Program-made: the position numbers and the translations under genes | Part shown: piece after piece, positions 1 to 64,000 of the stretch | Position numbering within the stretch: position 1 is the stretch's first letter | Layout: every line of letters starts with the position of its first letter | From: Lachnospiraceae bacterium | GTDB lineage: Bacteria; Bacillota; Clostridia; Lachnospirales; Lachnospiraceae | Assembly: GCA_024682835.1 (NCBI GenBank) | Contig: JAIKYU010000099.1 | Location: 59,850 to 123,849, forward strand | Length of the DNA stretch: 64,000 nt | Reading direction: 5' to 3' | The notes under the pieces: generated by a model | Told to the model about the DNA's origin: nothing | Database searches by the model: none | Seen by the model: the letters and a program-made list of their open reading frames with translations, nothing else

Positions 1-1175
1 CGGACCACATCAAATCCCGCTTCCTTCCAGCGGTTGATATCCTTGCACACCTGATCCAGCATGTAGTAGTCCAGTTCACAGATGGCCATGCTCTGTTCAA
101 GCACCGGGATGAAGTCCATCGGCGGAACAAGCTTTCCGTCTCGGAACCAGCGGCAGAGTGCCTCGGCGCCGACAATTCTTCCGGTGGTGACGTCCACCTT
201 GGGCTGATAGAAAACCCTGAATTCGCGTTTTTTCAGAGCTGTCGTGAAATACCCCTGCACGTGCAGCGTCTTGTTGCGCCTGTCGATCATCTTGCTGTCA
301 TAATAGACAATGTTGTTCTGCGCATCCATCCTGGCGGCGGTTGCGGCGGGATAGATCCGCTCCATGATGTCTCCGGGGCGCTCCATCACAAAATCGTCGG
401 GAATCTCAAAGAAGCCTGCGCTGGCGGAAACCTCCACCCGCTTCTCGCCCTCTTCGTCATAGACCACCGGCGCCCCTTTCAGAATGGAAAGCACCTCCGA
501 AGACAGCTCCGTTGCAAAGATCATGACAAAATTGTCACCGCCGACGCGGCACACAACGCCGTCGCAGCCTACAGCCATGCTTAAGAGATCATAGTAGCTG
601 CGAATCACCTGATCTCCGGTCTTCACGCCGAGATCACGGTTAATCAGGGAAAAATGACGAAGATTGAAAAATGCGGCCGTATGGTTATGAATCCGGTTCT
701 TTTCGTTTAGCTGTTCGAGGTGACGCATGAAATAGCGCAGATTGGGATAGTTGTGCTCATCGTAGAAGGTCAGGGTCTCGACCCGGTTCTGCAGACGGTT
801 CCTGCTCACAAAGCTAAGCAGTGCGCGGAGAAGCCTGTCCATCTTTTCCAGCTCGTCCTGAGGCGGCAGCTGTGCATCATCCGGAATATACAGTGTTCCG
901 ATGATGACGGCTCCCGTTCTGGAGACAATGCGCCGCCTGATGGCCACCTGTTCCCCGCGCCCGTCGTCGTGGTCAACCAGAACCTCGCCGTTTCCTTCCT
1001 TTTCATCCGTGAGGTTCCGGTAGAATTCAGTCTTGCCTTTGGAAATGTTAAAGAGCACACAGATTTCTTCGAGGATGCCCACCAGAACGGATCGTTCAAA
1101 ATGCTCCGGATCCGTCATGGTGTTCACCATGCGCTCAAACAGCTCGTGATAGATTTTTTCCCGTGATGAATCCAT
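1..1175 (-). CDS. GGDEF-EAL protein, C-terminus cut off by window edge
   Basis: This is a c-di-GMP turnover protein. I read it directly from the minus strand because the ORF track omits it (no stop codon inside the window). It starts at an ATG at 1175 (MDSSREKIYHELF) and runs off the left edge after about 391 codons. The N-terminal ~130 residues resemble a GAF/PAS-like sensor region. A GGDEF-type domain follows, whose signature reads RVGGDNF instead of GGDEF/GGEEF, so cyclase activity is doubtful. An EAL domain begins near residue 330 (VFYQPKVDV, then GAEALCRW), with the EAL triplet intact, so phosphodiesterase activity is plausible. The rest of the EAL domain is outside the window. No membrane segment is visible, so it is probably cytoplasmic. 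Confidence 0.85.
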   Translation of the reverse strand, partial: MDSSREKIYHELFERMVNTMTDPEHFERSVLVGILEEICVLFNISKGKTEFYRNLTDEKEGNGEVLVDHDDGRGEQVAIRRRIVSRTGAVIIGTLYIPDDAQLPPQDELEKMDRLLRALLSFVSRNRLQNRVETLTFYDEHNYPNLRYFMRHLEQLNEKNRIHNHTAAFFNLRHFSLINRDLGVKTGDQVIRSYYDLLSMAVGCDGVVCRVGGDNFVMIFATELSSEVLSILKGAPVVYDEEGEKRVEVSASAGFFEIPDDFVMERPGDIMERIYPAATAARMDAQNNIVYYDSKMIDRRNKTLHVQGYFTTALKKREFRVFYQPKVDVTTGRIVGAEALCRWFRDGKLVPPMDFIPVLEQSMAICELDYYMLDQVCKDINRWKEAGFDVV

Positions 1176-1253
1176 ATTTTTATTTTACTACAAAAATGCG
1201 GTGAACCGCAACATAATATGCGAAAATGGCCGGAATTCTGTATGCAATTTACC

Positions 1254-2411
1254 TCACCAGACGCGGTACTTTCCCGACAGGGCAAGCAGCGCAAAAAGGT
1301 AGAGGCAGTTGTCGTAATATCTGCGCGGACCGCGCCGCAGCGGCTTACTCCAAAGCCAGTTTACCCAGGTAAGCGCCGTTTCATAATCCTCTCCTGCGAC
1401 AGGGGGCACCGCCAGTGCACCCTGGGCCGTGGTTGCCAGAAGTCCCAGAGGATGCAGCACCGTCTGCTCCAGCGGCGTACCATCCACCGAGAAGACACAA
1501 CGCGCCGCCTCCAGATCCGTCCCAAGGAAACACATGAGCTTCAGCGGTGCAGACAGCTGTCCTTCGTCGATCCCGAACCATGCGGCATCAAGGCCGATGT
1601 TGGCGACCGTGCGGTAAGCGTCGCTGTAAAAATTGAAATGCGGCTCCGAATGCCAGGGCAGGGGCTCTGTCATCGGCGAGCCGTCAAAATTGCCGTATTC
1701 CGGATTCATCCCCGTGACCGGATGGCAGGCGGTCGCAAGATACCTGCGGCTGGCTGCGGCAGCCTCCTTCCAGAAGGGACGGTCTTCCTCATCGGCCCAC
1801 AGCGCAAAAAGCTCATAAAAATGCGGCAGATGGTAGGAGGGATCCGTAAACGGACATCCCGGCACAAAGAGGATCTGCCTGTTCTCATGATTCCACATCG
1901 GTTTTCCGGGTCGTCCGTTTTCTCCCTTGTGCAGGCAGGCGCGCAGAATCGCTCTCGCCTCGTCGGAATAGGCAAAAATTCCTTCGCCGTCGCCCCACCG
2001 ATGAGAGGCAAAGAAAAGCGCCATGGCAAAGAATTCTTCACCGTCAGGGGCGGGACCCTGGGCGTTTTTCTCGCCCGAGGTTTTGCAGCTCCAGGCAAAA
2101 TAGCCCTCGTTCATTCCCTCCTGCATCCACATATAGGTCTTCGTCCATTTCCAGATGCGGTCGAATTCCTCTTTTTTATCGAGCTGGACACACATCATCA
2201 TGCCGTAGGACATGCCCTCCGTACGGGCATCGTGATTGCCGGTATCCTCCAGATATCCCATATCCGCGCCCACGGGATGGTAGATCCGCTCCTCCTCGCT
2301 ACCGTAAAAAAAGACCTGCACGGCGTCAAGGATCTTTTTTTCAATCTCCTCTCCGCTCCTGCCGGTCTCCGCAAACAGATTCCTGTAGGTTCTCTCCCTT
2401 TTCAGTTCCAT
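1254..2411 (-). CDS. GH8 reducing-end xylose-releasing exo-oligoxylanase (Rex-type)
   Basis: Likely removes xylose from the reducing end of xylo-oligosaccharides in the cytoplasm. The 385-aa protein (counted from the chosen start) has the size and motifs of Rex-type GH8: ARTEGMSYGMMM carries the candidate general-acid Glu, DGEEFFAMAL matches the substrate-binding Asp segment, and NFYSDAYRT holds the candidate base Asp. There is no signal peptide, which fits an intracellular enzyme. I moved the start 16 codons downstream of the ORF-track start because AAAGGGGGG sits just before ATG GAA CTG at 2411. It lies downstream of the GH25 gene on the same strand and may be co-transcribed with it. The family is clear; the exact substrate is inferred. 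Confidence 0.88.
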   Translation of the reverse strand: MELKRERTYRNLFAETGRSGEEIEKKILDAVQVFFYGSEEERIYHPVGADMGYLEDTGNHDARTEGMSYGMMMCVQLDKKEEFDRIWKWTKTYMWMQEGMNEGYFAWSCKTSGEKNAQGPAPDGEEFFAMALFFASHRWGDGEGIFAYSDEARAILRACLHKGENGRPGKPMWNHENRQILFVPGCPFTDPSYHLPHFYELFALWADEEDRPFWKEAAAASRRYLATACHPVTGMNPEYGNFDGSPMTEPLPWHSEPHFNFYSDAYRTVANIGLDAAWFGIDEGQLSAPLKLMCFLGTDLEAARCVFSVDGTPLEQTVLHPLGLLATTAQGALAVPPVAGEDYETALTWVNWLWSKPLRRGPRRYYDNCLYLFALLALSGKYRVW

Positions 2412-2495
2412 AAGCCCCCCTTTGACCAGAACGCCCATATACGGACAGTGCCCGGCCATGTGTGCAAAAATGCAGCCGTAAAAGCGATCTTTCCT

Positions 2496-3629
2496 TTAAG
2501 GCCGTGCGAGATCCTCAATGCAGATATTCAGATCCACATCCCCCTCGATCCCGTCCACGCGGCCGGAATCGGAATACTGCCAGTAACTGTACTCATACGG
2601 GTAGTACTGCGTGTTATCGTAGAAAGCAAACCACTTTTTCAGATGCTCCAGCCGGTCCATTTCAAGCATGATGAACAGGGATCTGAGTCCGCCGTAGAGC
2701 ATCGGCTGATAGCCGGCCTCGCTGACACGGTTGCAGAACGCCAGCACAATATCGGTATTCTCCTTTGCCGTCAGCTTGCTGGTGCGCGCCTCCGGAGAAT
2801 CCGTGGGCTCTATATCAAACACAACCGGCAGCGCCACCTCGTAAGGCTCAATGGCTTTCAGGACAAACTCCGCTTCCTCGACGGCTTCCTCCTCGGATAT
2901 GGCCTGGGTATAAAAATAGACACCCACCTGAATGCCCTCCTTCAGTGCGCCTTCGATATTGGCCTCAAACTGGGCATCCTCGATGAATTTGCCCTCCGAG
3001 CTCCCGCGGGCGCCAACGCGGATAAAGGCAAATTTCACGCCGTCCGCCGCCACCTTCTTCCAGTCAATTTTGCCCTGAAAACGGGAAACGTCGATTCCGA
3101 AAGCGCCGGAGATGGCCGGATCAGCGCCGAGATACCGCATTCTGCCGTCCGACGCGGGCTTTAATTCCGCGGGCGAAACCAGCGCCTGATGATACTCATC
3201 ATTGAGATCAAAGAAATAGAAAGTGCCGTTGCTTGCGACGATCACTTCCCTGCTGAACGTGCTGTAGAGATTTCTGAGCATCCAGATGGACGTGCTGCCC
3301 TCGGTGAGCTGCGTCCTGATCCAGTCGAGGATTTTGCCTGTCGCTTCCTGCTCACTTTTTGAACGGGCCTCCTCAATCAGGGACAGCGCCTCCGCCTCCG
3401 TCACATAGCCTTCCTCTTCGATGGCGTTGAGCCGCTCCACGCTCTCCTTCAGATGCCTTTCATCGTCCTGCAGCACTTCGATCCTAAGCAGCAGAAAAAC
3501 GCAGAAGGTCAGGGCGACCATGGAAATGAGACTCAGGAAAATAATGGCGATCAGTCCCCCTGCGCGACGCGCGCCTCTGCGGGCCTGAGCCTGCTCCGGC
3601 CTGGCCCCCCTTGATCGCTCGGAATTCAT
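2496..3629 (-). CDS. Membrane-anchored GH25 lysozyme (N-acetylmuramidase)
   Basis: Hydrolyses the beta-1,4 MurNAc-GlcNAc bond of peptidoglycan. The N-terminus is Arg-rich, followed by one transmembrane segment (about residues 25-48, AGGLIAIIFLSLISMVALTF), then a coiled, charged stalk and a C-terminal GH25 barrel from about residue 185. The GH25 hallmarks are GIDVSRFQGKIDW near the start of the domain and VVFDIEPTDS in the middle, supplying the conserved acidic residues. The orientation suggests an outward-facing, cell-bound muramidase. Its ATG overlaps the ilvA stop codon by 4 nt (ATGA), so translation is probably coupled to the upstream gene. The physiological role (wall remodelling or other) is not shown by the sequence. 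Confidence 0.92.
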   Translation of the reverse strand: MNSERSRGARPEQAQARRGARRAGGLIAIIFLSLISMVALTFCVFLLLRIEVLQDDERHLKESVERLNAIEEEGYVTEAEALSLIEEARSKSEQEATGKILDWIRTQLTEGSTSIWMLRNLYSTFSREVIVASNGTFYFFDLNDEYHQALVSPAELKPASDGRMRYLGADPAISGAFGIDVSRFQGKIDWKKVAADGVKFAFIRVGARGSSEGKFIEDAQFEANIEGALKEGIQVGVYFYTQAISEEEAVEEAEFVLKAIEPYEVALPVVFDIEPTDSPEARTSKLTAKENTDIVLAFCNRVSEAGYQPMLYGGLRSLFIMLEMDRLEHLKKWFAFYDNTQYYPYEYSYWQYSDSGRVDGIEGDVDLNICIEDLARP

Positions 3630-4867
3630 ATATTCGTCCTCACAATCTTCGGCTGATAGCCCTTATTCTCGAGTGCACGAAGGATCTGCTCCTTGTGATC
3701 CGTGCCGAAGGCCTCCAGCGTGATGCGCAGCTCCACCGCGGCGTTGCGGTTGATGGAGACAAACTGATTGTGCTCAAGCTTGATGACGTTGCCGCGCTCT
3801 TTTGCGATGGTCTCGGCCACATGCTGAAGCTCACCCGGACGGTCAGGCAGCAGGACGGAGACGGTGAAAATCCGGTCTCTCCGGATCAGCCCCTGCTGGA
3901 CGACGGAGGACATGGTAATGACGTCCATATTGCCGCCGGACAGAATGCAGACCACCTTCTTCCTTGTGCAGTCAAGCTGCCTTAGTGCCGCCACGGTCAG
4001 AAGACCGGAATTCTCAACCACCATCTTGTGATTTTCCACCATATCCAGGAACGTTACCACCAGATCCTCATCCGGCACCGCAATGAATTCGTCGATATTT
4101 TTCTTCACATAGGGGAAAATGTGCTCACCCGGCGTCTTGACCGCCGTGCCGTCCGCAATCGTGCTGACAGAGGGAAGGGTCACGACGTGGCCGGCCTTGA
4201 CAGAGGCCTGCATGCAAGCCGCTCCCTCCGGCTCGACGCCGATGACGCGGATCTTCGGGTTCAAAAGCTTGGCGAGGGTACCCACGCCGGCCGCCAGACC
4301 GCCGCCGCCGATGGGCACCAGAATGATATCCACGGTCGGAAGCTCCTTGATGATCTCCATGGCGATCGTCCCCTGTCCGGTGGCGACCGTTGTGTCGTCA
4401 AACGGATGGACAAAGGTCAGATGCTTTTCAGCAGCCAGCTGCAGGGCATATTCACAGGCCTCGTCATAGACATCGCCCTTGAGGATCACCTTTGCGCCAA
4501 GCGCCTTGGTCCGGTTGACCTTAATAAGCGGCGTCGTCGTCGGCATGACGATGGTTGCGGGCACATGGTAGGCCTTGGCCGCATAGGCGACCCCCTGCGC
4601 ATGATTGCCCGCCGATGCCGTGATCAGGCCGTGTCTGCGCTCCTCCTCGGACATCGTGGAAATCTTGTAATACGCGCCGCGGACCTTGTATGCGCCTGTG
4701 CGCTGCATGTTTTCAGGCTTGAGCCACACGCGGTTCTTTATCCGGGCACTGAAATAGTCGCTGTAAACCAGCTTGGTTTCCTGCGTCACTTCCCCGACGC
4801 GCTCGCATGCCTCCTCAAACCGTTCCAGTGTCATCTCGTCTTTTACGGGTGCTGCCTTTTTTGCCAT
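3626..4867 (-). CDS. ilvA: Threonine ammonia-lyase with C-terminal ACT domain
   Basis: PLP enzyme that converts threonine to 2-oxobutanoate and ammonia. The 413-aa protein has the fold-type II PLP domain (about residues 15-325): the Schiff-base lysine is in TGAYKVRGAYY, SAGNHAQGVA is the Asn-loop, and the glycine-rich phosphate cup reads PIGGGGLAAG. One ACT domain follows (about 330-405, VSVLLPDRPGELQHVAE). This single-ACT, shorter architecture resembles the clostridial/catabolic type rather than the 514-aa two-ACT biosynthetic E. coli form, so isoleucine feedback control is uncertain. It lies 5 nt downstream of ftsY and overlaps the GH25 gene, at the distal end of the smc-ftsY transcription unit. 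Confidence 0.93.
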   Translation of the reverse strand: MAKKAAPVKDEMTLERFEEACERVGEVTQETKLVYSDYFSARIKNRVWLKPENMQRTGAYKVRGAYYKISTMSEEERRHGLITASAGNHAQGVAYAAKAYHVPATIVMPTTTPLIKVNRTKALGAKVILKGDVYDEACEYALQLAAEKHLTFVHPFDDTTVATGQGTIAMEIIKELPTVDIILVPIGGGGLAAGVGTLAKLLNPKIRVIGVEPEGAACMQASVKAGHVVTLPSVSTIADGTAVKTPGEHIFPYVKKNIDEFIAVPDEDLVVTFLDMVENHKMVVENSGLLTVAALRQLDCTRKKVVCILSGGNMDVITMSSVVQQGLIRRDRIFTVSVLLPDRPGELQHVAETIAKERGNVIKLEHNQFVSINRNAAVELRITLEAFGTDHKEQILRALENKGYQPKIVRTNI

Positions 4868-4872
4868 GACTC

Positions 4873-5802
4873 CTATGCATCCTTTCCATCAGAAAACAGC
4901 GCATTGACATAATCATCCGGATCAAACGGCGTCATATCGTCAATTCCTTCCCCGATCCCGATGTATTTTACCGGAATGCCCAGCTCATTGACGATCGCCA
5001 CAGCGATCCCGCCCTTGGCCGTCCCGTCCAGCTTTGTCAGAATGATGCCGGAGAGTTTGGCCACGTCAAAGAATTCTCTCGCCTGGGACAGGCCGTTCTG
5101 TCCTGTGGTGCCGTCCAGCACGATCATGTTCTCATGATTCCAGAAAGGAAGCTCCTTGTCGATGATGCGGTTCATCTTTTTGAGCTCCTCCATCAGATTC
5201 TTTTTGTTGTGCAGGCGGCCGGCCGTGTCAATGATGAGCATGTCGCTGTTTCTCGCCTGAGCCGCATGAACGGCGTCATAGACGACGCTGGCCGGATCCG
5301 ATCCCTCATTGCCTGTGATGATCGGAACACCCGCGCGGTTCGTCCATTCCGTCAGCTGCTCGGTCGCAGCCGCGCGATAGGTGTCTGCCGCGGCAACCAG
5401 CACATTTTTGCCGGCGTTTTTGAATAGCGCCGCGAGCTTTCCGACGGATGTGGTCTTGCCGACGCCGTTGACCCCGATCACAAACAGCACCGTTCTGCCG
5501 TTCAAAAAGACGTAGGCGGTCGGCGGCATGGCCATCTGTTCTCTGATATTCTCAATCAGCAGCTGTCTGCAGTCTCTGCTCTGTCTGAGCTTCTGCTCGT
5601 CAACCTGTTCCCTTAGGCGGTCCATGATCCGGCTGGTGGCATTGACGCCCAGATCCGCCATGATCAGCTGTTCTTCCAGCTCCTCATAGAAGTCCTCATC
5701 GATCTCCGAATTGCCGTAGAACACATTGTCCAGATTTTCGGAGATGGAATTTCTGGTCTTGGAAAGCGACGCCTTCAGTCTTTTGAACAAACCCTCCGCC
5801 AT
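4873..5802 (-). CDS. ftsY: Signal recognition particle receptor FtsY
   Basis: SRP-receptor GTPase that docks ribosome-nascent chain complexes at the membrane. The 309-aa protein is a short, NG-domain-only form without the long acidic A domain. An N helical bundle (about 1-90) is followed by the GTPase: GVNGVGKTTSVGKLA (P-loop), DTYRAAATEQL, DTAGRLHNK (G3), TKLDGTAKGG (G4) and the closing G(I)GE motif. I chose the internal ATG at 5802 (MAEGLFKRLK) because AGGAGG lies 5 nt upstream; the ORF-track start six codons earlier has no SD. It is downstream of smc, the usual Firmicutes order. Confidence 0.96.
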   Translation of the reverse strand: MAEGLFKRLKASLSKTRNSISENLDNVFYGNSEIDEDFYEELEEQLIMADLGVNATSRIMDRLREQVDEQKLRQSRDCRQLLIENIREQMAMPPTAYVFLNGRTVLFVIGVNGVGKTTSVGKLAALFKNAGKNVLVAAADTYRAAATEQLTEWTNRAGVPIITGNEGSDPASVVYDAVHAAQARNSDMLIIDTAGRLHNKKNLMEELKKMNRIIDKELPFWNHENMIVLDGTTGQNGLSQAREFFDVAKLSGIILTKLDGTAKGGIAVAIVNELGIPVKYIGIGEGIDDMTPFDPDDYVNALFSDGKDA

Positions 5803-5850
5803 AGAGTCCTCCTGGGGCATAAATTTTTATAGTATGATACCTGCGGACAG

Positions 5851-5889
5851 CTCATTCGGCGATTCATGCGAGCATGAACGCCTTATGAG
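5851..5889. other. Interrupted hairpin between smc and ftsY
   Basis: The smc-ftsY gap contains nested inverted repeats: CTCAT/ATGAG outside, GGCG/CGCC in the middle and TTCATGC/GCATGAA inside a 2-nt loop, with small internal loops. No T-run follows on the minus strand, so it looks more like an mRNA processing or stability element than a clean intrinsic terminator. Confidence 0.45.
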
Positions 5890-5903
5890 CTTTGACCCCG
5901 GGA

Positions 5904-8900
5904 TCATACAATTTCCTTATCAATCAGATCCACGCTCACCAGCGCGGAAACGCCCTTTTCCTGCATGGTAATACCGTAGAGCCTGTCCGCGGATTCCATC
6001 GTTCCGCGACGATGCGTGATGACAATGAACTGAATGGATTTTGTGAGCTTGTGCAGGTATCTGGCAAAGCGAACGACATTGTTTTCATCCAGCGCCGCCT
6101 CGATCTCATCAAGCAGACAGAAAGGAGAAGGCTTCAGGTTCTGGATGGCAAACAGCAGCGCAATGGCTGTAAGCGCTTTTTCTCCGCCGGAGAGCTGCAT
6201 CATGTTCTGCAGGCGTTTCCCGGGCGGCTGCGCGATAATGCGTATGCCGGCGACAAGAATGTCCTCATCCTCGATCAGCTCCAGACGGCCGGTTCCGCCG
6301 CCGAACATCTCCTTGAACACCCCGCCGAACTCCTTGTTGATCCGATTGAATTCCGTCGCGAAGGTCTCCCGCATGTTCTGGTCGAGATCCCGGATGATCC
6401 CGTTGATTTCCTCCTGGGTATTGACCAGATCGTCATACTGCCCCTTCTTCAGGGTGTACTCCTCGTTGACGACGCGGAATTCCTCGATGGCGCCGACATT
6501 GACGTCGCCTAAGCTCTTCATGGTGTTCTTGAGCGAACTCACCTTTTTCCGCATGGCGGTCACGTCCGTCAGGCTCTCGTCCCTGAGTGCGGCCGCATCG
6601 CTCAGCGTGATTTCGTATTCGCTCCACATGTAGTTGATCTGATTCTCCAGCGAATTCTGCAGCTGATCCCTGCGCATGGCGAGACGCTGGATCTCCGCGT
6701 CGAGGGAATTGCGCAACTCAGAAAGCTCCTCCCGTCTGGCAAAGAGCTCTTTCTGATCACTTTGAAGCTTCTCCCGCTCTGCGATCATCGAGGTGTATTG
6801 ATCGTCCGCTTCCTTCTCGGCGGCATAGGAGGCCTCGATGGTCTTATTGATCTCCTCGATCTGCTTTTTGTTTTCCTCCAGGGTCCGGGCGTTGTCGGCG
6901 ATCCCCTCTTCCAGTTCCTTTAACGCGTTCTCGGCTTCCCTGACCTCCTCGCTGATGCGCGCGTGATTTTCCTGTTCAAACTCCACCCGCTGGGTGATCT
7001 TTTCAATCTCGATGTCCCAGGATTTGACGAGATCGACCGCCTGATTCTCCTCTTCCAGAAGCTTTGAGAGCTCCTCCTGCCGCTCCTTTGTCTCCTGATC
7101 GCACTGCTCTTCCGTCTTGCGCGTGCGTGCAAGCTGTTCCTGCGCTTCCTCCCGCTCTTTGTTCAGGTCGGACAGACGTCCGGCAATGTCCTCATTCTCG
7201 GTTTTCAGACCGGCATAGGTGTCCGCCTCGTCCTTTTTGCGCTCCTCCTCATTTTGAATGCGCAGACGCGCAGCGTTCTGTTCCAGCAGCTTATTCTGCT
7301 GAAGCATCCGGTTGTGCTCCAGCTTCGCGCGGACCTCATTGCGCTCCCTTTTGGTCTGATCGATGACCTGCTGCGCCTTTTCGATCTCCTCCTGTGCCTC
7401 GCGCACATGATTCTCGAGCTCCTCGATCTCCCTGCGGCGTCCCAGAAGATTGCTGCTGTTCCTGAACGCACCTCCGGAAATCGCACCGCCCGGTGTGAGC
7501 AGTTCTCCGTCCACGGTCACCATACGGATTCCGTAGTGATATTTGCGCGCAATCGCCAGGGCGTGATCCACGTGATCGACAACCACAATGCGTCCGAGCA
7601 GGTATTTGGCGACGTCCCGGTATTTTTTATCTGTGATGGCCAGCTCGTCCGCCAGACCGATGACGCCCTTTTCCTTCAGAACCTCAGGGGTCTTGAACTC
7701 CTGCGGATCGCTGATGGAGTCTAACGGAAGAAAGGTGGCCCGTCCGGCGCGCTCCTTTTTCAGGATATCAATCATCGCCTTGGCGGCGCGTTCATCCGAG
7801 GTCACCACATTCTGAATGTTGCCACCGAGCGCCGTCTCGATGGCTGTCTCGTATTTTTCGTCGGTCCGAATTATATCCGCCACCACACCGATGATGCCGC
7901 TTGAGCGGTTGTGCTTCTTTTCCTCCATGACGCGGCGCACGGAGCCGCCATACCCCTCATATCGCTCGGTCAGATTCTGCAAGGCCTCCAGCTTGGAATG
8001 CTCGGTGTGATACCGCTCCTGCGCGGCACGGAGTCCCATATCAGCCGCGCCGAGCCGTTCCTTGAACTCCGCCTGCCGGGCATCCAGCGCCTTTTCCTCC
8101 TCCAGCATGTCCGCCAGTTCTCCGGCGATCCGTTTGAAATCCTCCTCCAATTCCCGGATGGTCTCCTGATACCGGCTCTCCTCGGATTCTGCCTGTAAAA
8201 GTCTGGAGGTCAGCTCAGATTTGCGGCGGTTGATCTCCTCCTGCCTCGTCTGCAGTGCAGAAATTCGAGACTGAACCGTCGCGCGGTCACTTAAGGCCTC
8301 GTATTTTTTTCTGCCCGTCTCCTCGATGGCATCATTCACTGCCTGCCGTTTTGCCGTGATCCCGGAAAGCTTGTTTTCCGCTTCCTCGCGCTTTTTCTGA
8401 AGCTCTGTCGCCTCCGCGTCAATGGCCTCCTTTTTGGCCGTCACAGCATCAAGCGCTTCCTTCTTGTCCTTTAACTGCTTCTGCACGTCAGCAAGGCGCG
8501 TCTGGAAGTGCGTTTCATTATCACCGGCGTGCTCGATCCTGGTCTCCAGAACGCGGATCTGCCCCTGCAGCTTTTCCCGCGTCACGGAGGCATTGTTTCT
8601 GGTGTTGCCCGCCTCATCGATCTGCTTGTTCAGCTCCTCGATCCGGGTCAGAATGGATTCATGCTCCTCCTTGATTTCCTCGTATTGCTCAGTGGTCTGA
8701 TCGTAATCGGAGGAGGCGATTTCGTGCTTTTTGGAAAAATCGTCGATCTGGGCGCGGACCTGCGCGTTTTCCACGAGGAAAAGATTGACGTCCATGGTCT
8801 TTAATTCCTCGCGGGTTTTCAGAAAAATGTGGGCCTTTTCGGACTGATTCTTTAACGGCTCAATCCGGGATTCCAGTACGGAAATGATGTCGTTCAACCG

Positions 8901-9467
8901 CGTCATGCCGATCCGGACATTGTCCAGCTTCTTGAGCGCGGCGTCCTTGCGGACCTTAAACTTCACAATACCGGCCGCCTCGTCGAAGAGCGCCCGGCGG
9001 TCCTCCGGCTTACTGGACAGAATCTGCTCGATCTGTCCCTGACCGATGATGGAATAGCCCTCCTTACCGATACCGGTGTCATAGAAGAGCTCGTTGACGT
9101 CCTTTAAACGGCAGATGTTGCCGTTGATGCGGTACTCGCTCTCGCCGGAGCGGTAAAGACGACGGGATACCGTTACCTCGTCGTAATCGATGGAAAGCGC
9201 TTTGTCGGAATTGTCCAGCGTGATCGCCACATAGGCGTAGCCAAGCGGTTTTCTGAGCTCCGTGCCGGAAAAGATGACATCCTGCATGGAAGCGCCGCGC
9301 AGCTGCTTGATCCGCTGTTCTCCGAGCACCCAGCGCACGGCATCCGCCACATTGGATTTTCCGCTTCCGTTGGGTCCGACGATGGCGGTGATTCCGTTCT
9401 GGAATTCCAGTTTGATTTTATTGGCAAAGGACTTGAAGCCCTGAATTTCAATGCTTTTTAGATACAT
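5904..9467 (-). CDS. smc: Chromosome segregation ATPase SMC
   Basis: SMC subunit of the condensin-like SMC-ScpAB complex. The 1187-aa protein has the full family layout: Walker A GPNGSGKSNVADAVRW near residue 32, a long coiled coil, a hinge (about 520-680), the returning coil, and the C-terminal ABC half with the signature MQLSGGEKALTAIALLF and Walker B FCLLDEIEAALD. The ORF track begins at a TTG nine codons earlier. I chose the ATG at 9467 (MYLKSIEIQGFKSF) because SMC proteins normally start directly at this strand. It follows rnc closely, suggesting co-transcription. Confidence 0.96.
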   Translation of the reverse strand: MYLKSIEIQGFKSFANKIKLEFQNGITAIVGPNGSGKSNVADAVRWVLGEQRIKQLRGASMQDVIFSGTELRKPLGYAYVAITLDNSDKALSIDYDEVTVSRRLYRSGESEYRINGNICRLKDVNELFYDTGIGKEGYSIIGQGQIEQILSSKPEDRRALFDEAAGIVKFKVRKDAALKKLDNVRIGMTRLNDIISVLESRIEPLKNQSEKAHIFLKTREELKTMDVNLFLVENAQVRAQIDDFSKKHEIASSDYDQTTEQYEEIKEEHESILTRIEELNKQIDEAGNTRNNASVTREKLQGQIRVLETRIEHAGDNETHFQTRLADVQKQLKDKKEALDAVTAKKEAIDAEATELQKKREEAENKLSGITAKRQAVNDAIEETGRKKYEALSDRATVQSRISALQTRQEEINRRKSELTSRLLQAESEESRYQETIRELEEDFKRIAGELADMLEEEKALDARQAEFKERLGAADMGLRAAQERYHTEHSKLEALQNLTERYEGYGGSVRRVMEEKKHNRSSGIIGVVADIIRTDEKYETAIETALGGNIQNVVTSDERAAKAMIDILKKERAGRATFLPLDSISDPQEFKTPEVLKEKGVIGLADELAITDKKYRDVAKYLLGRIVVVDHVDHALAIARKYHYGIRMVTVDGELLTPGGAISGGAFRNSSNLLGRRREIEELENHVREAQEEIEKAQQVIDQTKRERNEVRAKLEHNRMLQQNKLLEQNAARLRIQNEEERKKDEADTYAGLKTENEDIAGRLSDLNKEREEAQEQLARTRKTEEQCDQETKERQEELSKLLEEENQAVDLVKSWDIEIEKITQRVEFEQENHARISEEVREAENALKELEEGIADNARTLEENKKQIEEINKTIEASYAAEKEADDQYTSMIAEREKLQSDQKELFARREELSELRNSLDAEIQRLAMRRDQLQNSLENQINYMWSEYEITLSDAAALRDESLTDVTAMRKKVSSLKNTMKSLGDVNVGAIEEFRVVNEEYTLKKGQYDDLVNTQEEINGIIRDLDQNMRETFATEFNRINKEFGGVFKEMFGGGTGRLELIEDEDILVAGIRIIAQPPGKRLQNMMQLSGGEKALTAIALLFAIQNLKPSPFCLLDEIEAALDENNVVRFARYLHKLTKSIQFIVITHRRGTMESADRLYGITMQEKGVSALVSVDLIDKEIV

Positions 9468-9477
9468 GCCTGCCGAT

Positions 9478-10206
9478 TTATTTCCCTTCGCCAAGCTTCA
9501 GGAGCGCCTGATAGGCTGCATGCTGCTCGGCTGACTTTTTGCTGGTTCCTTCGCCCTCTCCCATCAGATCGTCGCCGACGAACACCTCGCAGGTGAAGAT
9601 CCTCCGGTGCTCCGGTCCTTTCTCCCCCGTGATGCGGTAAGACAGCTGTCCAAGCTTTCTGCCCTGCACAATCTCCTGCAGGATGGTCTTGGAATCATAG
9701 AAGAGCTGCAGCTTATCCTGCTTCTCCAGGATATGGTGCAACACAAAGGACTGCGCCGGATCAAATCCGCCGTCAAGGTAGATCGCTCCGGTGACAGCTT
9801 CCATCACGTCGGCGATCAGGGCTTCCCGATCCCGGCCGCCGGCAGCCTCCTCCCCGCGGCCCAAAAGCAGGCAGTCACCGATCTCAAGCTCTCGGGCACA
9901 GTGAGAAAGCGCGGTCTCACAGACCATGGAGGCACGCCTTTTCGTGAGCGCTCCCTCCTTCAGATCCGGAAACCGGTGATAGAGATAATCGCTGGCCGCA
10001 ATCTCCAGCACCGCATCTCCGAGAAACTCCAGCCGCTCATAATCCTGCATACCGGATACTTTCTGCTCATTGGCATAGGAGGAATGGGTAAAGGCGCGAA
10101 GAAGCAGCGATTCATCTTGAAAGACATAGCCGATGCGCTGCTGCAATGCCTTCCAGTCGTCCGGCTGCAGGTTTCTTGCTTCCGATGTTTTGAATAATTT
10201 TCCCAT
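9478..10206 (-). CDS. rnc: Ribonuclease III
   Basis: Double-stranded-RNA endonuclease for rRNA and mRNA processing. The 242-aa protein has the RNase III domain (about 20-155) with the signature ERLEFLGDAVLEI, and a C-terminal dsRNA-binding domain (about 170-240, ending KKSAEQHAAYQALLKLGEGK). Length and domain order are standard. It lies between acpP and smc in the classic Firmicutes plsX-acpP-rnc-smc-ftsY order. Confidence 0.96.
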   Translation of the reverse strand: MGKLFKTSEARNLQPDDWKALQQRIGYVFQDESLLLRAFTHSSYANEQKVSGMQDYERLEFLGDAVLEIAASDYLYHRFPDLKEGALTKRRASMVCETALSHCARELEIGDCLLLGRGEEAAGGRDREALIADVMEAVTGAIYLDGGFDPAQSFVLHHILEKQDKLQLFYDSKTILQEIVQGRKLGQLSYRITGEKGPEHRRIFTCEVFVGDDLMGEGEGTSKKSAEQHAAYQALLKLGEGK

Positions 10207-10230
10207 GGATTCGGGTCCTTCCCCGCTGGG

Positions 10231-10461
10231 TTATTTTCCTGCGTTTTTGATCAGCTCAGCGGCTTCACCGACAGTTTTGATTTCGACCACCTTTTCCTGC
10301 GGCACCTGGATGTCAAAGGTGTCCTGGATCTGCATGACGATTTCCAGGATATCCAGGGAATCGGCAGCCAGATCGTCCACAAAGGAGGTCTCCTCCCTGA
10401 TCTCATTCGGATCGGCTCCCAGGACATCTGCGATGATTTTCTTCAGTTTTTCCATTTCCAT
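10231..10461 (-). CDS. acpP: Acyl carrier protein
   Basis: Small acidic carrier of growing acyl chains in fatty-acid synthesis. The 76-aa protein has the phosphopantetheine attachment serine in DDLAADSLDILEIVM. Helix pattern and length are typical. It is flanked by plsX and rnc, with a strong SD upstream (GGAGGGATGA region). Confidence 0.97.
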   Translation of the reverse strand: MEMEKLKKIIADVLGADPNEIREETSFVDDLAADSLDILEIVMQIQDTFDIQVPQEKVVEIKTVGEAAELIKNAGK

Positions 10462-10509
10462 TGTTCATCCCTCCGTAAAATGAAACATAAATCAGATGAT
10501 CCGCTGCAT

Positions 10510-11568
10510 TCATATGTCGTGCAGGCACTCCTCAATCTGCTTACCGATGTCCATGCGGTGGAACGTGACGCATTGCATGATCGAATTCTTCACCTCTGCG
10601 GCCTTCGCGCTGCCGTGTGTTTTGACCACCAGTCCTTTGAGTCCAAGCATCGGAGCGCCGCCGTATTTTGACAGGTCAAACATCCCAAGGGATTCTTTTA
10701 AGGAAGGCATCGCCAGAGCCGCGCCGAGCTTGCTCCTTACGTTTTTCGTCAGACCCTTTTTGAGCATGTGCAGCGCCGTCCGGCCGACCCCTTCATACAT
10801 CTTGAGGATCACATTGCCCGTAAACGCCTCACACACGAGGCCATCCACGGTGCCTGCATGAATGTCTCTGGCCTCCGCGCTGCCGATGAAATTGATATCA
10901 CAGCACGCCTTCAAAAGCGGAAAAGTCTCCTTCACCAGGGCATTGCCCTTCTCCTCCTCCGCGCCGATGTTGACGATGGCAACCGTCGGTTTTTCAACTC
11001 CGCAGGAATTGCGGAAATAAACCGAACCCATGCGTGCAAACTGCACAAGCGCCGAAGCCCTTGCGTCCACATTCGCCCCGCAGTCAATCAGCAGGGAAGC
11101 ACCTTTTTCCGTCGGGATAAACGGTGCAAGTGGCGCACGCTCCACTCCCTTCACACGGCCGATGATCGTCTGCCCGCCAACCAGCGTCGCCCCCGTCGAT
11201 CCGGCACTCACATAGGCGTCCGCATCGCCGGCGCGCACCATCTGCATGGCTTTCACTATGGAGGAATCACGCTTGGTCATGATCGCGTTGACCGGCGGTT
11301 CAGCCATCTCGATGACTTCCTTGGCATTCACAATCTCTATCAGGGAAAGGGCGGAGGGAGTCCTGCGCGCCTCCTCCGATTCAGCGGCCCTTGCAAGCTC
11401 CGGCTCGATCAGATTGCTGCGGCCCACCAGAAAAATCTTTCCGATGCGCCCCTTCGCTTCTCCTTCCCTTGCCGCCTCGCAGACAGCATCAACGGCTCCT
11501 TTTACAATCTCGCCGGGCGCGTTGTCGCCTCCCATCGCATCCACTGCGACTCTAACCTCGTTTGCCAA
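10510..11568 (-). CDS. plsX: Phosphate acyltransferase PlsX
   Basis: Converts acyl-ACP to acyl-phosphate, the first step of the PlsX-PlsY phospholipid route. The N-terminal motif VRVAVDAMGGDNAP is diagnostic, with SAGSTGATLVGG, GANVDARASAL and GNVILKMYEG further on. The ORF track begins 14 codons upstream. I choose the TTG at 11568, because GAGGAGA lies 6-7 nt before TTG GCA AAC GAG and the resulting 352-aa protein begins at the family's usual place. The TTG start is therefore inferred from SD position. Confidence 0.95.
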   Translation of the reverse strand: MANEVRVAVDAMGGDNAPGEIVKGAVDAVCEAAREGEAKGRIGKIFLVGRSNLIEPELARAAESEEARRTPSALSLIEIVNAKEVIEMAEPPVNAIMTKRDSSIVKAMQMVRAGDADAYVSAGSTGATLVGGQTIIGRVKGVERAPLAPFIPTEKGASLLIDCGANVDARASALVQFARMGSVYFRNSCGVEKPTVAIVNIGAEEEKGNALVKETFPLLKACCDINFIGSAEARDIHAGTVDGLVCEAFTGNVILKMYEGVGRTALHMLKKGLTKNVRSKLGAALAMPSLKESLGMFDLSKYGGAPMLGLKGLVVKTHGSAKAAEVKNSIMQCVTFHRMDIGKQIEECLHDI

Positions 11569-11653
11569 TCTGACTCTCCTCTGTAAACCCGGTTCATGCC
11601 CGACTTTCACCGGTCTGATGCCGTAACCGGACGATTTTCCACCGATAGTTGAA

Positions 11654-11679
11654 AACCCCCTCCGGTTACGGAGAGGGTT
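11654..11679 (-). terminator. Intrinsic terminator/attenuator after rpmF
   Basis: Read on the minus strand, AACCCTCTCCG / CGGAGGGGGTT forms an 11-bp stem with one mismatch around a TAAC loop, followed by TTTTC. It sits between rpmF and plsX and probably ends or attenuates rpmF transcripts. Confidence 0.7.
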
Positions 11680-11710
11680 CTATTGCCACAAATCGGATCA
11701 CTCCGGCATA

Positions 11711-11893
11711 TCAGTCTTCGACAGCGATAACGCTCTTGTTCTGATAATAGCCGCAGCTTTTGCAGACCTTGTGGGGCTCCATGAGTGCGCCGCAGTGGCT
11801 GCATTTGACCAGTGCGGGAGCCTTCATCTTCCAGTTGGCTCTTCTCTGATCCCTGTGTCCCTTGGATGATTTGTTCTTCGGACAGATAGACAT
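11711..11893 (-). CDS. rpmF: 50S ribosomal protein L32
   Basis: Small ribosomal protein of 60 aa. It starts MSICPKNKSSKGHRDQRRA and carries the zinc-ribbon cysteine pairs CSHCG and CKSCG, so it is the zinc-binding (C+) form. It has its own strong promoter upstream. The DUF177/YceD gene that often precedes rpmF in Firmicutes is not present between ackA and rpmF. Confidence 0.96.
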   Translation of the reverse strand: MSICPKNKSSKGHRDQRRANWKMKAPALVKCSHCGALMEPHKVCKSCGYYQNKSVIAVED

Positions 11894-11983
11894 CTTGCTT
11901 CACCTCGTTCAGAGCACATGCCGCCCGGAGGCGGAACGGTGCGATCAATCAACAGTTACAACGCGCACAGACGCGCGATAATG

Positions 11984-12013
11984 ATTATATGCCCGTGCCG
12001 TTTGTTTTGTCAA
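11984..12013 (-). promoter_or_regulatory. Consensus SigA promoter for rpmF
   Basis: On the minus strand, TTGACA and TATAAT are separated by 18 nt. The predicted start is about 80 nt upstream of the rpmF ATG, so rpmF can be transcribed independently of ackA. Confidence 0.85.
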
Positions 12014-12033
12014 GAGAAAAATCCTTACACGCT

Positions 12034-13230
12034 TCACTTCACCAGTGCCGCCGTGTCCCTGGCAATCGCAAGCTCCTCGTTGGTCGGTACCACCATGATG
12101 CGCACGGCGGAATCCGGCGTGGAGATGGTCACCTCTTTCCCTCTGGATTCGTTGGCGGCTTCATCGAGCTTTGCACCGAGATAGCCGAGCCGCTCGACGA
12201 CATACTTACGCACCAGCGGGCTGTTCTCACCGACGCCGGCCGTGAAGCAGATGCAGTCCACGCCGTTCATGGCCGCGGCATAGGCGCCGACATACTTGGT
12301 GACGTGATAGGCAAAGCAGTGGATCGCCCGGATCGCACCCGGATCCTTCTTATTGTATCCCGCCTCCAGATCGCGGAAATCGGAGGAGATGTCGCCGGAA
12401 AGTCCGTACACGCCGGACTCCTTGTTGAGTACCGTCATCACACCCTTTAAGTCCTTGTGCTCCTTTCCGGAAATGTAGTCGATGACGGAGGGATCGATGT
12501 CGCCGCTGCGCGTCCCCATGATCAGTCCTTCCAGGGGCGTCAGTCCCATGGAGGTGTCGATGCACCTACCGTTCTTCACCGCGGAGACACTGGCGCCGTT
12601 GCCCAGATGGCAGACGATGGTCTTTAAGGAATCATACGGCTTGCCGATGATCTCGGCGGCACGTGCGGACACATAGGCGTGGCTGGTGCCGTGGAAGCCG
12701 TAGCGGCGCACCTTGTACTGCTCATAATAGCGGTACGGCAGGCCATAGAGATAGGCCTCCTCAGGCATCGTCTGATGGAACGCGGTATCAAAAACGGCCA
12801 CCATCGGCACACCGGGCATGGCCTTCTCACAGGCGCGGACGCCGATGAGATTGGCAGGATTGTGCAGAGGAGCCAGATCACTAACCTCCTCGATCGCCCG
12901 GATCACCTGATCATCGATGATGACGGACTTCGTGAAGGCCTCTCCGCCATGAACGATGCGGTGACCGACCGCGTCAATCTCGGAGAGCTCCTTCACCACG
13001 CCGGTGGCCGGATCGGTCAGTGCCTCGATGACGAGGGCAATCGCCTTGTTGTGATCGGGCATCGGCTCTTCCTTTACGATTTTGTCGCCGCCTGCAGGCG
13101 TGAAGCTGATAACGCTTCCGTCAATACCGATCCGCTCGCAGAGGCCCTTCCCGAGAACCGCTTCCGATTCGGAATCGATCAGCTGAAACTTTAAGGACGA
13201 GCTGCCGCAGTTAATAACCAGAATCTTCAT
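12034..13230 (-). CDS. ackA: Acetate kinase
   Basis: Converts acetyl phosphate + ADP to acetate + ATP, the last step of the substrate-level phosphorylation route. The 398-aa protein carries the ASKHA features: MKILVINCGSSSLKFQL at the N-terminus, VGHRIVHGGE, AVFDTAFHQTMP, RYGFHGTSHAYV and GNGASV. It lies 33 nt downstream of pta, forming a pta-ackA operon. Confidence 0.97.
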   Translation of the reverse strand: MKILVINCGSSSLKFQLIDSESEAVLGKGLCERIGIDGSVISFTPAGGDKIVKEEPMPDHNKAIALVIEALTDPATGVVKELSEIDAVGHRIVHGGEAFTKSVIIDDQVIRAIEEVSDLAPLHNPANLIGVRACEKAMPGVPMVAVFDTAFHQTMPEEAYLYGLPYRYYEQYKVRRYGFHGTSHAYVSARAAEIIGKPYDSLKTIVCHLGNGASVSAVKNGRCIDTSMGLTPLEGLIMGTRSGDIDPSVIDYISGKEHKDLKGVMTVLNKESGVYGLSGDISSDFRDLEAGYNKKDPGAIRAIHCFAYHVTKYVGAYAAAMNGVDCICFTAGVGENSPLVRKYVVERLGYLGAKLDEAANESRGKEVTISTPDSAVRIMVVPTNEELAIARDTAALVK

Positions 13231-13263
13231 AATGAATGACTCCTCTCTTTATGCTGTTTATGT

Positions 13264-14277
13264 TTATTTTGCCTTCTGTACATCCTGTGCCTGCACGGCC
13301 GTGAGGGCCACCACGCCCACGATATCCTGCCAGGAGCAGCCGCGGGACAGATCGTTGACCGGCTGTGCGATGCCCTGAAGCATCGGTCCGTAGGCATCAG
13401 CCCCGCCGAGACGCTGAACCAGCTTGTAGCCGATGTTGCCGGCGTCCAGGTTTGGGAAGATCAGCACGTTGGCGTGCCCCGCCACGGGACTGCCCGGCGC
13501 CTTGGAGGCCGCAACCTCGGGCACCAGCGCCGCATCCAGCTGCAGCTCGCCGTCCACGTTGAGGTCCGGATACATCTCATGTGCAATACGCGTTGCCTCG
13601 ACCACCTTGTCGACCAGCGCATGCTTCGCGCTGCCCTTTGTCGAATGAGAAAGCATGGCCACGCAGGGCTCGCCGCCCACCAGCTGACGGAAGCTTCTGG
13701 CGCTCGATTCCGCGATAACAGCCAGCTCTTCTGCGGTCGGATCCTGGTTTAAGCCTGCATCGGCAAAGACAAAGGTGCCGTCCTCGCCGTAATCGGAGTG
13801 AGGCACGTCCACCACGAAGAAGCCGGAGACCATCCGGACGCCCGGTGCCGTCTTGAGAATCTGCAGAGCCGGACGCAGCGTGTCCGCCGTCGGATGATTG
13901 GCGCCGGCCACCAGCCCGTCGGCCACGCCCGCCTTGAGCAGCATGACGCCGTAGTAGATATAGTTGGTGGACAGAAGCTCTCTGGCCTTTTCCTCGGTCA
14001 TGCCCTTGGCTTCGCGAAGCTTGAACAGGAGCTTGACATAGCTCTCAAAATTGGGATCCTCCGCGGGATCAATGATCATCGTGCGGGCAAAATGCACGTG
14101 CATGCGGTCCGCTTCGGCATTGATCTTCTGCTCATTGCCGATCAGAATCAGCTGGGCCAGATCCTCACGCAGGATCTGCGCTGCCGCGAGAATCGTGCGT
14201 TCATCGTCCGTCTCCGGCAGCACGATCGTCTTCTTGTCCATTTTGGCTTTCTGCTTGATCTTATCGATGTAAGACAT
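13264..14277 (-). CDS. pta: Phosphate acetyltransferase
   Basis: Interconverts acetyl-CoA and acetyl phosphate. The 337-aa protein is the short clostridial PTA without the N-terminal DRTGG extension. Conserved blocks include [45 protein letters not shown] and [16 protein letters not shown]. The ORF-track start is a TTG six codons upstream; I chose the ATG at 14277 because AAGGGAG lies 8 nt before it. It is the first gene of the pta-ackA operon. Confidence 0.96.
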
Positions 14278-14326
14278 GGATTTGACTCCCTTCAAAAAAA
14301 AATACGGAATGAATAATATCCTGTTA

Positions 14327-14332
14327 ATTATA
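14327..14332 (-). promoter_or_regulatory. Probable -10 element of the pta-ackA promoter
   Basis: A perfect TATAAT reads on the minus strand 50 nt upstream of the pta ATG. The -35 region is poor (TGGAAA at 17-nt spacing), so an activator or an atypical promoter is possible. The 101-nt pta/tmcAL gap is divergent, and a plus-strand extended -10 (TGCTAAAAT) sits just before tmcAL. Confidence 0.55.
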
Positions 14333-14378
14333 TCGCAAACGCAAAAAATTTTCCATGAAAATATGCTAAAATCTACCT

Positions 14379-15590
14379 ATGAAAATTGTCGGCGTCATCG
14401 CGGAGTGCAATCCGCTTCATAACGGTCACGAAAAGCTTCTGTGCCACGTCCGTGAATCGCTTTTGGCGGATTACGTGGTCGTCCTGATGAGCGGCAGCTT
14501 TGTCCAGCGGGGCGAGCCTGCGGTGATGGACAAGCATCAACGGTGCCGGGCCGTGCTTCATGCCGGCGCCGACCTGGTCCTTGCGCTTCCCGCCGTCTAC
14601 ACGCTCGCACCGGCCGAGATCTTTGCCCGCGGAGCGGTGATCACCCTGAATGCATGCGGGATCATTGATGAGCTCTGCTTCGGCAGTGAGAGCGGCGATC
14701 CTGCCGTTCTTCGTTTGCTGGCGGACATCCCCGATTGTGCTTCCTTCTCCCCCGCCCTGGAAAAAGGGATGAAGTCAGGCCAGAGCTACCCCGCCGCCTT
14801 TATGCAGGCCATGGAGGCGTGCGCTCCCACGGACATCCCGGTCCGGAAGATCCTGACGGATGCGCCCAACAACCTGCTGGGCATCGAGTATCTGCGGAGT
14901 CTATCAGCCACAGACAGCCGCATCATCCCCTCTACGCTCCTGCGATCCCCCCGATCCGACCGGATTACCAGTGCCTCGCATCTTCGGGAGCTGCTTCCTG
15001 ATAAAAAAACGGAGCGATCCGCTCTTTCCCCCTTCCTGCCCGAAGCTTCCCTGAACGAGATTGATCTCGTGCTTTCGGATCCCGCGTTTCGCTTTGTCCG
15101 CGCCGACGACCTGACAGATATCCTGAAGTTTATGCTCCTTAAGGCTGGTCCGGATGATCTTGCCGCATTCGGAGACATCGGCCGGGATCTCGCCGCCAGA
15201 ATCCATGCTCACAGGCTGGACTGCGACTCCTTCACATCCTTTGCCGATCTTCTCAAGGTCAAAGCCTTCACACACGCGAGAATCCGGCGCGCGCTGTGCC
15301 AGCTGATTCTTGAAATCAGGCAGCAGGACCGGACGGCCATGCTGGAAAGCCGCACCACTCTGCTTCGTGTGCTTGGCTTTAAGGAAAACGCCCGTCCTCT
15401 TCTTACGCTTCTTGCCGACCGGGCAGAAGCGCCGCTCATTGTCCGCGGGCGCGATTATCATGCGTCCTTTACCCCGCTTGCCCAAACCCTCCTTGATCTC
15501 GATCTGCTTGCGGACGGCCTGTACGAATCCCTTTGCAAAACGGAAGCGCCGCGCAGAGAGGAGGAGGAAAAGATGGTGGTGGTTGTATAG
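14379..15590 (+). CDS. tmcAL: tRNA(Met) cytidine acetate ligase-like nucleotidyltransferase
   Basis: TmcAL uses ATP and acetate to form N4-acetylcytidine at the wobble base of elongator tRNA-Met. The 403-aa protein starts MKIVGVIAECNPLHNGH; the HxGH nucleotidyltransferase motif is HNGH. Further family blocks are LMSGSFVQRGEPA, MDKHQRCRAVLHAGADLV and NNLLGIEYLRSL. Length matches the family (YlbM/TmcAL). It is divergent from pta-ackA, whose product acetate is its substrate; this neighbourhood is suggestive but not proof of a functional link. Confidence 0.93.
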   Translation: MKIVGVIAECNPLHNGHEKLLCHVRESLLADYVVVLMSGSFVQRGEPAVMDKHQRCRAVLHAGADLVLALPAVYTLAPAEIFARGAVITLNACGIIDELCFGSESGDPAVLRLLADIPDCASFSPALEKGMKSGQSYPAAFMQAMEACAPTDIPVRKILTDAPNNLLGIEYLRSLSATDSRIIPSTLLRSPRSDRITSASHLRELLPDKKTERSALSPFLPEASLNEIDLVLSDPAFRFVRADDLTDILKFMLLKAGPDDLAAFGDIGRDLAARIHAHRLDCDSFTSFADLLKVKAFTHARIRRALCQLILEIRQQDRTAMLESRTTLLRVLGFKENARPLLTLLADRAEAPLIVRGRDYHASFTPLAQTLLDLDLLADGLYESLCKTEAPRREEEEKMVVVV

Positions 15591-15639
15591 GCTTGTTTTC
15601 GGATCGACGGTGAATCGTAACAAATCTTTCAAATTGTAC

Positions 15640-15668
15640 TTGATTATGAAAAACAAGTGTGCTAACAT
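15640..15668 (+). promoter_or_regulatory. Promoter of the tRNA-Ala / DUF6465 unit
   Basis: TTGATT and TAACAT are spaced by 17 nt, with the predicted start about 10 nt upstream of the mature tRNA 5' end. No other promoter is visible before the downstream protein gene. Confidence 0.65.
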
Positions 15669-15685
15669 ACAATAGTTAGCGTATT

Positions 15686-15758
15686 GGGGTCGTAGCTCAG
15701 TTGGGAGAGCGCAGCGTTCGCAACGCTGAGGTCAAGGGTTCGATCCCCTCCGGCTCCA
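15686..15758 (+). tRNA. tRNA-Ala (anticodon CGC)
   Basis: A 73-nt cloverleaf can be folded by hand. The acceptor pairs GGGGTCG with CGGCTCC and has discriminator A. The D arm is GCTC...GAGC and the anticodon arm is CAGCG-TTCGCAA-CGCTG, with U33 then CGC (reads GCG, alanine). The T arm has loop TTCGATC and one mismatch at the stem base. The variable loop is AGGTC. The terminal CCA is not encoded after the discriminator. Confidence 0.95.
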
Positions 15759-15791
15759 CTGCAAGTGTTTCAATTACCAGGAGGAAATACC

Positions 15792-16088
15792 ATGCCCACT
15801 ACGAAAACAGCAGCAAAGAAGACCGCTGCAAAAGGTGCTTCCAAGGCTAAGAAGGCGTCTTCTGCCAAGGTAATCAACAGCAACTCCATCAAATCCACAG
15901 TCGTTCTGCAGTATGCGGAAAAGTCCATCCCCTATGACGATCTCGTCGCGCGGGTCAAGGACATCTGGATGAATCAGTTCGGGCGCAAGCTCATCGAGAT
16001 CAACAATGTCGATCTCTATATCAAGCCCGAAGAAAACAAGGTTTACTATGTGATCAACAACGACACCCAGGGCGATTTCGATCTTTAA
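15792..16088 (+). CDS. Small basic-tailed protein (DUF6465-like)
   Basis: Function unknown. The 98-aa protein has a Lys/Ala/Thr-rich, histone-H1-like N-terminal tail (about residues 1-28, repeats of the AAKK/KAKK type) followed by a compact alpha/beta domain (STVVLQYAEKSIPYDDLV ... VYYVINNDTQGDFDL). This matches what I recall of the DUF6465 family in Clostridia. A strong AGGAGG lies 7 nt before the ATG at 15792, which overrides the ORF-track start nine codons earlier. It starts 33 nt after tRNA-Ala without a visible terminator or promoter, so it may be read from the tRNA promoter. Its stop codon overlaps the truA stop on the opposite strand. Confidence 0.8.
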   Translation: MPTTKTAAKKTAAKGASKAKKASSAKVINSNSIKSTVVLQYAEKSIPYDDLVARVKDIWMNQFGRKLIEINNVDLYIKPEENKVYYVINNDTQGDFDL

Positions 16089-16837
16089 TAATCGACCCGG
16101 ATCAGACACAGACCTTCAGGCGGAGCCGTCGGCCCCGCCTTTTTTCTGTCCAGCGCTGCCATAATCCCGGGAATGTCTTTGCTCTCCATCCGAGAAAACC
16201 CCACCTCCAGAAGCGTTCCGGTGAGAATCCGCACCATATTCTGCAAAAAGCCGTTGCCGTGGTAGTAGATCCTGAGGATATCGCCCTCCTGCTTCAGCCG
16301 GATTTCATCTACGGTCCGGACCGTGCTCTTCTTCATCCTCGGATTCGCACAAAAGCTCTTGAAATCATGTGTGCCGATAAAATGTGCCGCCGCGTCGCGC
16401 ATTTTCTCCACATCAGGTGCCGCGCCAAGCACCGTCAGATACCTCCGTTCAAAGACCGGTTTGCTCTCTCCCGTCCAGAGACTGTAGCAATACAGCTTGC
16501 CGGTCGCGTTGTAGCGCGCGTGAAACCTGGGTGAGGCAAATTGCACGCGGTCAATACCGATATCATCGGGAAGATACCGGTTGAAATAGCGCTTGATCTC
16601 CTCTTCCGTCATATCGGTATCCGCGTGGAAGCAGGCGATCATGGCACGCGCGTGGACACCCGCATCCGTACGCCCCGCCCCGATGATCTGCGGAATTTCC
16701 CCCTCGGGAAGAGAAAGCATACGGGCAGACACCTGTTCAAGCTTTCCCTGGATGGTCATGGGCTCCCCCGGCTGGTGTTCCCAGCCGTAATAGCGCGTCC
16801 CGTCATATCGAATCGTCAATTTGACATTTCTTTTCAT
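16085..16837 (-). CDS. truA: tRNA pseudouridine(38-40) synthase TruA
   Basis: Forms pseudouridine at positions 38-40 of the tRNA anticodon arm. The ~250-aa protein begins KLTIRYDGTRYYGWEHQ and has the catalytic motif GAGRTDAGVHARAM with the essential Asp; FLQNMVRILTGTLLEVG is also characteristic. The start at 16837 (MKRNVKL) is chosen by family length. No good SD is visible, so start confidence is lower. Its 3' end overlaps the convergent DUF6465-like gene by 4 nt (TTAA read both ways). Confidence 0.94.
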   Translation of the reverse strand: MKRNVKLTIRYDGTRYYGWEHQPGEPMTIQGKLEQVSARMLSLPEGEIPQIIGAGRTDAGVHARAMIACFHADTDMTEEEIKRYFNRYLPDDIGIDRVQFASPRFHARYNATGKLYCYSLWTGESKPVFERRYLTVLGAAPDVEKMRDAAAHFIGTHDFKSFCANPRMKKSTVRTVDEIRLKQEGDILRIYYHGNGFLQNMVRILTGTLLEVGFSRMESKDIPGIMAALDRKKAGPTAPPEGLCLIRVDY

Positions 16838-16932
16838 TTGTTTACATTTTCTTAACAATTAAATCATTGTTTTGACATTTTCGACTGATAAGATGTTCTC
16901 AGATGAGAGATAAAAAGCTTTTTCTTCATAAC

Positions 16933-16960
16933 AGCCGGATCGGTGCAAGCCGTTCCGGCT
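16933..16960 (-). terminator. Hairpin after the pectin-acetylesterase gene
   Basis: AGCCGGA/TCCGGCT with an inner CGG/CCG pairing forms a GC-rich hairpin just downstream of the last gene of the 17-33 kb operon. The following sequence has only a weak T-stretch, so it may be an imperfect terminator. Confidence 0.5.
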
Positions 16961-16969
16961 TCCTCCCTT

Positions 16970-18190
16970 TTATGGGGTCTTTTCCGTGACCTCCTCAGGC
17001 ACTCCCACATCGTACAGCTCGCCGTTTACCGCGTCACCAAGCCATTTGCACATCGACACCCCGGATTTCACCGGCAGATAGAAAATCTTCTCGCGCACGC
17101 AGGTGTGCGCCGTGCCGCCCTTCATTCCGCGCTTCATGACCATCAGATTGGGAAATTCGTTCACAAAGAACGTGAACCCGGGCGTGATCTCCTTTAGCTC
17201 CCGAAGCATCTGGACAAACTGAACGTAAAAGGCCTCCTGTATCTCCGCGTCCGAGGTGAATTCCTTATTGACCACGTCGTTGTAATAGGCGCTGAGAAGA
17301 TAGTCATGCGTGGAACAGGCGTAGAGATAGCGAACGTCATCCTTCTTTTTCGCGTACAGCTTATGGTACCAGTCCAGCGTGATATTCGGCGTCCGGATTG
17401 CCTGCCAGATGTCCTCTCTCGTCTTCCACATCTCCCGCGCCGTCTCCTGCCAGTTGTCATACAGAAGCTGGCCGCTGTCCGAAAAGCAGGTCACATCGCT
17501 GCAGTCCGGATACCAGATATCCGTGACGTCGGCGGCAAGCGCCGGCACGGCAAAAGCGCCTGCGCTGTCCCCGGCGATCAGAAGCTTTTTCGGATCCGGA
17601 AAGATCTCCTTCGCCTTCCTCATGGCTGCACAGAAATTCTGATAGCCGTGGAAACGGACGACACCGGATTCACCCGTCTCGCTGTCCGTGTAGGTATAGT
17701 CATTGTCGCCCACATGGAAATCACCGGTGGCATAGGTGACAATCACAAAGCTCCAGTCTTCAAAAGGATTGGCGGGATTTCCGTTCTCCGTGATCCCGAT
17801 GTTGATATTCATGATCTGTGTAAACGGCCGCAGATTGTTCCAGTAGAAATTCGGCAGCCCCGCCGCCACCTTCCCGCCCGTGACGGGACGGGCAGCCGTA
17901 AAGGCATTCCAGGCGACGCCGCCGCCCGAAAAAAACACCACCAGCTTGTCCTTATGCGCGGCCTTCAGATAGATATGATACTCGGAGCCGTCCCCGGAGA
18001 TCCCGTCAGACAGCGGCACACGGTACCACACGCGGGGATAGACCATTGCGCCCTCGGAAAGCACCGGCGCTTCCCTGCCGTTTTCGATGACCATCTGGCC
18101 GATCCGCTCCTCGACGTAATCGCCCACACGGTAGGCAAAAGCCAGGCCGCGGCTTCTTAAATTTGACAGATTATCTTTGTTCTTCTCCAT
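16970..18190 (-). CDS. Pectin-acetylesterase-like alpha/beta hydrolase (PAE/Notum type)
   Basis: Probably removes acetyl groups from pectin-derived oligosaccharides. The 406-aa protein shows PAE-family features: VVFFSGGGVAWN (oxyanion region), FVIVTYATGDFHVGDN, the nucleophile elbow AGDSAGAFAVP, DCSDVTCFSDSGQL, and late histidine candidates in GGTAHTCV. There is no signal peptide, so it should act inside the cell on imported oligosaccharides, unlike secreted plant PAEs. The ATG at 18190 is preferred (CGGGAG upstream) over the ORF-track start. It is the last gene of the long pectin-type locus. Family assignment is by motif recognition; the substrate is inferred. Confidence 0.78.
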   Translation of the reverse strand: MEKNKDNLSNLRSRGLAFAYRVGDYVEERIGQMVIENGREAPVLSEGAMVYPRVWYRVPLSDGISGDGSEYHIYLKAAHKDKLVVFFSGGGVAWNAFTAARPVTGGKVAAGLPNFYWNNLRPFTQIMNINIGITENGNPANPFEDWSFVIVTYATGDFHVGDNDYTYTDSETGESGVVRFHGYQNFCAAMRKAKEIFPDPKKLLIAGDSAGAFAVPALAADVTDIWYPDCSDVTCFSDSGQLLYDNWQETAREMWKTREDIWQAIRTPNITLDWYHKLYAKKKDDVRYLYACSTHDYLLSAYYNDVVNKEFTSDAEIQEAFYVQFVQMLRELKEITPGFTFFVNEFPNLMVMKRGMKGGTAHTCVREKIFYLPVKSGVSMCKWLGDAVNGELYDVGVPEEVTEKTP

Positions 18191-18277
18191 GACAGACTCC
18201 CGAAAACCTCGTTCCTGACGCAGCAAAAAGGCCTGCGCATGATGGGGCCTCTTAAGCCTCCTGACGCGTTTTGCAGT

Positions 18278-18937
18278 CTACAGATGCAGCGTCCTGACCG
18301 TCGCGCTGCGGAAATCCTGAAACAGGAAAATCAGCTCCGCAAGAATAAACAGAAGCATCCCAGCCATGACGATAACGGCATACCAGGGATGCGGATTGGT
18401 GTTCCGAACGATAAAAATGATCTGTGCAAAGGAAAGCACCTCCGCTAAAAGCAGATACACCAGATACTCTCCGATCTTCATGCTAAGCGCCTTCGCCGTT
18501 ACAAACAGCGCAATGGTAAGAGCCAAAAAAAGGGAGGGAATCACCCAGGCGACTGCCCATCCGTGACTGCCTGTCGCGATGTCGATCAGGAGATTCAGAA
18601 TCATGGCGATATACACCTCTGCGGAAATGAGCTTGAGCACATTGTAGCGATAGGCCATGGTGATGAACAGACCGGCAAGCCCAAGCGGCGCCCACAGCAT
18701 CACCGCGCTCGTCCACGCGGCATCCGGCCCCATCAGATAGCGTATCGTCCCCATGACGACAAACAGGGCGAAGAAGCAGAAGATGGCGGACTTGAACACC
18801 ATCCGCGAGGTGTAGCGGCGCTTCGGAAGCAGGGGAAAGGCGGGATCCTCCGGCGTGCCGGACAATTCACCGCCGCAGAGCGGACAGACCGCCTTGTGTC
18901 CGCGAATCCGGACATGACAATTATCACAGCTTTGCAT
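18278..18937 (-). CDS. Zinc-ribbon multi-pass membrane protein (DUF6320-like)
   Basis: Function unknown. The ~219-aa protein begins with a Cys4 zinc ribbon (CDNC...CPLCGGEL), then about six hydrophobic segments (e.g. MVFKSAIFCFFALFVVMGTI, AEVYIAMILNLLIDIATG, WYAVIVMAGMLLFILAELIF). This looks like the DUF6320 proteins that accompany acyltransferases of the upstream type. Start at 18937 (MQSCDNCHV) is supported by AAGGAGG 6 nt upstream and overlaps the upstream gene by 14 nt, implying translational coupling. Confidence 0.72.
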   Translation of the reverse strand: MQSCDNCHVRIRGHKAVCPLCGGELSGTPEDPAFPLLPKRRYTSRMVFKSAIFCFFALFVVMGTIRYLMGPDAAWTSAVMLWAPLGLAGLFITMAYRYNVLKLISAEVYIAMILNLLIDIATGSHGWAVAWVIPSLFLALTIALFVTAKALSMKIGEYLVYLLLAEVLSFAQIIFIVRNTNPHPWYAVIVMAGMLLFILAELIFLFQDFRSATVRTLHL

Positions 18938-20246
18938 GCGCGACCTCCTTGTCCTCACCGGAGAGCAAATCCTCCTGCGCGTCATAGTCGTTGGTGGCAA
19001 TCACCGACGAAATCCCGCGCTCGTTCAGCTTTCTGTAAAAGGCGCGCATAACCTGATGTGTGGCGATTCCGGATGCCCAGCCGAAGGTCATCTTATCCCC
19101 GAAGGTTGCAATGGTAATCTGCGCGGTGGGTGCGGTGGTAAAGGCGGAAAAATAGTTGATATACGGCGACAGCGCCTTCGGCATCTCGATCCTGCCCATA
19201 TTGGACACCGAACAGGTGACGCCCATCTGGGAGACGACGGAAAAGCCCTGCATGCCGAGATCCTTTAAAATCAGCGGGATCACCTTGATGCCCACATTGT
19301 GCTCCAACGCCGCATAGGAGCTCATGGTCTTTTTGATCTTCTCCTCCGAAAGCTGGGAGGAGAAAGAATCCTTGACACTCTGAATGATTTCATTCAAATC
19401 TCCGGAATAATTACCGGGCAAATACCGGATCATAATGACGCCGAAGAAATTCCGGTTGGTGCTGGAGGGGAAATACTGTCTGAGATTCACGGGAACGGAA
19501 ATGACGATCATCTTGCGGTTCCGCTCCCGCATATTCATTCCTTCGATAATCGCCTCGATGTAAAGCGCCACGGAGAGGATCCCTACCGTGGTCTCATACC
19601 TGTGCGACAGGGCCACAAAATCCTTCGTCGAAATCACCCCCTCCACGAGGTGATTCTCCATATTGGCATCTCTCGGGCCTTTGAGTCTGAAGGCCCAGTG
19701 GGTGCTCATGCTCTTTAGCTGCGAAAGGCCTCTGCCCTTCGTGTAGTAGTGGTTGAAGGCATCACGGACGTTTTCCTCCTCCGTCATCCCCATGAGCTCC
19801 CTGTCGTCCGTTCCGGCCTCCGGATGCCTGCGGATCAGATAATTGGTCACCAGTCTGCGGAAAAAGACGAAGGCACCCGTTCCGTCTGCCAGCACATGGT
19901 ACATCTCCATGTTCAGCCGCTTGCCGAAATAATTGACGCGGTAGAGCAGATCCTTTTTCCCGGGCCGGTAAAGCGCGCTGCAGGCAGGCAGATCATCCTG
20001 CCTGACGCGGACCGTGTGGTCGGTCTCCTCCAGATAATACCAGAAGAGCCCCTTTCGTAAGATGCTGTTGAAATAGGGAAAGGATTTGACCGTGGCGTCC
20101 AGCGCCTCCTGCAGAATAACAGGAACCACCTCCTCCGTCAGCTCACAGCAGATCCGAAAGACCCGCGTGTTGGCAAAATGCGTCGTTGAGGGGATCATCT
20201 TGGCCGCGTTATCCAGTTTGTACCATCTCTTTTTTGTCACATTCAT
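18924..20246 (-). CDS. Condensation-domain-like acyltransferase (alcohol acetyltransferase family)
   Basis: Likely CoA-dependent acyl/acetyl transferase; substrate unknown. The 440-aa protein has the chloramphenicol-acetyltransferase/condensation-type fold: the catalytic HxxxDG motif reads MYHVLADGTGAFVFF near residue 120, and the C-terminal half has the bridging segment around CSVSNMGRIEMP and FGWASGIATHQVM. No membrane segment or signal peptide. It overlaps the zinc-ribbon membrane protein downstream, forming a two-gene module inside a pectin-type operon. An acetyltransferase next to two acetylesterases is unexpected; it could scavenge acetyl groups or act on another molecule. Confidence 0.68.
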   Translation of the reverse strand: MNVTKKRWYKLDNAAKMIPSTTHFANTRVFRICCELTEEVVPVILQEALDATVKSFPYFNSILRKGLFWYYLEETDHTVRVRQDDLPACSALYRPGKKDLLYRVNYFGKRLNMEMYHVLADGTGAFVFFRRLVTNYLIRRHPEAGTDDRELMGMTEEENVRDAFNHYYTKGRGLSQLKSMSTHWAFRLKGPRDANMENHLVEGVISTKDFVALSHRYETTVGILSVALYIEAIIEGMNMRERNRKMIVISVPVNLRQYFPSSTNRNFFGVIMIRYLPGNYSGDLNEIIQSVKDSFSSQLSEEKIKKTMSSYAALEHNVGIKVIPLILKDLGMQGFSVVSQMGVTCSVSNMGRIEMPKALSPYINYFSAFTTAPTAQITIATFGDKMTFGWASGIATHQVMRAFYRKLNERGISSVIATNDYDAQEDLLSGEDKEVAHAKL

Positions 20247-20254
20247 CGCTGTCG

Positions 20255-21634
20255 TTACAATTCCCGTCCTTCCGCCACGACCTCCGCGACCACCTCCCGG
20301 TCCCCGTCGGCGATCGTATCAATCACCTCTTCGAGCGTGATAAACTTTCTGTTCCTGATAAACTTCAAAAGCTGCGGCGTGAAACGCATGGTAATCCCCG
20401 CAGCCTCCAGCGTTTCGTTGGCCTTGTCCCGGATCTTCCCGCAGACCACCTGTGGATCCTGCACCATGCTTCTGGTCAGCAGGCGGTACATCGTCGCCAG
20501 CGTGTTGACAATCCCCTGCAGATTTCTGTCATAAGAGACATCAACGGAAAACGGCGCCTGCAGGATGGGCTGTGACAGATGCTTGAAAAAGCCGTAGCCG
20601 CAGTCAAGCTGCACCGCTTCCTCCGGATGCTCCGCGCTGATGATCCAGACCTCGTTGCCGCGCACATAGATCTCCTTCACGGTGAAGGATTCCCCCTCCA
20701 GCGGGAACACGCAGGACTCACAGCCGATCAGCACCAGGTTGGCGCCGATGCTCTCCGCTGCCTCCTCCTGCTCTTCCTCTTCTTCCTCCTCCGCTTCCGG
20801 CAAGGGCAGCGGTTCGTCCTCGAGATCCGCTTTGACCGGCTCCTCCAAAAGCTTCAGACCGCCGAAGGGAAGGATCCCCGGGCCTCCGTCCTGAAACTCG
20901 TTGCCGGAAAAATCGATGTCCCGCATCAGCAGATTGACACTTCGCGCGGAAAGGAAGCGGTTTCCCTTCACCTGTGTCCCGCGCCCCTGCGTCTCGATAC
21001 AGAGATCCTCGCTTACGTTATCACAAAAACGGTTATCTATCAACTCGGCGTCGAAGGCATCCCGATGGAGCAGCACCCCGCCGCCGCAGCCATGCACCTG
21101 ACAGGACTCGATCCGCACCGCGGCGGAGGCCACGACGATCCCGGCAGCCGTGCAGTCGTGAATCTCACACCGCCTCACCGTCTGAAAGCCGCTTCTGCCC
21201 GTCTGTGCGGTATCCTGCGCAAGCGCAATGCCGGCCTCTCCCAGAATCAGTCCGAAATGGGGGGAACGCAGGATCTCGCAGTCCTCGATCAGCCAGCCGA
21301 GCGTCCGTCCCGTACATACCGCGCCATAGACAAACCTGATCCCGCGAAGCGTGATCCAGTCCGCTCCGCTTTGCACAGGACACACGCAAAAGCGCTCCTT
21401 TACCTGCTCCGGGCATTCGATGGTCACCTGTCCCGGATGAAGCGCAGCAAAGACAATCGGCCTGTCGCTCGTGCCGGAGCGCACGGGCGTAAGGCACTCC
21501 CTGTAAACACCGTCCTCCAGCAGCACCGTGTCCCCTGCAGAAGCCAGCCCGCACGCTTCCGTAACCGTCCGGAATGGACTCTCCGCTGTTCCGCTGCCTC
21601 CGGCGGCCGCGGTCGCCGATACCACAATCGTCAT
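20255..21634 (-). CDS. Right-handed beta-helix protein (pectate-lyase-like fold)
   Basis: The 459-aa protein starts MTIVVSATAAAGGSGTAESPFRTV, the typical opening of DUF1565-type parallel beta-helix proteins, with later coils such as WLIEDCEILRSPHFGLI and TVRRCEIHDCTAAGIVV. It probably binds or cleaves a polygalacturonan- or rhamnogalacturonan-like chain, but I cannot point to catalytic residues. A very acidic run (LPEAEEEEEEEQEEAAES, about residues 285-302) separates the helix from a C-terminal ~150-residue domain of unknown function. No signal peptide. The ATG at 21634 follows AGAGGGAG; the track's TTG two codons earlier is not needed. Confidence 0.7.
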   Translation of the reverse strand: MTIVVSATAAAGGSGTAESPFRTVTEACGLASAGDTVLLEDGVYRECLTPVRSGTSDRPIVFAALHPGQVTIECPEQVKERFCVCPVQSGADWITLRGIRFVYGAVCTGRTLGWLIEDCEILRSPHFGLILGEAGIALAQDTAQTGRSGFQTVRRCEIHDCTAAGIVVASAAVRIESCQVHGCGGGVLLHRDAFDAELIDNRFCDNVSEDLCIETQGRGTQVKGNRFLSARSVNLLMRDIDFSGNEFQDGGPGILPFGGLKLLEEPVKADLEDEPLPLPEAEEEEEEEQEEAAESIGANLVLIGCESCVFPLEGESFTVKEIYVRGNEVWIISAEHPEEAVQLDCGYGFFKHLSQPILQAPFSVDVSYDRNLQGIVNTLATMYRLLTRSMVQDPQVVCGKIRDKANETLEAAGITMRFTPQLLKFIRNRKFITLEEVIDTIADGDREVVAEVVAEGREL

Positions 21635-21650
21635 AAACAAACTCCCTCTG

Positions 21651-21731
21651 CTACAGGAAAAACCGGATGAGGAGTCCTGCCAGAATCATACCGGCAATAA
21701 TGATACAGCAGGCCTTCGGATCAAACTTCAT
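21651..21731 (-). CDS. 26-aa single-pass membrane peptide (candidate small ORF)
   Basis: Too short for the ORF track as a separate entry. It reads MKFDPKACCIII...RFFL: a short basic start then one hydrophobic helix of about 16-18 residues (IIIAGMILAGLLIRFFL) ending at a stop. The ATG at 21731 overlaps the last 11 nt of the upstream TIM-barrel gene and has AGAGGA 7 nt upstream, which favours translation by coupling. No function can be assigned. It could be a small regulatory or accessory membrane peptide of this locus. Confidence 0.5.
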   Translation of the reverse strand: MKFDPKACCIIIAGMILAGLLIRFFL

Positions 21732-22566
21732 CCCAGATCCTCTCAATGAATGCCCGGGAAGCTTCCGCCTTGTCCGGGACCGTATTTTCCAGTGTCGCGT
21801 GAATCCAGGGCTTCTTCTCTTTAGCGAATGCGAGTACCGCCCGGTAATCCATCTGTCCCAGGCCGCATCCCATGCAGGCCAGCTCGCCGCTGCCGTCCTC
21901 TTTCGGTACATAATCCTTTAAATGAATCATGGCGATCTCGTCGCCCAGAAGCGAAACAGCCTCGTCGATCACCTCATCCCGTCTGTCCAGGTTGTCGCCG
22001 TGGAGAAGATTGACCGGGTCGAAAATGATCTGCAGGTTGGGGGACGCCACCTCGTCAAGGACCGTCCTCGCGCGCTTCGGATTCCAGACGATATGCTTAT
22101 ACACCGGCTCAATGGCCAGGATCACGCCCATCTGCTCGGCGTAGCGCACCACTTTTTTCAGATTCGTGATAAAAACATCAAGCGCCTCCTCTGAATGGCA
22201 GGCCTCTTTGTCATAGCGATATGCTTCATTCGGCGCCCCCGTCTCCGTCCCCACCATTCCGCAGCCCAGAATGGACGCAAAGCGGATATGGGCTTTGTAG
22301 CCTTCCAGAATCTCCTTCATGCGCTCCGGATTCGGATTGGCAAGATTCTGATAATTGCCGAGAACCGCAATGTCCAGCCCCGCCTCCGCAAAGGTGCGGC
22401 GCAGGTGCATCGCATACCCGGGCGTCAGTGCCGCTTTCTGCGCGGTTTCTCCGGCTGTTTTCGACAGTGCCATATGCACACAGGTAAAGCCCTGCGCCTT
22501 AATCACCTGCAGGCGCTCCGCAAGCGGAAGCTCCGCGCTGTCATGTAAACGCAGACCGATCTGCAT
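21721..22566 (-). CDS. Xylose-isomerase-like TIM-barrel sugar isomerase/epimerase
   Basis: The 281-aa protein belongs to the AP-endonuclease-2/xylose-isomerase-like TIM-barrel superfamily. Metal-ligand candidates are the Glu in LAIEPVYKHIVWNP, Asp in IIFDPVNLLHGDN, His in MIHLKDYV, and Glu near the end in HATLENTVP. Such enzymes isomerise or epimerise sugars; the exact substrate cannot be read from sequence, but the operon suggests a pectin-derived sugar. No signal peptide; cytoplasmic. Confidence 0.82.
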   Translation of the reverse strand: MQIGLRLHDSAELPLAERLQVIKAQGFTCVHMALSKTAGETAQKAALTPGYAMHLRRTFAEAGLDIAVLGNYQNLANPNPERMKEILEGYKAHIRFASILGCGMVGTETGAPNEAYRYDKEACHSEEALDVFITNLKKVVRYAEQMGVILAIEPVYKHIVWNPKRARTVLDEVASPNLQIIFDPVNLLHGDNLDRRDEVIDEAVSLLGDEIAMIHLKDYVPKEDGSGELACMGCGLGQMDYRAVLAFAKEKKPWIHATLENTVPDKAEASRAFIERIWDEV

Positions 22567-22601
22567 AGCCGCCTCCTTTTTAACCGCTTTCCAAAATACA
22601 A

Positions 22602-23351
22602 TCAGCCGTTGATCTCAATCGTTACCTTCTCTGGCGCCGCCCCTTCGCTTCCTTCTGATTCCTCAAGAAACGCCGGATTCACGAGAGCGGCATACACGCC
22701 GCCAAGCCTGTACAGTTCCTTTGCAATCATGCCCGCATAGAGCATGGCGCCCGCGACCTTCAGGTGCGAATTGTCAATCTGCCCCTCCGGCGCGCCGCGG
22801 AATTCTCCCGGTTTTGTGATCATGTAGAAGGGCTTTGACGCCTCGTCTCCGACGCTGGCGAGCCATGCGCGGGAAAGATGAAAGAGATCGATCACAGGCA
22901 CCTTGAACCGCTCGCCTGCCGCAAGCATCGCTTCCGCATAGGGCGCATGGCCGGTTTCCTGTAGTCTCCCCTGTTCGTCAAACACCCGTCGTTCCACCGG
23001 CGTGATAAAAACCGGATACGCTTTATGGGCACGGGCCGTGTCGGCAAAGCGCAGGAGGTTGTCCGTGTAGGCGCCCGAAGGATCTGTATAGCGCGACGGA
23101 TCCTGTCTTTTCTCATCGTTATGTCCAAACTGGACAAACAGAAAATCACCGGCGGCAAGCGATGCGTCGATCTCATCAAGCCTTCCCTCATCCAGGAAGC
23201 TCTTCGTGCTTCGCCCGTTCACTGCATGATTATACACCAGCACATCCCTCTGTGCATAGCGGTCAAACATCTGTGCAATGCCTGTCTGCGGATAGGTCAG
23301 ACAACTGTTTGCCGCCGAAGTCGAATCACCCGCCCAGAATATCATTCTCAT
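22602..23351 (-). CDS. CE12-type rhamnogalacturonan acetylesterase (SGNH hydrolase)
   Basis: Deacetylates rhamnogalacturonan-type oligosaccharides. The 249-aa protein has all SGNH blocks: nucleophile IFWAGDSTSAANS, NHAVNGRSTKSF, the FVQFGHNDEK Asn block and the catalytic Asp-His pair in GQIDNSHLKVAG. PVFITPVERRVF is also typical of CE12. It has no signal peptide, so it acts on imported oligosaccharides. GAGGTGA 6-7 nt upstream supports the ATG at 23351 instead of the track start nine codons earlier. Compare the degenerate relative at 51.9 kb. Confidence 0.9.
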   Translation of the reverse strand: MRMIFWAGDSTSAANSCLTYPQTGIAQMFDRYAQRDVLVYNHAVNGRSTKSFLDEGRLDEIDASLAAGDFLFVQFGHNDEKRQDPSRYTDPSGAYTDNLLRFADTARAHKAYPVFITPVERRVFDEQGRLQETGHAPYAEAMLAAGERFKVPVIDLFHLSRAWLASVGDEASKPFYMITKPGEFRGAPEGQIDNSHLKVAGAMLYAGMIAKELYRLGGVYAALVNPAFLEESEGSEGAAPEKVTIEING

Positions 23352-23446
23352 TAAAATCACCTCATCGATGGGATCCACGCATCCTATGCGTATTCATCCA
23401 TCATTCATGCGATATCTGTGTCCGGTGCCAGCCGGTCCGGATGGTC

Positions 23447-24109
23447 TCAGACCCGCTTCTTCGCATCGTTCACAATTTGCTTTATGAGCCGTTTAAAACA
23501 AAGAAACAGCAGATCCATTCCCAGATAGAACAGACCGAACAGCACAGGCTCCACGCCCAGAAAGATCCGGTCCGGTCTTCCGGCCAAAAGAGCTGCCGCC
23601 GCATTGATCATCTGATAGATCGTGTAGACAAAGAAAAGCAGCACGTAGGCGTAAACAATGTTGAAAAAGAAGCTCCTGTACTGCTTCTTCGGAAACATCA
23701 TAAAGCGGTCATAATCCCCCGGCGTCTTTTCAAAAAAGCGGATCAGGTTGTTGGTCAACAGATCCGTGATGATGCCCATTGCCATACCCATCACAAACAG
23801 CTGGTCAACAAGCGTTCCCAGATAACTGCCAAGCCCCCAGAAAAAGAAGAAACAGACCGCACCCGCAAACCAGAATTTGATAAACAGCACCTTGACCCAG
23901 TCTGCAATGGGAAACGCCCGGTGACTGCGGTAGCGGTTCAACTCCTCCTCGGAATACTTCGGGGTGTTTGACACATCCGCTTCCACAAGATCATCGATTG
24001 CCCGTCTGTTCAGCTCGTAGTCTTTGCGGACATAATCAGCGGCGGAGGGTGTTTCCGCTCCGCCGTTCGTGGGTTTAGCTGTTCTGTTATTTTTCACTCC
24101 GTCACGCAA
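23447..24109 (-). CDS. 4-TM membrane protein of unknown function (transporter-associated)
   Basis: I do not recognise this family. The 220-aa protein has a ~75-residue charged N-terminal cytoplasmic region, then about four hydrophobic segments (IKFWFAGAVCFFFFWGLG, FVMGMAMGIITDLLTNNLI, NIVYAYVLLFFVYTIYQMI, EPVLFGLFYLGMDLLFLCF), ending with a basic tail. It is the last of five novel membrane proteins interleaved with the sugar ABC genes, and follows the 191-aa protein by 18 nt. A role in assembly or regulation of the importer is a guess from context only. Confidence 0.75.
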   Translation of the reverse strand: MRDGVKNNRTAKPTNGGAETPSAADYVRKDYELNRRAIDDLVEADVSNTPKYSEEELNRYRSHRAFPIADWVKVLFIKFWFAGAVCFFFFWGLGSYLGTLVDQLFVMGMAMGIITDLLTNNLIRFFEKTPGDYDRFMMFPKKQYRSFFFNIVYAYVLLFFVYTIYQMINAAAALLAGRPDRIFLGVEPVLFGLFYLGMDLLFLCFKRLIKQIVNDAKKRV

Positions 24110-24127
24110 TGAATCGCTCCGTGCTTA

Positions 24128-24703
24128 CTACTCATCCTGGGACAGCTCGATCGTGTCTATATTATCATTAGCCGCCACGTCAATCGAAGTCTTCACCTTT
24201 CTTAACAGCTTGCTGTAGACGGGAAGCAGCACAATCAGGCCGATAGCGATCGCGAGAATGACCACATGTGTGTTCAGCTGCTGATAGGCGCGATAGATAA
24301 AGATCGTTTTGTTCTCGAGTTTGATGGGACTCTCCGCCCGGTTTAACGCATTGACGATCCGCCCGATGTAGAATTCGTCACAGGCGATCATGATGCCGAG
24401 CATGGCGATCACCAGACCAAGCAGCGGCAAAACCGGTTTCTTATGCCGCGGAAACGCGTTCAGAAAGGCCACGAAGGCAAGGATCGAGAAAAGCATCGTG
24501 ACAAAGCCCGCAAAGCCCATACCCGGGCTGTTGATCCGCGCGGTCGTGTCGGAGATATTCTTCAGTTTCAGCGAGTAGACCAGAAAGGCGATCACGAGCG
24601 CAATCAGCGGAAGCGTCTGCGGCTGGCGCTTGAGACTCACCATGGTCTTTCGGAAAAACTCCTTCACGCCCGAGGGGTTTCTTTTTCCCGTATTTGCAGC
24701 CAT
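24128..24703 (-). CDS. 4-TM membrane protein of unknown function (transporter-associated)
   Basis: Unrecognised 191-aa protein with a basic N-terminus and four hydrophobic helices (LPLIALVIAFLVYSLKL; FAGFVTMLFSILAFVAFL; LPLLGLVIAMLGIMIACD; VVILAIAIGLIVLLPVY), ending in an acidic tail. Its ATG shares one base with the stop of the upstream MsmX-type ATPase (TAATG), indicating coupled translation. This tight coupling to an ABC ATPase is the main functional clue. Confidence 0.76.
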   Translation of the reverse strand: MAANTGKRNPSGVKEFFRKTMVSLKRQPQTLPLIALVIAFLVYSLKLKNISDTTARINSPGMGFAGFVTMLFSILAFVAFLNAFPRHKKPVLPLLGLVIAMLGIMIACDEFYIGRIVNALNRAESPIKLENKTIFIYRAYQQLNTHVVILAIAIGLIVLLPVYSKLLRKVKTSIDVAANDNIDTIELSQDE

Positions 24704-25785
24704 TATTTTGCCTCCCTTCGGATCGCGTCGGTCGTTTCCTTATCAAAGAAATGCAGCCGGTCAAAGGAGACCTTCACTGCGTCGCCCGCATGATAATCAC
24801 ACCAGCCGCGAAGCTTCGCGGACACCTTGACCGCATCCTTTCCGGAACCGATGTGGCCGTGAACCAGTGTATTCATGCCCAGATTCTCGTTGGTCATCAC
24901 GTCGATGGGAATATCCCCGCCCTCGGAAATATTTTCCGGACGCACCCCCAGGGTGATCACCTTGCCGAAGTAATTTTCCAGCGTCTGACGCATCTCGTCA
25001 TTCATCGGGATCCGGAAGAATTCATGTACCAACGCATCAGAATTCACATGCACGTCGAAGAAATTCATCGGCGGCAGCCCGATAAAACTGGCGACAAACA
25101 GGTTGGCCGGCGTGTCATACAACTCCAGGGGCGTGCCGATCTGCTGCACGCGTCCCATGGACATGCAGACGATCCGGTCGGCAAGTGTCAATGCCTCTGT
25201 CTGGTCATGCGTCACATAGAGCATCGTCGCATTCAGCCGCTTGTGCAGCAGCATCACCTCTCTTCTGGTGGAGCTGCGGAGCTTCGCGTCGAGGTTGGAA
25301 AGCGGCTCGTCAAAGAGAAAGATCTTCGGATTGCGGACGATGGATCGTCCCATGGCAACACGCTGTCTCTGTCCGCCGGAAAGCTGACTCGGTTTCTTGT
25401 TGAGCTGCGGGGTGAGGCCCAGGATCTCCGCGGCATCCAGCACCTTTCTGTGAATGACGTTGGGATCTTCCTTGCGCAGCGTCAGGGAAAAGGCCATATT
25501 CTCGTAGATCGTCATGTGTCCGTACAGCGCGTAATTCTGGAAAACCATCGCCATGTCCCGATCCCTCGGCGGCATGGTGGTGATATCCTTTCCGTCCAGG
25601 AGAAGCTTTCCCGCGGATATGTCCTCAAGACCGGCCACCATGCGCAGAGTCGTCGATTTGCCGCAGCCGGATGGGCCGACCAGCACGATGAATTCGCCGT
25701 CCTTCACATTCAGATTGAAGTCAAAGACCGCCTGTACATGGTTATCGTAGATCTTGTCGATATGCTGTAACTCTAAATTTGACAT
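24703..25785 (-). CDS. MsmX/UgpC-type sugar ABC transporter ATPase (copy 2)
   Basis: ATP-binding subunit for carbohydrate import. The 360-aa protein has Walker A GPSGCGKSTTLRM, Q-loop FQNYALYGHM, signature LSGGQRQRVAMGR, Walker B IFLFDEPLSNLD, the switch His in YVTHDQTEA, and a C-terminal TOBE-type region with PPMNFFDV. The second such ATPase of the locus lies at 32.1-33.2 kb. MsmX-like ATPases often serve several importers. Here the gene is sandwiched between pairs of novel 4-TM proteins instead of canonical permeases. Confidence 0.94.
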   Translation of the reverse strand: MSNLELQHIDKIYDNHVQAVFDFNLNVKDGEFIVLVGPSGCGKSTTLRMVAGLEDISAGKLLLDGKDITTMPPRDRDMAMVFQNYALYGHMTIYENMAFSLTLRKEDPNVIHRKVLDAAEILGLTPQLNKKPSQLSGGQRQRVAMGRSIVRNPKIFLFDEPLSNLDAKLRSSTRREVMLLHKRLNATMLYVTHDQTEALTLADRIVCMSMGRVQQIGTPLELYDTPANLFVASFIGLPPMNFFDVHVNSDALVHEFFRIPMNDEMRQTLENYFGKVITLGVRPENISEGGDIPIDVMTNENLGMNTLVHGHIGSGKDAVKVSAKLRGWCDYHAGDAVKVSFDRLHFFDKETTDAIRREAK

Positions 25786-25800
25786 GAACGCCTATCCCCT

Positions 25801-26316
25801 TTACGATGTGATTTCGCTGTTGGACACAAAGTCAGCCGCCGCCTTTTCCGCTTCCGCAAGCTGCCTGCAACGGATGATTCCGACCACGGCCGACGCCAGG
25901 CAGCAGGCACCGGATGCGGCCAGATAGATGCACACCCGGGCAAACTGTGCCGACCCCATGACCTGTACGGGGCCGTCGGAGAGCTCAATAATCGATCCAT
26001 GTGCCTTGACAGGCAGAATCAGAATCCTGACAAACTGCAGAACTCCCGCCGCAATGATGAGGTAGGAATACTGCACGAGATAATTCTTGCTTCCCTCGGA
26101 CACAAGGAAGGCCACCAGCATAAAGACCAGATTGTACACCACGGAAATACCCATCATCAGCGTGTAGTAATAGGATCCCATGTTGGATTTATAGATACTG
26201 ACAAAATAGAGGACGTCAAAAACAATCGCCAGAAGCGCGAGATTGGCCGAGGTCTTGTTTTTGGTATAGCGCAGACGATCCCGTTTCGTGAGCTGCTCAT
26301 CGGACATGTTCGCCAT
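25801..26316 (-). CDS. 4-TM membrane protein of unknown function (transporter-associated)
   Basis: Unrecognised 171-aa protein with a charged N-terminus (MANMSDEQLTKRDRLRY) and four hydrophobic helices (SANLALLAIVFDVLYFVSIY; MMGISVVYNLVFMLVAFLV; YLIIAAGVLQFVRILIL; IYLAASGACCLASAVVGII). The ATG at 26316 shares a base with the upstream stop (TGATG), and AAGGAG lies 8 nt before it, so I prefer it to the GTG used by the ORF track. It forms a pair with the 199-aa protein upstream. Confidence 0.74.
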   Translation of the reverse strand: MANMSDEQLTKRDRLRYTKNKTSANLALLAIVFDVLYFVSIYKSNMGSYYYTLMMGISVVYNLVFMLVAFLVSEGSKNYLVQYSYLIIAAGVLQFVRILILPVKAHGSIIELSDGPVQVMGSAQFARVCIYLAASGACCLASAVVGIIRCRQLAEAEKAAADFVSNSEITS

Positions 26317-26915
26317 CACGCCATCTCCTTTCCGGCACCGCCTTCAAGAAGACGTGCCTCTTCCTTCATCAGATTTGTTTTCCAGACCAGATTGTAAATC
26401 TGCAGTGCCACCGCAACAAGCACGATGACAAAGATCAGATAATGGATGTCCAGCCAGAAGGTGGACTCTGTGTAATAGGTCGAGCGAAGCTCGGAATGCT
26501 CCTTTAAGGCCGCGAAATCTACCTTCAGAAACTGTGATTTATAGTAAAGGATCTGAAAATGCGCCCAGATCACCGTGATCAGGGAAAGAGCCGAATACAG
26601 ACAGACGGCGATATAATTGCCGATATAGTAGCGCCTGCGCACATGGGTGTTGGTGATAAACAGCAGGCAGGCAGCAAGAATCAATGCGATGCTCAGGTAG
26701 AGGAAGGTGCGGTTAAAGCCCTGCATTTCGTAGTAAACAAAGGATCCCGGGACGCTCGTCTGCGTCAGATCATACGGATTGCGCATGGTCGAATACAGCG
26801 TGTCATAGAGATCGGTCATGATCCCGAGCGCGTAGACAAACATGAACGCGCCGGACAAGATCGAAATCAGACAGAACACCTTCTGCAGCTTCATCTGCTT
26901 TTTATACATGTCCAC
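26316..26915 (-). CDS. 4-TM membrane protein of unknown function (transporter-associated)
   Basis: Unrecognised 199-aa protein with four hydrophobic helices (FCLISILSGAFMFVYALGIM; LYLSIALILAACLLFI; IAVCLYSALSLITVIWAHF; IHYLIFVIVLVAVALQIYNL) and a ~40-residue extracytoplasmic loop after each odd helix. It follows the binding-protein gene after a strong hairpin, so it may be expressed at a lower level. It resembles its downstream neighbour in layout, suggesting the two form a heteromeric membrane unit (inference). Confidence 0.75.
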   Translation of the reverse strand: MDMYKKQMKLQKVFCLISILSGAFMFVYALGIMTDLYDTLYSTMRNPYDLTQTSVPGSFVYYEMQGFNRTFLYLSIALILAACLLFITNTHVRRRYYIGNYIAVCLYSALSLITVIWAHFQILYYKSQFLKVDFAALKEHSELRSTYYTESTFWLDIHYLIFVIVLVAVALQIYNLVWKTNLMKEEARLLEGGAGKEMA

Positions 26916-26935
26916 CCTCTCCTGTCAGAGTCCAG

Positions 26936-26976
26936 GTTTTACGGGGGCAGGCGGTTTGCGCCCGCCCCCGTAAAAC
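26936..26976 (-). terminator. Strong hairpin (attenuator) after the binding-protein gene
   Basis: GTTTTACGGGGGC pairs with GCCCCCGTAAAAC (13 bp) around an inner GGCGG/CCGCC-rich loop. It lies 13 nt after the solute-binding-protein stop codon. This is the usual place for a partial terminator or 3' stabiliser that makes the binding protein more abundant than the downstream genes. Confidence 0.8.
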
Positions 26977-26989
26977 AGTAAATCAGATT

Positions 26990-29281
26990 TTAGTTTGCGT
27001 TGTAGTAAGCTTCCAGACGGCCCCACGCATCGTTGGCCGTGAGCAGATAGTTCTTGCCGTTGTAGGCATTGGTCACCGTGTCCACACAGGAATCGACGCT
27101 GGTCAGTCCCTGCTCGGCAAAGCCGCCTGCGACGATGTTGACCAGGATGTTGTTGCCGTCATTCTCCGTGCTGAAGGCAGCCGCCAGGTCGGTCAGATTG
27201 CCGATATCCTGGTTCTCGGTCGCGGTGTACGGAAGGGTCGTCGGGACGGAGGTCCACCAGTAGTTGTCGGAGGTGATGGCCAGAGCCGGATGACGGATGA
27301 CACCCAGCGCGATGGCATTGGAGATGTAGCCCGCGCCCTCTCTGCCGACCTCGGTCGTGCACTGATACTCAAACGCCTGGCTCTTGCGGAAGGACAGGGT
27401 CGATCCGAGGAACTGACGCGCATAGTTGGTGTAGTTGCCGTTTGCCTTCTCCCACAGCTCCGTGCGGGTTGCATCCGCGATCTCCGGCCAGGGCTCGCCG
27501 TTGAAATCAAAGGTGACATAGCTGTCGCCGCTCTTCTTGATGAACGCATCCGGGCCATAGGACATGAGAATCGTGCCCTCCGGGCTGTATGCATAGTCGA
27601 TGAGCTTGAGCGCCGCATACAGCTTGTCCTGATCGTCGCCGACGCCCGCCTTGGAGATGGCCCATCCGCCGGTCTTCACGGAACGCCAGGACTCGGTGTA
27701 GCGCATGAACTGCTCGCCGGTGCCGTCATCCCACCGTGCCACGGGGATCATGGCCGCCATGAACTTCTCACCTGCGGCGGCGTCGAGCTTGCCGTCCTCG
27801 TTGTAGATGGTCTGCGTCTGGTTGTAGTCATATTCCATAAAGCCGAGATCGTTTTCCATGTAGTTGGCGACCTTGAGATCCTGCTTGTCCACAAACGCGG
27901 AGGAGATCAGGCCTTCCTTGGTCATGTCGTTCATGCGTGAGAGCGCGTTGTAGTAGTCCGCTTCCATTCTCGCATCATGCAGCGTGCCGCTCTTGTCAAA
28001 ATACAGGAAGTTGTTGCGGGACTCATAGCCGCGGACACCGAAGAGAACGCCCGCCAGACGGGTGAGATCCAGACGGCGGTTCATGGTCTTCTCCTCACGG
28101 GCAAAGATTCCCTGCACCTTGTCGGGAAGCTTGACCTCGGTGACAGTCTCGTTGCCTTCCTTATCCTTGGACTTGATCTCCAGCGTACCGCCCACGTTGG
28201 GGTTAAGCGTGGCGGAGTTGGCTGTCACGCAGCGAAGCAGGGCGACGAGCTCATCGGCATCCCATGCCGCATTCTGTCCGACAAACAGGTTGGAACGCGT
28301 GGTGCCGTAGTAGCCGGCATACGCCTCATCAATGTAGGTGCGGAGCATATTGACCGCCGTAACGCCGTCGATGGAGCCCGCCTCATTCATCTTGGCAATG
28401 ATGTTGCCGGCCGTGTCATAATCCTTGGTGATCGTGCTCTTGGAATGACCGTCCTCGTTGACGACCTCGACATCCACCTTGCCGCTGGTGGGCATGTAAG
28501 GCTGATAGACAGGCGCCGCGGTCTTGTCGCTCTTGTCGGCGGCAAACTCGCCGTCGCCGTCCAGAAGCTTCTGCACCCAGTCGACACGCATGAGCGGCAT
28601 CTTCTCGATGTCGTCCACACCGTCGAAGTAAGGGCTGAAGTAGATCGCTCCCGCGTTCGGGCCGTCGGTCGCGCCCGTGATGGACAGGCGGACGATCGGG
28701 TTCGCATCCAGATAGGCCTTGAAGTTGGGCATCAGGTCAAGATACTCGGCAATGTTGACGATCTTGCCGGCCTCGCCGTATTCCTGCAGCTGCGCAGCCG
28801 TGCCGTTGACCATGTCGACCTGGTCGAGCTGCTCTTTCCAATACTCAAATTCCTTGGCATCGCTGTTGCCCTGATACTTGTCCTCGATCTGGAAGCCCAG
28901 GCGGTTCATGACCTCGACCCAGGTGGGCTTGAAGTCGCCGGCGTGATAGGTGTTGCCGTCCGCCAGGGTGATGCCCTCTCCCGCCACGTCGGGATCAAAG
29001 GTCAGTCCGGTCTTGGTGTTGTTGTAGCCGCAGGCCATGCGCAGGGTCGTGCCCTCCGCAAAGGTGAGGCCTGTCGCCTCGACGGTCTCGGTGGGCTGCT
29101 CGGCAGGCTCACTGGACGTGGTCGTGTCCGCGGCAGGGGTCTCCGCTGCAGGTGCAGGGGTCTCCGCCGGCGCGCTGGTGTCGATTCCGCTGGTGTCGAT
29201 GGCATTGCCGCCGCATCCGGTCAGGATCATGGCAGACGCTGCTACGATAGCCAGCGCGGAACGAAGTTGCTTTTTCTTCAT
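26990..29281 (-). CDS. Large extracellular sugar-binding lipoprotein (LplA-like)
   Basis: Solute receptor of the ABC importer. The 763-aa precursor has a lipoprotein signal peptide (KKKQLRSALAIVAASAMIL, lipobox LTGC), then a Thr/Pro/Ala/Glu-rich linker (about 27-65) and a large type-2 periplasmic-binding fold (from about 70). It is roughly 200 residues longer than the usual ~550-aa LplA-family proteins, with extra segments in the middle (around the TTKDYDTAGNIIAKMNEAG region). It is anchored to the outer face of the membrane. The ligand is unknown; neighbouring genes point to acetylated pectic or rhamnogalacturonan oligosaccharides. CTAAAGGAGG upstream is an excellent SD. Confidence 0.88.
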   Translation of the reverse strand: MKKKQLRSALAIVAASAMILTGCGGNAIDTSGIDTSAPAETPAPAAETPAADTTTSSEPAEQPTETVEATGLTFAEGTTLRMACGYNNTKTGLTFDPDVAGEGITLADGNTYHAGDFKPTWVEVMNRLGFQIEDKYQGNSDAKEFEYWKEQLDQVDMVNGTAAQLQEYGEAGKIVNIAEYLDLMPNFKAYLDANPIVRLSITGATDGPNAGAIYFSPYFDGVDDIEKMPLMRVDWVQKLLDGDGEFAADKSDKTAAPVYQPYMPTSGKVDVEVVNEDGHSKSTITKDYDTAGNIIAKMNEAGSIDGVTAVNMLRTYIDEAYAGYYGTTRSNLFVGQNAAWDADELVALLRCVTANSATLNPNVGGTLEIKSKDKEGNETVTEVKLPDKVQGIFAREEKTMNRRLDLTRLAGVLFGVRGYESRNNFLYFDKSGTLHDARMEADYYNALSRMNDMTKEGLISSAFVDKQDLKVANYMENDLGFMEYDYNQTQTIYNEDGKLDAAAGEKFMAAMIPVARWDDGTGEQFMRYTESWRSVKTGGWAISKAGVGDDQDKLYAALKLIDYAYSPEGTILMSYGPDAFIKKSGDSYVTFDFNGEPWPEIADATRTELWEKANGNYTNYARQFLGSTLSFRKSQAFEYQCTTEVGREGAGYISNAIALGVIRHPALAITSDNYWWTSVPTTLPYTATENQDIGNLTDLAAAFSTENDGNNILVNIVAGGFAEQGLTSVDSCVDTVTNAYNGKNYLLTANDAWGRLEAYYNAN

Positions 29282-29334
29282 CAGTTTTGTCCTCCTTTAG
29301 GTTGTGATGAAACAATGAAATATCTATTTTGCCA

Positions 29335-29360
29335 TCCGGCGGAAAATCAGGTCCGCCGGA
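29335..29360. terminator. GC-rich hairpin between LplC permease and binding protein
   Basis: TCCGGCGGA / TCCGCCGGA is a 9-bp perfect inverted repeat 15 nt downstream of the LplC stop. No T-run follows, so it is more likely an mRNA-stability or processing element between permease and binding-protein messages than a full terminator. Confidence 0.5.
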
Positions 29361-29374
29361 AGAACAAACGCAGG

Positions 29375-30265
29375 TTACTCCTTCACACCGCCCTCATTGG
29401 TGCCCTTGGCAAAATACTTCTGAATGAAGGGGTAGATCACAAGGATCGGAACAATCGAGCAGACAATAAGCGCATAGATCACCGAATCCGACGCATAGGT
29501 CTCGTTCCAGCCGGTCATCTGATCCGGATCCGTAAACTCCTCCAGCCTGAGACGAATGAAGACCTGCAGCGGGTGTTCATTCGAATCGGAGATCATCTGC
29601 CTGGCCCAGAAGTAGCCGTTCCAGCGGGAGATACCGAAGAAGAGCGCCACAGTGGCCACGGTGGATTTGCACATCGGCACATAGACCTTGGTCAGCACCT
29701 GGAACTCCGTCGCGCCGTCGACGATTGCCGCCTCTTCGATCTCGGAAGGAACCCCTTCAAAGGCATTGCGCAGCAGGATGATGTTCATTGCGGCCATACC
29801 CATGGCCAGAACGACCAGCCACTTGTCATCCGTGATGCCGATGCCGTTGAAGATCCGCTTTGTGGCCAGATAGTTCAGATACTGCGGAACGATACCGGCC
29901 GCAAACCACATTGTGAAAACGAGAAAGAAATTGAAGCCCTTGCGGAACAGCAGACGCTTTTTTGAGAGTGCGTAGGCGCCCAGGATCGAGAGGAGCATCT
30001 CCCAGATCGTGCCGTAGAAGGTCAGAAACAGCGTGTTGGAATAGGAATTCCAGAACATGTTGTTGTTGAACATCCGGGCGAAGGCGTCAAACTGCACACC
30101 CTTCGGGAACAGAATGACCTGTGCGTATTCCACCGCGTGGCGGGAGCTGATGGCCGCAGATACCGCATACACAAACGGATACAAACACGCCAGTGCAAAT
30201 ACCGTCAGAATCATGTAGCTGATGATCTTGAAAATCAGTTCCGATATTTCGAGCTTTCTCTTCAT
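29375..30265 (-). CDS. Carbohydrate ABC permease (LplC/YtcP-like)
   Basis: Integral membrane subunit of the importer. The 296-aa protein has six hydrophobic helices; the cytoplasmic EAA loop reads EAAIVDGATEFQVLTKVYVPM, typical of the MalG/LplC subfamily. It pairs with the LplB-like permease upstream, and both precede the binding protein, the standard lplB-lplC-lplA order. Confidence 0.94.
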   Translation of the reverse strand: MKRKLEISELIFKIISYMILTVFALACLYPFVYAVSAAISSRHAVEYAQVILFPKGVQFDAFARMFNNNMFWNSYSNTLFLTFYGTIWEMLLSILGAYALSKKRLLFRKGFNFFLVFTMWFAAGIVPQYLNYLATKRIFNGIGITDDKWLVVLAMGMAAMNIILLRNAFEGVPSEIEEAAIVDGATEFQVLTKVYVPMCKSTVATVALFFGISRWNGYFWARQMISDSNEHPLQVFIRLRLEEFTDPDQMTGWNETYASDSVIYALIVCSIVPILVIYPFIQKYFAKGTNEGGVKE

Positions 30266-30351
30266 GTCCCGTGCTCTCCTAAATGATTATTGATACTCAC
30301 AATCGACATTCCCTGCCGTTTCGTCTGATTTCTCCGGTGATGCTGCGTTTC

Positions 30352-31410
30352 TCAATAAAGAGAGGTGTTGCTCGCCTTGCGCGCGATGGTGTTGGCACCG
30401 ATCACCAGAAGCATGCCGACCACATTGTTGATCATCTCCGACGCGGAGGCAAGTCCCTTGTTGGCTCCGAGAATACCGTAGCGCTGGGCGAAGGTGGACA
30501 CCACATCCGCCGTGACATAGGTGTCGGTGTTGTACAGAAGCAGCACCTTTTCATAGCCGATGGAAAGGAGGCCGCCGATGTGGGTGATCAGCATGATAAC
30601 AATGGTGGACAGGATGGACGGCAGCACCACGTAGCGCATCTGTGCCATCTTGCCGGCGCCGTCGATCTGTGCCGCCTCATAGCTGGTGGGTGAAATTGCG
30701 ATGATGGCCGCGAAGAAGACGATGCTTCCGTAACCGGCTCCCTCCCAGATGCCCGTGATCTGATAAATCGCCCGGAAGAACTGCGGCTGGTTCAAGAGGC
30801 CCGCCATGCCGGTCTCCTGGGAAATGGCTCCGATGGCGACCAATGCGCGGGAGACGATGCCCATCCCTGAAATCAGCGATCCCTGCTTGACCAACAGAGT
30901 CGTCAACGACGTCATAACGACCGTCGACATGAACTTCGGCAGATAGGTCAGCACCTGATAGACGCTGCGCATGATGTTGGAACGAACCTCATTGAAGAAC
31001 AGCGCCAGAATGATCGGCGCGGGAAAACCGAACAGAAGGCCGTAAAAGCTCAAAAGGAACGTGTTGCGGAAGGCCCGCCAGAACTCGGCAGACAGACCGT
31101 CGCCACTCACCAGCAGGCGCTTGAAATAGGAGAACCCGGCGAAATACTGCTCAGAGACCGGCTTGACCTCATCGGCCACCTTGAAGCATCCGAGCAGCTC
31201 ATACATCGGGAAATAGCGCCAGAACAGGAATACGAGGATCATCGGAATCAGCATCACATACAGACGCCAGTCCTTCACGATCATGAGCCCGACATGCTTC
31301 CAGTAGTGCCGCTCCACATCGTCGCGCACCGCCTGCTCCGGATCCATCCGGTAGCTGCCCGTCTCCTCATCATATACCAGGAAATCCGCTGCTTTAACAT
31401 TCGCCGCCAT
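30352..31410 (-). CDS. Carbohydrate ABC permease (LplB/YteP-like)
   Basis: Partner permease of the importer. The 352-aa protein has a ~55-residue N-terminal cytoplasmic extension (KAADFLVYDEETGSYRMDPE), longer than the usual LplB start, then six TM helices. The EAA loop reads SYEAAQIDGAGKMAQMRYVVL. The end (GMLLVIGANTIARKASNTSLY) matches the LplB/YteP family, whose B. subtilis members import rhamnogalacturonan- and galactan-type oligosaccharides. Confidence 0.93.
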   Translation of the reverse strand: MAANVKAADFLVYDEETGSYRMDPEQAVRDDVERHYWKHVGLMIVKDWRLYVMLIPMILVFLFWRYFPMYELLGCFKVADEVKPVSEQYFAGFSYFKRLLVSGDGLSAEFWRAFRNTFLLSFYGLLFGFPAPIILALFFNEVRSNIMRSVYQVLTYLPKFMSTVVMTSLTTLLVKQGSLISGMGIVSRALVAIGAISQETGMAGLLNQPQFFRAIYQITGIWEGAGYGSIVFFAAIIAISPTSYEAAQIDGAGKMAQMRYVVLPSILSTIVIMLITHIGGLLSIGYEKVLLLYNTDTYVTADVVSTFAQRYGILGANKGLASASEMINNVVGMLLVIGANTIARKASNTSLY

Positions 31411-31486
31411 CTTCCTATCTCCCCTTCCTTTTACCGGGATTAACGGTTCCTTCCCTGAACTGAATCCTCACGATCAAAAACCAGAA

Positions 31487-32086
31487 TCAGGAGCCAAAAC
31501 CATCCTCTTCTTCAAGCCTTCGGGCATCTTCCTCTCTTGTGCGCTCAAGAAAGGATCGCTGATCCTCCAGCAAACCGTCCTGTCTGCCGGCGATCCACAG
31601 AATCAACATCGTGAACACCACCGAGAGCGAATCCGTTGTAAAAAAACCTGCCGCCACGGAAGGACTCACACCAAAAATCAAGGCAATCAGTGTTCTTCCG
31701 GCCTGCATGAGCACCTGAACAATCACGGCATAGAGAAGTGTCAGCCATCCTTCCCGTGACACTCTGTTCTTTCCTGCGGCCTTTAAAAAGAGCAAGGCTC
31801 CGGACGCCGCCAGATTGCCGATGCAGTAGCAGGCAAAGTGCTGTGCTGATCCGCCGGCCATGAGCGCAAAAACCGCACCGCCGAGCACGGCATGGATCAG
31901 TCCGAAGGCACCCCACCGCATCATCACGATGCCGGTAACAGCCGCCACCACTGAAACCGTGTAGAGCTGGTCTGCAAACCACACCCGTGCGGCACGTACC
32001 AGCAGGCTTTCAAAGAGCACAAGCAAAAAGGCAAAAATGCCAAGATCAATCAGTCGGTAGGTCTTGACAGAAATCCTCCGCTTCAT
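31487..32086 (-). CDS. Multi-pass membrane protein, ECF S-component-like
   Basis: The 199-aa protein has about five to six hydrophobic segments, including WGAFGLIHAVLGGAVFALMAGGSAQHF, which recalls the substrate-binding S-components of ECF transporters. The C-terminus is charged (RTREEDARRLEEEDGFGS). It sits 4 nt after the MsmX-type ATPase and before LplB, inside the sugar-importer operon, where an S-component would be unusual. The resemblance is visual only; it could be another novel accessory protein. Confidence 0.62.
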   Translation of the reverse strand: MKRRISVKTYRLIDLGIFAFLLVLFESLLVRAARVWFADQLYTVSVVAAVTGIVMMRWGAFGLIHAVLGGAVFALMAGGSAQHFACYCIGNLAASGALLFLKAAGKNRVSREGWLTLLYAVIVQVLMQAGRTLIALIFGVSPSVAAGFFTTDSLSVVFTMLILWIAGRQDGLLEDQRSFLERTREEDARRLEEEDGFGS

Positions 32087-32090
32087 GCAG

Positions 32091-33215
32091 TCACTGTTTT
32101 CCGGCCTGCACTTTTACGGGCGCATGATCCGCTCCCGTGTCAATCACTTCCTCCGTCTGTGCATCAAAGAGATACACCCTGTCGTAAGGAACGGAGAAGG
32201 TGATCCCGGAATCCACGGGCGGAATGTCATGCGGATCGACCTTTAAGATCGCATGCTCCTCTCCCATCGTGATGTAGACATTCGCATTGTCTCCGAGCAT
32301 CTCCGTCAGTTCCACCTGTGCCTTGAGATGGTAGGCGCCCTCACGCTCTCCCAGCTGGATGGCTTCAGGCCGGAAGCCGAAGACGATCTCCCTGTTTTCG
32401 CAGCCTGCACATCTGTCGCCCATACACAGGGAAAGATCGACCGACTGCGTGTCGATCGCGAATTTCTTATCCTTTACGGTGCCACGGATGAAGTTCATCG
32501 GCGGTTCACCGATGAAGCCGGCCACAAAGAGATTGGCCGGTTTGAAATAAAGCTCGTAGGGCGTCCCCACCTGCTGCACATAGCCCTGCTTCATGACCAC
32601 GATCCGGTCCGCCATGGTCATGGCCTCGGTCTGGTCATGGGTGACATAGATGGTCGTCGCATGGGTGTTGCGGTGAATCTGCGTGATTTCGGAGCGCATG
32701 GTCACCCGCTGCTTGGCATCCAGATTGGAAAGCGGCTCGTCCATCAAAAACACGCCGACCTTGCGGATGATTGCCCGGCCTACAGCGACACGCTGCCTCT
32801 GACCACCGGACAGCGCCCTGGGCATCCGATCCAGATAATCCGTGAGGCCGAGAATCTTTGCGGTGGCCAGCACCCGTTCCTCGATGACATCCTCATCGAC
32901 CCCCTGCAGGGTCAGTCCGAAGCCCAGATTGTCGAAAACGCTCATCTGCGGATACAGCGCATAGCTCTGGAACACCATCGCCACCTCGCGCTCACGGGGT
33001 CCCAGTTCATTGACCCGCCTGCCGTCAATCAGAAAATCGCCGCTGGAAATATCCTCCAGCCCCGCCACCATGCGCAGCGTCGTGGATTTCCCGCAACCCG
33101 AAGGGCCTACAAAAACAATGAACTCGCCCTGTTCGATCTCCAGATTAAAATTGTGAACGGCGTGAAAGCCATTGGGATAGATCTTGTTGATGTTCGTTAA
33201 GGTCAGATATGCCAT
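32091..33215 (-). CDS. MsmX/UgpC-type sugar ABC transporter ATPase (copy 1)
   Basis: First gene of the long minus-strand locus. The 374-aa protein has Walker A GPSGCGKSTTLRMVAG, signature LSGGQRQRVAVGR, Walker B VFLMDEPLSNLD, the switch His in YVTHDQTEAMT, and a TOBE-type C-terminal domain that contains CMGDRCAGCENRE, an unusual Cys-rich insert. The ATG at 33215 has GAGGAG 5 nt upstream and is preferred over the track start. A perfect-consensus promoter lies about 80 nt upstream. Confidence 0.94.
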   Translation of the reverse strand: MAYLTLTNINKIYPNGFHAVHNFNLEIEQGEFIVFVGPSGCGKSTTLRMVAGLEDISSGDFLIDGRRVNELGPREREVAMVFQSYALYPQMSVFDNLGFGLTLQGVDEDVIEERVLATAKILGLTDYLDRMPRALSGGQRQRVAVGRAIIRKVGVFLMDEPLSNLDAKQRVTMRSEITQIHRNTHATTIYVTHDQTEAMTMADRIVVMKQGYVQQVGTPYELYFKPANLFVAGFIGEPPMNFIRGTVKDKKFAIDTQSVDLSLCMGDRCAGCENREIVFGFRPEAIQLGEREGAYHLKAQVELTEMLGDNANVYITMGEEHAILKVDPHDIPPVDSGITFSVPYDRVYLFDAQTEEVIDTGADHAPVKVQAGKQ

Positions 33216-33294
33216 CGCTCTCCTCATACACCTCATTGTGCATTTCGACGAATTTCAGGACGAAATCGAATCGAAAAATATCATATTTACTAAA

Positions 33295-33324
33295 ATTATA
33301 AGGGGCGAAAACAAGCGCTGTCAA
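33295..33324 (-). promoter_or_regulatory. Perfect SigA promoter of the sugar-importer locus
   Basis: On the minus strand TTGACA and TATAAT are separated by 18 nt, matching both consensus hexamers exactly. The predicted start lies about 75 nt upstream of the first ATPase gene. It should drive the whole 33-17 kb operon. Confidence 0.88.
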
Positions 33325-33349
33325 GGCATTCTTTTGCTCTTAAACCACA

Positions 33350-33361
33350 TTAAACGTTTAA
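33350..33361. promoter_or_regulatory. LacI-type operator palindrome between divergent promoters
   Basis: TTAAACGTTTAA is a 12-bp perfect palindrome with the central CG step typical of LacI/GalR-family operators. It lies 26 nt upstream of the importer -35 box and about 70 nt upstream of the uxaC promoter, so a regulator there could control both units. No complete LacI-family repressor is encoded in the window. Confidence 0.6.
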
Positions 33362-33428
33362 CATTCGGACATCTCAAGAAATTTTCTTTTCAACTCTCAT
33401 GATTTCGGTTATTATTATCATTCCCCCG

Positions 33429-33457
33429 TTGCACTTTCCTTTTGATTCCCTTATAAT
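33429..33457 (+). promoter_or_regulatory. SigA promoter of uxaC
   Basis: TTGCAC and TATAAT separated by 17 nt, with a predicted leader of about 50 nt to the uxaC ATG. The 300-nt gap between the importer operon and uxaC holds only these divergent promoters and the palindrome; I see no gene in it. Confidence 0.8.
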
Positions 33458-33515
33458 ATTGTTATCTGTAATCTGTCGACCATCTATTTTTCTCAACGTC
33501 AAAGGGGGCATATTG

Positions 33516-34934
33516 ATGAAGCATTTCATGGACAGCGATTTCCTGTTAATGAATGAGCCTGCAAAGAAGCTCTATCACGATTATGCGGAGTCGATGCCGA
33601 TTCTCGACTACCACTGCCACATCTCCCCGCAGGAGATCGCGGAGGATCGCAGGTTTACGACCATCACGCAGGTCTGGCTCGGCGGCGACCACTACAAATG
33701 GCGTCTGATGCGTGCGTTCGGTGTAGATGAGCGCTTCATGACCGGCGATGCGCCCGACGAGGAAAAGTTCATCGCCTTTGCGAAATGCCTCGGCAAGGCT
33801 GTAGGCAACCCGCTCTATCACTGGGCTCACCTTGAGCTCAAAAAATACTTCGGCTACGACGGCGTCCTGAACGAAAAGACAGCCAAAGAGGTCTACGCCA
33901 TCTGCAACAGAAAGCTTGCCGAGGCGGATCACAGCGTCCGCGGGCTGATTAAGCTTTCCGGTGTCACCTTAATCTGCACGACCGATGATCCGGTGGACAC
34001 CCTCGAGTGGCACGAAAAGATCGCCGCCGACACCTCCTTTGATGTGCAGGTGGTTCCCGCCTGGCGTCCGGACAAGGCCAAAAACATCTCCAAACCCGAT
34101 TTTACGGACTACATCAAAAAGCTCTCCGACGTCAGCGGCGCAGAGATCCGTTCCTTTGCCGATCTGAAGACAGCGCTCGCAAAGCGCCTGGATTATTTCG
34201 CAAAGCATGACTGTGTCGTAACCGATCATGCCCTCGAATATGTCTCCTACCGCCCCGCTTCGGCCGATGAGGTGGAGGCGATCTTCAAAAAGCGCCTCGC
34301 CGGTGAGACGATCACGAAGGAGGAGGATCTGATCTATCAGACGGCCTTCATGCTCTTCGAGGGGGCGGAAATCGCAAGGCGCGGCTGGGTCATGCAGCTT
34401 CACTTCGGCTGCAAGCGGGACAACAACACGCCGATGTTTAACCGTCTGGGACCCGACACCGGGTACGATGCCATCGACGCCTACTACCCCATGGCGGAGC
34501 TCGCGGATTTCCTCAATGCGCTTCATAAGGACGGCAATCTTCCAAAGACCATTCTCTACAGCTTAAACCCCAATGATCTGCCGATCATCAACACGATCTT
34601 AAACTGCTTCAACGAAGGTCCGACCGTCGCCAAGCTTCAGCAGGGAAGCGCCTGGTGGTTCAATGACACCAAGCTCGGTATGGAGCAGCAGCTTTCGGCT
34701 GTCGCGGAATCCGGCAATCTCTCGGGCTTTGTCGGAATGCTCACGGATTCCAGAAGCTTTACCTCCTACACGCGCCACGAGTATTTCCGCAGGATCCTCT
34801 GCAACTACCTGGGGACACTTGTTGAAAACGGAGAATATCCCGAATCGGACATGGAGACACTCGGCGAAATTGTCAAGGACATCTCCTACAACAACGCCGT
34901 GCGGTATTTCGGTTTCCGTCTGGAAACCAGATAA
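33516..34934 (+). CDS. uxaC: Uronate (glucuronate/galacturonate) isomerase
   Basis: Isomerises D-glucuronate and D-galacturonate to fructuronate and tagaturonate, the first step of uronate catabolism. The 472-aa protein has the amidohydrolase-like DYHCHISPQEIAEDR metal-binding segment at about residue 28, LICTTDDPVDTLEWH, and GWVMQLHFGCKRDNN. Length is standard. The start at 33516 has AAGGGGG 8 nt upstream; the track's 39 extra N-terminal codons are upstream leader. It is divergent from the pectin-type import locus, consistent with galacturonate arising from that route. Confidence 0.96.
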   Translation: MKHFMDSDFLLMNEPAKKLYHDYAESMPILDYHCHISPQEIAEDRRFTTITQVWLGGDHYKWRLMRAFGVDERFMTGDAPDEEKFIAFAKCLGKAVGNPLYHWAHLELKKYFGYDGVLNEKTAKEVYAICNRKLAEADHSVRGLIKLSGVTLICTTDDPVDTLEWHEKIAADTSFDVQVVPAWRPDKAKNISKPDFTDYIKKLSDVSGAEIRSFADLKTALAKRLDYFAKHDCVVTDHALEYVSYRPASADEVEAIFKKRLAGETITKEEDLIYQTAFMLFEGAEIARRGWVMQLHFGCKRDNNTPMFNRLGPDTGYDAIDAYYPMAELADFLNALHKDGNLPKTILYSLNPNDLPIINTILNCFNEGPTVAKLQQGSAWWFNDTKLGMEQQLSAVAESGNLSGFVGMLTDSRSFTSYTRHEYFRRILCNYLGTLVENGEYPESDMETLGEIVKDISYNNAVRYFGFRLETR

Positions 34935-34953
34935 ACGTAAAGGAGGTAGAGAG

Positions 34954-35802
34954 ATGATGGCTCCCAACACAAAAACGGTCGGTCTGCTCTGTGCGGACTC
35001 CTCCGACCTGTATCTCGCAAAAGCCGTCTACTTCATCGAGAAAAAGCTCAGCGAAAACGGCTACCATTCCATGCTCTGCACCACCGGCTACACCTTCCAG
35101 CGCAAGCAGGAATCCCTCCAGCTTCTGCTCTCCAAGCAGATGAGCGCGGTGGTTCTGGTGGGCTCCCACTTCATCGGCCAGGAGGATTCGGAGAGCGATT
35201 ATATCCGCGAGGCGGCAAAGAAGACCCCCATCGTCCTGCTAAACGGTGAGATTGATCATCCGAACATCTTCAGCGCCAGCTGCGATGACTATCAGGCCAC
35301 AAAGGACGCGACGACCATGCTCATCGAGGACGGCGCGACCAGTCTTCTCTATTTCTATGACACCCAGTCATACAGCGGCCGCAAGAAGCAGTCCGGCTTC
35401 AAGGATGCCTGCGCCGAAAAGGGAATCACCGACACCTTCCATCTGCTCTACGTCGGCGACCGCGAGGACATCGACGGCGTGGCGACGCGCGTGGAACGAC
35501 TCTGGGACTCCGGCATGCATTTCACCGGCATCGTCTGCTCGGAGGATTATCTGGCGCTGGGCACGGTCAAATTTGCCCGCAGATACGGCATCGCCATTCC
35601 GAAGAATCTGCAGGTCATCGGCTACAACAACTCACTGCTCACCAAGTGCTGTGATCCGGAGCTCACCTCGGTCAACAATCATCTGGAGGAGATCAGCGAG
35701 GAGGTCGTCAAAGCGCTGATCAGTGTGTTAAACGGCGGGACCTTCCCGGAAAAAAAGCTCTTTAAAGGGGAGCTCGTCAAGCGCGACAGCACCAGACTCT
35801 GA
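34954..35802 (+). CDS. LacI/PBP1-type ligand-binding protein lacking the HTH domain
   Basis: The 282-aa protein aligns with the effector-binding core of LacI-family regulators from its very first strand (KTVGLLCADSSDLYLAKAV) to the end (VIGYNNSLLTKCCDPELTSV). The usual ~55-residue N-terminal helix-turn-helix and hinge are absent. AAAGGAGG lies 5-6 nt before ATG ATG GCT at 34954, and the in-frame region upstream is inside uxaC and does not encode an HTH, so the short form seems real. It follows uxaC by 19 nt. It cannot bind DNA as LacI proteins do, and has no signal peptide, so it may be a cytoplasmic sugar sensor or partner protein. Confidence 0.85.
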   Translation: MMAPNTKTVGLLCADSSDLYLAKAVYFIEKKLSENGYHSMLCTTGYTFQRKQESLQLLLSKQMSAVVLVGSHFIGQEDSESDYIREAAKKTPIVLLNGEIDHPNIFSASCDDYQATKDATTMLIEDGATSLLYFYDTQSYSGRKKQSGFKDACAEKGITDTFHLLYVGDREDIDGVATRVERLWDSGMHFTGIVCSEDYLALGTVKFARRYGIAIPKNLQVIGYNNSLLTKCCDPELTSVNNHLEEISEEVVKALISVLNGGTFPEKKLFKGELVKRDSTRL

Positions 35803-35827
35803 TGATTCACACCCAGACAAAACAATC

Positions 35828-35860
35828 ACCCCCCTGCCGGACGGCAGGGGGGGTCTCTTT
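35828..35860 (+). terminator. Intrinsic terminator of the uxaC unit
   Basis: ACCCCCCTGCCG / CGGCAGGGGGGGT hairpin followed by TCTCTTT, 25 nt after the stop of the LacI-like gene. Confidence 0.85.
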
Positions 35861-35918
35861 GCGGAATTCTTCCGACAGAACGTAAGAATAGATGTTTGGG
35901 GGAGTCTGTGACATTAAG

Positions 35919-35951
35919 AAACCGCCCGCCACATTTTGAGGCGGGCGGTTT
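35919..35951. terminator. Bidirectional terminator between convergent genes
   Basis: AAACCGCCCGCC / GGCGGGCGGTTT gives a 12-bp perfect stem with a 9-nt loop, and T-rich sequence on both strands. It ends the minus-strand sensor-like operon and backs up the uxaC terminator. Confidence 0.85.
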
Positions 35952-35963
35952 TGTGTCATGGAT

Positions 35964-36638
35964 TTACTTCGCTCTCTTAACCCTGACGGTGACGTTCTTC
36001 TTTGCTCCACCCGGGAATGTAAGTGCCAGCTTGACCGTTCCGTTCTTACCGGCGAGACTCTTGATCTGAACCCCCGTCTTGGTCTGCTCGACCGTCACAT
36101 TGGTGGATCCCGCGATCAGAAGGGTATCGTCCTCATCGACTTCCTTTATCCGCGAGGAAACCCGGAGGTTTTCATAAAAAGCCGTACCGTCCATCACGCT
36201 CTTTCCGAAACGATCCCTGCAGATATGCTGCATCGTTTCATTCAGCATGATGGGGATCCCGCCTTCACTGCAGATCAGCAGGCCCGTCGGCAGGCGGTCG
36301 ATCGCCTCCTTTACGGACATGGCAGAGATATGCTGCTTCTGCCAGCGGCGGATGTACCCCAACAGAAGAAAAGCGTATATCGCAAGCAGAACAAGCCCCG
36401 GCAGGATCAGCCAGATCGGGATCTCGAAATCCGGCACAAAATCTCCCTCCTGTATCTTGACCAACAGCTGAAACAGTTCAAAGCAGAGAAACAGCATCAA
36501 TCCCGGAAACAGCATGCTTACGGCTCTTCGTGCCAATGTCAGCAGTTTTAAAAACAAATAAAAATAGCAGAACAATATCAGACTGCAGAATATGAGAATC
36601 ACGCCCCTGTTTAATACGGAAAGCGACTGAAAGCTCAT
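35964..36638 (-). CDS. Membrane protein with PAS-like domain, sensor remnant or novel sensor
   Basis: The 224-aa protein has three hydrophobic helices (ILIFCSLILFCYFYLFLKLL; MLFPGLMLFLCFELFQLLV; PIWLILPGLVLLAIYAFLLL), then a short PAS-like stretch (RLPTGLLICSEGGIPIML, with QHICRDRFGKSVMDGTAFY), and finally a basic beta-rich tail (GTVKLALTFPGGAKKNV). The middle resembles the start of the cytoplasmic part of 7TM-type sensor kinases of Lachnospiraceae, but no kinase domain follows. Its ATG overlaps the upstream kinase-like gene by 4 nt. It may be a fused remnant; function unknown. Confidence 0.6.
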   Translation of the reverse strand: MSFQSLSVLNRGVILIFCSLILFCYFYLFLKLLTLARRAVSMLFPGLMLFLCFELFQLLVKIQEGDFVPDFEIPIWLILPGLVLLAIYAFLLLGYIRRWQKQHISAMSVKEAIDRLPTGLLICSEGGIPIMLNETMQHICRDRFGKSVMDGTAFYENLRVSSRIKEVDEDDTLLIAGSTNVTVEQTKTGVQIKSLAGKNGTVKLALTFPGGAKKNVTVRVKRAK

Positions 36639-38256
36639 AGTCCCGCCTCCAATCTGATGTAAAAGGTCTCATCCTCGTATCGCACCGAAAGTCTTCCGCC
36701 GCATTCCTGAAGTTCTCTGTCCTTCCAGGCAGAGGTGACCGCTCCGGCCCTCACATCCGTCGAGATCATAAGATAAAAGCCGTTTTCAAAGCCAAGCTCT
36801 ACCGCACAGCAGCCTATGGATGACCATATGTCCTCCATCACGCACTCAAAAAGCTCATAAGCCAGGATTGCCAGTCCGGAGGCGATCCTGCCGCTGCCGA
36901 CGCTCATCAGTTCACAGGCGCAGCCGTTCAGTTTCAGATATTCCATGGATTCCCCCACCGAAAGAGCCAGCTCCCCGCTTTCCGTCCCCTCATTCCCATC
37001 TGTCAGCAGGATCAGATTCCCCATACGTTTGATATAAGCACTCAGAAAAGCCGCATAGATCAGATCCTCACGGATGTTTTCCGGCTCCTCCTTTTCCAGC
37101 AGTTCGTTGACACGCAGAGCCGTGGGACGTACCGCCTTCGCGATACGGTTATACAGGCGGTTCCTGGTCTCAATCCCGACACGTTCGGAACGCAGCGCAT
37201 TCTCCTGTCGGATCAGCTCGTTTTCATCCTCCAGTTCCTCCGTCACCTCGGCGATCTCGCGGTTCAGCTTTCGGATCGCAGTCAGATCCTCGATCCAGCA
37301 GATATATCCTCCTGCTATCTCCTCCCGGCGCAGTCTGAGATCCCCCTCTCCCTTTTCAGCCTCCTTTTTATCTTCCTCCTTCCAGTCTCCCGACCAAAGG
37401 ATCGCCCTGTCATCCCCGCTGTAGATACAGGCATGAAGCCCCGTATGCTTAAAAAGCAGGCGGTAAGCGGAATTGGCAGGGATCAGACCGATGATAAGCT
37501 CACTTTCCAGCCCCGTGATAAAGGGAAAGCAATAGGCCTCCTGCATCTGAAAAAGCTTGTAGCCGAAGAGCTTCGGAGATCCTCCGATGATCAGATACCA
37601 GATCAAAAGCCCGAAACCTGCCAGGATGTACCGGATCGGCACATAATAGTATTTTTTTGCCGCCGTCAGCATGCACTTTTTCACCATCAGGACCAATGAT
37701 CCCATACCGCCTAAGCACATCCAGAAGAGGATCACAAAATAAAACCATTTTCGCTCAAATTCCTTATCGGGAAGCACGTTCACAAGAAAAAGCTGCGAAT
37801 GAAGGGAATTGGTCATGATCACAATACAGATCAGCAGCCAGAGAACGATCAGGATCTTTTCCGTTTTTTCGACAGGCTTTATCTTTTTTACCGGTTCGAT
37901 CCGCAGGGAAGCAAGGAAGAAAAAAAAGCGGAATTCCGGTCATGGGAATATAATAGGCTAACCAGATGTGTTCCAGCAGAAGCGGCATATTCGAAAAAAA
38001 GAGTATTTGCACATCCGCAGATAAAAGACAGGATCATCAGAAAGCAGGCTGTCAGAACCCTGTTTCGCAGCTCTTCGACCAGAATCCTGCGTTTTAAGGT
38101 CATTCCTCAAAGGATGATCTGGATGACATAGCAGAACGTGTGCAGGTGATGCGGCCTGTAATGAGTTACAGGCATCATACAGAAAACGATGCCTGCCAGA
38201 AAAAGCCCCGCAAAAACAAGATATATTTTTTTATCTATGAGCTTCAGGCGTTCCAT
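36635..38256 (-). pseudogene. Decayed 7TM-type sensor histidine kinase-like gene
   Basis: Three overlapping minus-strand ORFs read as one broken gene. It begins at an ATG at 38256 (MERLKLIDKKIYLVF, SD GGAGGAG upstream) and has an in-frame TGA at 38107-38109. It then shifts frame near a 7-T run (plus-strand A-run at about 37994-38000) and again near an 8-T run (about 37921-37928), before entering the long ORF 36635..37822. Joined, it gives seven TM helices (including NMPLLLEHIWLAYYIPM and RYILAGFGLLIWYLIIGG), the SPKLFGYKLFQMQEAYCF block and a cytoplasmic kinase-like region (RNRLYNRIAKAVRPTALRV) without canonical H, N or G boxes. The last 395 codons are intact and could still be translated. 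Sequencing error in the homopolymers cannot be excluded for the shifts, but it would not explain the stop. Confidence 0.7.
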
Positions 38257-38350
38257 ATCGAACCGTCTCCTCCGCATTTCCCTCTCCTACTACAGCGGAT
38301 TTTCATAAGCCCCGCTACCGACAAAAGTAGGTAATCGTCACGCAGGAAAA

Positions 38351-38373
38351 GAGCCCCGCAGATTGCGGAGCTC
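38351..38373 (-). terminator. Intrinsic terminator of the GH74-LacI-GGDEF gene
   Basis: On the minus strand GAGCTCCGCA / TGCGGGGCTC (10 bp, one G-U) with a 3-nt loop is followed by TTTTCC, 14 nt after the stop codon. It separates the giant gene from the decayed sensor gene downstream. Confidence 0.85.
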
Positions 38374-38386
38374 AGAAGGTTTATGT

Positions 38387-41300
38387 TTACTGTCTTCTCT
38401 TTACCTTGTCCCTGTACATGGCGTTGTCAGCCTTGCGAATCATCTCCTCCACATCCAGCTTCCGGTGAATCATGGCATGGACGCTCCCGACACTCGCGAC
38501 GACGGGATACGGCTTGTTCGAAAGAGACGAATTCCTTTTTATCGCCTCATCCAGGCGCTTTCTCACCAGATCGGCGGGCAGCGCCACCTCCTTTTCGGTG
38601 ATCAGGGCGCAGGCAAATTCATCTCCGCCGTATCTGGCACAGAAGCCGTTTCTTGCGGAGAAATGACGGATTGCCTCCGCCATGCCGCAGATGGCAAGAT
38701 CGCCCTCGTTATGTCCGTAATGGTCGTTGATGTGCTTTAAGCCGTCCATGTCGATGGAGAAGATCGTGAGCACCTTTCCATCATTAGCAGGATTGGCCAG
38801 TTCCTCCGACAGACGGGAGAAGAAGCCTCTCCGGTTGTAGATGCCGGTCAGATAGTCGCTCACCGCTCTCTTTTCAATCTCGGCATTGGCTTCCCTGAGG
38901 TGCCTGTTGAGCATGCCGAGCCGTCTGTTGTTGAGCACCGTATTGAGGGCGGTGGATAAGAACATGCCGATCTCGTCGCAGCGGCGCACATCCCTGTTCG
39001 TGATGCCCGTCATGCCCTGAGCCAGATAGCCGTAGCTGGTGTCGGTGGTGGAAAGGAGCCGGAACATCAGCAGACGATAGGGCTGCTCCTTGGACAGCAC
39101 CTCATCCAGGCAGGGCATGACCTCGGTAACAGGAAACTCGCCGCCCATGATTTCCGTGTTCACATCATCATGATACTTCAGGAAGGTGTGGAATCTCCTG
39201 CCGGAAGCACCTCCTCCGAGGTGATCCTCCAGCAGCTCCGAGTAGAGTCCCACAAAATGGAACTGCTTTTTCCATACCCACAGGGTTGCCTGAGCCTCTC
39301 TGGCCAGCATTTCCAGGTCATCCAGAATGGCCGCACGGGACGTCATCTGGTTCATCAGCCGCATGCTCCAGTTGACGTCCATAAAGGAATCCGCAAATTC
39401 GGAAACCACCCCGCGGGAGAGGATCTGATCCTCCATCAGACAGCCGCAGGAGCGCCGTCTCTTCTGTATGCCCTGCAGGGGATGTTCCTCACCGTCGGGA
39501 TCTGTGGGACGCCCCTCACGGATTCTATCAATGACAAAGCGTGCGCCCTCCGCAAAATCCGTTCCCACACTGGTGATGGATGGATTGTGCACCAGGCCCG
39601 CCTGAATGTCGTCAAAACCTGTGACAATCACATCCTCAGGCACCCGAAAGCCCCGCTCATTCAGGACTTCGCAGGCTGCGACGGCCATCGTATCATTGGC
39701 GCAGACGACCGCATCCGGAAGGCCGTCCTCATCCAGGAACTCCTCCATGGCCGTCCGTGCGGGTCTGTCCCAGAATTCGCCGTGTTTGATTCTTTTCTCC
39801 TCAACCGGAATCCCGTGACCGGCAAGAACCTCCCGATATGCTTCCTCCCGTTCATCGGAATAGGTATTTCCCTTCACACCGGCGATCAGATCGATGCGTC
39901 TGCAGCCATGCTCACGGATCACATGCTCCACCATTTCCTTAAAGCTCTCTTTATAGGCAAAGGGGAGATTGATGCACCCCGGATAGGACTGCTCAAACGC
40001 AAACACCGGCACCCGCTGTTTTCTGCCGATCTCCACGATCGCGTCGCAGAACTTCGTGTTCGAGAGCATGGACACCACCATCAGGACGATTCCAACGTAA
40101 TCCATCTCCTTTGCCAGTTCAATCAGTTCCGTCTCCCGGTTGGAGAGCCGCTCTTCCTTCACGTCATCGACGGAAAAGGAATATACACAGACGATGTAGT
40201 CCTCCCCGCAGGCGTCGGTCAGTGCCTTCAGGAATCCGAATTCATGCTCCTCATACAACGCGCCGCCGAACACCGCGATGACCTTCTTCCTGTGCTCCGC
40301 CCGGCTCTCCTCCGAAGCAGGCGCTTTTCCCTTCCACAGGCCAAGGGTGCCGGTTCCGATATAGAAGCTTCCCGCCTCTCTGCTGTCCCCCTCGATGCTG
40401 TTGATCTCCCCGAAGCGATGGTCGTCGTCATTGAGCCGGTGCCAGGTCGCCCCGTCGTCATCCGAGCGGAAAAATCCATGAATTCCTTCCATCACCCCGC
40501 AGATATACAGCGCCTTGGGACATCCGATGTAAGAGGCTTCCCCGTGAAGAAGTCCCAGACCCACACGAAACACCTGCGTCTGCCCGTCGGTGATCCGCCC
40601 GGCTCTCGCCGTGTCCGAATACTGATCATACTCCAGCTTCCACAGTCCCTGCTCCGCTGCAGCGATGTAGAATTTTCCGGCAAAGCCGCTGTCACCCCGG
40701 ATTTCCGTCCGGTTCGCACAGTCCACCTTACCGAATTCCAGATCTGGAAATCCCGGAATCTCTTTTTCCTGAAAGCTTTCGCCGTAGTCCGTGCTGACAA
40801 AGAACCGCCCGTGCTCGCCAAAGCCGTAAAACACGCCGGGCACGACACGGTCGGCAAAAACCTTCAGCCGTTCAGGCTCCTTCGCATCCGGCAGTCCTGT
40901 GACCCTCACCTTCTTCCAGGGACTGACCTCTCCCCTTGCGGCAGGTCCGGGCGGCGCGTCCTTTTTCGAGGCATCCGGAAACGGAGCATCCGCGGCATGC
41001 CACACGACGACGCAGTCCGCCGGCAGGTCATTTCCATCCGCCAGAGAGAGAATCAATGTGTGTCCGTCCGCCCCCACAGCGGTCCAGCCCACATTGACGT
41101 TTGGATGCTCGATTCCGGCGCACAGCTCATCCATCCGCTTTGTCAGGCCGTAGGGAAGCGGAAGTCTTCTGAAATGCCCGGCGCCGTCGAGGCTTACAAT
41201 CAATCCGCCAATCGTCTTTCCGGTCCAGTTGCCTCTGGCCGTCACGGCGATCATGGACGGATCGTTATCCGGGTAGTCCGCATTCAGACAGGTGATGTAT

Positions 41301-42733
41301 CGGTTTCCCTGATCATCGGCAAAGGAATTCTCACACTCTTTATCCGTGTCCGTAAAGGCAAAGCCGCCAAGATCACCTAAAATGTCGATAACCCGCACAT
41401 CGCCGGAGGGCGGACTGTAGAGATTTAAATGCACCGTCTCCTCAATTCCCCCGCAGGCATCGGAAAAGCTTCTGTCCGCCGAGGTAAAGTCTTTCCCGGT
41501 AAACACGCCCGTGCCTGTGTTAATCCACACCCTGTCCGGATCAAAGGGATCGATCTTCACATCGCTGTGCCAGTGAAGAAGGGATCCTCCGCCGTTGTAG
41601 CACGGCTTCATATAGCTGGTGTGAAAGTGGAGATTGCCCTTCTTCAGCCCATCCAGCGCTCTTTCCCAGTGAGCGCCAAAGTCGTGGGAAATGTAGAGCA
41701 GATCCCCCTCGTCCCGGCAGAGGGTCGCCGCAGCAAGAAGCCCTGGCCTTGACTGGCAGACGCTGATTCCGCCAAAGCCGTAGGTAAGGTCCTCATTGGT
41801 GTATTCCGGCGTGATATCCTCATAGGGAATCTCATCGAAGGGAAGGTCTTTGAGGTCACTTACGGCGTACCGGATGATCCGCCCGCCCAGCTGATCTCCC
41901 GTGTCGCAGCTGTAGCCCATCTCCCGCAGATAGTTGCGCGCGCCCGTGTTGGAGAGCGTCACGTAGACGTGGTGTTTGTCCGAACAGATTCGCTGCGCCA
42001 CGTATCCGGAGAGGAGGGATTTCGGTATCGGATGATTCTCCGGGGAGGGAAGCTTTTCAAAGGTCTCTCCGCCGTCGCGGGAGATATAGAGGCTGTGCCC
42101 CCGCATATCTTCCTTCATGAGGGAGATGCCTGCCGTGCCCGCAATGAGGACGGAGGCGTCGTCGCTCATCCAGACAAGCGTCAGATACTTCTCGCCGCAC
42201 ACGGATCGTTTATCCCAGCTCTCGCCGCCGTCTCTCGTGATGAGCAGGCCGTCCCGCTGGGAAGCAAAATACAGCGTCCCTGCATCCGCCGGGGAAACGA
42301 TCAGCCGGTCGCCGGTGCCCCGGCCCGGGAGGTTGCCGTGGATGTAGCAAGGGATGTTTTTCCTCTGAAAGCTTTCTCCCCTGTCGTTTGATATGGCCAG
42401 GATTCCGCAGGGCCTCTCTGCCAGATGCTCGGAGTCCTTTGACCCCCACCATCCTCTGCCGTCGCCGCAGGCCACATACAGAAGATCCGGATCCCTGTCA
42501 TCCAGCGCGATGGCCAGAGGAAAGGTCTCGCTTAAATCGTCCATGCCCGCCCGCTCGATGAGACTCTTCCATTTTGCGCTCTCCGGATCATAGCGGTAGG
42601 TTCCGCCGATGTCCGTCCGGGCATACAGGATGCCGGGCACTTTTCTGTGGAACCGGAATCCCGTCACATACCCGCCGCCGGGGATGGGGAGATGCGAGTA
42701 GTCATAAGGCAGCGGTTTTCTACTGATCAGCAT
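38387..42733 (-). CDS. GH74-type beta-propeller / LacI-type sensor / GGDEF cyclase fusion
   Basis: A single 1448-aa reading frame with three recognisable modules. Residues 1-800 are a GH74 xyloglucanase-type double beta-propeller: YVTGFRFHRKVPGILYARTD, ARTDIGGTYRYD (candidate catalytic Asp41), several Asp-box strands (SNDRGES, ITRDGGESW, VSTDYGESF, RSDDDGATW), and GDLGGF near residue 452, matching the second catalytic Asp. Residues ~815-1085 form a LacI/PBP1 effector domain (KKVIAVFGGALYE ... VPEDVIVTGFDDIQAGL, then RRSCGC) without an HTH. A ~190-residue linker/sensor follows. Residues ~1285-1448 form a GGDEF domain with intact RYGGDEFACAL and no visible RxxD I-site. There is no signal peptide or TM helix, so it should be cytoplasmic, unlike secreted GH74 enzymes. 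The ATG at 42733 has GGAGG 6 nt upstream and overlaps the kinase stop by 14 nt. Confidence 0.87.
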   Translation of the reverse strand: MLISRKPLPYDYSHLPIPGGGYVTGFRFHRKVPGILYARTDIGGTYRYDPESAKWKSLIERAGMDDLSETFPLAIALDDRDPDLLYVACGDGRGWWGSKDSEHLAERPCGILAISNDRGESFQRKNIPCYIHGNLPGRGTGDRLIVSPADAGTLYFASQRDGLLITRDGGESWDKRSVCGEKYLTLVWMSDDASVLIAGTAGISLMKEDMRGHSLYISRDGGETFEKLPSPENHPIPKSLLSGYVAQRICSDKHHVYVTLSNTGARNYLREMGYSCDTGDQLGGRIIRYAVSDLKDLPFDEIPYEDITPEYTNEDLTYGFGGISVCQSRPGLLAAATLCRDEGDLLYISHDFGAHWERALDGLKKGNLHFHTSYMKPCYNGGGSLLHWHSDVKIDPFDPDRVWINTGTGVFTGKDFTSADRSFSDACGGIEETVHLNLYSPPSGDVRVIDILGDLGGFAFTDTDKECENSFADDQGNRYITCLNADYPDNDPSMIAVTARGNWTGKTIGGLIVSLDGAGHFRRLPLPYGLTKRMDELCAGIEHPNVNVGWTAVGADGHTLILSLADGNDLPADCVVVWHAADAPFPDASKKDAPPGPAARGEVSPWKKVRVTGLPDAKEPERLKVFADRVVPGVFYGFGEHGRFFVSTDYGESFQEKEIPGFPDLEFGKVDCANRTEIRGDSGFAGKFYIAAAEQGLWKLEYDQYSDTARAGRITDGQTQVFRVGLGLLHGEASYIGCPKALYICGVMEGIHGFFRSDDDGATWHRLNDDDHRFGEINSIEGDSREAGSFYIGTGTLGLWKGKAPASEESRAEHRKKVIAVFGGALYEEHEFGFLKALTDACGEDYIVCVYSFSVDDVKEERLSNRETELIELAKEMDYVGIVLMVVSMLSNTKFCDAIVEIGRKQRVPVFAFEQSYPGCINLPFAYKESFKEMVEHVIREHGCRRIDLIAGVKGNTYSDEREEAYREVLAGHGIPVEEKRIKHGEFWDRPARTAMEEFLDEDGLPDAVVCANDTMAVAACEVLNERGFRVPEDVIVTGFDDIQAGLVHNPSITSVGTDFAEGARFVIDRIREGRPTDPDGEEHPLQGIQKRRRSCGCLMEDQILSRGVVSEFADSFMDVNWSMRLMNQMTSRAAILDDLEMLAREAQATLWVWKKQFHFVGLYSELLEDHLGGGASGRRFHTFLKYHDDVNTEIMGGEFPVTEVMPCLDEVLSKEQPYRLLMFRLLSTTDTSYGYLAQGMTGITNRDVRRCDEIGMFLSTALNTVLNNRRLGMLNRHLREANAEIEKRAVSDYLTGIYNRRGFFSRLSEELANPANDGKVLTIFSIDMDGLKHINDHYGHNEGDLAICGMAEAIRHFSARNGFCARYGGDEFACALITEKEVALPADLVRKRLDEAIKRNSSLSNKPYPVVASVGSVHAMIHRKLDVEEMIRKADNAMYRDKVKRRQ

Positions 42734-44252
42734 TTGTCGCCTCCAACTCAAACCAGAATTCTACACCGTTATCATAATCAATCACCCCGTATCCGCGGTG
42801 AAGGGTCTCCATAATGGCCTTCACGATCGACAGGCCGATTCCGCTTCCGCCGTCGTCTCTGGTTCTGGCCTTATCCACCTTGTAAAACTTATCCCAGATC
42901 TGCCCCATGCTCTCCGGCGGGATCGGTTCTCCCGTGTTGAAGACGGAGATCCTTACGGTTTCCTCCTCCCGGCGCTCCATGCGCACCTCCAGGATTTTTT
43001 CCCCGTCGAGGTGCTTCAGGGCATTGCCGACATAATTCTGCAGCACCGTCTCCACCATGAATTCATCCGCCCAGACGTAGACGGGCGGATAGTCCTCCAT
43101 CCGCACATTCGCACCGGCCTTCTGAATCAGGAGCTGCGCCGAGCGGAGATAATTGCGGATCAGCTCCGTGATATCAAACCGCGTAAAGTTCATGGGATTT
43201 TCACCGGATTCCAGATGAGAGAGCGTCAGAAGCTCCTTTACAAGACGGTTCATCTTCCCCGCCTCATCGAGAATCACCCGACAGTATTCCTGTCTGCTCT
43301 CCTCGTCATCCGTCACCCCTTCCACGAGGCCCTCCGCATATCCCTGGATGAGCGCGATGGGGGTCTTCAGTTCATGCGAGACATCGGAAACAAAGGTCCT
43401 GCGTTCCGCGTCGATCTCCTCCTTTTTCTCTATGTCCCGAAGAAGCTTCGTGTTGGCGGTCTTCAGTTCGGAAATGGTCTGCTCCAGCGCGGAGGACAGC
43501 TCATTGAGATTTTCCCCGAGAAGATCCAGCTCATTTCCCGTCCGATCCGAATACTTCGCCTCAAAATTCAGCTTTTTCATTTCCTCGGACAGCGCGGTGA
43601 GCCTGGTGACAGGTCTGGTCATCCGTCCGGTGATAAAGAAGATCAGAATCGCGCCGAGCGCAGCCGAAAAGAGTCCCGCGGCGATCATAAAGCGGCTGCT
43701 TAAGGCTGCCGACACGTCAATGCTGTCCAGGGGGCTCTCGATCATACACATGTTTCCGTTATCCAGATAGCCCCAGAGAATCAGATACTGGGTGCCGGAC
43801 TGCCGGTAGTTTTCTTTTTGCAGTGTATAAGTGTTCGTTTTTTCGATAACATCCACATCGGCATAACTGTCCTCGTGCCCGAGGATATGGTTCCACAGAA
43901 GCACGGCCATACGCTCCGTGTCATCGACGGCCGATGATTTGACCGTCTGCGATTCGCCATCGAGAATCAGCAGCCGGATTTCATATTGCGTGCTGATTTT
44001 CGACAGCTCCGCATCGAAGGCGCTGCTTGCAATCTCCCCGCGCATAAGCGACGTGTTGACACCCTTCCAGGCGCCGCGAACCGCTTCCGTACGCTTCCGG
44101 AGATAGTACGGAAGAAGCAGCAGGCTGTTCGCCAGTATGCAGAGTATGATCGTGCAGGCCATGATTGCAAGAAAGATCAGGGTAAACTGTCTTCTGATTG
44201 ATCCTGTGCGTCGTCTGTCCGATGGTTTCGTGGTTTTGGAATGTGTGATCAT
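42720..44252 (-). CDS. Transmembrane sensor histidine kinase (no adjacent response regulator)
   Basis: The 510-aa protein has TM1 (about 22-50), a ~140-residue extracytoplasmic sensor region, TM2 (about 195-215, ending FITGRMTRP), HAMP, then a HisKA domain with FVSDVSHELKTPIALIQGYAEGL and an HATPase with NYVGNALKHL (N box) and DDGGSGIGLSIVKAIM (G box). It looks fully functional. Such kinases normally follow an OmpR-type regulator gene, but upstream lies an EF-G paralogue and a terminator. Its end overlaps the GH74-LacI-GGDEF start, implying joint expression. The ATG at 44252 is favoured by AAGGGA plus alignment; the track start 36 codons upstream reads non-protein-like Arg/Pro-rich sequence. 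Confidence 0.92.
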   Translation of the reverse strand: MITHSKTTKPSDRRRTGSIRRQFTLIFLAIMACTIILCILANSLLLLPYYLRKRTEAVRGAWKGVNTSLMRGEIASSAFDAELSKISTQYEIRLLILDGESQTVKSSAVDDTERMAVLLWNHILGHEDSYADVDVIEKTNTYTLQKENYRQSGTQYLILWGYLDNGNMCMIESPLDSIDVSAALSSRFMIAAGLFSAALGAILIFFITGRMTRPVTRLTALSEEMKKLNFEAKYSDRTGNELDLLGENLNELSSALEQTISELKTANTKLLRDIEKKEEIDAERRTFVSDVSHELKTPIALIQGYAEGLVEGVTDDEESRQEYCRVILDEAGKMNRLVKELLTLSHLESGENPMNFTRFDITELIRNYLRSAQLLIQKAGANVRMEDYPPVYVWADEFMVETVLQNYVGNALKHLDGEKILEVRMERREEETVRISVFNTGEPIPPESMGQIWDKFYKVDKARTRDDGGSGIGLSIVKAIMETLHRGYGVIDYDNGVEFWFELEATNADQ

Positions 44253-44366
44253 CCTGTTTCCCTTATCATGTGATGCCCACGGATTGCTTCGTTGCAGCGC
44301 AAAGCTTCGCTTCGGTCGGCGCAGAACCGGGATCCACCGGATCTCGTGCGCCCTCATCATTACGTG

Positions 44367-44398
44367 AAACCCGGATACGATATTTCGTATCCGGGTTT
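44367..44398. terminator. Perfect 14-bp hairpin terminator after the EF-G paralogue
   Basis: AAACCCGGATACGA / TCGTATCCGGGTTT with a 4-nt loop. It is a perfect inverted repeat with A/T flanks, located between the EF-G-like gene and the kinase gene. The remaining ~110 nt between hairpin and kinase start contain no recognisable gene; the kinase promoter must be there. Confidence 0.85.
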
Positions 44399-44475
44399 AA
44401 GCTTAATCGTTATTCACTGCTGATCTTTGTCCGTTCAGACTGCAGCAGGCTTTAGACAAGCCGTACATAAGGAGA

Positions 44476-46566
44476 TCAATCCTCCGCGTTGGCCTCTGCC
44501 ACCTTCGCCGCTCTCGCCGTGACCTCGCGCTCCTGGATGTCCGTCGGCGTCTGCTCATAGCGGGCAAATTCGTAGGAATAGTCGCCGGTGCCGCCCGAGA
44601 GGGAACGAAGCGTCGTGCAGTAGCCGTACAGTTCCATCTCCGGCACATCGGCCTCGATGGTCTGCTTGCCGCCGCCGATGGGATTCATGCCGGTCACACG
44701 TCCCCTGCGTTTGTTGAGATCACCCATGACGTCGCCGGTGTAGCTGTCCGGCACGGTGACCTTGAGGGACACGATGGGCTCCAACAGAACCGGTCCCGCT
44801 TCCAGGAAGCCCTTCTTGAAGGCCTGAGAGGCTGCGACCTTGAATGCCATTTCGGAGGAATCCACCGGATGGTAGGATCCGTCGTAGAGCACTGCCTTTA
44901 CGCCGACCACGGGATAGGCCGCCAGAGGTCCGCGCTGACAGGATTCATTGATACCCTTTTCGACCGCGGGGAAGAAATTCTTCGGCACAGTGCCGCCCAC
45001 GACCTCCTGTTCGAAGACATAGGGTGCCTGATCATCCCCGGAGGGAGAGAAACGGATCTTGACGTGTCCGTACTGGCCATGTCCGCCGGTCTGCTTTTTA
45101 TACTTGTACTCCACGTCGGAATTCTTGCGGATCGTCTCACGGAATGCCACCTTGGGCTTGGTGAGGTCGATGCCGACCTTATACTCGGAGAGGAGCTTGG
45201 CCACGACCACCTCAAGATGCAGGTCGCCGATGCCGTAGATGAGGGTCTGGCGGTTTAAGCCGTCGTTGACAACCTTTAAGGTCTGATCCTCCGCGCACAT
45301 CTTGGCAAGGGACTGGGCAATCTTGTCGATGTCCGCCTTGTTCTGTGCGTGATAACGCATGGCCGTGTAGGGCGTGGAGATATCCATCTTGGCATACTGG
45401 ACCGGCGTTGCCTTGGTTGAGAGGGTGTCTCCTGTGGAGGCGTCACTCTTCTGAAGCGCACCGAGATCGCCTGCGTGCAGCTCGCTGATTTCCGTCGGCT
45501 TGTTGCCCTGCAGAATGTAGAGCTTGCCGATCTTGCCCTCCTGATTCTTGTTGGTGTTGTACATCACGTCGTCGGACTTGATGACGCCGGACCGGACCTT
45601 GATCAGCGAATACTTGCCGATGAAGGGATCCATCATGGTCTTGAAGACGAAGGCAGTCTTCGGCTTGGAGAAGTCAAAATTGGCCTCGAAGATCTCGTTG
45701 GTGTTGGTGTTGATGCCGCTCATCTTGCGGTTTTCCGGGCTCGGCATGTATTTGACGATGTCGTCAAGCAGCGTGTACACGCCCTGGCAGAGGGTACTGG
45801 AGCCCATCTCCATCGGAACGACGGAGCCGTCGCACACGCTGGCGCGCAACGCCGCACGGATCTCCGCTTCGGAGAAGGTCTCTCCTGCGAAGTAGCGGTC
45901 CATGAATTCCTCGCTGGTCTCCGCCACCGACTCCATCAGGGTGTCGCGGTACTCGGAAAGATTGTCCCTGCTGTAATCGGGCATCTCGATCTCTTTGACA
46001 TCCTTGCCTTCCCAGCGAAGCGCTTTTTCCTGGATGACATTGACGTAACCCACAAACTTCTCGTTTTCACGGATCGGGAAGTTGAAAGGCGCAAGCATCT
46101 TGCCGTACTTGTCCTTCAGCGCTTCCACGACATTTTTAAAGGAGGCGTCGTCGATATCCATATCGGACACATAGATCATCCGCGGGATGTGATACTTTTC
46201 GCAGAGCTCCCAGGCGCGTGTCGTGCCGACCTCGACGCCGGCCTTGCCGGAGACGACGATGATGGCGCCGTCCGCGACGCTGATGGCTTCCTCCACCTCA
46301 CCGATAAAATCAAAGTAGCCGGGGGTGTCCAGGAGATTGATCTTGACACCCTCCCACTCAATCGGCACCACCGAGGTGCTGATTGAGATCTGGCGTTTCT
46401 GCTCTTCCTTGTCAAAGTCGCTCACGGTGTTGCCATCCGCAACCTTGCCCATGCGGGAGGTCACACCCGCAAGATACGCCATTGATTCCGTGAGCGTTGT
46501 CTTACCGCTGCCGCCGTGCCCCAAAAGAACTACGTTGCGAATTTTGTCGGTCGTGTAAACGTTCAT
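44476..46566 (-). CDS. EF-G paralogue (FusA2/EF-G-II type translational GTPase)
   Basis: The 696-aa protein has all five EF-G domains, but the P-loop reads GHGGSGKTTL instead of GHVDAGKTT, and the switch II region is LLDTPGYFDFIGEV. These are features of the EF-G-2/FusA2 subgroup rather than the main elongation factor. It ends with an acidic tail (KVAEANAED). The subgroup's role is poorly understood: alternative translocation or ribosome recycling under stress has been proposed. The start at 46566 (MNVYTTDKIRN) has GGAGG upstream. It has its own promoter, divergent from the SDR gene. Confidence 0.9.
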   Translation of the reverse strand: MNVYTTDKIRNVVLLGHGGSGKTTLTESMAYLAGVTSRMGKVADGNTVSDFDKEEQKRQISISTSVVPIEWEGVKINLLDTPGYFDFIGEVEEAISVADGAIIVVSGKAGVEVGTTRAWELCEKYHIPRMIYVSDMDIDDASFKNVVEALKDKYGKMLAPFNFPIRENEKFVGYVNVIQEKALRWEGKDVKEIEMPDYSRDNLSEYRDTLMESVAETSEEFMDRYFAGETFSEAEIRAALRASVCDGSVVPMEMGSSTLCQGVYTLLDDIVKYMPSPENRKMSGINTNTNEIFEANFDFSKPKTAFVFKTMMDPFIGKYSLIKVRSGVIKSDDVMYNTNKNQEGKIGKLYILQGNKPTEISELHAGDLGALQKSDASTGDTLSTKATPVQYAKMDISTPYTAMRYHAQNKADIDKIAQSLAKMCAEDQTLKVVNDGLNRQTLIYGIGDLHLEVVVAKLLSEYKVGIDLTKPKVAFRETIRKNSDVEYKYKKQTGGHGQYGHVKIRFSPSGDDQAPYVFEQEVVGGTVPKNFFPAVEKGINESCQRGPLAAYPVVGVKAVLYDGSYHPVDSSEMAFKVAASQAFKKGFLEAGPVLLEPIVSLKVTVPDSYTGDVMGDLNKRRGRVTGMNPIGGGKQTIEADVPEMELYGYCTTLRSLSGGTGDYSYEFARYEQTPTDIQEREVTARAAKVAEANAED

Positions 46567-46622
46567 CCTGATCCTCCAATCCTTGTGGTTTGTTTTTTCG
46601 GCCCAAGCCGAAACCATTGACA

Positions 46623-46651
46623 ATTTTACCAAAAATCAGACGACAATACAA
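46623..46651 (-). promoter_or_regulatory. Promoter of the EF-G paralogue
   Basis: On the minus strand TTGTAT and TAAAAT are separated by 17 nt, about 55 nt upstream of the start codon. Confidence 0.65.
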
Positions 46652-46681
46652 GAAATTTTTGGTGAATAGTGACAAAAAGCT

Positions 46682-46710
46682 TTGCAATTCACGGCCATAT
46701 CCTCTATACT
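46682..46710 (+). promoter_or_regulatory. Promoter of the SDR gene
   Basis: TTGCAA and TATACT separated by 17 nt, about 70 nt upstream of the SDR start codon and divergent from the EF-G promoter. Confidence 0.7.
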
Positions 46711-46785
46711 GTTTGATGAGCCAAAAACATGTGCACAGTCTTCTGAACTTATGTGTACAATCACCAGAAAGGAGTTTTTCCAGTT

Positions 46786-47547
46786 ATGGCAAAGACAGCA
46801 ATTATCACCGGAGGATCCAGAGGCATCGGCGAGGCCATGAGCAAGATGCTCGGCAAGCTCGGCTACAACGTCGTGATCAACTACAGAAGCGACAGTTCCA
46901 AGGCCTTATCCGACACCATCGCAGACAGCCTGAAGAAAGAATACGGTGTGGAGACGGAGGTGGTTCGCGCAGACGTCAGCAGGTATGAGGACTGCGAAGC
47001 CCTCGTCAAGGCGACCATCGACCGTTTCGGCGAAAACATCGACGTGCTGGTCAACAACGCCGGCATCACCAACAACTGCAACTGGATCGACATCAAGCGC
47101 GAGGATTATGAAAACGTCATCAACACGAACCTGATGAGCTTCCTTCATATGACCCATCTCGTGCTGCCTCACATGATCAACCACAGCTCCAAGGAAGCGG
47201 ACAAGCAGTGCTGCATCGTCAACACCTCCTCCGTCGGCGGCCTCACGGGCGTGATCAACCAGGCAGATTACTGCGCTTCCAAGTCCGGCATCATCGGTCT
47301 GACCAGAGCGCTGGCCCTTGAGTTTGCCGGCCGCGGTGTGCGTGTCAACGCGATTGCCCCCGGCATGATCATGACCGACATGCTCCGCGGCGTCAACCAG
47401 GATGAGCTGAACGCCCTGGCCGGCACCATTCCGCAGGGCTTCATCGGTGACGTGGCCGACATCTCCGGCGCGCTGGAATTCATTCTGACGGCGCCCTATC
47501 TCACCGGTCAGGTCATTTCTCCCAACGGCGGATTTGTCCTTCAGTAA
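46786..47547 (+). CDS. SDR-family 3-oxoacyl-ACP / acetoacetyl-CoA reductase-like
   Basis: The 253-aa short-chain dehydrogenase has the NADP-binding TGGSRGIGEA, VNNAGIT, and the catalytic Ser-Tyr-Lys set (NTSSVGG; DYCASKSG). AIAPGMIMTDM follows the FabG/PhaB pattern. It likely reduces a 3-oxoacyl thioester with NADPH; FabG versus PhaB-like function cannot be decided. It stands alone, outside a fatty-acid operon. GAAAGGAG precedes the ATG at 46786; the earlier in-frame start in the track is not supported. Confidence 0.86.
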   Translation: MAKTAIITGGSRGIGEAMSKMLGKLGYNVVINYRSDSSKALSDTIADSLKKEYGVETEVVRADVSRYEDCEALVKATIDRFGENIDVLVNNAGITNNCNWIDIKREDYENVINTNLMSFLHMTHLVLPHMINHSSKEADKQCCIVNTSSVGGLTGVINQADYCASKSGIIGLTRALALEFAGRGVRVNAIAPGMIMTDMLRGVNQDELNALAGTIPQGFIGDVADISGALEFILTAPYLTGQVISPNGGFVLQ

Positions 47548-47562
47548 AACCGGACACAAAGT

Positions 47563-47595
47563 CCCCCGGCTGTTTCTCACAGCCGGGGGATTTTT
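47563..47595 (+). terminator. Intrinsic terminator of the SDR gene
   Basis: CCCCCGGCTGT / ACAGCCGGGGG (11 bp, 5-nt loop) followed by ATTTTT, 15 nt after the stop codon. Confidence 0.92.
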
Positions 47596-47700
47596 CATGA
47601 TGGTATGCTTTTCTGTTCAGTGCATAGACACGCACATGCTTTCGCCGCAAGCGGTCTGCAGCCAGATTTTTCAGAAGTGTGGTCAGAGCGGCATCTGCCC

Positions 47701-48996
47701 TTACTCTTTGATTCCCTTAAGCGCCTGCGTCAGATCCTCAATCAGATCCGCCGCGTCCTCCAGTCCGCAGGACATGCGCACCAGTCCGGCAGGGATTCCC
47801 GCCGCGGTCAGCTGTTCGTCATTCATCTGCCTGTGCGTTGAGGTAGCCGGATTCAGACAGCAGCTTCTCGCATCCGCCACATGGGTCTCGATGGCAGCGA
47901 TCTTCAGCCGTTTCATAAAGGCTTCCGCGGCTTTTCTCCCGCCTTTGAGTTCGAAGGAAACGACGCCGCAGCCGCCGTCGGGCAGATACTTTTGAGCCAG
48001 AGCGTGATACGGATCTGTCGGAAGACCGGAAAAATGAACCGTTTCCACTTCCGTCCTGCCGGAGAGGAATTCCGCCACGGCCTGTCCGTTTTCCGCGTGC
48101 CGCTTCATCCGCACATGCAGCGATTCCAGACCGAGATTGAGATAAAAGGCATGCTGCGGGGACTGGATGCAGCCGAAATCCCGCATGAGCTGTGCCGTAC
48201 ATTTGGTGATAAAGGCACCCTCCCTGCCGAATTTTTCCGCATAGGTGATCCCGTGATAGGATTCGTCCGGCGTGGTGAGGCCCGGGAAGAGCTCCGCGTG
48301 CGCCATCCAGTCAAATCTGCCGGAATCGACAATCGCTCCGCCCACTGCCGTTCCGTGGCCGTCCATATATTTTGTTGTGGAATGGGTGACGATGTCCGCC
48401 CCCCATTCGATGGGTCTGCAGTGCACCGGCGTGGGGAAGGTGTTGTCCACGATGAGGGGCACCCCGTGATCATGCGCCGCTTTGGCAAACTTTTCAATAT
48501 CCAGTACCGTCAGTGCGGGATTGGCGATCGTCTCGCCGAAAACCGCGCGGGTGTTGTCCTGAAACGCCGCATTCAACTCGTCTTCCGTGCAGTCAGGCGA
48601 AACAAAGGTCACATCGATCCCCATTTTCTTCATCGTCACGGAAATCAGATTGAAGGTGCCGCCGTAGATCGATGAAGAGGAAACAATGTGGCTTCCGCAT
48701 TCACAGATATTGAACAGGGCAAAGAAATTCGCCGCCTGCCCGGAGCTGGTGAGCATGCCGGCCGCACCGCCCTCCAGCTCGGCGATCTTGGCCGCCACAT
48801 AATCATTCGTCGGGTTCTGCAGCCTCGTGTAGAAATATCCGGTGGCCTCCAGGTCAAACAGCTTTCCCATGTCCTCGCTGGTGTCATACTTGAAGGTGGT
48901 GGACTGCACGATGGGTATCTGTCTTGGCTCTCCGTTGCCCGGCCTGTACCCCGCCTGCACACACCTGGTACCGATTCGCAGATGATTGTCTTTCAT
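47701..48996 (-). CDS. O-acetylhomoserine sulfhydrylase-type PLP enzyme (MetY family)
   Basis: Probably makes homocysteine from O-acetylhomoserine and sulfide. The 431-aa Cys/Met-metabolism PLP enzyme has YFYTRLQNPTND, TSSGQAANFF, the cofactor Asp segment VDNTFPTPVHCRPIEWGAD and the PLP lysine in THSTTKYMDGHG. The C-terminal STHRQM segment is typical. At ~430 aa it fits MetY rather than MetB/MetC (~380 aa). No riboswitch is visible in the short upstream gap (69 nt). GGAAAGGAG precedes the start. Confidence 0.9.
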   Translation of the reverse strand: MKDNHLRIGTRCVQAGYRPGNGEPRQIPIVQSTTFKYDTSEDMGKLFDLEATGYFYTRLQNPTNDYVAAKIAELEGGAAGMLTSSGQAANFFALFNICECGSHIVSSSSIYGGTFNLISVTMKKMGIDVTFVSPDCTEDELNAAFQDNTRAVFGETIANPALTVLDIEKFAKAAHDHGVPLIVDNTFPTPVHCRPIEWGADIVTHSTTKYMDGHGTAVGGAIVDSGRFDWMAHAELFPGLTTPDESYHGITYAEKFGREGAFITKCTAQLMRDFGCIQSPQHAFYLNLGLESLHVRMKRHAENGQAVAEFLSGRTEVETVHFSGLPTDPYHALAQKYLPDGGCGVVSFELKGGRKAAEAFMKRLKIAAIETHVADARSCCLNPATSTHRQMNDEQLTAAGIPAGLVRMSCGLEDAADLIEDLTQALKGIKE

Positions 48997-49065
48997 TGAT
49001 GACTGCTCCTTTCCTGTATCCTTGCATACACGATGATATTCGTAATCAAAATGAGTCGCCGTTTA

Positions 49066-49272
49066 TCATTTGGTTTCTGCGGTCTCCTCATTGATGATCT
49101 GAAGGGTTTTTTCCACGCCCTCGAGATGGCGGCTGCACTGTACGGCCAGCTCCGCCCCCTCCCTGTAGAGCTCCATGGAGGCTTTCAGCTCGATATCCTT
49201 TGCTGACAGACTCTTATTGATCTCCTCCAGGCGGTTTAATGCCTCGTCTACATTAAATTCCTTCTCTTCCAT
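49066..49272 (-). CDS. xseB: Exodeoxyribonuclease VII small subunit
   Basis: The 68-aa XseB homologue has the family pattern FNVDEALNRLEEINKSL and ELKASMELYREGAELAVQC. It binds the large subunit encoded just upstream (50 nt gap). Length is typical. Confidence 0.94.
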   Translation of the reverse strand: MEEKEFNVDEALNRLEEINKSLSAKDIELKASMELYREGAELAVQCSRHLEGVEKTLQIINEETAETK

Positions 49273-49322
49273 TCTTTCTTCCTTTGTCCTGTCTGACCTT
49301 CACGTATCGGGTGTATGTCCCG

Positions 49323-50918
49323 TCACTCGCTGCCACCGGCGTTCAAAACGGTTTCTGATTTTCTGACCGCCGTCACCCGCGCGTCGATCTCACCGTCATG
49401 GATGACCACTGAAAAGGGATCTCCGACAGCAAGCAGGTCGACACCGGTCACCGGGCTGCCCTTTGCGGAAAGATAACCGAAGCCTCTGACCAGCTTGGCC
49501 GTAGGCGAGAGTCCGTGAAGATTTGCGATCAGCACCTCGCATCTGCGTCTTTTTTCCGCGTAGATCTGGTCCATTCTGCCGCGCATCCGTTCCTTGGCGA
49601 TCTCAAGGCGGTTCTTTCTCTCCTTAAGCCTTGCTTCCGGACTGTTCTTCTCAAGCTCTGCCTGCAGTCTGTCAAGACGCATCCGCTTCTCCCTGAGGGA
49701 GCGCCATGCCTTTTCCGCAATCTGCTCCTTCAGTTCCCGTACTCTGCGGATCTCGGACATCACGTCGAAAATCACATGCTGCGCTGCATCCGTCGGCGTC
49801 GCGACCCGTAAATCCGCCACACCATCCACCAGAGGGGTGTGGCCTTCATGTCCCACCGCTGAAACAATCGGTGTCTTCGCAGCAAACACGGTCCGCACCA
49901 GCGCTTCATCGTCATAGACCAGGAGTTCTTCATCCGAACCGCCGCCGCGGCCGACGATAATGACGTCCGTCTGTGCACGGTCCAGCTGTCTGATGCCCTC
50001 GATGATCGATTCGACCGCACGCACACCCTGCACCTGCACATGATACAGGATGAGCTGGACATACGGATTTCTCTCTCCGGCTACCTTACAGATATCCCTG
50101 ATCGCCTGACCGTTCTTTGAGGTTACGATGCCGACTCTGCCGGCATGCCTGGGAATCTCCTTGTGATGGCTGATGTCAAAGAGGCCTTCGTTTTGAAGCT
50201 TTGCCTTTAACTGCTCATATTTGAGCTTTGCATCGCCGTCGCCCAGATTCAGAATCCGGGAGACATGGATTTTGGACGTGCCGAAGGGCTCATAGAATTC
50301 AAAGCTCCCTCTTACCGCAACTTCCTGTCCCTTCTTTAACGTGAAGGAAAGGGCTGCGGCCGCATCCCTTTCCCACAGAAAACAGGAAATCCTTGCATGT
50401 TCATCCTTGATGTCAAAATAGTAATGAGTCGTGTGACCGTTGTAGTTGGTCACCTCCCCCTTCACCCAGAAATCCCGAAAGCAGGGAATCCCCGCCATGG
50501 TGCTTCCGATCATCTCGTTGAGCTTCGAGACGGTCATGCACGCGGGCTCATCCGAAGCGTCCTCTGCGGTTCCATTTCCGGAAGAAGGTTTCCTGTCTCC
50601 GGCCGGCTGACTACCGGAAACAGGAGCCATTTCTCCGAAGGTTCCGCTCTGGGTAGAAAACGCGCCTGCCACGGGCTGACCGGTGACAGCCGCATCCGTT
50701 CCGCCGGGTTTAGACAGTCCCCGATTGACAGGCGCATACCCGATAAACCTGGCATATTTATGCCCGGCTCTGCTGAGCGTCATCTCGAATTCGACTTCGT
50801 TTCCGATTGCATTCCGGATCGAAGGCAGGCCGTAGAGCTTTCTTGAGCCCTGCTCCGAACGGATCCAGACGACATGCCTGCCGTTTTCTTCCGTAATGCT
50901 TTCTATGACTCCCCGCAT
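49323..50918 (-). CDS. xseA: Exodeoxyribonuclease VII large subunit with extra N-terminal domain
   Basis: Catalytic subunit of the ssDNA exonuclease. The canonical protein begins at about residue 127 (MTVSKLNEMIGSTMAGIPCFRDFWVKGEVTNY, OB fold), followed by the catalytic domain (GIVTSKNGQAIRDI, VGRGGGSDEELLVYDD, SAVGHEGHTPLVDGVADLRVATP) and the coiled-coil region. The first ~60 residues (GVIESITEENGRHVVWIRSE ... KYARFIGYAPV) form a distinct small beta-rich domain joined by a ~65-residue Gly/Ser/Pro linker. The ATG at 50918 has only a weak SD, but an internal start at residue 128 has none better. The extension is unusual for XseA. Confidence 0.9.
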   Translation of the reverse strand: MRGVIESITEENGRHVVWIRSEQGSRKLYGLPSIRNAIGNEVEFEMTLSRAGHKYARFIGYAPVNRGLSKPGGTDAAVTGQPVAGAFSTQSGTFGEMAPVSGSQPAGDRKPSSGNGTAEDASDEPACMTVSKLNEMIGSTMAGIPCFRDFWVKGEVTNYNGHTTHYYFDIKDEHARISCFLWERDAAAALSFTLKKGQEVAVRGSFEFYEPFGTSKIHVSRILNLGDGDAKLKYEQLKAKLQNEGLFDISHHKEIPRHAGRVGIVTSKNGQAIRDICKVAGERNPYVQLILYHVQVQGVRAVESIIEGIRQLDRAQTDVIIVGRGGGSDEELLVYDDEALVRTVFAAKTPIVSAVGHEGHTPLVDGVADLRVATPTDAAQHVIFDVMSEIRRVRELKEQIAEKAWRSLREKRMRLDRLQAELEKNSPEARLKERKNRLEIAKERMRGRMDQIYAEKRRRCEVLIANLHGLSPTAKLVRGFGYLSAKGSPVTGVDLLAVGDPFSVVIHDGEIDARVTAVRKSETVLNAGGSE

Positions 50919-50957
50919 CGAATTCTCTTACCGGAATGTGCCGTCCGCGGATCGCTC

Positions 50958-51596
50958 TCAGATGGTGGAATAGCCGAAGCCGTTGCAGATAGCATCTACC
51001 GGAACACCGGCCTTACAAAGCGGGCAGTTTTCCGGCTTGTGGCTCGCATAATCGGGCAGATCGTGGACCGTGTACAGTGCGCGGATCGGCGTGTCGTCGA
51101 TATGGGTGGCCTGGGAGTAGATCGCGGAAATACCTACGGTCTGTCCCTGGTAGTAGCGCACCGAGCGGATGGCGCTCTGCAGCGTCGAACCCGTGGTCGC
51201 CGTGTCAATCAGGATGAGCACGTGCTTGCCTTTGATCATGTGCTGGTTGTTTTCACGAAACATCATCTGTCCGCTGTTGTTGTACTCCGGGCTGGTGATG
51301 TACATCGTCTTATGGGAATTGGCCGAGATAATTCCCGCCATGGTGAGCTTGTTGGCCAGATAGGAGCCGACCACCTCCATGCCGTTTAAGCAGAGGATTG
51401 TGTCGATCACATCGGAGGCCAGATACATTTCCGCCATCTCCTCGCCGGTGGCTCTCGCCTCGCGCTGTCTGGACTTCATATCCGTCAGATCCATGTAGTA
51501 ATTGACGTGGGAATTGGGTGTGATGAAGTGTCCCGGAACGTAGCGGAGCACCACATCCTTGTTGCGACTGTAGTCGATCTTTTTGTAATCCTGCAT
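50958..51596 (-). CDS. Phosphoribosyltransferase-family protein (OPRTase-like)
   Basis: The 212-aa protein has a type I PRTase core; the PRPP loop reads HVLILIDTATTGSTLQSA in place of the usual VDDVxTTG, so its acidic pair is altered. The C-terminus carries CPLCKAG, a possible half zinc site. It resembles proteins annotated as orotate phosphoribosyltransferase-like in Clostridia, but no pyrimidine genes are nearby and the true substrate is unknown. It is preceded by its own promoter and is divergent from the SGNH-like gene. Confidence 0.72.
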   Translation of the reverse strand: MQDYKKIDYSRNKDVVLRYVPGHFITPNSHVNYYMDLTDMKSRQREARATGEEMAEMYLASDVIDTILCLNGMEVVGSYLANKLTMAGIISANSHKTMYITSPEYNNSGQMMFRENNQHMIKGKHVLILIDTATTGSTLQSAIRSVRYYQGQTVGISAIYSQATHIDDTPIRALYTVHDLPDYASHKPENCPLCKAGVPVDAICNGFGYSTI

Positions 51597-51681
51597 GTCT
51601 CTCCTCCTTTATCGTTCGGATACGCTGCGCTTATCGCGCGGATGCCGGTCGATCGGACGGCCGGTTCCAGAATTCATATTT

Positions 51682-51710
51682 ATTATACCAGAATTCGCGA
51701 TGTGTGACAA
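51682..51710 (-). promoter_or_regulatory. Promoter of the phosphoribosyltransferase gene
   Basis: On the minus strand TTGTCA and TATAAT are separated by 17 nt. The 290-nt divergent gap holds this promoter, the opposite one at 51818, and no gene that I can see. Confidence 0.8.
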
Positions 51711-51817
51711 ACCCGAATCAGCCTTGCTCAAATCCCCATCGGCAGGAAAAAAGCTCATGGACATGATCCACCATGCAGCAGGTGCGTGTCCCGGGGAGAA
51801 ACCTGAACGGATACAGA

Positions 51818-51847
51818 TTGACAGTCCGGTTGGGTAGGAAATATAAT
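51818..51847 (+). promoter_or_regulatory. Perfect SigA promoter of the SGNH-like gene
   Basis: TTGACA and TATAAT separated by 18 nt, about 33 nt upstream of the predicted start of transcription-to-ATG leader. Both hexamers match consensus exactly. Confidence 0.85.
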
Positions 51848-51886
51848 CGAAAATATCAGTAATCCAAGTTTCAAATGAGGTTTTCC

Positions 51887-52945
51887 ATGAACGAAGCCAC
51901 ATCCGTAACGCCTTTTTCCGCAGCATATTTTTCGGGAACGCCGGATGCAGACGCCGGTCAGGCAATGCTGCTCTCCGACACCGGCGCCGGCAATTTTACC
52001 GTCCGTCTCACGCTGACTGCCAGACGGAACGCCGCCCCGGCCGATGCGTTTGTTTTCCTCGGGCATCGGACACTGGCAGCCGCCATTCCTTCCTTTAAGG
52101 GCTCCTGTGAGGTCTCCGGAACGGTGCACGTGGGTGCCAGGGCTTCCGGGCGTTTTGATTCCGTCACCCCCGGTCAGCTTGCGCTCACGCTTCTTGCGCC
52201 CTCCCTTTTCCTCTCCGACTGCCGGATTGCGGAGACGGATGTTCCCACCGTTCATCTGACGGGGAGCGACCTCGTCGCGGACGAACCCGCGGATCTGCAC
52301 TATGATCCGTTTGGGAGCCCTGCCGGCTGGGGGCAGATGCTGCCCTATTTTCTCTCCGGGAGATTTGCCGTCGCCAATCATGCCGTTCCGGGAACGGATG
52401 CGGCCATTCTTCGTGATCCCGCCTGCCGGAGCAGATTGCTCGAGGAGTTTCATCCCGGCGATTTTGTTCTGCTGCAGTTTGGACACCCGGAAGAAGACGG
52501 CAAAAACGCTTCAGACGACACTCCCTTCCGCGAACAGCTCGGCCACTTCATCGGCGAGATCCGGGCACGCGACGCCCTGCCGGTGTTAATTACCCCTCCC
52601 GCAGGAAACACCTTTTCCGACGGCGGCTATGTGGATCTGCAGAAGGACGAGGCCTCTGACATCATTGCCGTGGGGGAACGCAGCCGGGTTCCGGTGCTGG
52701 AGCTCCATGCGAGGACGGTGGCCGTCATGGAGCAGAATACGAAGGATAAGACCGCCGCGCTCTTTCTGCCCGCTGACCCTTCACCGACAAACGACGCCGG
52801 TGCTTTCCTTTCGGCCCGCATCATCGCCTCCGAGCTGAAGCGTGTCTGCGGCTGGGCGGATGATTACCAGGCGCTCGCCCAGGCGGTTGACAGGAGCACC
52901 TTGCGGGACGATGATCCGGCCGCGATGCTTTTTCTGAATCTTTGA
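51887..52945 (+). CDS. CE12-like protein with all catalytic motifs lost (pseudoenzyme)
   Basis: The 352-aa protein aligns with two-domain rhamnogalacturonan acetylesterases: an N-terminal beta-sandwich (about 1-110), then an SGNH fold recognisable from PAGWGQMLPYF, VANHAVPGT, GDFVLLQFGH, LPVLITPPAG and GAFLSARIIASEL. Each catalytic block is changed: GDS is TGSDLVAD, the Asn block GHND is GHPEE, RSSKSF is TDAAIL, and the Asp-x-x-His pair is DPSPTN. It is thus probably not a hydrolase, yet the frame is intact and it has a perfect promoter. GAGG 7 nt before the ATG at 51887 supports that start. It may bind carbohydrate or have a new role. Confidence 0.82.
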   Translation: MNEATSVTPFSAAYFSGTPDADAGQAMLLSDTGAGNFTVRLTLTARRNAAPADAFVFLGHRTLAAAIPSFKGSCEVSGTVHVGARASGRFDSVTPGQLALTLLAPSLFLSDCRIAETDVPTVHLTGSDLVADEPADLHYDPFGSPAGWGQMLPYFLSGRFAVANHAVPGTDAAILRDPACRSRLLEEFHPGDFVLLQFGHPEEDGKNASDDTPFREQLGHFIGEIRARDALPVLITPPAGNTFSDGGYVDLQKDEASDIIAVGERSRVPVLELHARTVAVMEQNTKDKTAALFLPADPSPTNDAGAFLSARIIASELKRVCGWADDYQALAQAVDRSTLRDDDPAAMLFLNL

Positions 52946-52970
52946 CGCATCATTCGTATCATGCTATACT
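52942..52970 (+). promoter_or_regulatory. Promoter of tyrA-aroA
   Basis: TTGACG and TATACT separated by 17 nt. The -35 box overlaps the stop codon of the preceding gene. The predicted start of transcription falls within about 0-2 nt of the tyrA ATG at 52978. Confidence 0.78.
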
Positions 52971-52977
52971 ACTTCCC

Positions 52978-54105
52978 ATGAAAAGCAGCAGCAAAAAAAT
53001 GAAGATTCCGTCAGGAATTGAAACCATTGCCTTCATCGGCCTGGGCCTCATCGGCGGTTCCATCGCCAAGGCGATCCGGGCCTTTCCGCGCAGATATCAT
53101 CTCATCGCCTGGAACCCCCATGCGGATCGCGTGGATGCAGCCATCGAAGAGGGAATCATCGACGGTAAGCTCTCCTCTCTCTCCGATCCGATGCTTGCGG
53201 AAGCGGATCTCATCTATCTGTGCGCCCCGGTGGAAAAGAATCAGAAGAATCTGGAGATGATCCTTCCGCTTTTAAAGGACAGCGTGATCATCACCGATAT
53301 CGGCAGCGTCAAGACAAATATCCATGAAGCGGCGATCAGGCTTGGCATCGAGGACCGGTTTGTGGGCGGTCATCCCATGGCCGGAAGTGAGCGCACCGGC
53401 TATTTTGCCTCCAAGGAGCATCTGCTGGAGAATGCCTACTACGTGATCACTGCCTCGCCAAAAGCCGACGAAGCGCGCATCCGCTGCATGTGTGCCTTTG
53501 CGGCCGCCATCGGCGCGATTCCCATCCGAATGGATTATAAGGAGCACGACCGGATTGTCGCGGCTGTGTCCCATGTGCCGCACGTCCTGGCCGCCTCTCT
53601 TGTCCATCTCGTGGAGGACAACGACAACCCCGAACACCTCATGAAGACCATCGCCGCAGGCGGCTTTAAGGACATCACCCGAATCGCCTCCTCATCCCCG
53701 CAGATGTGGGAGGAGATCTGCATGACCAACGGGGACAATATCACGGATTTTCTGGACCGGCTCATTGCTTCCCTAAAAGACACCCGGGAAGCGATCAAAA
53801 ACAAACAGGCTTTATCCGTCAACGCGTTTTTCTCCGGTGCCAGAGATTACCGGGATTCCTTCATTGAAGCCTCCAGCGGTCCCATCAAACGGGTCTTTGC
53901 GCTCCACATCGACATCGCCGATGAACCGGGCGTCATTGCTTCCGTATCTACCCTTCTGGCCGTGCACACCATCAATATCCGCAATATCGGGATCACCCAC
54001 AACCGGGAGGTTGAGCGGGGTGCGCTCCGGATCGAGGTGGAGACCGCCAAGGACGCCGAAACAGCAAGAAAAGTGCTGTCACAACACGGCTACACCGTTA
54101 CCTGA
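52978..54105 (+). CDS. tyrA: Prephenate dehydrogenase with ACT domain
   Basis: Converts prephenate to 4-hydroxyphenylpyruvate for tyrosine synthesis. The ~375-aa protein has the NAD fold AFIGLGLIGGSIAKAIR, the catalytic region TDIGSVKTNIHEAA and GGHPMAGSERTGY, and a C-terminal ACT domain (about 300-373, HIDIADEPGVIASVSTLL), consistent with feedback control by tyrosine. No SD precedes either the ATG at 52978 or the next one (52999), and the promoter is immediately upstream, so the message may be leaderless. Confidence 0.93.
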   Translation: MKSSSKKMKIPSGIETIAFIGLGLIGGSIAKAIRAFPRRYHLIAWNPHADRVDAAIEEGIIDGKLSSLSDPMLAEADLIYLCAPVEKNQKNLEMILPLLKDSVIITDIGSVKTNIHEAAIRLGIEDRFVGGHPMAGSERTGYFASKEHLLENAYYVITASPKADEARIRCMCAFAAAIGAIPIRMDYKEHDRIVAAVSHVPHVLAASLVHLVEDNDNPEHLMKTIAAGGFKDITRIASSSPQMWEEICMTNGDNITDFLDRLIASLKDTREAIKNKQALSVNAFFSGARDYRDSFIEASSGPIKRVFALHIDIADEPGVIASVSTLLAVHTINIRNIGITHNREVERGALRIEVETAKDAETARKVLSQHGYTVT

Positions 54106-54114
54106 GGATCTGCC

Positions 54115-55431
54115 ATGCTTACCATCTCCCCAAGCCATCAACCCTTTCATCGGGAAATGACCGTACCGGGCGACAAGTCCATCTCCCACCGGAGCATCAT
54201 GCTCGGCGCACTGGCAGATGGGGTCACCGAAATCACGGGCTTTCTGAACAGTGCGGACTGCCTGTCCACCATGGCCTGCTTCCGCGCGCTGGGTGTCGAC
54301 ATCGAAGAAACAAAGGACAGGATTCTGGTCCACGGAAAAGGGCTTCACGGTCTGCGCGCTCCTTCAGTCGTTCTGGATGCCGGCAACAGCGGCACCACCA
54401 CCCGGCTGATGGCCGGGATCCTTGCCGCACAGAGCTTCGACAGCACGCTCACCGGCGATGACTCCATAAAGAAACGCCCGATGAAACGGGTGATCGATCC
54501 CTTGAGAGCCATGGGCGCCGACATATCCGGTGCAGCCGGCAACGACTGCGCCCCGCTCGTCATTCACGGAAGGTCCCTGCAAGGAACGGACTGGATGAGT
54601 CCGCAGGCCTCCGCACAGGTCAAATCCTGCATTCTCCTGGCCGCGCTTTGCGCCGGCGTGCCCGCCTCCGTCACGGAGCCCGCTCTCTCCCGTGATCACA
54701 GCGAACGGATGTTAAGAGCCTTCGGTGCCGAAGTCACGGGAGCTGTGCACGCCGACGGTTCAGCCACGGCGAAAATCCCGGCCGGCTGCCGGCTGCTTAG
54801 CCCCGGTCGCATCGAAGTGCCCGGAGACATCTCCAGTGCCGCCTTTTTTCTCGCAGCCGCGCTGATGATCCCCGGTTCCGAAATTCTGATCCGTCATGTG
54901 GGAATCAACCCGACAAGAGCCGGCATCCTTACCGTCTTGCGCCGTATGGGCGCTCTGGTCACTGAGGAAAACCGCGACGATTCTCTGGAGCCCTGTGCGG
55001 ATCTGCGTGTGCGTTACAGCAGGCTCTCGCCAAAGGATACGGATGAACACGGAAATTTTGTGATCGGCGGCGGTCTCATTCCCGCCCTGATCGACGAGCT
55101 GCCGGTCATCGCCGTGCTGGCGACACAGCTGCCCTGCCGCACGCTCATCAAGGATGCGCGCGAGCTGCGCGTCAAGGAGAGTGACCGCATCGCGGTCATG
55201 ACCGAAAATCTGAAAAGAATGGGGGCGCGGATCGAAGGGACCGAGGACGGCTTTATCATCGAAGGTGGCGTCCCGCTGCACGGCGCCGAAATCGACCCGC
55301 ATCTGGATCACCGGATCGCCATGAGCCTCGCCGTCGCTGCGCTCTCCGCAGAGGGCGACACCGTGATCCGTGACGACGACTGCGTGCGCATCAGCTATCC
55401 GACGTTTTTCCGGGAGCTGCTGGCCCTCTGA
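54115..55431 (+). CDS. aroA: 3-phosphoshikimate 1-carboxyvinyltransferase (EPSP synthase)
   Basis: Transfers enolpyruvate from PEP to shikimate-3-phosphate. The 438-aa protein has VPGDKSISHRSIMLGALA (active-site Lys/Ser), DAGNSGTTTRLMAGIL, FGAEVTG, DELPVIAVLA and RELRVKESDRIAVM. The GNSGTTTRL form instead of GNAGTAMRP matches the class II, glyphosate-insensitive type common in Firmicutes; this is a sequence inference. It follows tyrA by 9 nt. Confidence 0.96.
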   Translation: MLTISPSHQPFHREMTVPGDKSISHRSIMLGALADGVTEITGFLNSADCLSTMACFRALGVDIEETKDRILVHGKGLHGLRAPSVVLDAGNSGTTTRLMAGILAAQSFDSTLTGDDSIKKRPMKRVIDPLRAMGADISGAAGNDCAPLVIHGRSLQGTDWMSPQASAQVKSCILLAALCAGVPASVTEPALSRDHSERMLRAFGAEVTGAVHADGSATAKIPAGCRLLSPGRIEVPGDISSAAFFLAAALMIPGSEILIRHVGINPTRAGILTVLRRMGALVTEENRDDSLEPCADLRVRYSRLSPKDTDEHGNFVIGGGLIPALIDELPVIAVLATQLPCRTLIKDARELRVKESDRIAVMTENLKRMGARIEGTEDGFIIEGGVPLHGAEIDPHLDHRIAMSLAVAALSAEGDTVIRDDDCVRISYPTFFRELLAL

Positions 55432-55438
55432 CAGCTTC

Positions 55439-55463
55439 AGCCGCTTGTTTCAGAAGCGGCTTT
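55439..55463. terminator. Terminator between convergent aroA and ugd
   Basis: AGCCGCTT / AAGCGGCT hairpin with a 7-nt loop followed by TTC on the plus strand, directly after the aroA stop and abutting the ugd stop. Confidence 0.7.
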
Positions 55464-56647
55464 CAGTCCTCGCGGAACAGATCCCTTGTGTAGACCTTGT
55501 CCTTTACGTCTGAGAGCTCATCCGTCATACGGTTGGCGAGAATGAGATCACAGCTTTCCTTGAATTCCCCGAGATCCCGGATCACCCGGGAATTGAAAAA
55601 GCTCTCCTCCTTCAGGGCCGGCTCGTAGACCACCACCACGATGCCCTTGGCCTTGATGCGCTTCATGACACCCTGGATCGAGGACTGTCTGAAATTGTCG
55701 GAACCCGCCTTCATGGTCAGCCTGTAGACGCCCACCAGTTTCGGTCTGCGCTCAATGATCCGGTCCGCGATGAAATCCTTCCTCGTCCTGTTGGCATCCA
55801 CGATGGCCGTGATCAGATTGTTCGGCACCTGGGCATAGTTGGCCAAAAGCTGCTTGGTGTCCTTTGGCAGACAGTAGCCGCCGTAGCCGAAGGAGGGATT
55901 GTTGTACTGCGTCCCGATACGCGGGTCCAGACAGACGCCGTCGATGATCGCACGGGTATCCAGCCCGCGGACCTCCGCATAGGTATCCAGTTCGTTAAAA
56001 AAGCTCACCCGAAGCGCCAGATAGGTGTTGGCAAAAAGCTTCACACTCTCCGCTTCCATCGTGTCCATAAAAAGCGTGGGAATGTCGGTGTCGATTGCTC
56101 CTTCCTTCAAAAGATCGGCAAAGCGCACGGCCTGCTCCCTGGCCTTTCCGCTCTCCCTGTCATGGCCCACAATGATCCGGGAGGGATGCAGGTTGTCATA
56201 AAGCGCCCGTCCCTCACGCAGAAACTCCGGAGAAAACAGCACATGATCCGTCCCGTGCTTCTCCTTCATCTCGCGGCAGAAGCCTACCGGTATCGTGGAT
56301 TTGATGACGATCCACGCCTGTGGATTCACGCGGCGCACCGTCTCTATCACGGACTCCACGGAGGAGGTATCAAAGTAGTTTAACTTTTCATCGTAATTGG
56401 TGGGCGTGGACACAATCACGAAGTCAGCGTCCCGGTAGGCGCTCTCCCCGTCGGTTGTCGCTGTCAGCGCAAGTTTTCTGTTTGCCAGAAAATCCTCGAT
56501 CTCTCTGTCCGCAATCGGAGATTTTTTCTCGTTGATCAGCATCACCTTTTCCGGAATAACGTCCACCGCCGTCACTTCATTGTGCTGTGAAAGCAGCGTG
56601 GCCATAGACAGTCCCACATAACCGGTACCCGCAACCGCAATTCTCAT
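55463..56647 (-). CDS. ugd: UDP-glucose 6-dehydrogenase
   Basis: Oxidises UDP-glucose to UDP-glucuronate, a precursor of capsule and other glycans. The 394-aa protein has the NAD motif [60 protein letters not shown] and the catalytic Cys in [13 protein letters not shown]. Length is typical of Ugd. It stands alone rather than in a capsule cluster, 22 nt downstream of the cyclase gene. Confidence 0.95.
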
Positions 56648-56669
56648 TCTACACCTCCGTCATACATGT

Positions 56670-58631
56670 TCAGCCAAAAAAAGCAAAGGAGTTGCCCACC
56701 TGTTTCTTGCATTCATACATAAGCGAATCCGCCCTGGCATACATCTCGGCAAAGGTCATCGGATCTGTCACCATCAGCGCGCCGAGGCTGACCGACACAC
56801 GATATTCCGGGATTCCCGCGAGACGGATCTTTTCCAGATTGGTGAAGAATCTGGCAATCACGTCGGCGCCCACCTTTTCATCCGGCAGATTCACCGCGTA
56901 CAGGGCAAATTCGTCACCGCCCAGACGGATCAGGATATCGTAGCCTCTGAAGGTCCTTCTCATCGTCTCCGCGATGGCGGCCAGCAGCTCGTCACCCGCC
57001 TTGTGTCCGTAATTGTCATTGACCAGCTTGAACTTATCCACGTCAAACAGGCAGAACATGCCGAATTTTCCGCTTTCCACTGCGCTCCGGATCCTGCTTT
57101 CCCCGCTTCTTCTGTTGCAGAGCTCCGTCAGCGCATCGGTCTCCGAAAGGAGCAGCAGATTGTTCTCCAGCTTCTTCCTTTCCGAGATGTCCATGACGGA
57201 GAAAATCACCACCGTGTTGCCGTTGGAGAGCGTGACCGCCCTGGTGTGGGAAAGGACATGAATCCTCTCATCGTTCTCACGAACGATGGTCGCCTCGAAG
57301 ATCTGCTCCTCCCCGGATGCCAGGGTCTTTCTACGGGCTTCGTCAATCTGCCTGAGACTCTCCTCGTCAAAGCAGGTCCGAAGCTCCTCAATCGTCAGAT
57401 CATATTCTCTTTCAATCGGAAATCCATACAGCTCCAGTGCCATCCGGTTAATCATCACAATGGCGCTGTCCTCCGCGTTGGTGATCAGTGTACCGACAGG
57501 CAGAAACTCCAGCATTTCCAGAAACAGCTCACTCTGGTTCTTCAAGACCATATGAAGCTCTTTGACCGCCCTGGAGATGGTTCCCAGCTCGTCCTCCCGT
57601 CTGCAGTACTGATCGATCGAGCGGTCATGGGTAAAATCATTCGACTGCAGACGGACAATCTCCTGATTGATCGCAGCGACCGGTCTCATCTGAAATCCGA
57701 CGGTGGCGAAGCAGACTGCAATCACCAGGATCGCAGTCCCCATACAGACCGCAAACAGGCCGATTCTGGTCCGGTTGACCATCTCCTGAAACGCCGTGCC
57801 GGAATCCGACACGACAAAGATCCAGTTTCTTTCCCTAAGATCATAACAGGCAAATACCTTTCCGTTTCTGGAATAGCTGTATTCGGAGCTGTCCTCATTC
57901 GCAAAGAATCCGATCGCGTCCCAGATTTCCGGAAGCATGCACTTTTCGCCAACCATGGTGAGATCATCATCAAAAATGTAAACGCCGTCCGTGGCATTGA
58001 TCAGGGAATACTTTGTATCTGATCTCGCTCTTTCTCCTAACGCAGCAAACATCTCCTGCAGCGCATCCATGTAAAAGGCCGCACCTGCAAAGCCAATCGC
58101 TTCGCCGGATGCATCGTAGACCGGCGCATAGACGGGAATGACCATCTGCTTCGTCACCGGGGCGAGGACAATGCCGGTGCAGAAGGAGGTGCCCACGGAT
58201 CGGATCCTGTTCTCCAGATCTCTCGCTGATTCCTCATCCCGGAAGGTCTGATTCACGGAATCGGGATTGATATGCGCAAGGACATAGGTATCCCACTGGG
58301 CCGTGTAGAGCCCCTCCGCGTTGGTAAGTCCCTCTGCGTAGCGATTGGTGAATTCCCCGGCCTTCTCGATTGCCAGAGGATCGTCCGGATGCTCCAGCGC
58401 CTCCCGGATCTCCGCTGCCTTGCTGTATCCGTCAATAGCCTGACAGCAGCCGTCAATATAGGATTCTACGAGATGGGCGCGATCCCTTGCAATGACGCCC
58501 ATATCACTGGCCGCCCTGGTCTGTAGAAGGCGGGTCAGGTTTTCATTCACCAGAAAAAAGAGTCCGATCTGTCCGAAGATGACAACCACTCCGATCAGGG
58601 ATGCGATTTTCCACGAAATCCGATTTCTCAT
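56670..58631 (-). CDS. Cache-HAMP-PAS-GGDEF diguanylate cyclase
   Basis: The 653-aa membrane cyclase has TM1 (about 8-28), an extracytoplasmic dCache-type sensor (about 35-275), TM2 (about 285-310), HAMP, a PAS domain (about 360-470, VGTLITNAEDSAIVMINRMA), and a C-terminal GGDEF domain. The active site RLGGDEFALYA is intact, and RGYD five residues upstream is a product-inhibition I-site. It should respond to an external small molecule by making c-di-GMP. This is the third c-di-GMP gene in the window. Confidence 0.95.
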   Translation of the reverse strand: MRNRISWKIASLIGVVVIFGQIGLFFLVNENLTRLLQTRAASDMGVIARDRAHLVESYIDGCCQAIDGYSKAAEIREALEHPDDPLAIEKAGEFTNRYAEGLTNAEGLYTAQWDTYVLAHINPDSVNQTFRDEESARDLENRIRSVGTSFCTGIVLAPVTKQMVIPVYAPVYDASGEAIGFAGAAFYMDALQEMFAALGERARSDTKYSLINATDGVYIFDDDLTMVGEKCMLPEIWDAIGFFANEDSSEYSYSRNGKVFACYDLRERNWIFVVSDSGTAFQEMVNRTRIGLFAVCMGTAILVIAVCFATVGFQMRPVAAINQEIVRLQSNDFTHDRSIDQYCRREDELGTISRAVKELHMVLKNQSELFLEMLEFLPVGTLITNAEDSAIVMINRMALELYGFPIEREYDLTIEELRTCFDEESLRQIDEARRKTLASGEEQIFEATIVRENDERIHVLSHTRAVTLSNGNTVVIFSVMDISERKKLENNLLLLSETDALTELCNRRSGESRIRSAVESGKFGMFCLFDVDKFKLVNDNYGHKAGDELLAAIAETMRRTFRGYDILIRLGGDEFALYAVNLPDEKVGADVIARFFTNLEKIRLAGIPEYRVSVSLGALMVTDPMTFAEMYARADSLMYECKKQVGNSFAFFG

Positions 58632-58676
58632 TTGAAATCACCTCAATTTTTCGGATGTGAATACCGGAGTTCTTCG

Positions 58677-59777
58677 TTAAATGATGAACATTGCATCCCC
58701 GAAGCTGAAGAACCGGTACCGTTTTTCGACCGCCTCCGCGTAGGCGGAAAGCACCTGCGTGCGCCCTGCGAAGGCGGATACCAGCATAAGCAGTGTCGAT
58801 TCCGGCAGGTGAAAGTTGGTGATGAGCCCGTCCACTGTTTTAAAGCGATAACCGGGGTAGATAAAAATCCCCGTTTCCATTTTGCCCGGCCGCACTTTTC
58901 CATCCTCATCGGACAGACTCTCCAGTGTGCGCACAGAGGTCGTGCCGACGCAGATGATCCGGCCGCCGTCCCTTCTCGTCCTGTTAATGAGCTCTGCCGC
59001 GCCTTCGGAAATCTCACAGACCTCCGTGTGCATCACGTGCTCCCGCACATCCGCGACCTTGACGGGCCGGAAGGTGCCCAGTCCCACGTGAAGGGTCACA
59101 AAGGCTTCGCTGACCCCCTGCTCTTTCAGTTCGTCCAGCAGATTCTTTGTAAAATGCAGTCCGGCCGTCGGCGCCGCAGCGGAGCCTTCATGGCGCGCGT
59201 AGACCGTCTGGTAGCGGTCCCTGTCTTCTCTTTTAAGCTTATGCGTGATGTAAGGCGGAAGCGGCATCTCCCCCAGCGCATCCAGCACCTCTTCCCAGAT
59301 TCCGTCATAGAAAAAGCGCACGATGCGGTTGCCGTCCTCTCTGGTTTCCAGAACGGTCGCCGTAAGCGGTGCCTTACTGCCGCCAAACACCACCTGGACG
59401 CCCGGTTTCAGTTTCTTACCTGGTCTCACCAGACACTCCCAGTCGCAGCTGTTTATCCCTGTCGTATCCGATGCTCCGGTTCCATCTTCCAAAAGGCGCT
59501 TTAACAGCAGGATTTCCACTGCCGCGCCGGTATCCTTCTTCTCCCCAAGAAGTCTGGCGGGAATCACCCGGGTGTCATTGAACACCAGGCAGTCGCCCGG
59601 CTTAAGAAAGCTTCCGATCTCCTTAAAAACATGATGGGCGACCTCTCCGGATTTCCGGTTCAACACCAGAAGTCTGGATGCGGAGCGATCTGCCAGAGGA
59701 TCCTGAGCGATCAGTTCCTTAGGCAGATCGTATGCATAGTCCGCGGTTGCGTAACCGATTGTCTGATTATCCTTCAT
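58677..59777 (-). CDS. queA: tRNA S-adenosylmethionine ribosyltransferase-isomerase QueA
   Basis: Forms epoxyqueuosine in tRNA from preQ1 and SAM. The 366-aa protein has [48 protein letters not shown] and [14 protein letters not shown]-type blocks, with [16 protein letters not shown] near the end. No tgt or ruvB gene is adjacent in the window. Confidence 0.96.
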
Positions 59778-59796
59778 CGGCTGGCTAAATCCGGCG

Positions 59797-61299
59797 TCAC
59801 ATATTCGTTAAGGACGCCTTCTCCAGAAACGCCGTGTATGCGCGGAACGACTCGTAGATGTCCGCTTTGCTCGTCGCCTCCCAGGGCGCATGCATGTTGA
59901 GCACCGAAACGCCCGAGTCTATCACATTCATGCCGTAGAGGGCAAGGATGTAGGCGATGGTGCCGCCTCCGCCGATATCCACCTTGCCAAGCTCCGCCGT
60001 GTGATAGGTGATATTCTCCGCATCAAAGATCTCCCGCAGATGGGCAAGATATTCCGCATTGGCATCGTTGGAGCCGGATTTGCCGCGGGAACCGGTAAAC
60101 TTGGACAGAGCCACGCCGCCGCCCAGATAGGAGGCGTTCTTTTTCTCAAAGGCGGAAGCAAACTGCGGATCATAGGCCGCATTGACATCGGAGGAAAGCA
60201 TGCAGGAATTGGCAAGACACCGGCGCAGCGCAAGCTCGTTGTAGGTGCCCGTGAGATTCATGACCTCCGCCACGGTGTTTTCGAAGAATCTGGATTCCAT
60301 GCCGGTGGCTCCGACACTGCCGATCTCCTCCTTGTCCACCAGAATGCAGCAGCCCGTGCGTGCAAGCTCTCCAGCCTGTGCGATCGCCCTGAAGGACGGA
60401 TAGGCGCAGACTCTGTCGTCCTGCCCGTAGGCCAGAATCATGGACCGGTCAAGACCGGCGTCACGCGCCTTTCCGGCAGGCACGACCTCCAGCTCCGCAG
60501 AGATGAAGTCATCCTCCTCCACGCCGTAATTGTCCTTTAAGATAGCAAGAATCCCGCGCTTTACCGCTCCGCTTAAGTTTTTGGATGCCTCCCCTTCCAG
60601 CTTTTCCGCATCCAGCGCATACTGCTGTCCGGGTGTGAGCTTTGCGCGGGCGCTCTTCTTTTCCTTTTCCGTCGCCTTGCCGCTGTCAATGAGTAGCGGC
60701 TTGTTGCCGACGATAAGATCCAGTGCCTCGCCCTCGATGACCTTGGAAGCCTTCTTGTCCATCTGCTCCTGTGCCAGATGGATCAGCAGATCGGAGATAA
60801 AGAATACCGGATCATCCTCGTCCTCCCCGATATTCACCTGTGTGATGCTGCCGTCCTTTTTGACGATCACCCCGTGCAGCGCCAGGGGCAGCGCCACAAA
60901 CTGATACTTCTTGATTCCGCCGTAGTAGTGCGTGTCCAGATACGCAAAGCCCGTGTCCTCGTAGAGCGGATTCTGCTTGACATCCATCCGGGGGCTGTCA
61001 ATATGCGCACCCAGAATGTTGAGTCCCTGCTCCATGGGCTCGCTTCCGATTTTGAACAGAATGATCGATTTGTTCATCCAGACACTGTAGACCTTGTCGC
61101 CCTTCTTCAGCTTCCGTCTGGAGTTTTTAAGCGACCGGATGTCCACAAATCCCGCCGCTTCCGCGTCGCCGACGATCCGCTCCACCGCTTCCCGCTCGGT
61201 CTTGGCGTCGTTCAGAAAGCGCTTGTAATCCTCCGCGAATTTCTCCGCTTCCTTTACCTGCTTTGCATTCAGTACTGCCCACGCGTTTCTTCTGTTCAT
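59797..61299 (-). CDS. M18-family aminopeptidase
   Basis: Zinc aminopeptidase of the aspartyl-aminopeptidase/ApeA type. The 500-aa protein has the metal and catalytic segments [41 protein letters not shown] and [19 protein letters not shown]. The length exceeds the common ~430-aa bacterial PepI form but fits the clostridial M18 group. The start at 61299 follows AAAGGAAGAG; the track start 18 codons upstream is unsupported. Confidence 0.92.
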
Positions 61300-61370
61300 T
61301 TTCTCTTCCTTTCTGTCTGCTGACCCACTCGTTAACAGTTCGGTTACCGCCACCGGTCGAAGCCTGTGTT

Positions 61371-63815
61371 TTATGAACGAAGCTCGATATTCATACTGCC
61401 GAGACCATTCAATATCTTCTTCATGGTTCCCTGTACCTCCTCATCTGAAAGAGTCTTCTCCATGTTGCGGAAGGAAAGGGAATAGGCCATCGACTTAAAG
61501 CCCTCTCCGATCTGCTCTCCTTCATAGAGATCAAAGAGCTGTACGCTCTCCAGCGTCTTGCCGCCGCGCTGTCTGATCATTTTCTCAATATCGCCCGCAG
61601 GGATCTCCTTCGGTACCACCATGCTCAGATCCCTGGTCACGGCCGGGAATCTGGCAATGCCCTGATAACGATGGTCGAAGCCTGCTCTTTCCACGAGAAC
61701 CGGAAGATCGAGCACAGCCACATACACCCTGCCCTTGAGGCCGTAATTGGCAGCCACCGCCGGATGCAGTTCGCCGAGATATCCGGCCGGAAGCTGTTCC
61801 TTGCCCTGAGAAATCAGAATGCCGGCCTGCCTGCCCGGATGCAGGAAGCTTTTCCGCTGCTCATCCTCACAAGAGGCAATCTCCGTGCGGTCAAGAAGTG
61901 AGATGGAATCCAGCAGCTCCTCCACCACGCCCTTCATCACAAAGAAGTCGCCCTCGCCGTAAAACCCGATCGTCAGCTGCATGCGCTCATCCGGGAGCTC
62001 CGTAAGCGGCAGCGACTTTGCCAGATAGATATTGCCAAGCTCGAACAACCGGACATCCTTGTTCCGGCGGTTGAAGTTGGTAGAAAGGCTCGTGAGAATG
62101 CCGTTTAACGGAATCGTCCGCATGATGGAAAAATCCTCACCCAGCGGATTGGAGATCCGGATCGCCTCCCGCTCCTTTGCGTCCGCAGGGAGGCAAAGCA
62201 TGTCAAAGACCCTGGGCGATTCAAAGGAGTAGCTGTAGGCCTGGGAGAAACCGGCATGGCGTGCCGTCTCTCTGAGCACCTCCTCTACCCTGAGCTTCCA
62301 GGAAAGCCCGCCCATCGTCGCACTGCTCTTCGGCAGCGTCATCGGGATCTTGTCATATCCGTAAAAACGTGCAATTTCTTCCGCAATATCGCACATCTCG
62401 TTCAGATCCTGGCGGAAGCTCGGGACAATAATGGTATCCCCCTCGACCGGCACTTCTTCTCTATTCAATATTTCGATCATTTCTTCACGGCTTATCGAAG
62501 TGCCGTTCAGGGCGTTGATCCGGTCAGGCTCCAAAGGAATGCGCTTTTCACGTGCAAAAGGCTGTCCCGCTTCGACGATGCCCTTTGTCACCTTGCCGCA
62601 GCCCAGCTCTTCCACCAGCGCACAGGCGCGGTTGATCGCCGCCTCGGCGTTGGCCGGATCCAGTCCCTTTTCAAAGAAGCCTGAGGCATCCGTCCGAAGG
62701 CCGATCCGTTTGGCTGATTTCCGGATGTTTGGCCCGTTGAAGGTCGCCGCCTCAAACAGCACGGTCTTTACCCCTTCCGTGATCATGGAATTCTCACCGC
62801 CCATGATTCCGGCGATGCCGATTTCCTTCTCCGCATCGCAGATCATCAGAACGTCATGATCCATCGTCCGCTTCTCACCGTCCAGCGTCGTGAAGGTGTC
62901 GCCGTCCTTCGCCCGGCGCACGATGATCTTATGTCCGGCGACGGTGTCAAGGTCAAAGGCATGCATCGGCTGTCCGTACTCGAGCATCACATAGTTGGTG
63001 ATATCGACCAGATTGTTGATCGGCCGGATGCCGCAGGAACGGAGACGGTCGCGCAGCCATTTCGGGCTTTCGGCAATGGTGATGTCCGTGCAGACTCTGG
63101 CGCAGTATCTGCTGCAGAGATCCTGATCCTGTACCTCCACACTGATGAAATCGGATGCCTTCTGGTCGGTTTCATGCAGCGTCACGGCAGGCTTTACAAA
63201 CGGGAGTCTGAAGGTTGCGGCTGTCTCTCTCGCAATGCCTAAGATGCTGTAGCAGTCCACCCGGTTGGAGGTGATTTCAAAGTCAAAGAGCGAATCCTTA
63301 AGGCCCATCGCCTCCACACCGTCGCTTCCGATGGCAGGCAGACCGTCCTTCTCCCTGAAGATATGGATGCCTTCGGGATTGGATTCCGGGAAAAGATTCT
63401 TATCGCAGCCCAGCTCCTCGATCGAGCACATCATGCCGTTGCTCTCGATTCCGCGAAGCTTCCCTGCCTTGATCGGAATGCCGTTCTCAGGGAGCGGTCC
63501 TCCGTCATGTCCGCCGGCCACCTTGCCGCCCGAGAGCACCACGGGCACGACGGCGCCTTCAAAGAGGTTTTGTGCGCCGGTGACGATCTGAATCACCTCC
63601 GTGCCGATGTCCACCTGGCAGACAACCAGTTTGTCCGCGTCCGGATGCTGTTTGATCTCCTTCACCTGTCCGACGACGATCTTTTCCAGATTCTTATCCA
63701 GACGCCGCCAGGTCTCTCCCTTCGTGCCGGAGAGCGTGAGCGCATCAAACAGCTCCTGACCGTCACAGGAAAGGTCGGGAACATATGCCTTTAACCACGA
63801 ATAGCTTGCATTCAT
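61371..63815 (-). CDS. pheT: Phenylalanine--tRNA ligase beta subunit
   Basis: Beta subunit of the (alpha-beta)2 PheRS. The 814-aa protein has the N-terminal tRNA-binding domain (VGQVKEIKQHPDADKLVVC), the B3/B4 editing domain, B5 with a RINALNGT-type motif, and the C-terminal FDX-ACB domain (RFPAVTRDLSMVVPKEI). GGAGG 7 nt upstream supports the start. pheS, normally just upstream, would lie beyond the window edge at least 185 nt away. Confidence 0.96.
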   Translation of the reverse strand: MNASYSWLKAYVPDLSCDGQELFDALTLSGTKGETWRRLDKNLEKIVVGQVKEIKQHPDADKLVVCQVDIGTEVIQIVTGAQNLFEGAVVPVVLSGGKVAGGHDGGPLPENGIPIKAGKLRGIESNGMMCSIEELGCDKNLFPESNPEGIHIFREKDGLPAIGSDGVEAMGLKDSLFDFEITSNRVDCYSILGIARETAATFRLPFVKPAVTLHETDQKASDFISVEVQDQDLCSRYCARVCTDITIAESPKWLRDRLRSCGIRPINNLVDITNYVMLEYGQPMHAFDLDTVAGHKIIVRRAKDGDTFTTLDGEKRTMDHDVLMICDAEKEIGIAGIMGGENSMITEGVKTVLFEAATFNGPNIRKSAKRIGLRTDASGFFEKGLDPANAEAAINRACALVEELGCGKVTKGIVEAGQPFAREKRIPLEPDRINALNGTSISREEMIEILNREEVPVEGDTIIVPSFRQDLNEMCDIAEEIARFYGYDKIPMTLPKSSATMGGLSWKLRVEEVLRETARHAGFSQAYSYSFESPRVFDMLCLPADAKEREAIRISNPLGEDFSIMRTIPLNGILTSLSTNFNRRNKDVRLFELGNIYLAKSLPLTELPDERMQLTIGFYGEGDFFVMKGVVEELLDSISLLDRTEIASCEDEQRKSFLHPGRQAGILISQGKEQLPAGYLGELHPAVAANYGLKGRVYVAVLDLPVLVERAGFDHRYQGIARFPAVTRDLSMVVPKEIPAGDIEKMIRQRGGKTLESVQLFDLYEGEQIGEGFKSMAYSLSFRNMEKTLSDEEVQGTMKKILNGLGSMNIELRS

Positions 63816-63830
63816 TTATAAACCTCCATT

Positions 63831-63867
63831 GGTATCAGATTTCTTATCCGGTGATGCGGCTGCGCGG
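63831..63867. repeat. Intergenic direct repeat, copy 1
   Basis: A 37-nt unit (starts GGTATCAGATTTCT, ends GGCTGCGCGG) recurs at 63914-63950 with 35 of 37 positions identical. The two lie 83 nt apart in the region upstream of pheT, each followed by a different hairpin. Confidence 0.9.
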
Positions 63868-63870
63868 TGC

Positions 63871-63899
63871 ATCCGACAGACACTCCGTGTCTGTCGGAT
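63871..63899. repeat. Perfect 13-bp hairpin after repeat copy 1
   Basis: ATCCGACAGACAC / GTGTCTGTCGGAT with a 3-nt TCC loop. No T-run follows on either strand. Confidence 0.9.
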
Positions 63900-63913
63900 C
63901 GCGCTGCTCGCCC

Positions 63914-63950
63914 GGTATCAGATTTCTCTTCCGGTGATGCGGCTGCGCGG
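63914..63950. repeat. Intergenic direct repeat, copy 2
   Basis: Second copy of the 37-nt unit. Its 3' end is the 5' arm of a larger fold: GGTGATGCGGCT (63933-63944) pairs with AGCCGCATCACC (63983-63994), enclosing GCGCGGC/GCCGCGC and CTTCG/CGAAG hairpins. The structure may continue past the window edge. Confidence 0.88.
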
Positions 63951-64000
63951 CATTCGCCGCGCTCCCTTCGTCTTCGATCCGAAGCCGCATCACCTCATTG

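Follow-up and report, generated by a model that had tools for sequence, protein, structure and literature searches.

An intact gene on the forward strand at positions 51887-52945 of the window (the whole 64,000-nucleotide stretch of Lachnospiraceae bacterium DNA analysed here) very probably encodes a conserved CE12-derived pseudoenzyme, retained for a non-catalytic job whose link to pectin/rhamnogalacturonan catabolism is only probable. The best reading of the evidence is that this pseudoenzyme, an intact gene in a gut-type bacterium, is restricted to the genus and is under purifying selection.

Fold and catalytic residues

The open reading frame runs from an ATG at 51887 to a stop at 52945 and holds 352 codons with no internal stops. 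The gene and the features in and around it are as follows.

51818-51847, + strand: sigma-70-type promoter TTGACA-18-TATAAT, 12/12 match to consensus
51877-51880, + strand: ribosome-binding-like GAGG, 6 nt 5' of the ATG
51887-52945, + strand: probable CE12-derived pseudoenzyme gene, 352 aa, signal peptide not apparent
51956-52249, + strand: N-terminal beta domain, aa 24-121, conserved, IPSFKGSCEVSGTVHVG (from predicted beta strands and conservation)
52262-52273, + strand: block I remnant GSDL, aa 126-129, in place of GDST; nucleophile Ser replaced by Asp128 (alignment)
52391-52414, + strand: block II remnant GTDAAILR, aa 169-176, in place of GLTTESFR; Gly169 retained (alignment)
52481-52492, + strand: block III remnant GHPE, aa 199-202, in place of GHND; Asn replaced by Pro201 (alignment)
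52604-52606, + strand: Gly240, in place of an Arg invariant in 24/24 intact homologues (alignment)
52775-52786, + strand: block V remnant DPSP, aa 297-300, in place of DYTH; His replaced by Pro300 (alignment)
52793-52921, + strand: C-terminal segment, aa 303-345, GAFLSARIIASELKRVCGWADDYQALAQAV..., where conservation within the pseudoenzyme clade is highest

The window protein matches YxiM of B. subtilis (PDB 2o14) over residues 92-320 (phmmer, E=3.6e-19) and, weakly, the rhamnogalacturonan acetylesterase (RGAE) of A. aculeatus (phmmer, E=0.014). An AlphaFold2 model (mean pLDDT 72.7, pTM 0.78) predicts the two-domain layout of YxiM, with a beta domain at the N-terminus and an SGNH-type alpha/beta domain after it, and a Foldseek search with this predicted structure returns 2o14 as the best PDB match (E=6e-20) and 1deo as the second (E=5e-12). 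We take the N-terminal beta domain (aa 24-121) to correspond to YxiM's galactose-binding-like jelly roll. The N-terminal part of YxiM has been described in these terms (PMC9487903). Pfam does not place the window protein in the SGNH/GDSL superfamily by its GDSL models, and indeed finds no match for it even at E<=10; the models PF13472/PF00657 give the three orthologues described below 17-22 bits against a cut-off of 32.9, and an intact paralogue 47.9 bits. The protein belongs to CE12 by descent, as indicated by its homology to YxiM and RGAE, its fold, and its place in the phylogeny within the CE12-like family.

Alignment with 24 intact homologues reveals that the window protein has Asp128 in place of the catalytic Ser, Ser in place of Asp127, Pro201 in place of the oxyanion Asn, Gly240 in place of the Arg, and Pro300 in place of the His, each at a column that is invariant (24/24) in the intact set. 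Still present are the block II Gly (Gly169), the His of GHND (His200) and the Asp of DxxH (Asp297), so that of the residues that mark active SGNH hydrolases (Ser of block I, Gly of block II, Asn of block III and His of block V) only Gly169 is found. With neither the Ser nor the His, ordinary SGNH catalysis is impossible; judged by its sequence, the protein is an enzyme-family homologue without the required catalytic residues, as a pseudoenzyme would be, and we infer that it has no catalytic activity.

The catalytic triad of EstSJ, which is nearly identical to its homologue YxiM, is Ser186-Asp354-His357, as supported by mutation, and Arg295 of EstSJ is one of the residues shown to interact with ligand (PMC10189120). 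Like YxiM and EstSJ, which are CE12 proteins, the window protein combines an N-terminal beta domain with an SGNH-type domain and has GWGQMLP and scaffold positions in common with them; unlike EstSJ, which is an active esterase with a predicted signal peptide, it has no Ser or His, and no signal peptide is apparent on reading any of the four degenerate proteins. The matches to YxiM and RGAE in sequence and predicted structure bear out a preliminary description of the protein as CE12-like, and the open frame and perfect promoter noted there are likewise as described. Its statement that every catalytic block had been lost is a slight overstatement: the Ser, Asn, Arg and His are gone, but Gly169, His200 and Asp297 remain.

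Orthologues and selection

A search of 79 genomes of the genus reveals three further full-length relatives with the same losses, in G094 (55% identical to the window protein), G034 (45%) and G015 (44%), and the reading frames are open in all four degenerate members. The four proteins form one clade (support 100/99), and its sister group consists of the intact paralogues G000c and G034c; the window genome (G000) and G034 thus carry both a degenerate and an intact copy. At E<=1e-20 no intact paralogue is found in G094 (95% complete) or G015 (81% complete). The intact paralogue of the window genome (G000:C18:14424-15662, locus L028/L112) is 42% identical to the window protein and can be aligned with it over the full length, with the same domain order and the same C-terminal tail, but it differs in that GDST, GLTTESFR, AHND and DYTHTND are intact and in that it belongs to a GH105-CE12-GH112-PL11 rhamnogalacturonan locus. 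By tyrA identity, the four species fall in a tight subgroup (79-85% to the window), with genomes outside the subgroup at <=66%. The degenerate gene is absent from G092, a genome of the same subgroup (tyrA 84% identical, 86% complete), and a profile search that covered 396 other genomes of the family and 391 of the order brought up no other degenerate member; all its matches were of the intact type and scored far below the clade.

Conservation is inverted in the degenerate clade: the catalytic blocks vary most (22% pairwise identity), and the N-domain (50%) and C-terminal tail (54%) are constrained. In active relatives the catalytic blocks are 72-89% identical, and in the pair of intact paralogues 89%. 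Ser128, Asn201, Arg240, Thr299 and His300, whose columns are 24/24 in the intact homologues, are kept in 0/4 clade members; Gly35, Gly126, Trp148, Asp192, Leu273 and Gly305 are kept in 4/4. Nine residues occur in every one of the four members but in neither paralogue (P51, I67, F70, K71, E116, S315, E316, W323 and D341), and these lie mostly in an IPSFKGSCE loop and an IASE...CGW tail, with none in the old catalytic blocks. Their position, together with the inverted conservation, argues against the rebuilding of an active site in the old pocket and favours a role for the N-domain and tail. These clade-defining residues could also serve folding alone.

Because pairwise dS is saturated or meaningless for most pairs, housekeeping genes included, we used likelihood-ratio tests, codon-position differences and region ratios instead. 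With a codon model on a six-gene tree, omega=1 is rejected for the degenerate clade (lnL -6660.1 vs -6505.3, 2dlnL about 310) and on the window's own terminal branch (2dlnL 22.3), and a single omega across all regions of the degenerate clade is also rejected (2dlnL 36.7, 3 df). Omega in the degenerate clade versus the intact pair is 0.33 vs 0.035 for the blocks, 0.17 vs 0.15 for the N-domain and 0.14 vs 0.21 for the C-terminal part, where the absolute values depend on the branch-length cap, dS being saturated, and the ratios do so much less. In housekeeping genes, dS between the species is near or beyond saturation (the lowest value with the window genome is 1.8, for a metC-like gene), so that a protein identity of 43-55% needs selection. 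The dN of the pseudoenzyme is 0.40-0.49, compared with 0.08-0.20 for tyrA/aroA in the same pairs with the window genome, and this fast protein evolution indicates that the constraint is moderate. By these selection tests, purifying selection has maintained the gene after the loss of the catalytic residues, as expected of a pseudoenzyme.

The core idea of the preliminary description, selection for a non-catalytic role, is upheld by the disarmed orthologues and by the constrained evolution after the loss. The particular roles that it named, carbohydrate binding or regulation, are candidates. It had suggested looking for orthologues with the same substitutions, and relatives that have lost the same residues do exist in three species, with each residue replaced differently. 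It had also named intact orthologues and relaxed dN/dS as the signs of simple pseudogenisation; instead, the orthologues are equally disarmed, and the intact copy is a paralogue.

Genomic context and proposed role

The window pseudoenzyme gene sits between apt/xseA and tyrA-aroA, and its neighbourhood is not conserved among the members: the copy in G034 comes after genes for an ABC sugar transporter and a GH88 protein, the one in G094 is oriented divergently to the gene of a RhaD-like aldolase, an nrdG/nrdD neighbour is common to G015 and G034, and an nhaC neighbour is common to G015 and G094. The intact paralogues of G000 and G034 adjoin a GH105 gene (Pfam GH88) and a GH112-type phosphorylase gene; that of the window genome lies between the two, with a PL11 rhamnogalacturonan lyase nearby. 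Degenerate and intact genes are unlinked. Perfect TTGACA/TATAAT sites number 3 in the window, against a chance expectation of 0.01. The sites upstream of the relatives' copies are weak (10/12 in G094 and G034), and upstream of the degenerate copy of G015 there is no promoter-like site in sense orientation, so a perfect promoter is not something that the clade has conserved; it adds little except that transcription of the window gene is likely.

At 48996-52980 of the window, the metC-like gene and tyrA are separated by xseA, apt and the pseudoenzyme gene; in G034 and G094 the first two are immediate neighbours in divergent orientation. The arrangement is a lineage-specific rearrangement: since the metC-like gene faces tyrA directly in those two genomes, the pseudoenzyme gene has moved to the window site. 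A promoter-like TTGACG-17-TATACT with TG before the second hexamer, at 52942-52970 (+), overlaps the pseudoenzyme stop codon and would serve tyrA-aroA.

We propose that a cytosolic CE12 acetylesterase of the GH105-linked type, active in rhamnogalacturonan-oligosaccharide catabolism, would have been duplicated in a small group of related species, and that the ancestor of one copy would have lost its Ser/Asn/His/Arg machinery. The disarmed copy would then have been kept because its fold, galactose-binding-like N-terminal domain and C-terminal segment were needed, and the old pocket was not. The present protein is probably a cytosolic carbohydrate-binding protein, binding sugar via its N-terminal domain, or a partner or regulator, in either case linked to pectin, as far as the four known clade members indicate. 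We draw the pectin link from the GH105, GH112 and PL11 genes beside the intact paralogue, the ABC transporter and GH88 gene beside the G034 copy, and the RhaD-like aldolase gene beside the G094 copy. The apparent lack of a signal peptide would fit the cytosolic side of RG-I oligosaccharide catabolism (GH105, GH112), as expected. More tentatively, the clade may act in the cytosol as a sensor or regulatory partner in rhamnogalacturonan catabolism, its N-terminal domain reading acetylated or unsaturated pectin fragments and not cutting them.

A pseudogene in the course of being lost, its catalysis dispensable, its sequence drifting and its stops yet to arise, would be consistent with the strong relaxation of the catalytic blocks, with protein evolution 2-4 times faster than that of tyrA/aroA, and with the absence of the gene from G092. 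This is very unlikely, since every frame is open in four species and omega=1 is rejected for the whole clade and for the window's terminal branch. The nonsense share of neutral mutations is about 1.7% in this GC-rich gene, and neutrality predicts about 6 stops at dS 0.33 or about 18 at dS 1, whereas none is present (P(0)=0.003 and 2e-8); the differences between the window and G094 genes at codon positions 1/2/3, at 0.32/0.32/0.60, also argue against drift. Equally hard to sustain, and if anything still less probable, is the view that the protein has remained an enzyme, having gained new catalytic residues within or close to the old pocket. The fold is retained, Asp128 stands where the nucleophile was, and the window copy still has Asp297, His200 and Gly169, but across the four species the Ser position holds D/P/F/R and the His position P/Q/K/L, and G094 lacks most, and G015 part, of block II. 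The old pocket of the four members was searched for conserved replacements as a sign of new catalysis, and it has none, nor does any clade-specific common residue fall within the catalytic blocks.

Pseudoenzymes that partner an active paralogue are generally common, and the presence of both copies in the window genome and G034 would suit a non-catalytic protein obliged to pair with the intact paralogue, as part of a hetero-oligomer or as an allosteric subunit. G094 and G015, however, have the degenerate gene and no intact paralogue at the above threshold, and the two genes are unlinked, which makes obligate pairing distinctly unlikely; given G094, with no intact copy, it is less likely than the cytosolic binding or partner reading. 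A role with no relation to carbohydrates, either moonlighting or purely structural, is favoured by the unconserved neighbourhood and by the aromatic-amino-acid and nucleotide genes that flank the window copy. It is nonetheless unlikely in view of the descent from, and partial linkage to, GH88/GH105/RhaD genes and of the galactose-binding-like domain that the model suggests is retained.

Known pseudoenzymes and further genes of the window

Pseudoenzymes as such are well known and are well studied in eukaryotes; to our knowledge, and from literature searches, few have been documented among bacterial carbohydrate esterases. No CE12 or SGNH pseudoenzyme clade is reported in the open-access literature searched. 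The GH28 pseudoenzymes of phytophagous beetles are likewise inactive duplicated relatives of pectin-degrading enzymes within the pectin pathway, but they are of another fold and family, secreted and animal, and their function has been shown by gene silencing (PMC6549527). With the duplicate, three orthologues that are likewise disarmed and an intact paralogue from the window genome, function after the loss of catalysis is directly testable. Such proteins are missed by annotation pipelines, having no Pfam/NCBIfam family, or would be named esterases.

Two other genes of the window may be mentioned. A single ORF of 1454 aa at 38387-42751 (-) combines an N-terminal BNR/sortilin-type propeller, GH74-like by eye, with a LacI-type sugar-binding domain and a C-terminal GGDEF domain. 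In six related genomes the sensor-GGDEF part occurs as separate proteins of about 650 aa, and the propeller part has no match in those six; the ORF is either a hydrolase-sensor-cyclase fusion or an assembly artefact. At 22602-23378 (-) the window encodes a second, short CE12-like protein, in which the motifs are intact (GDST, GRSTKSF, FGHND and DNSH).
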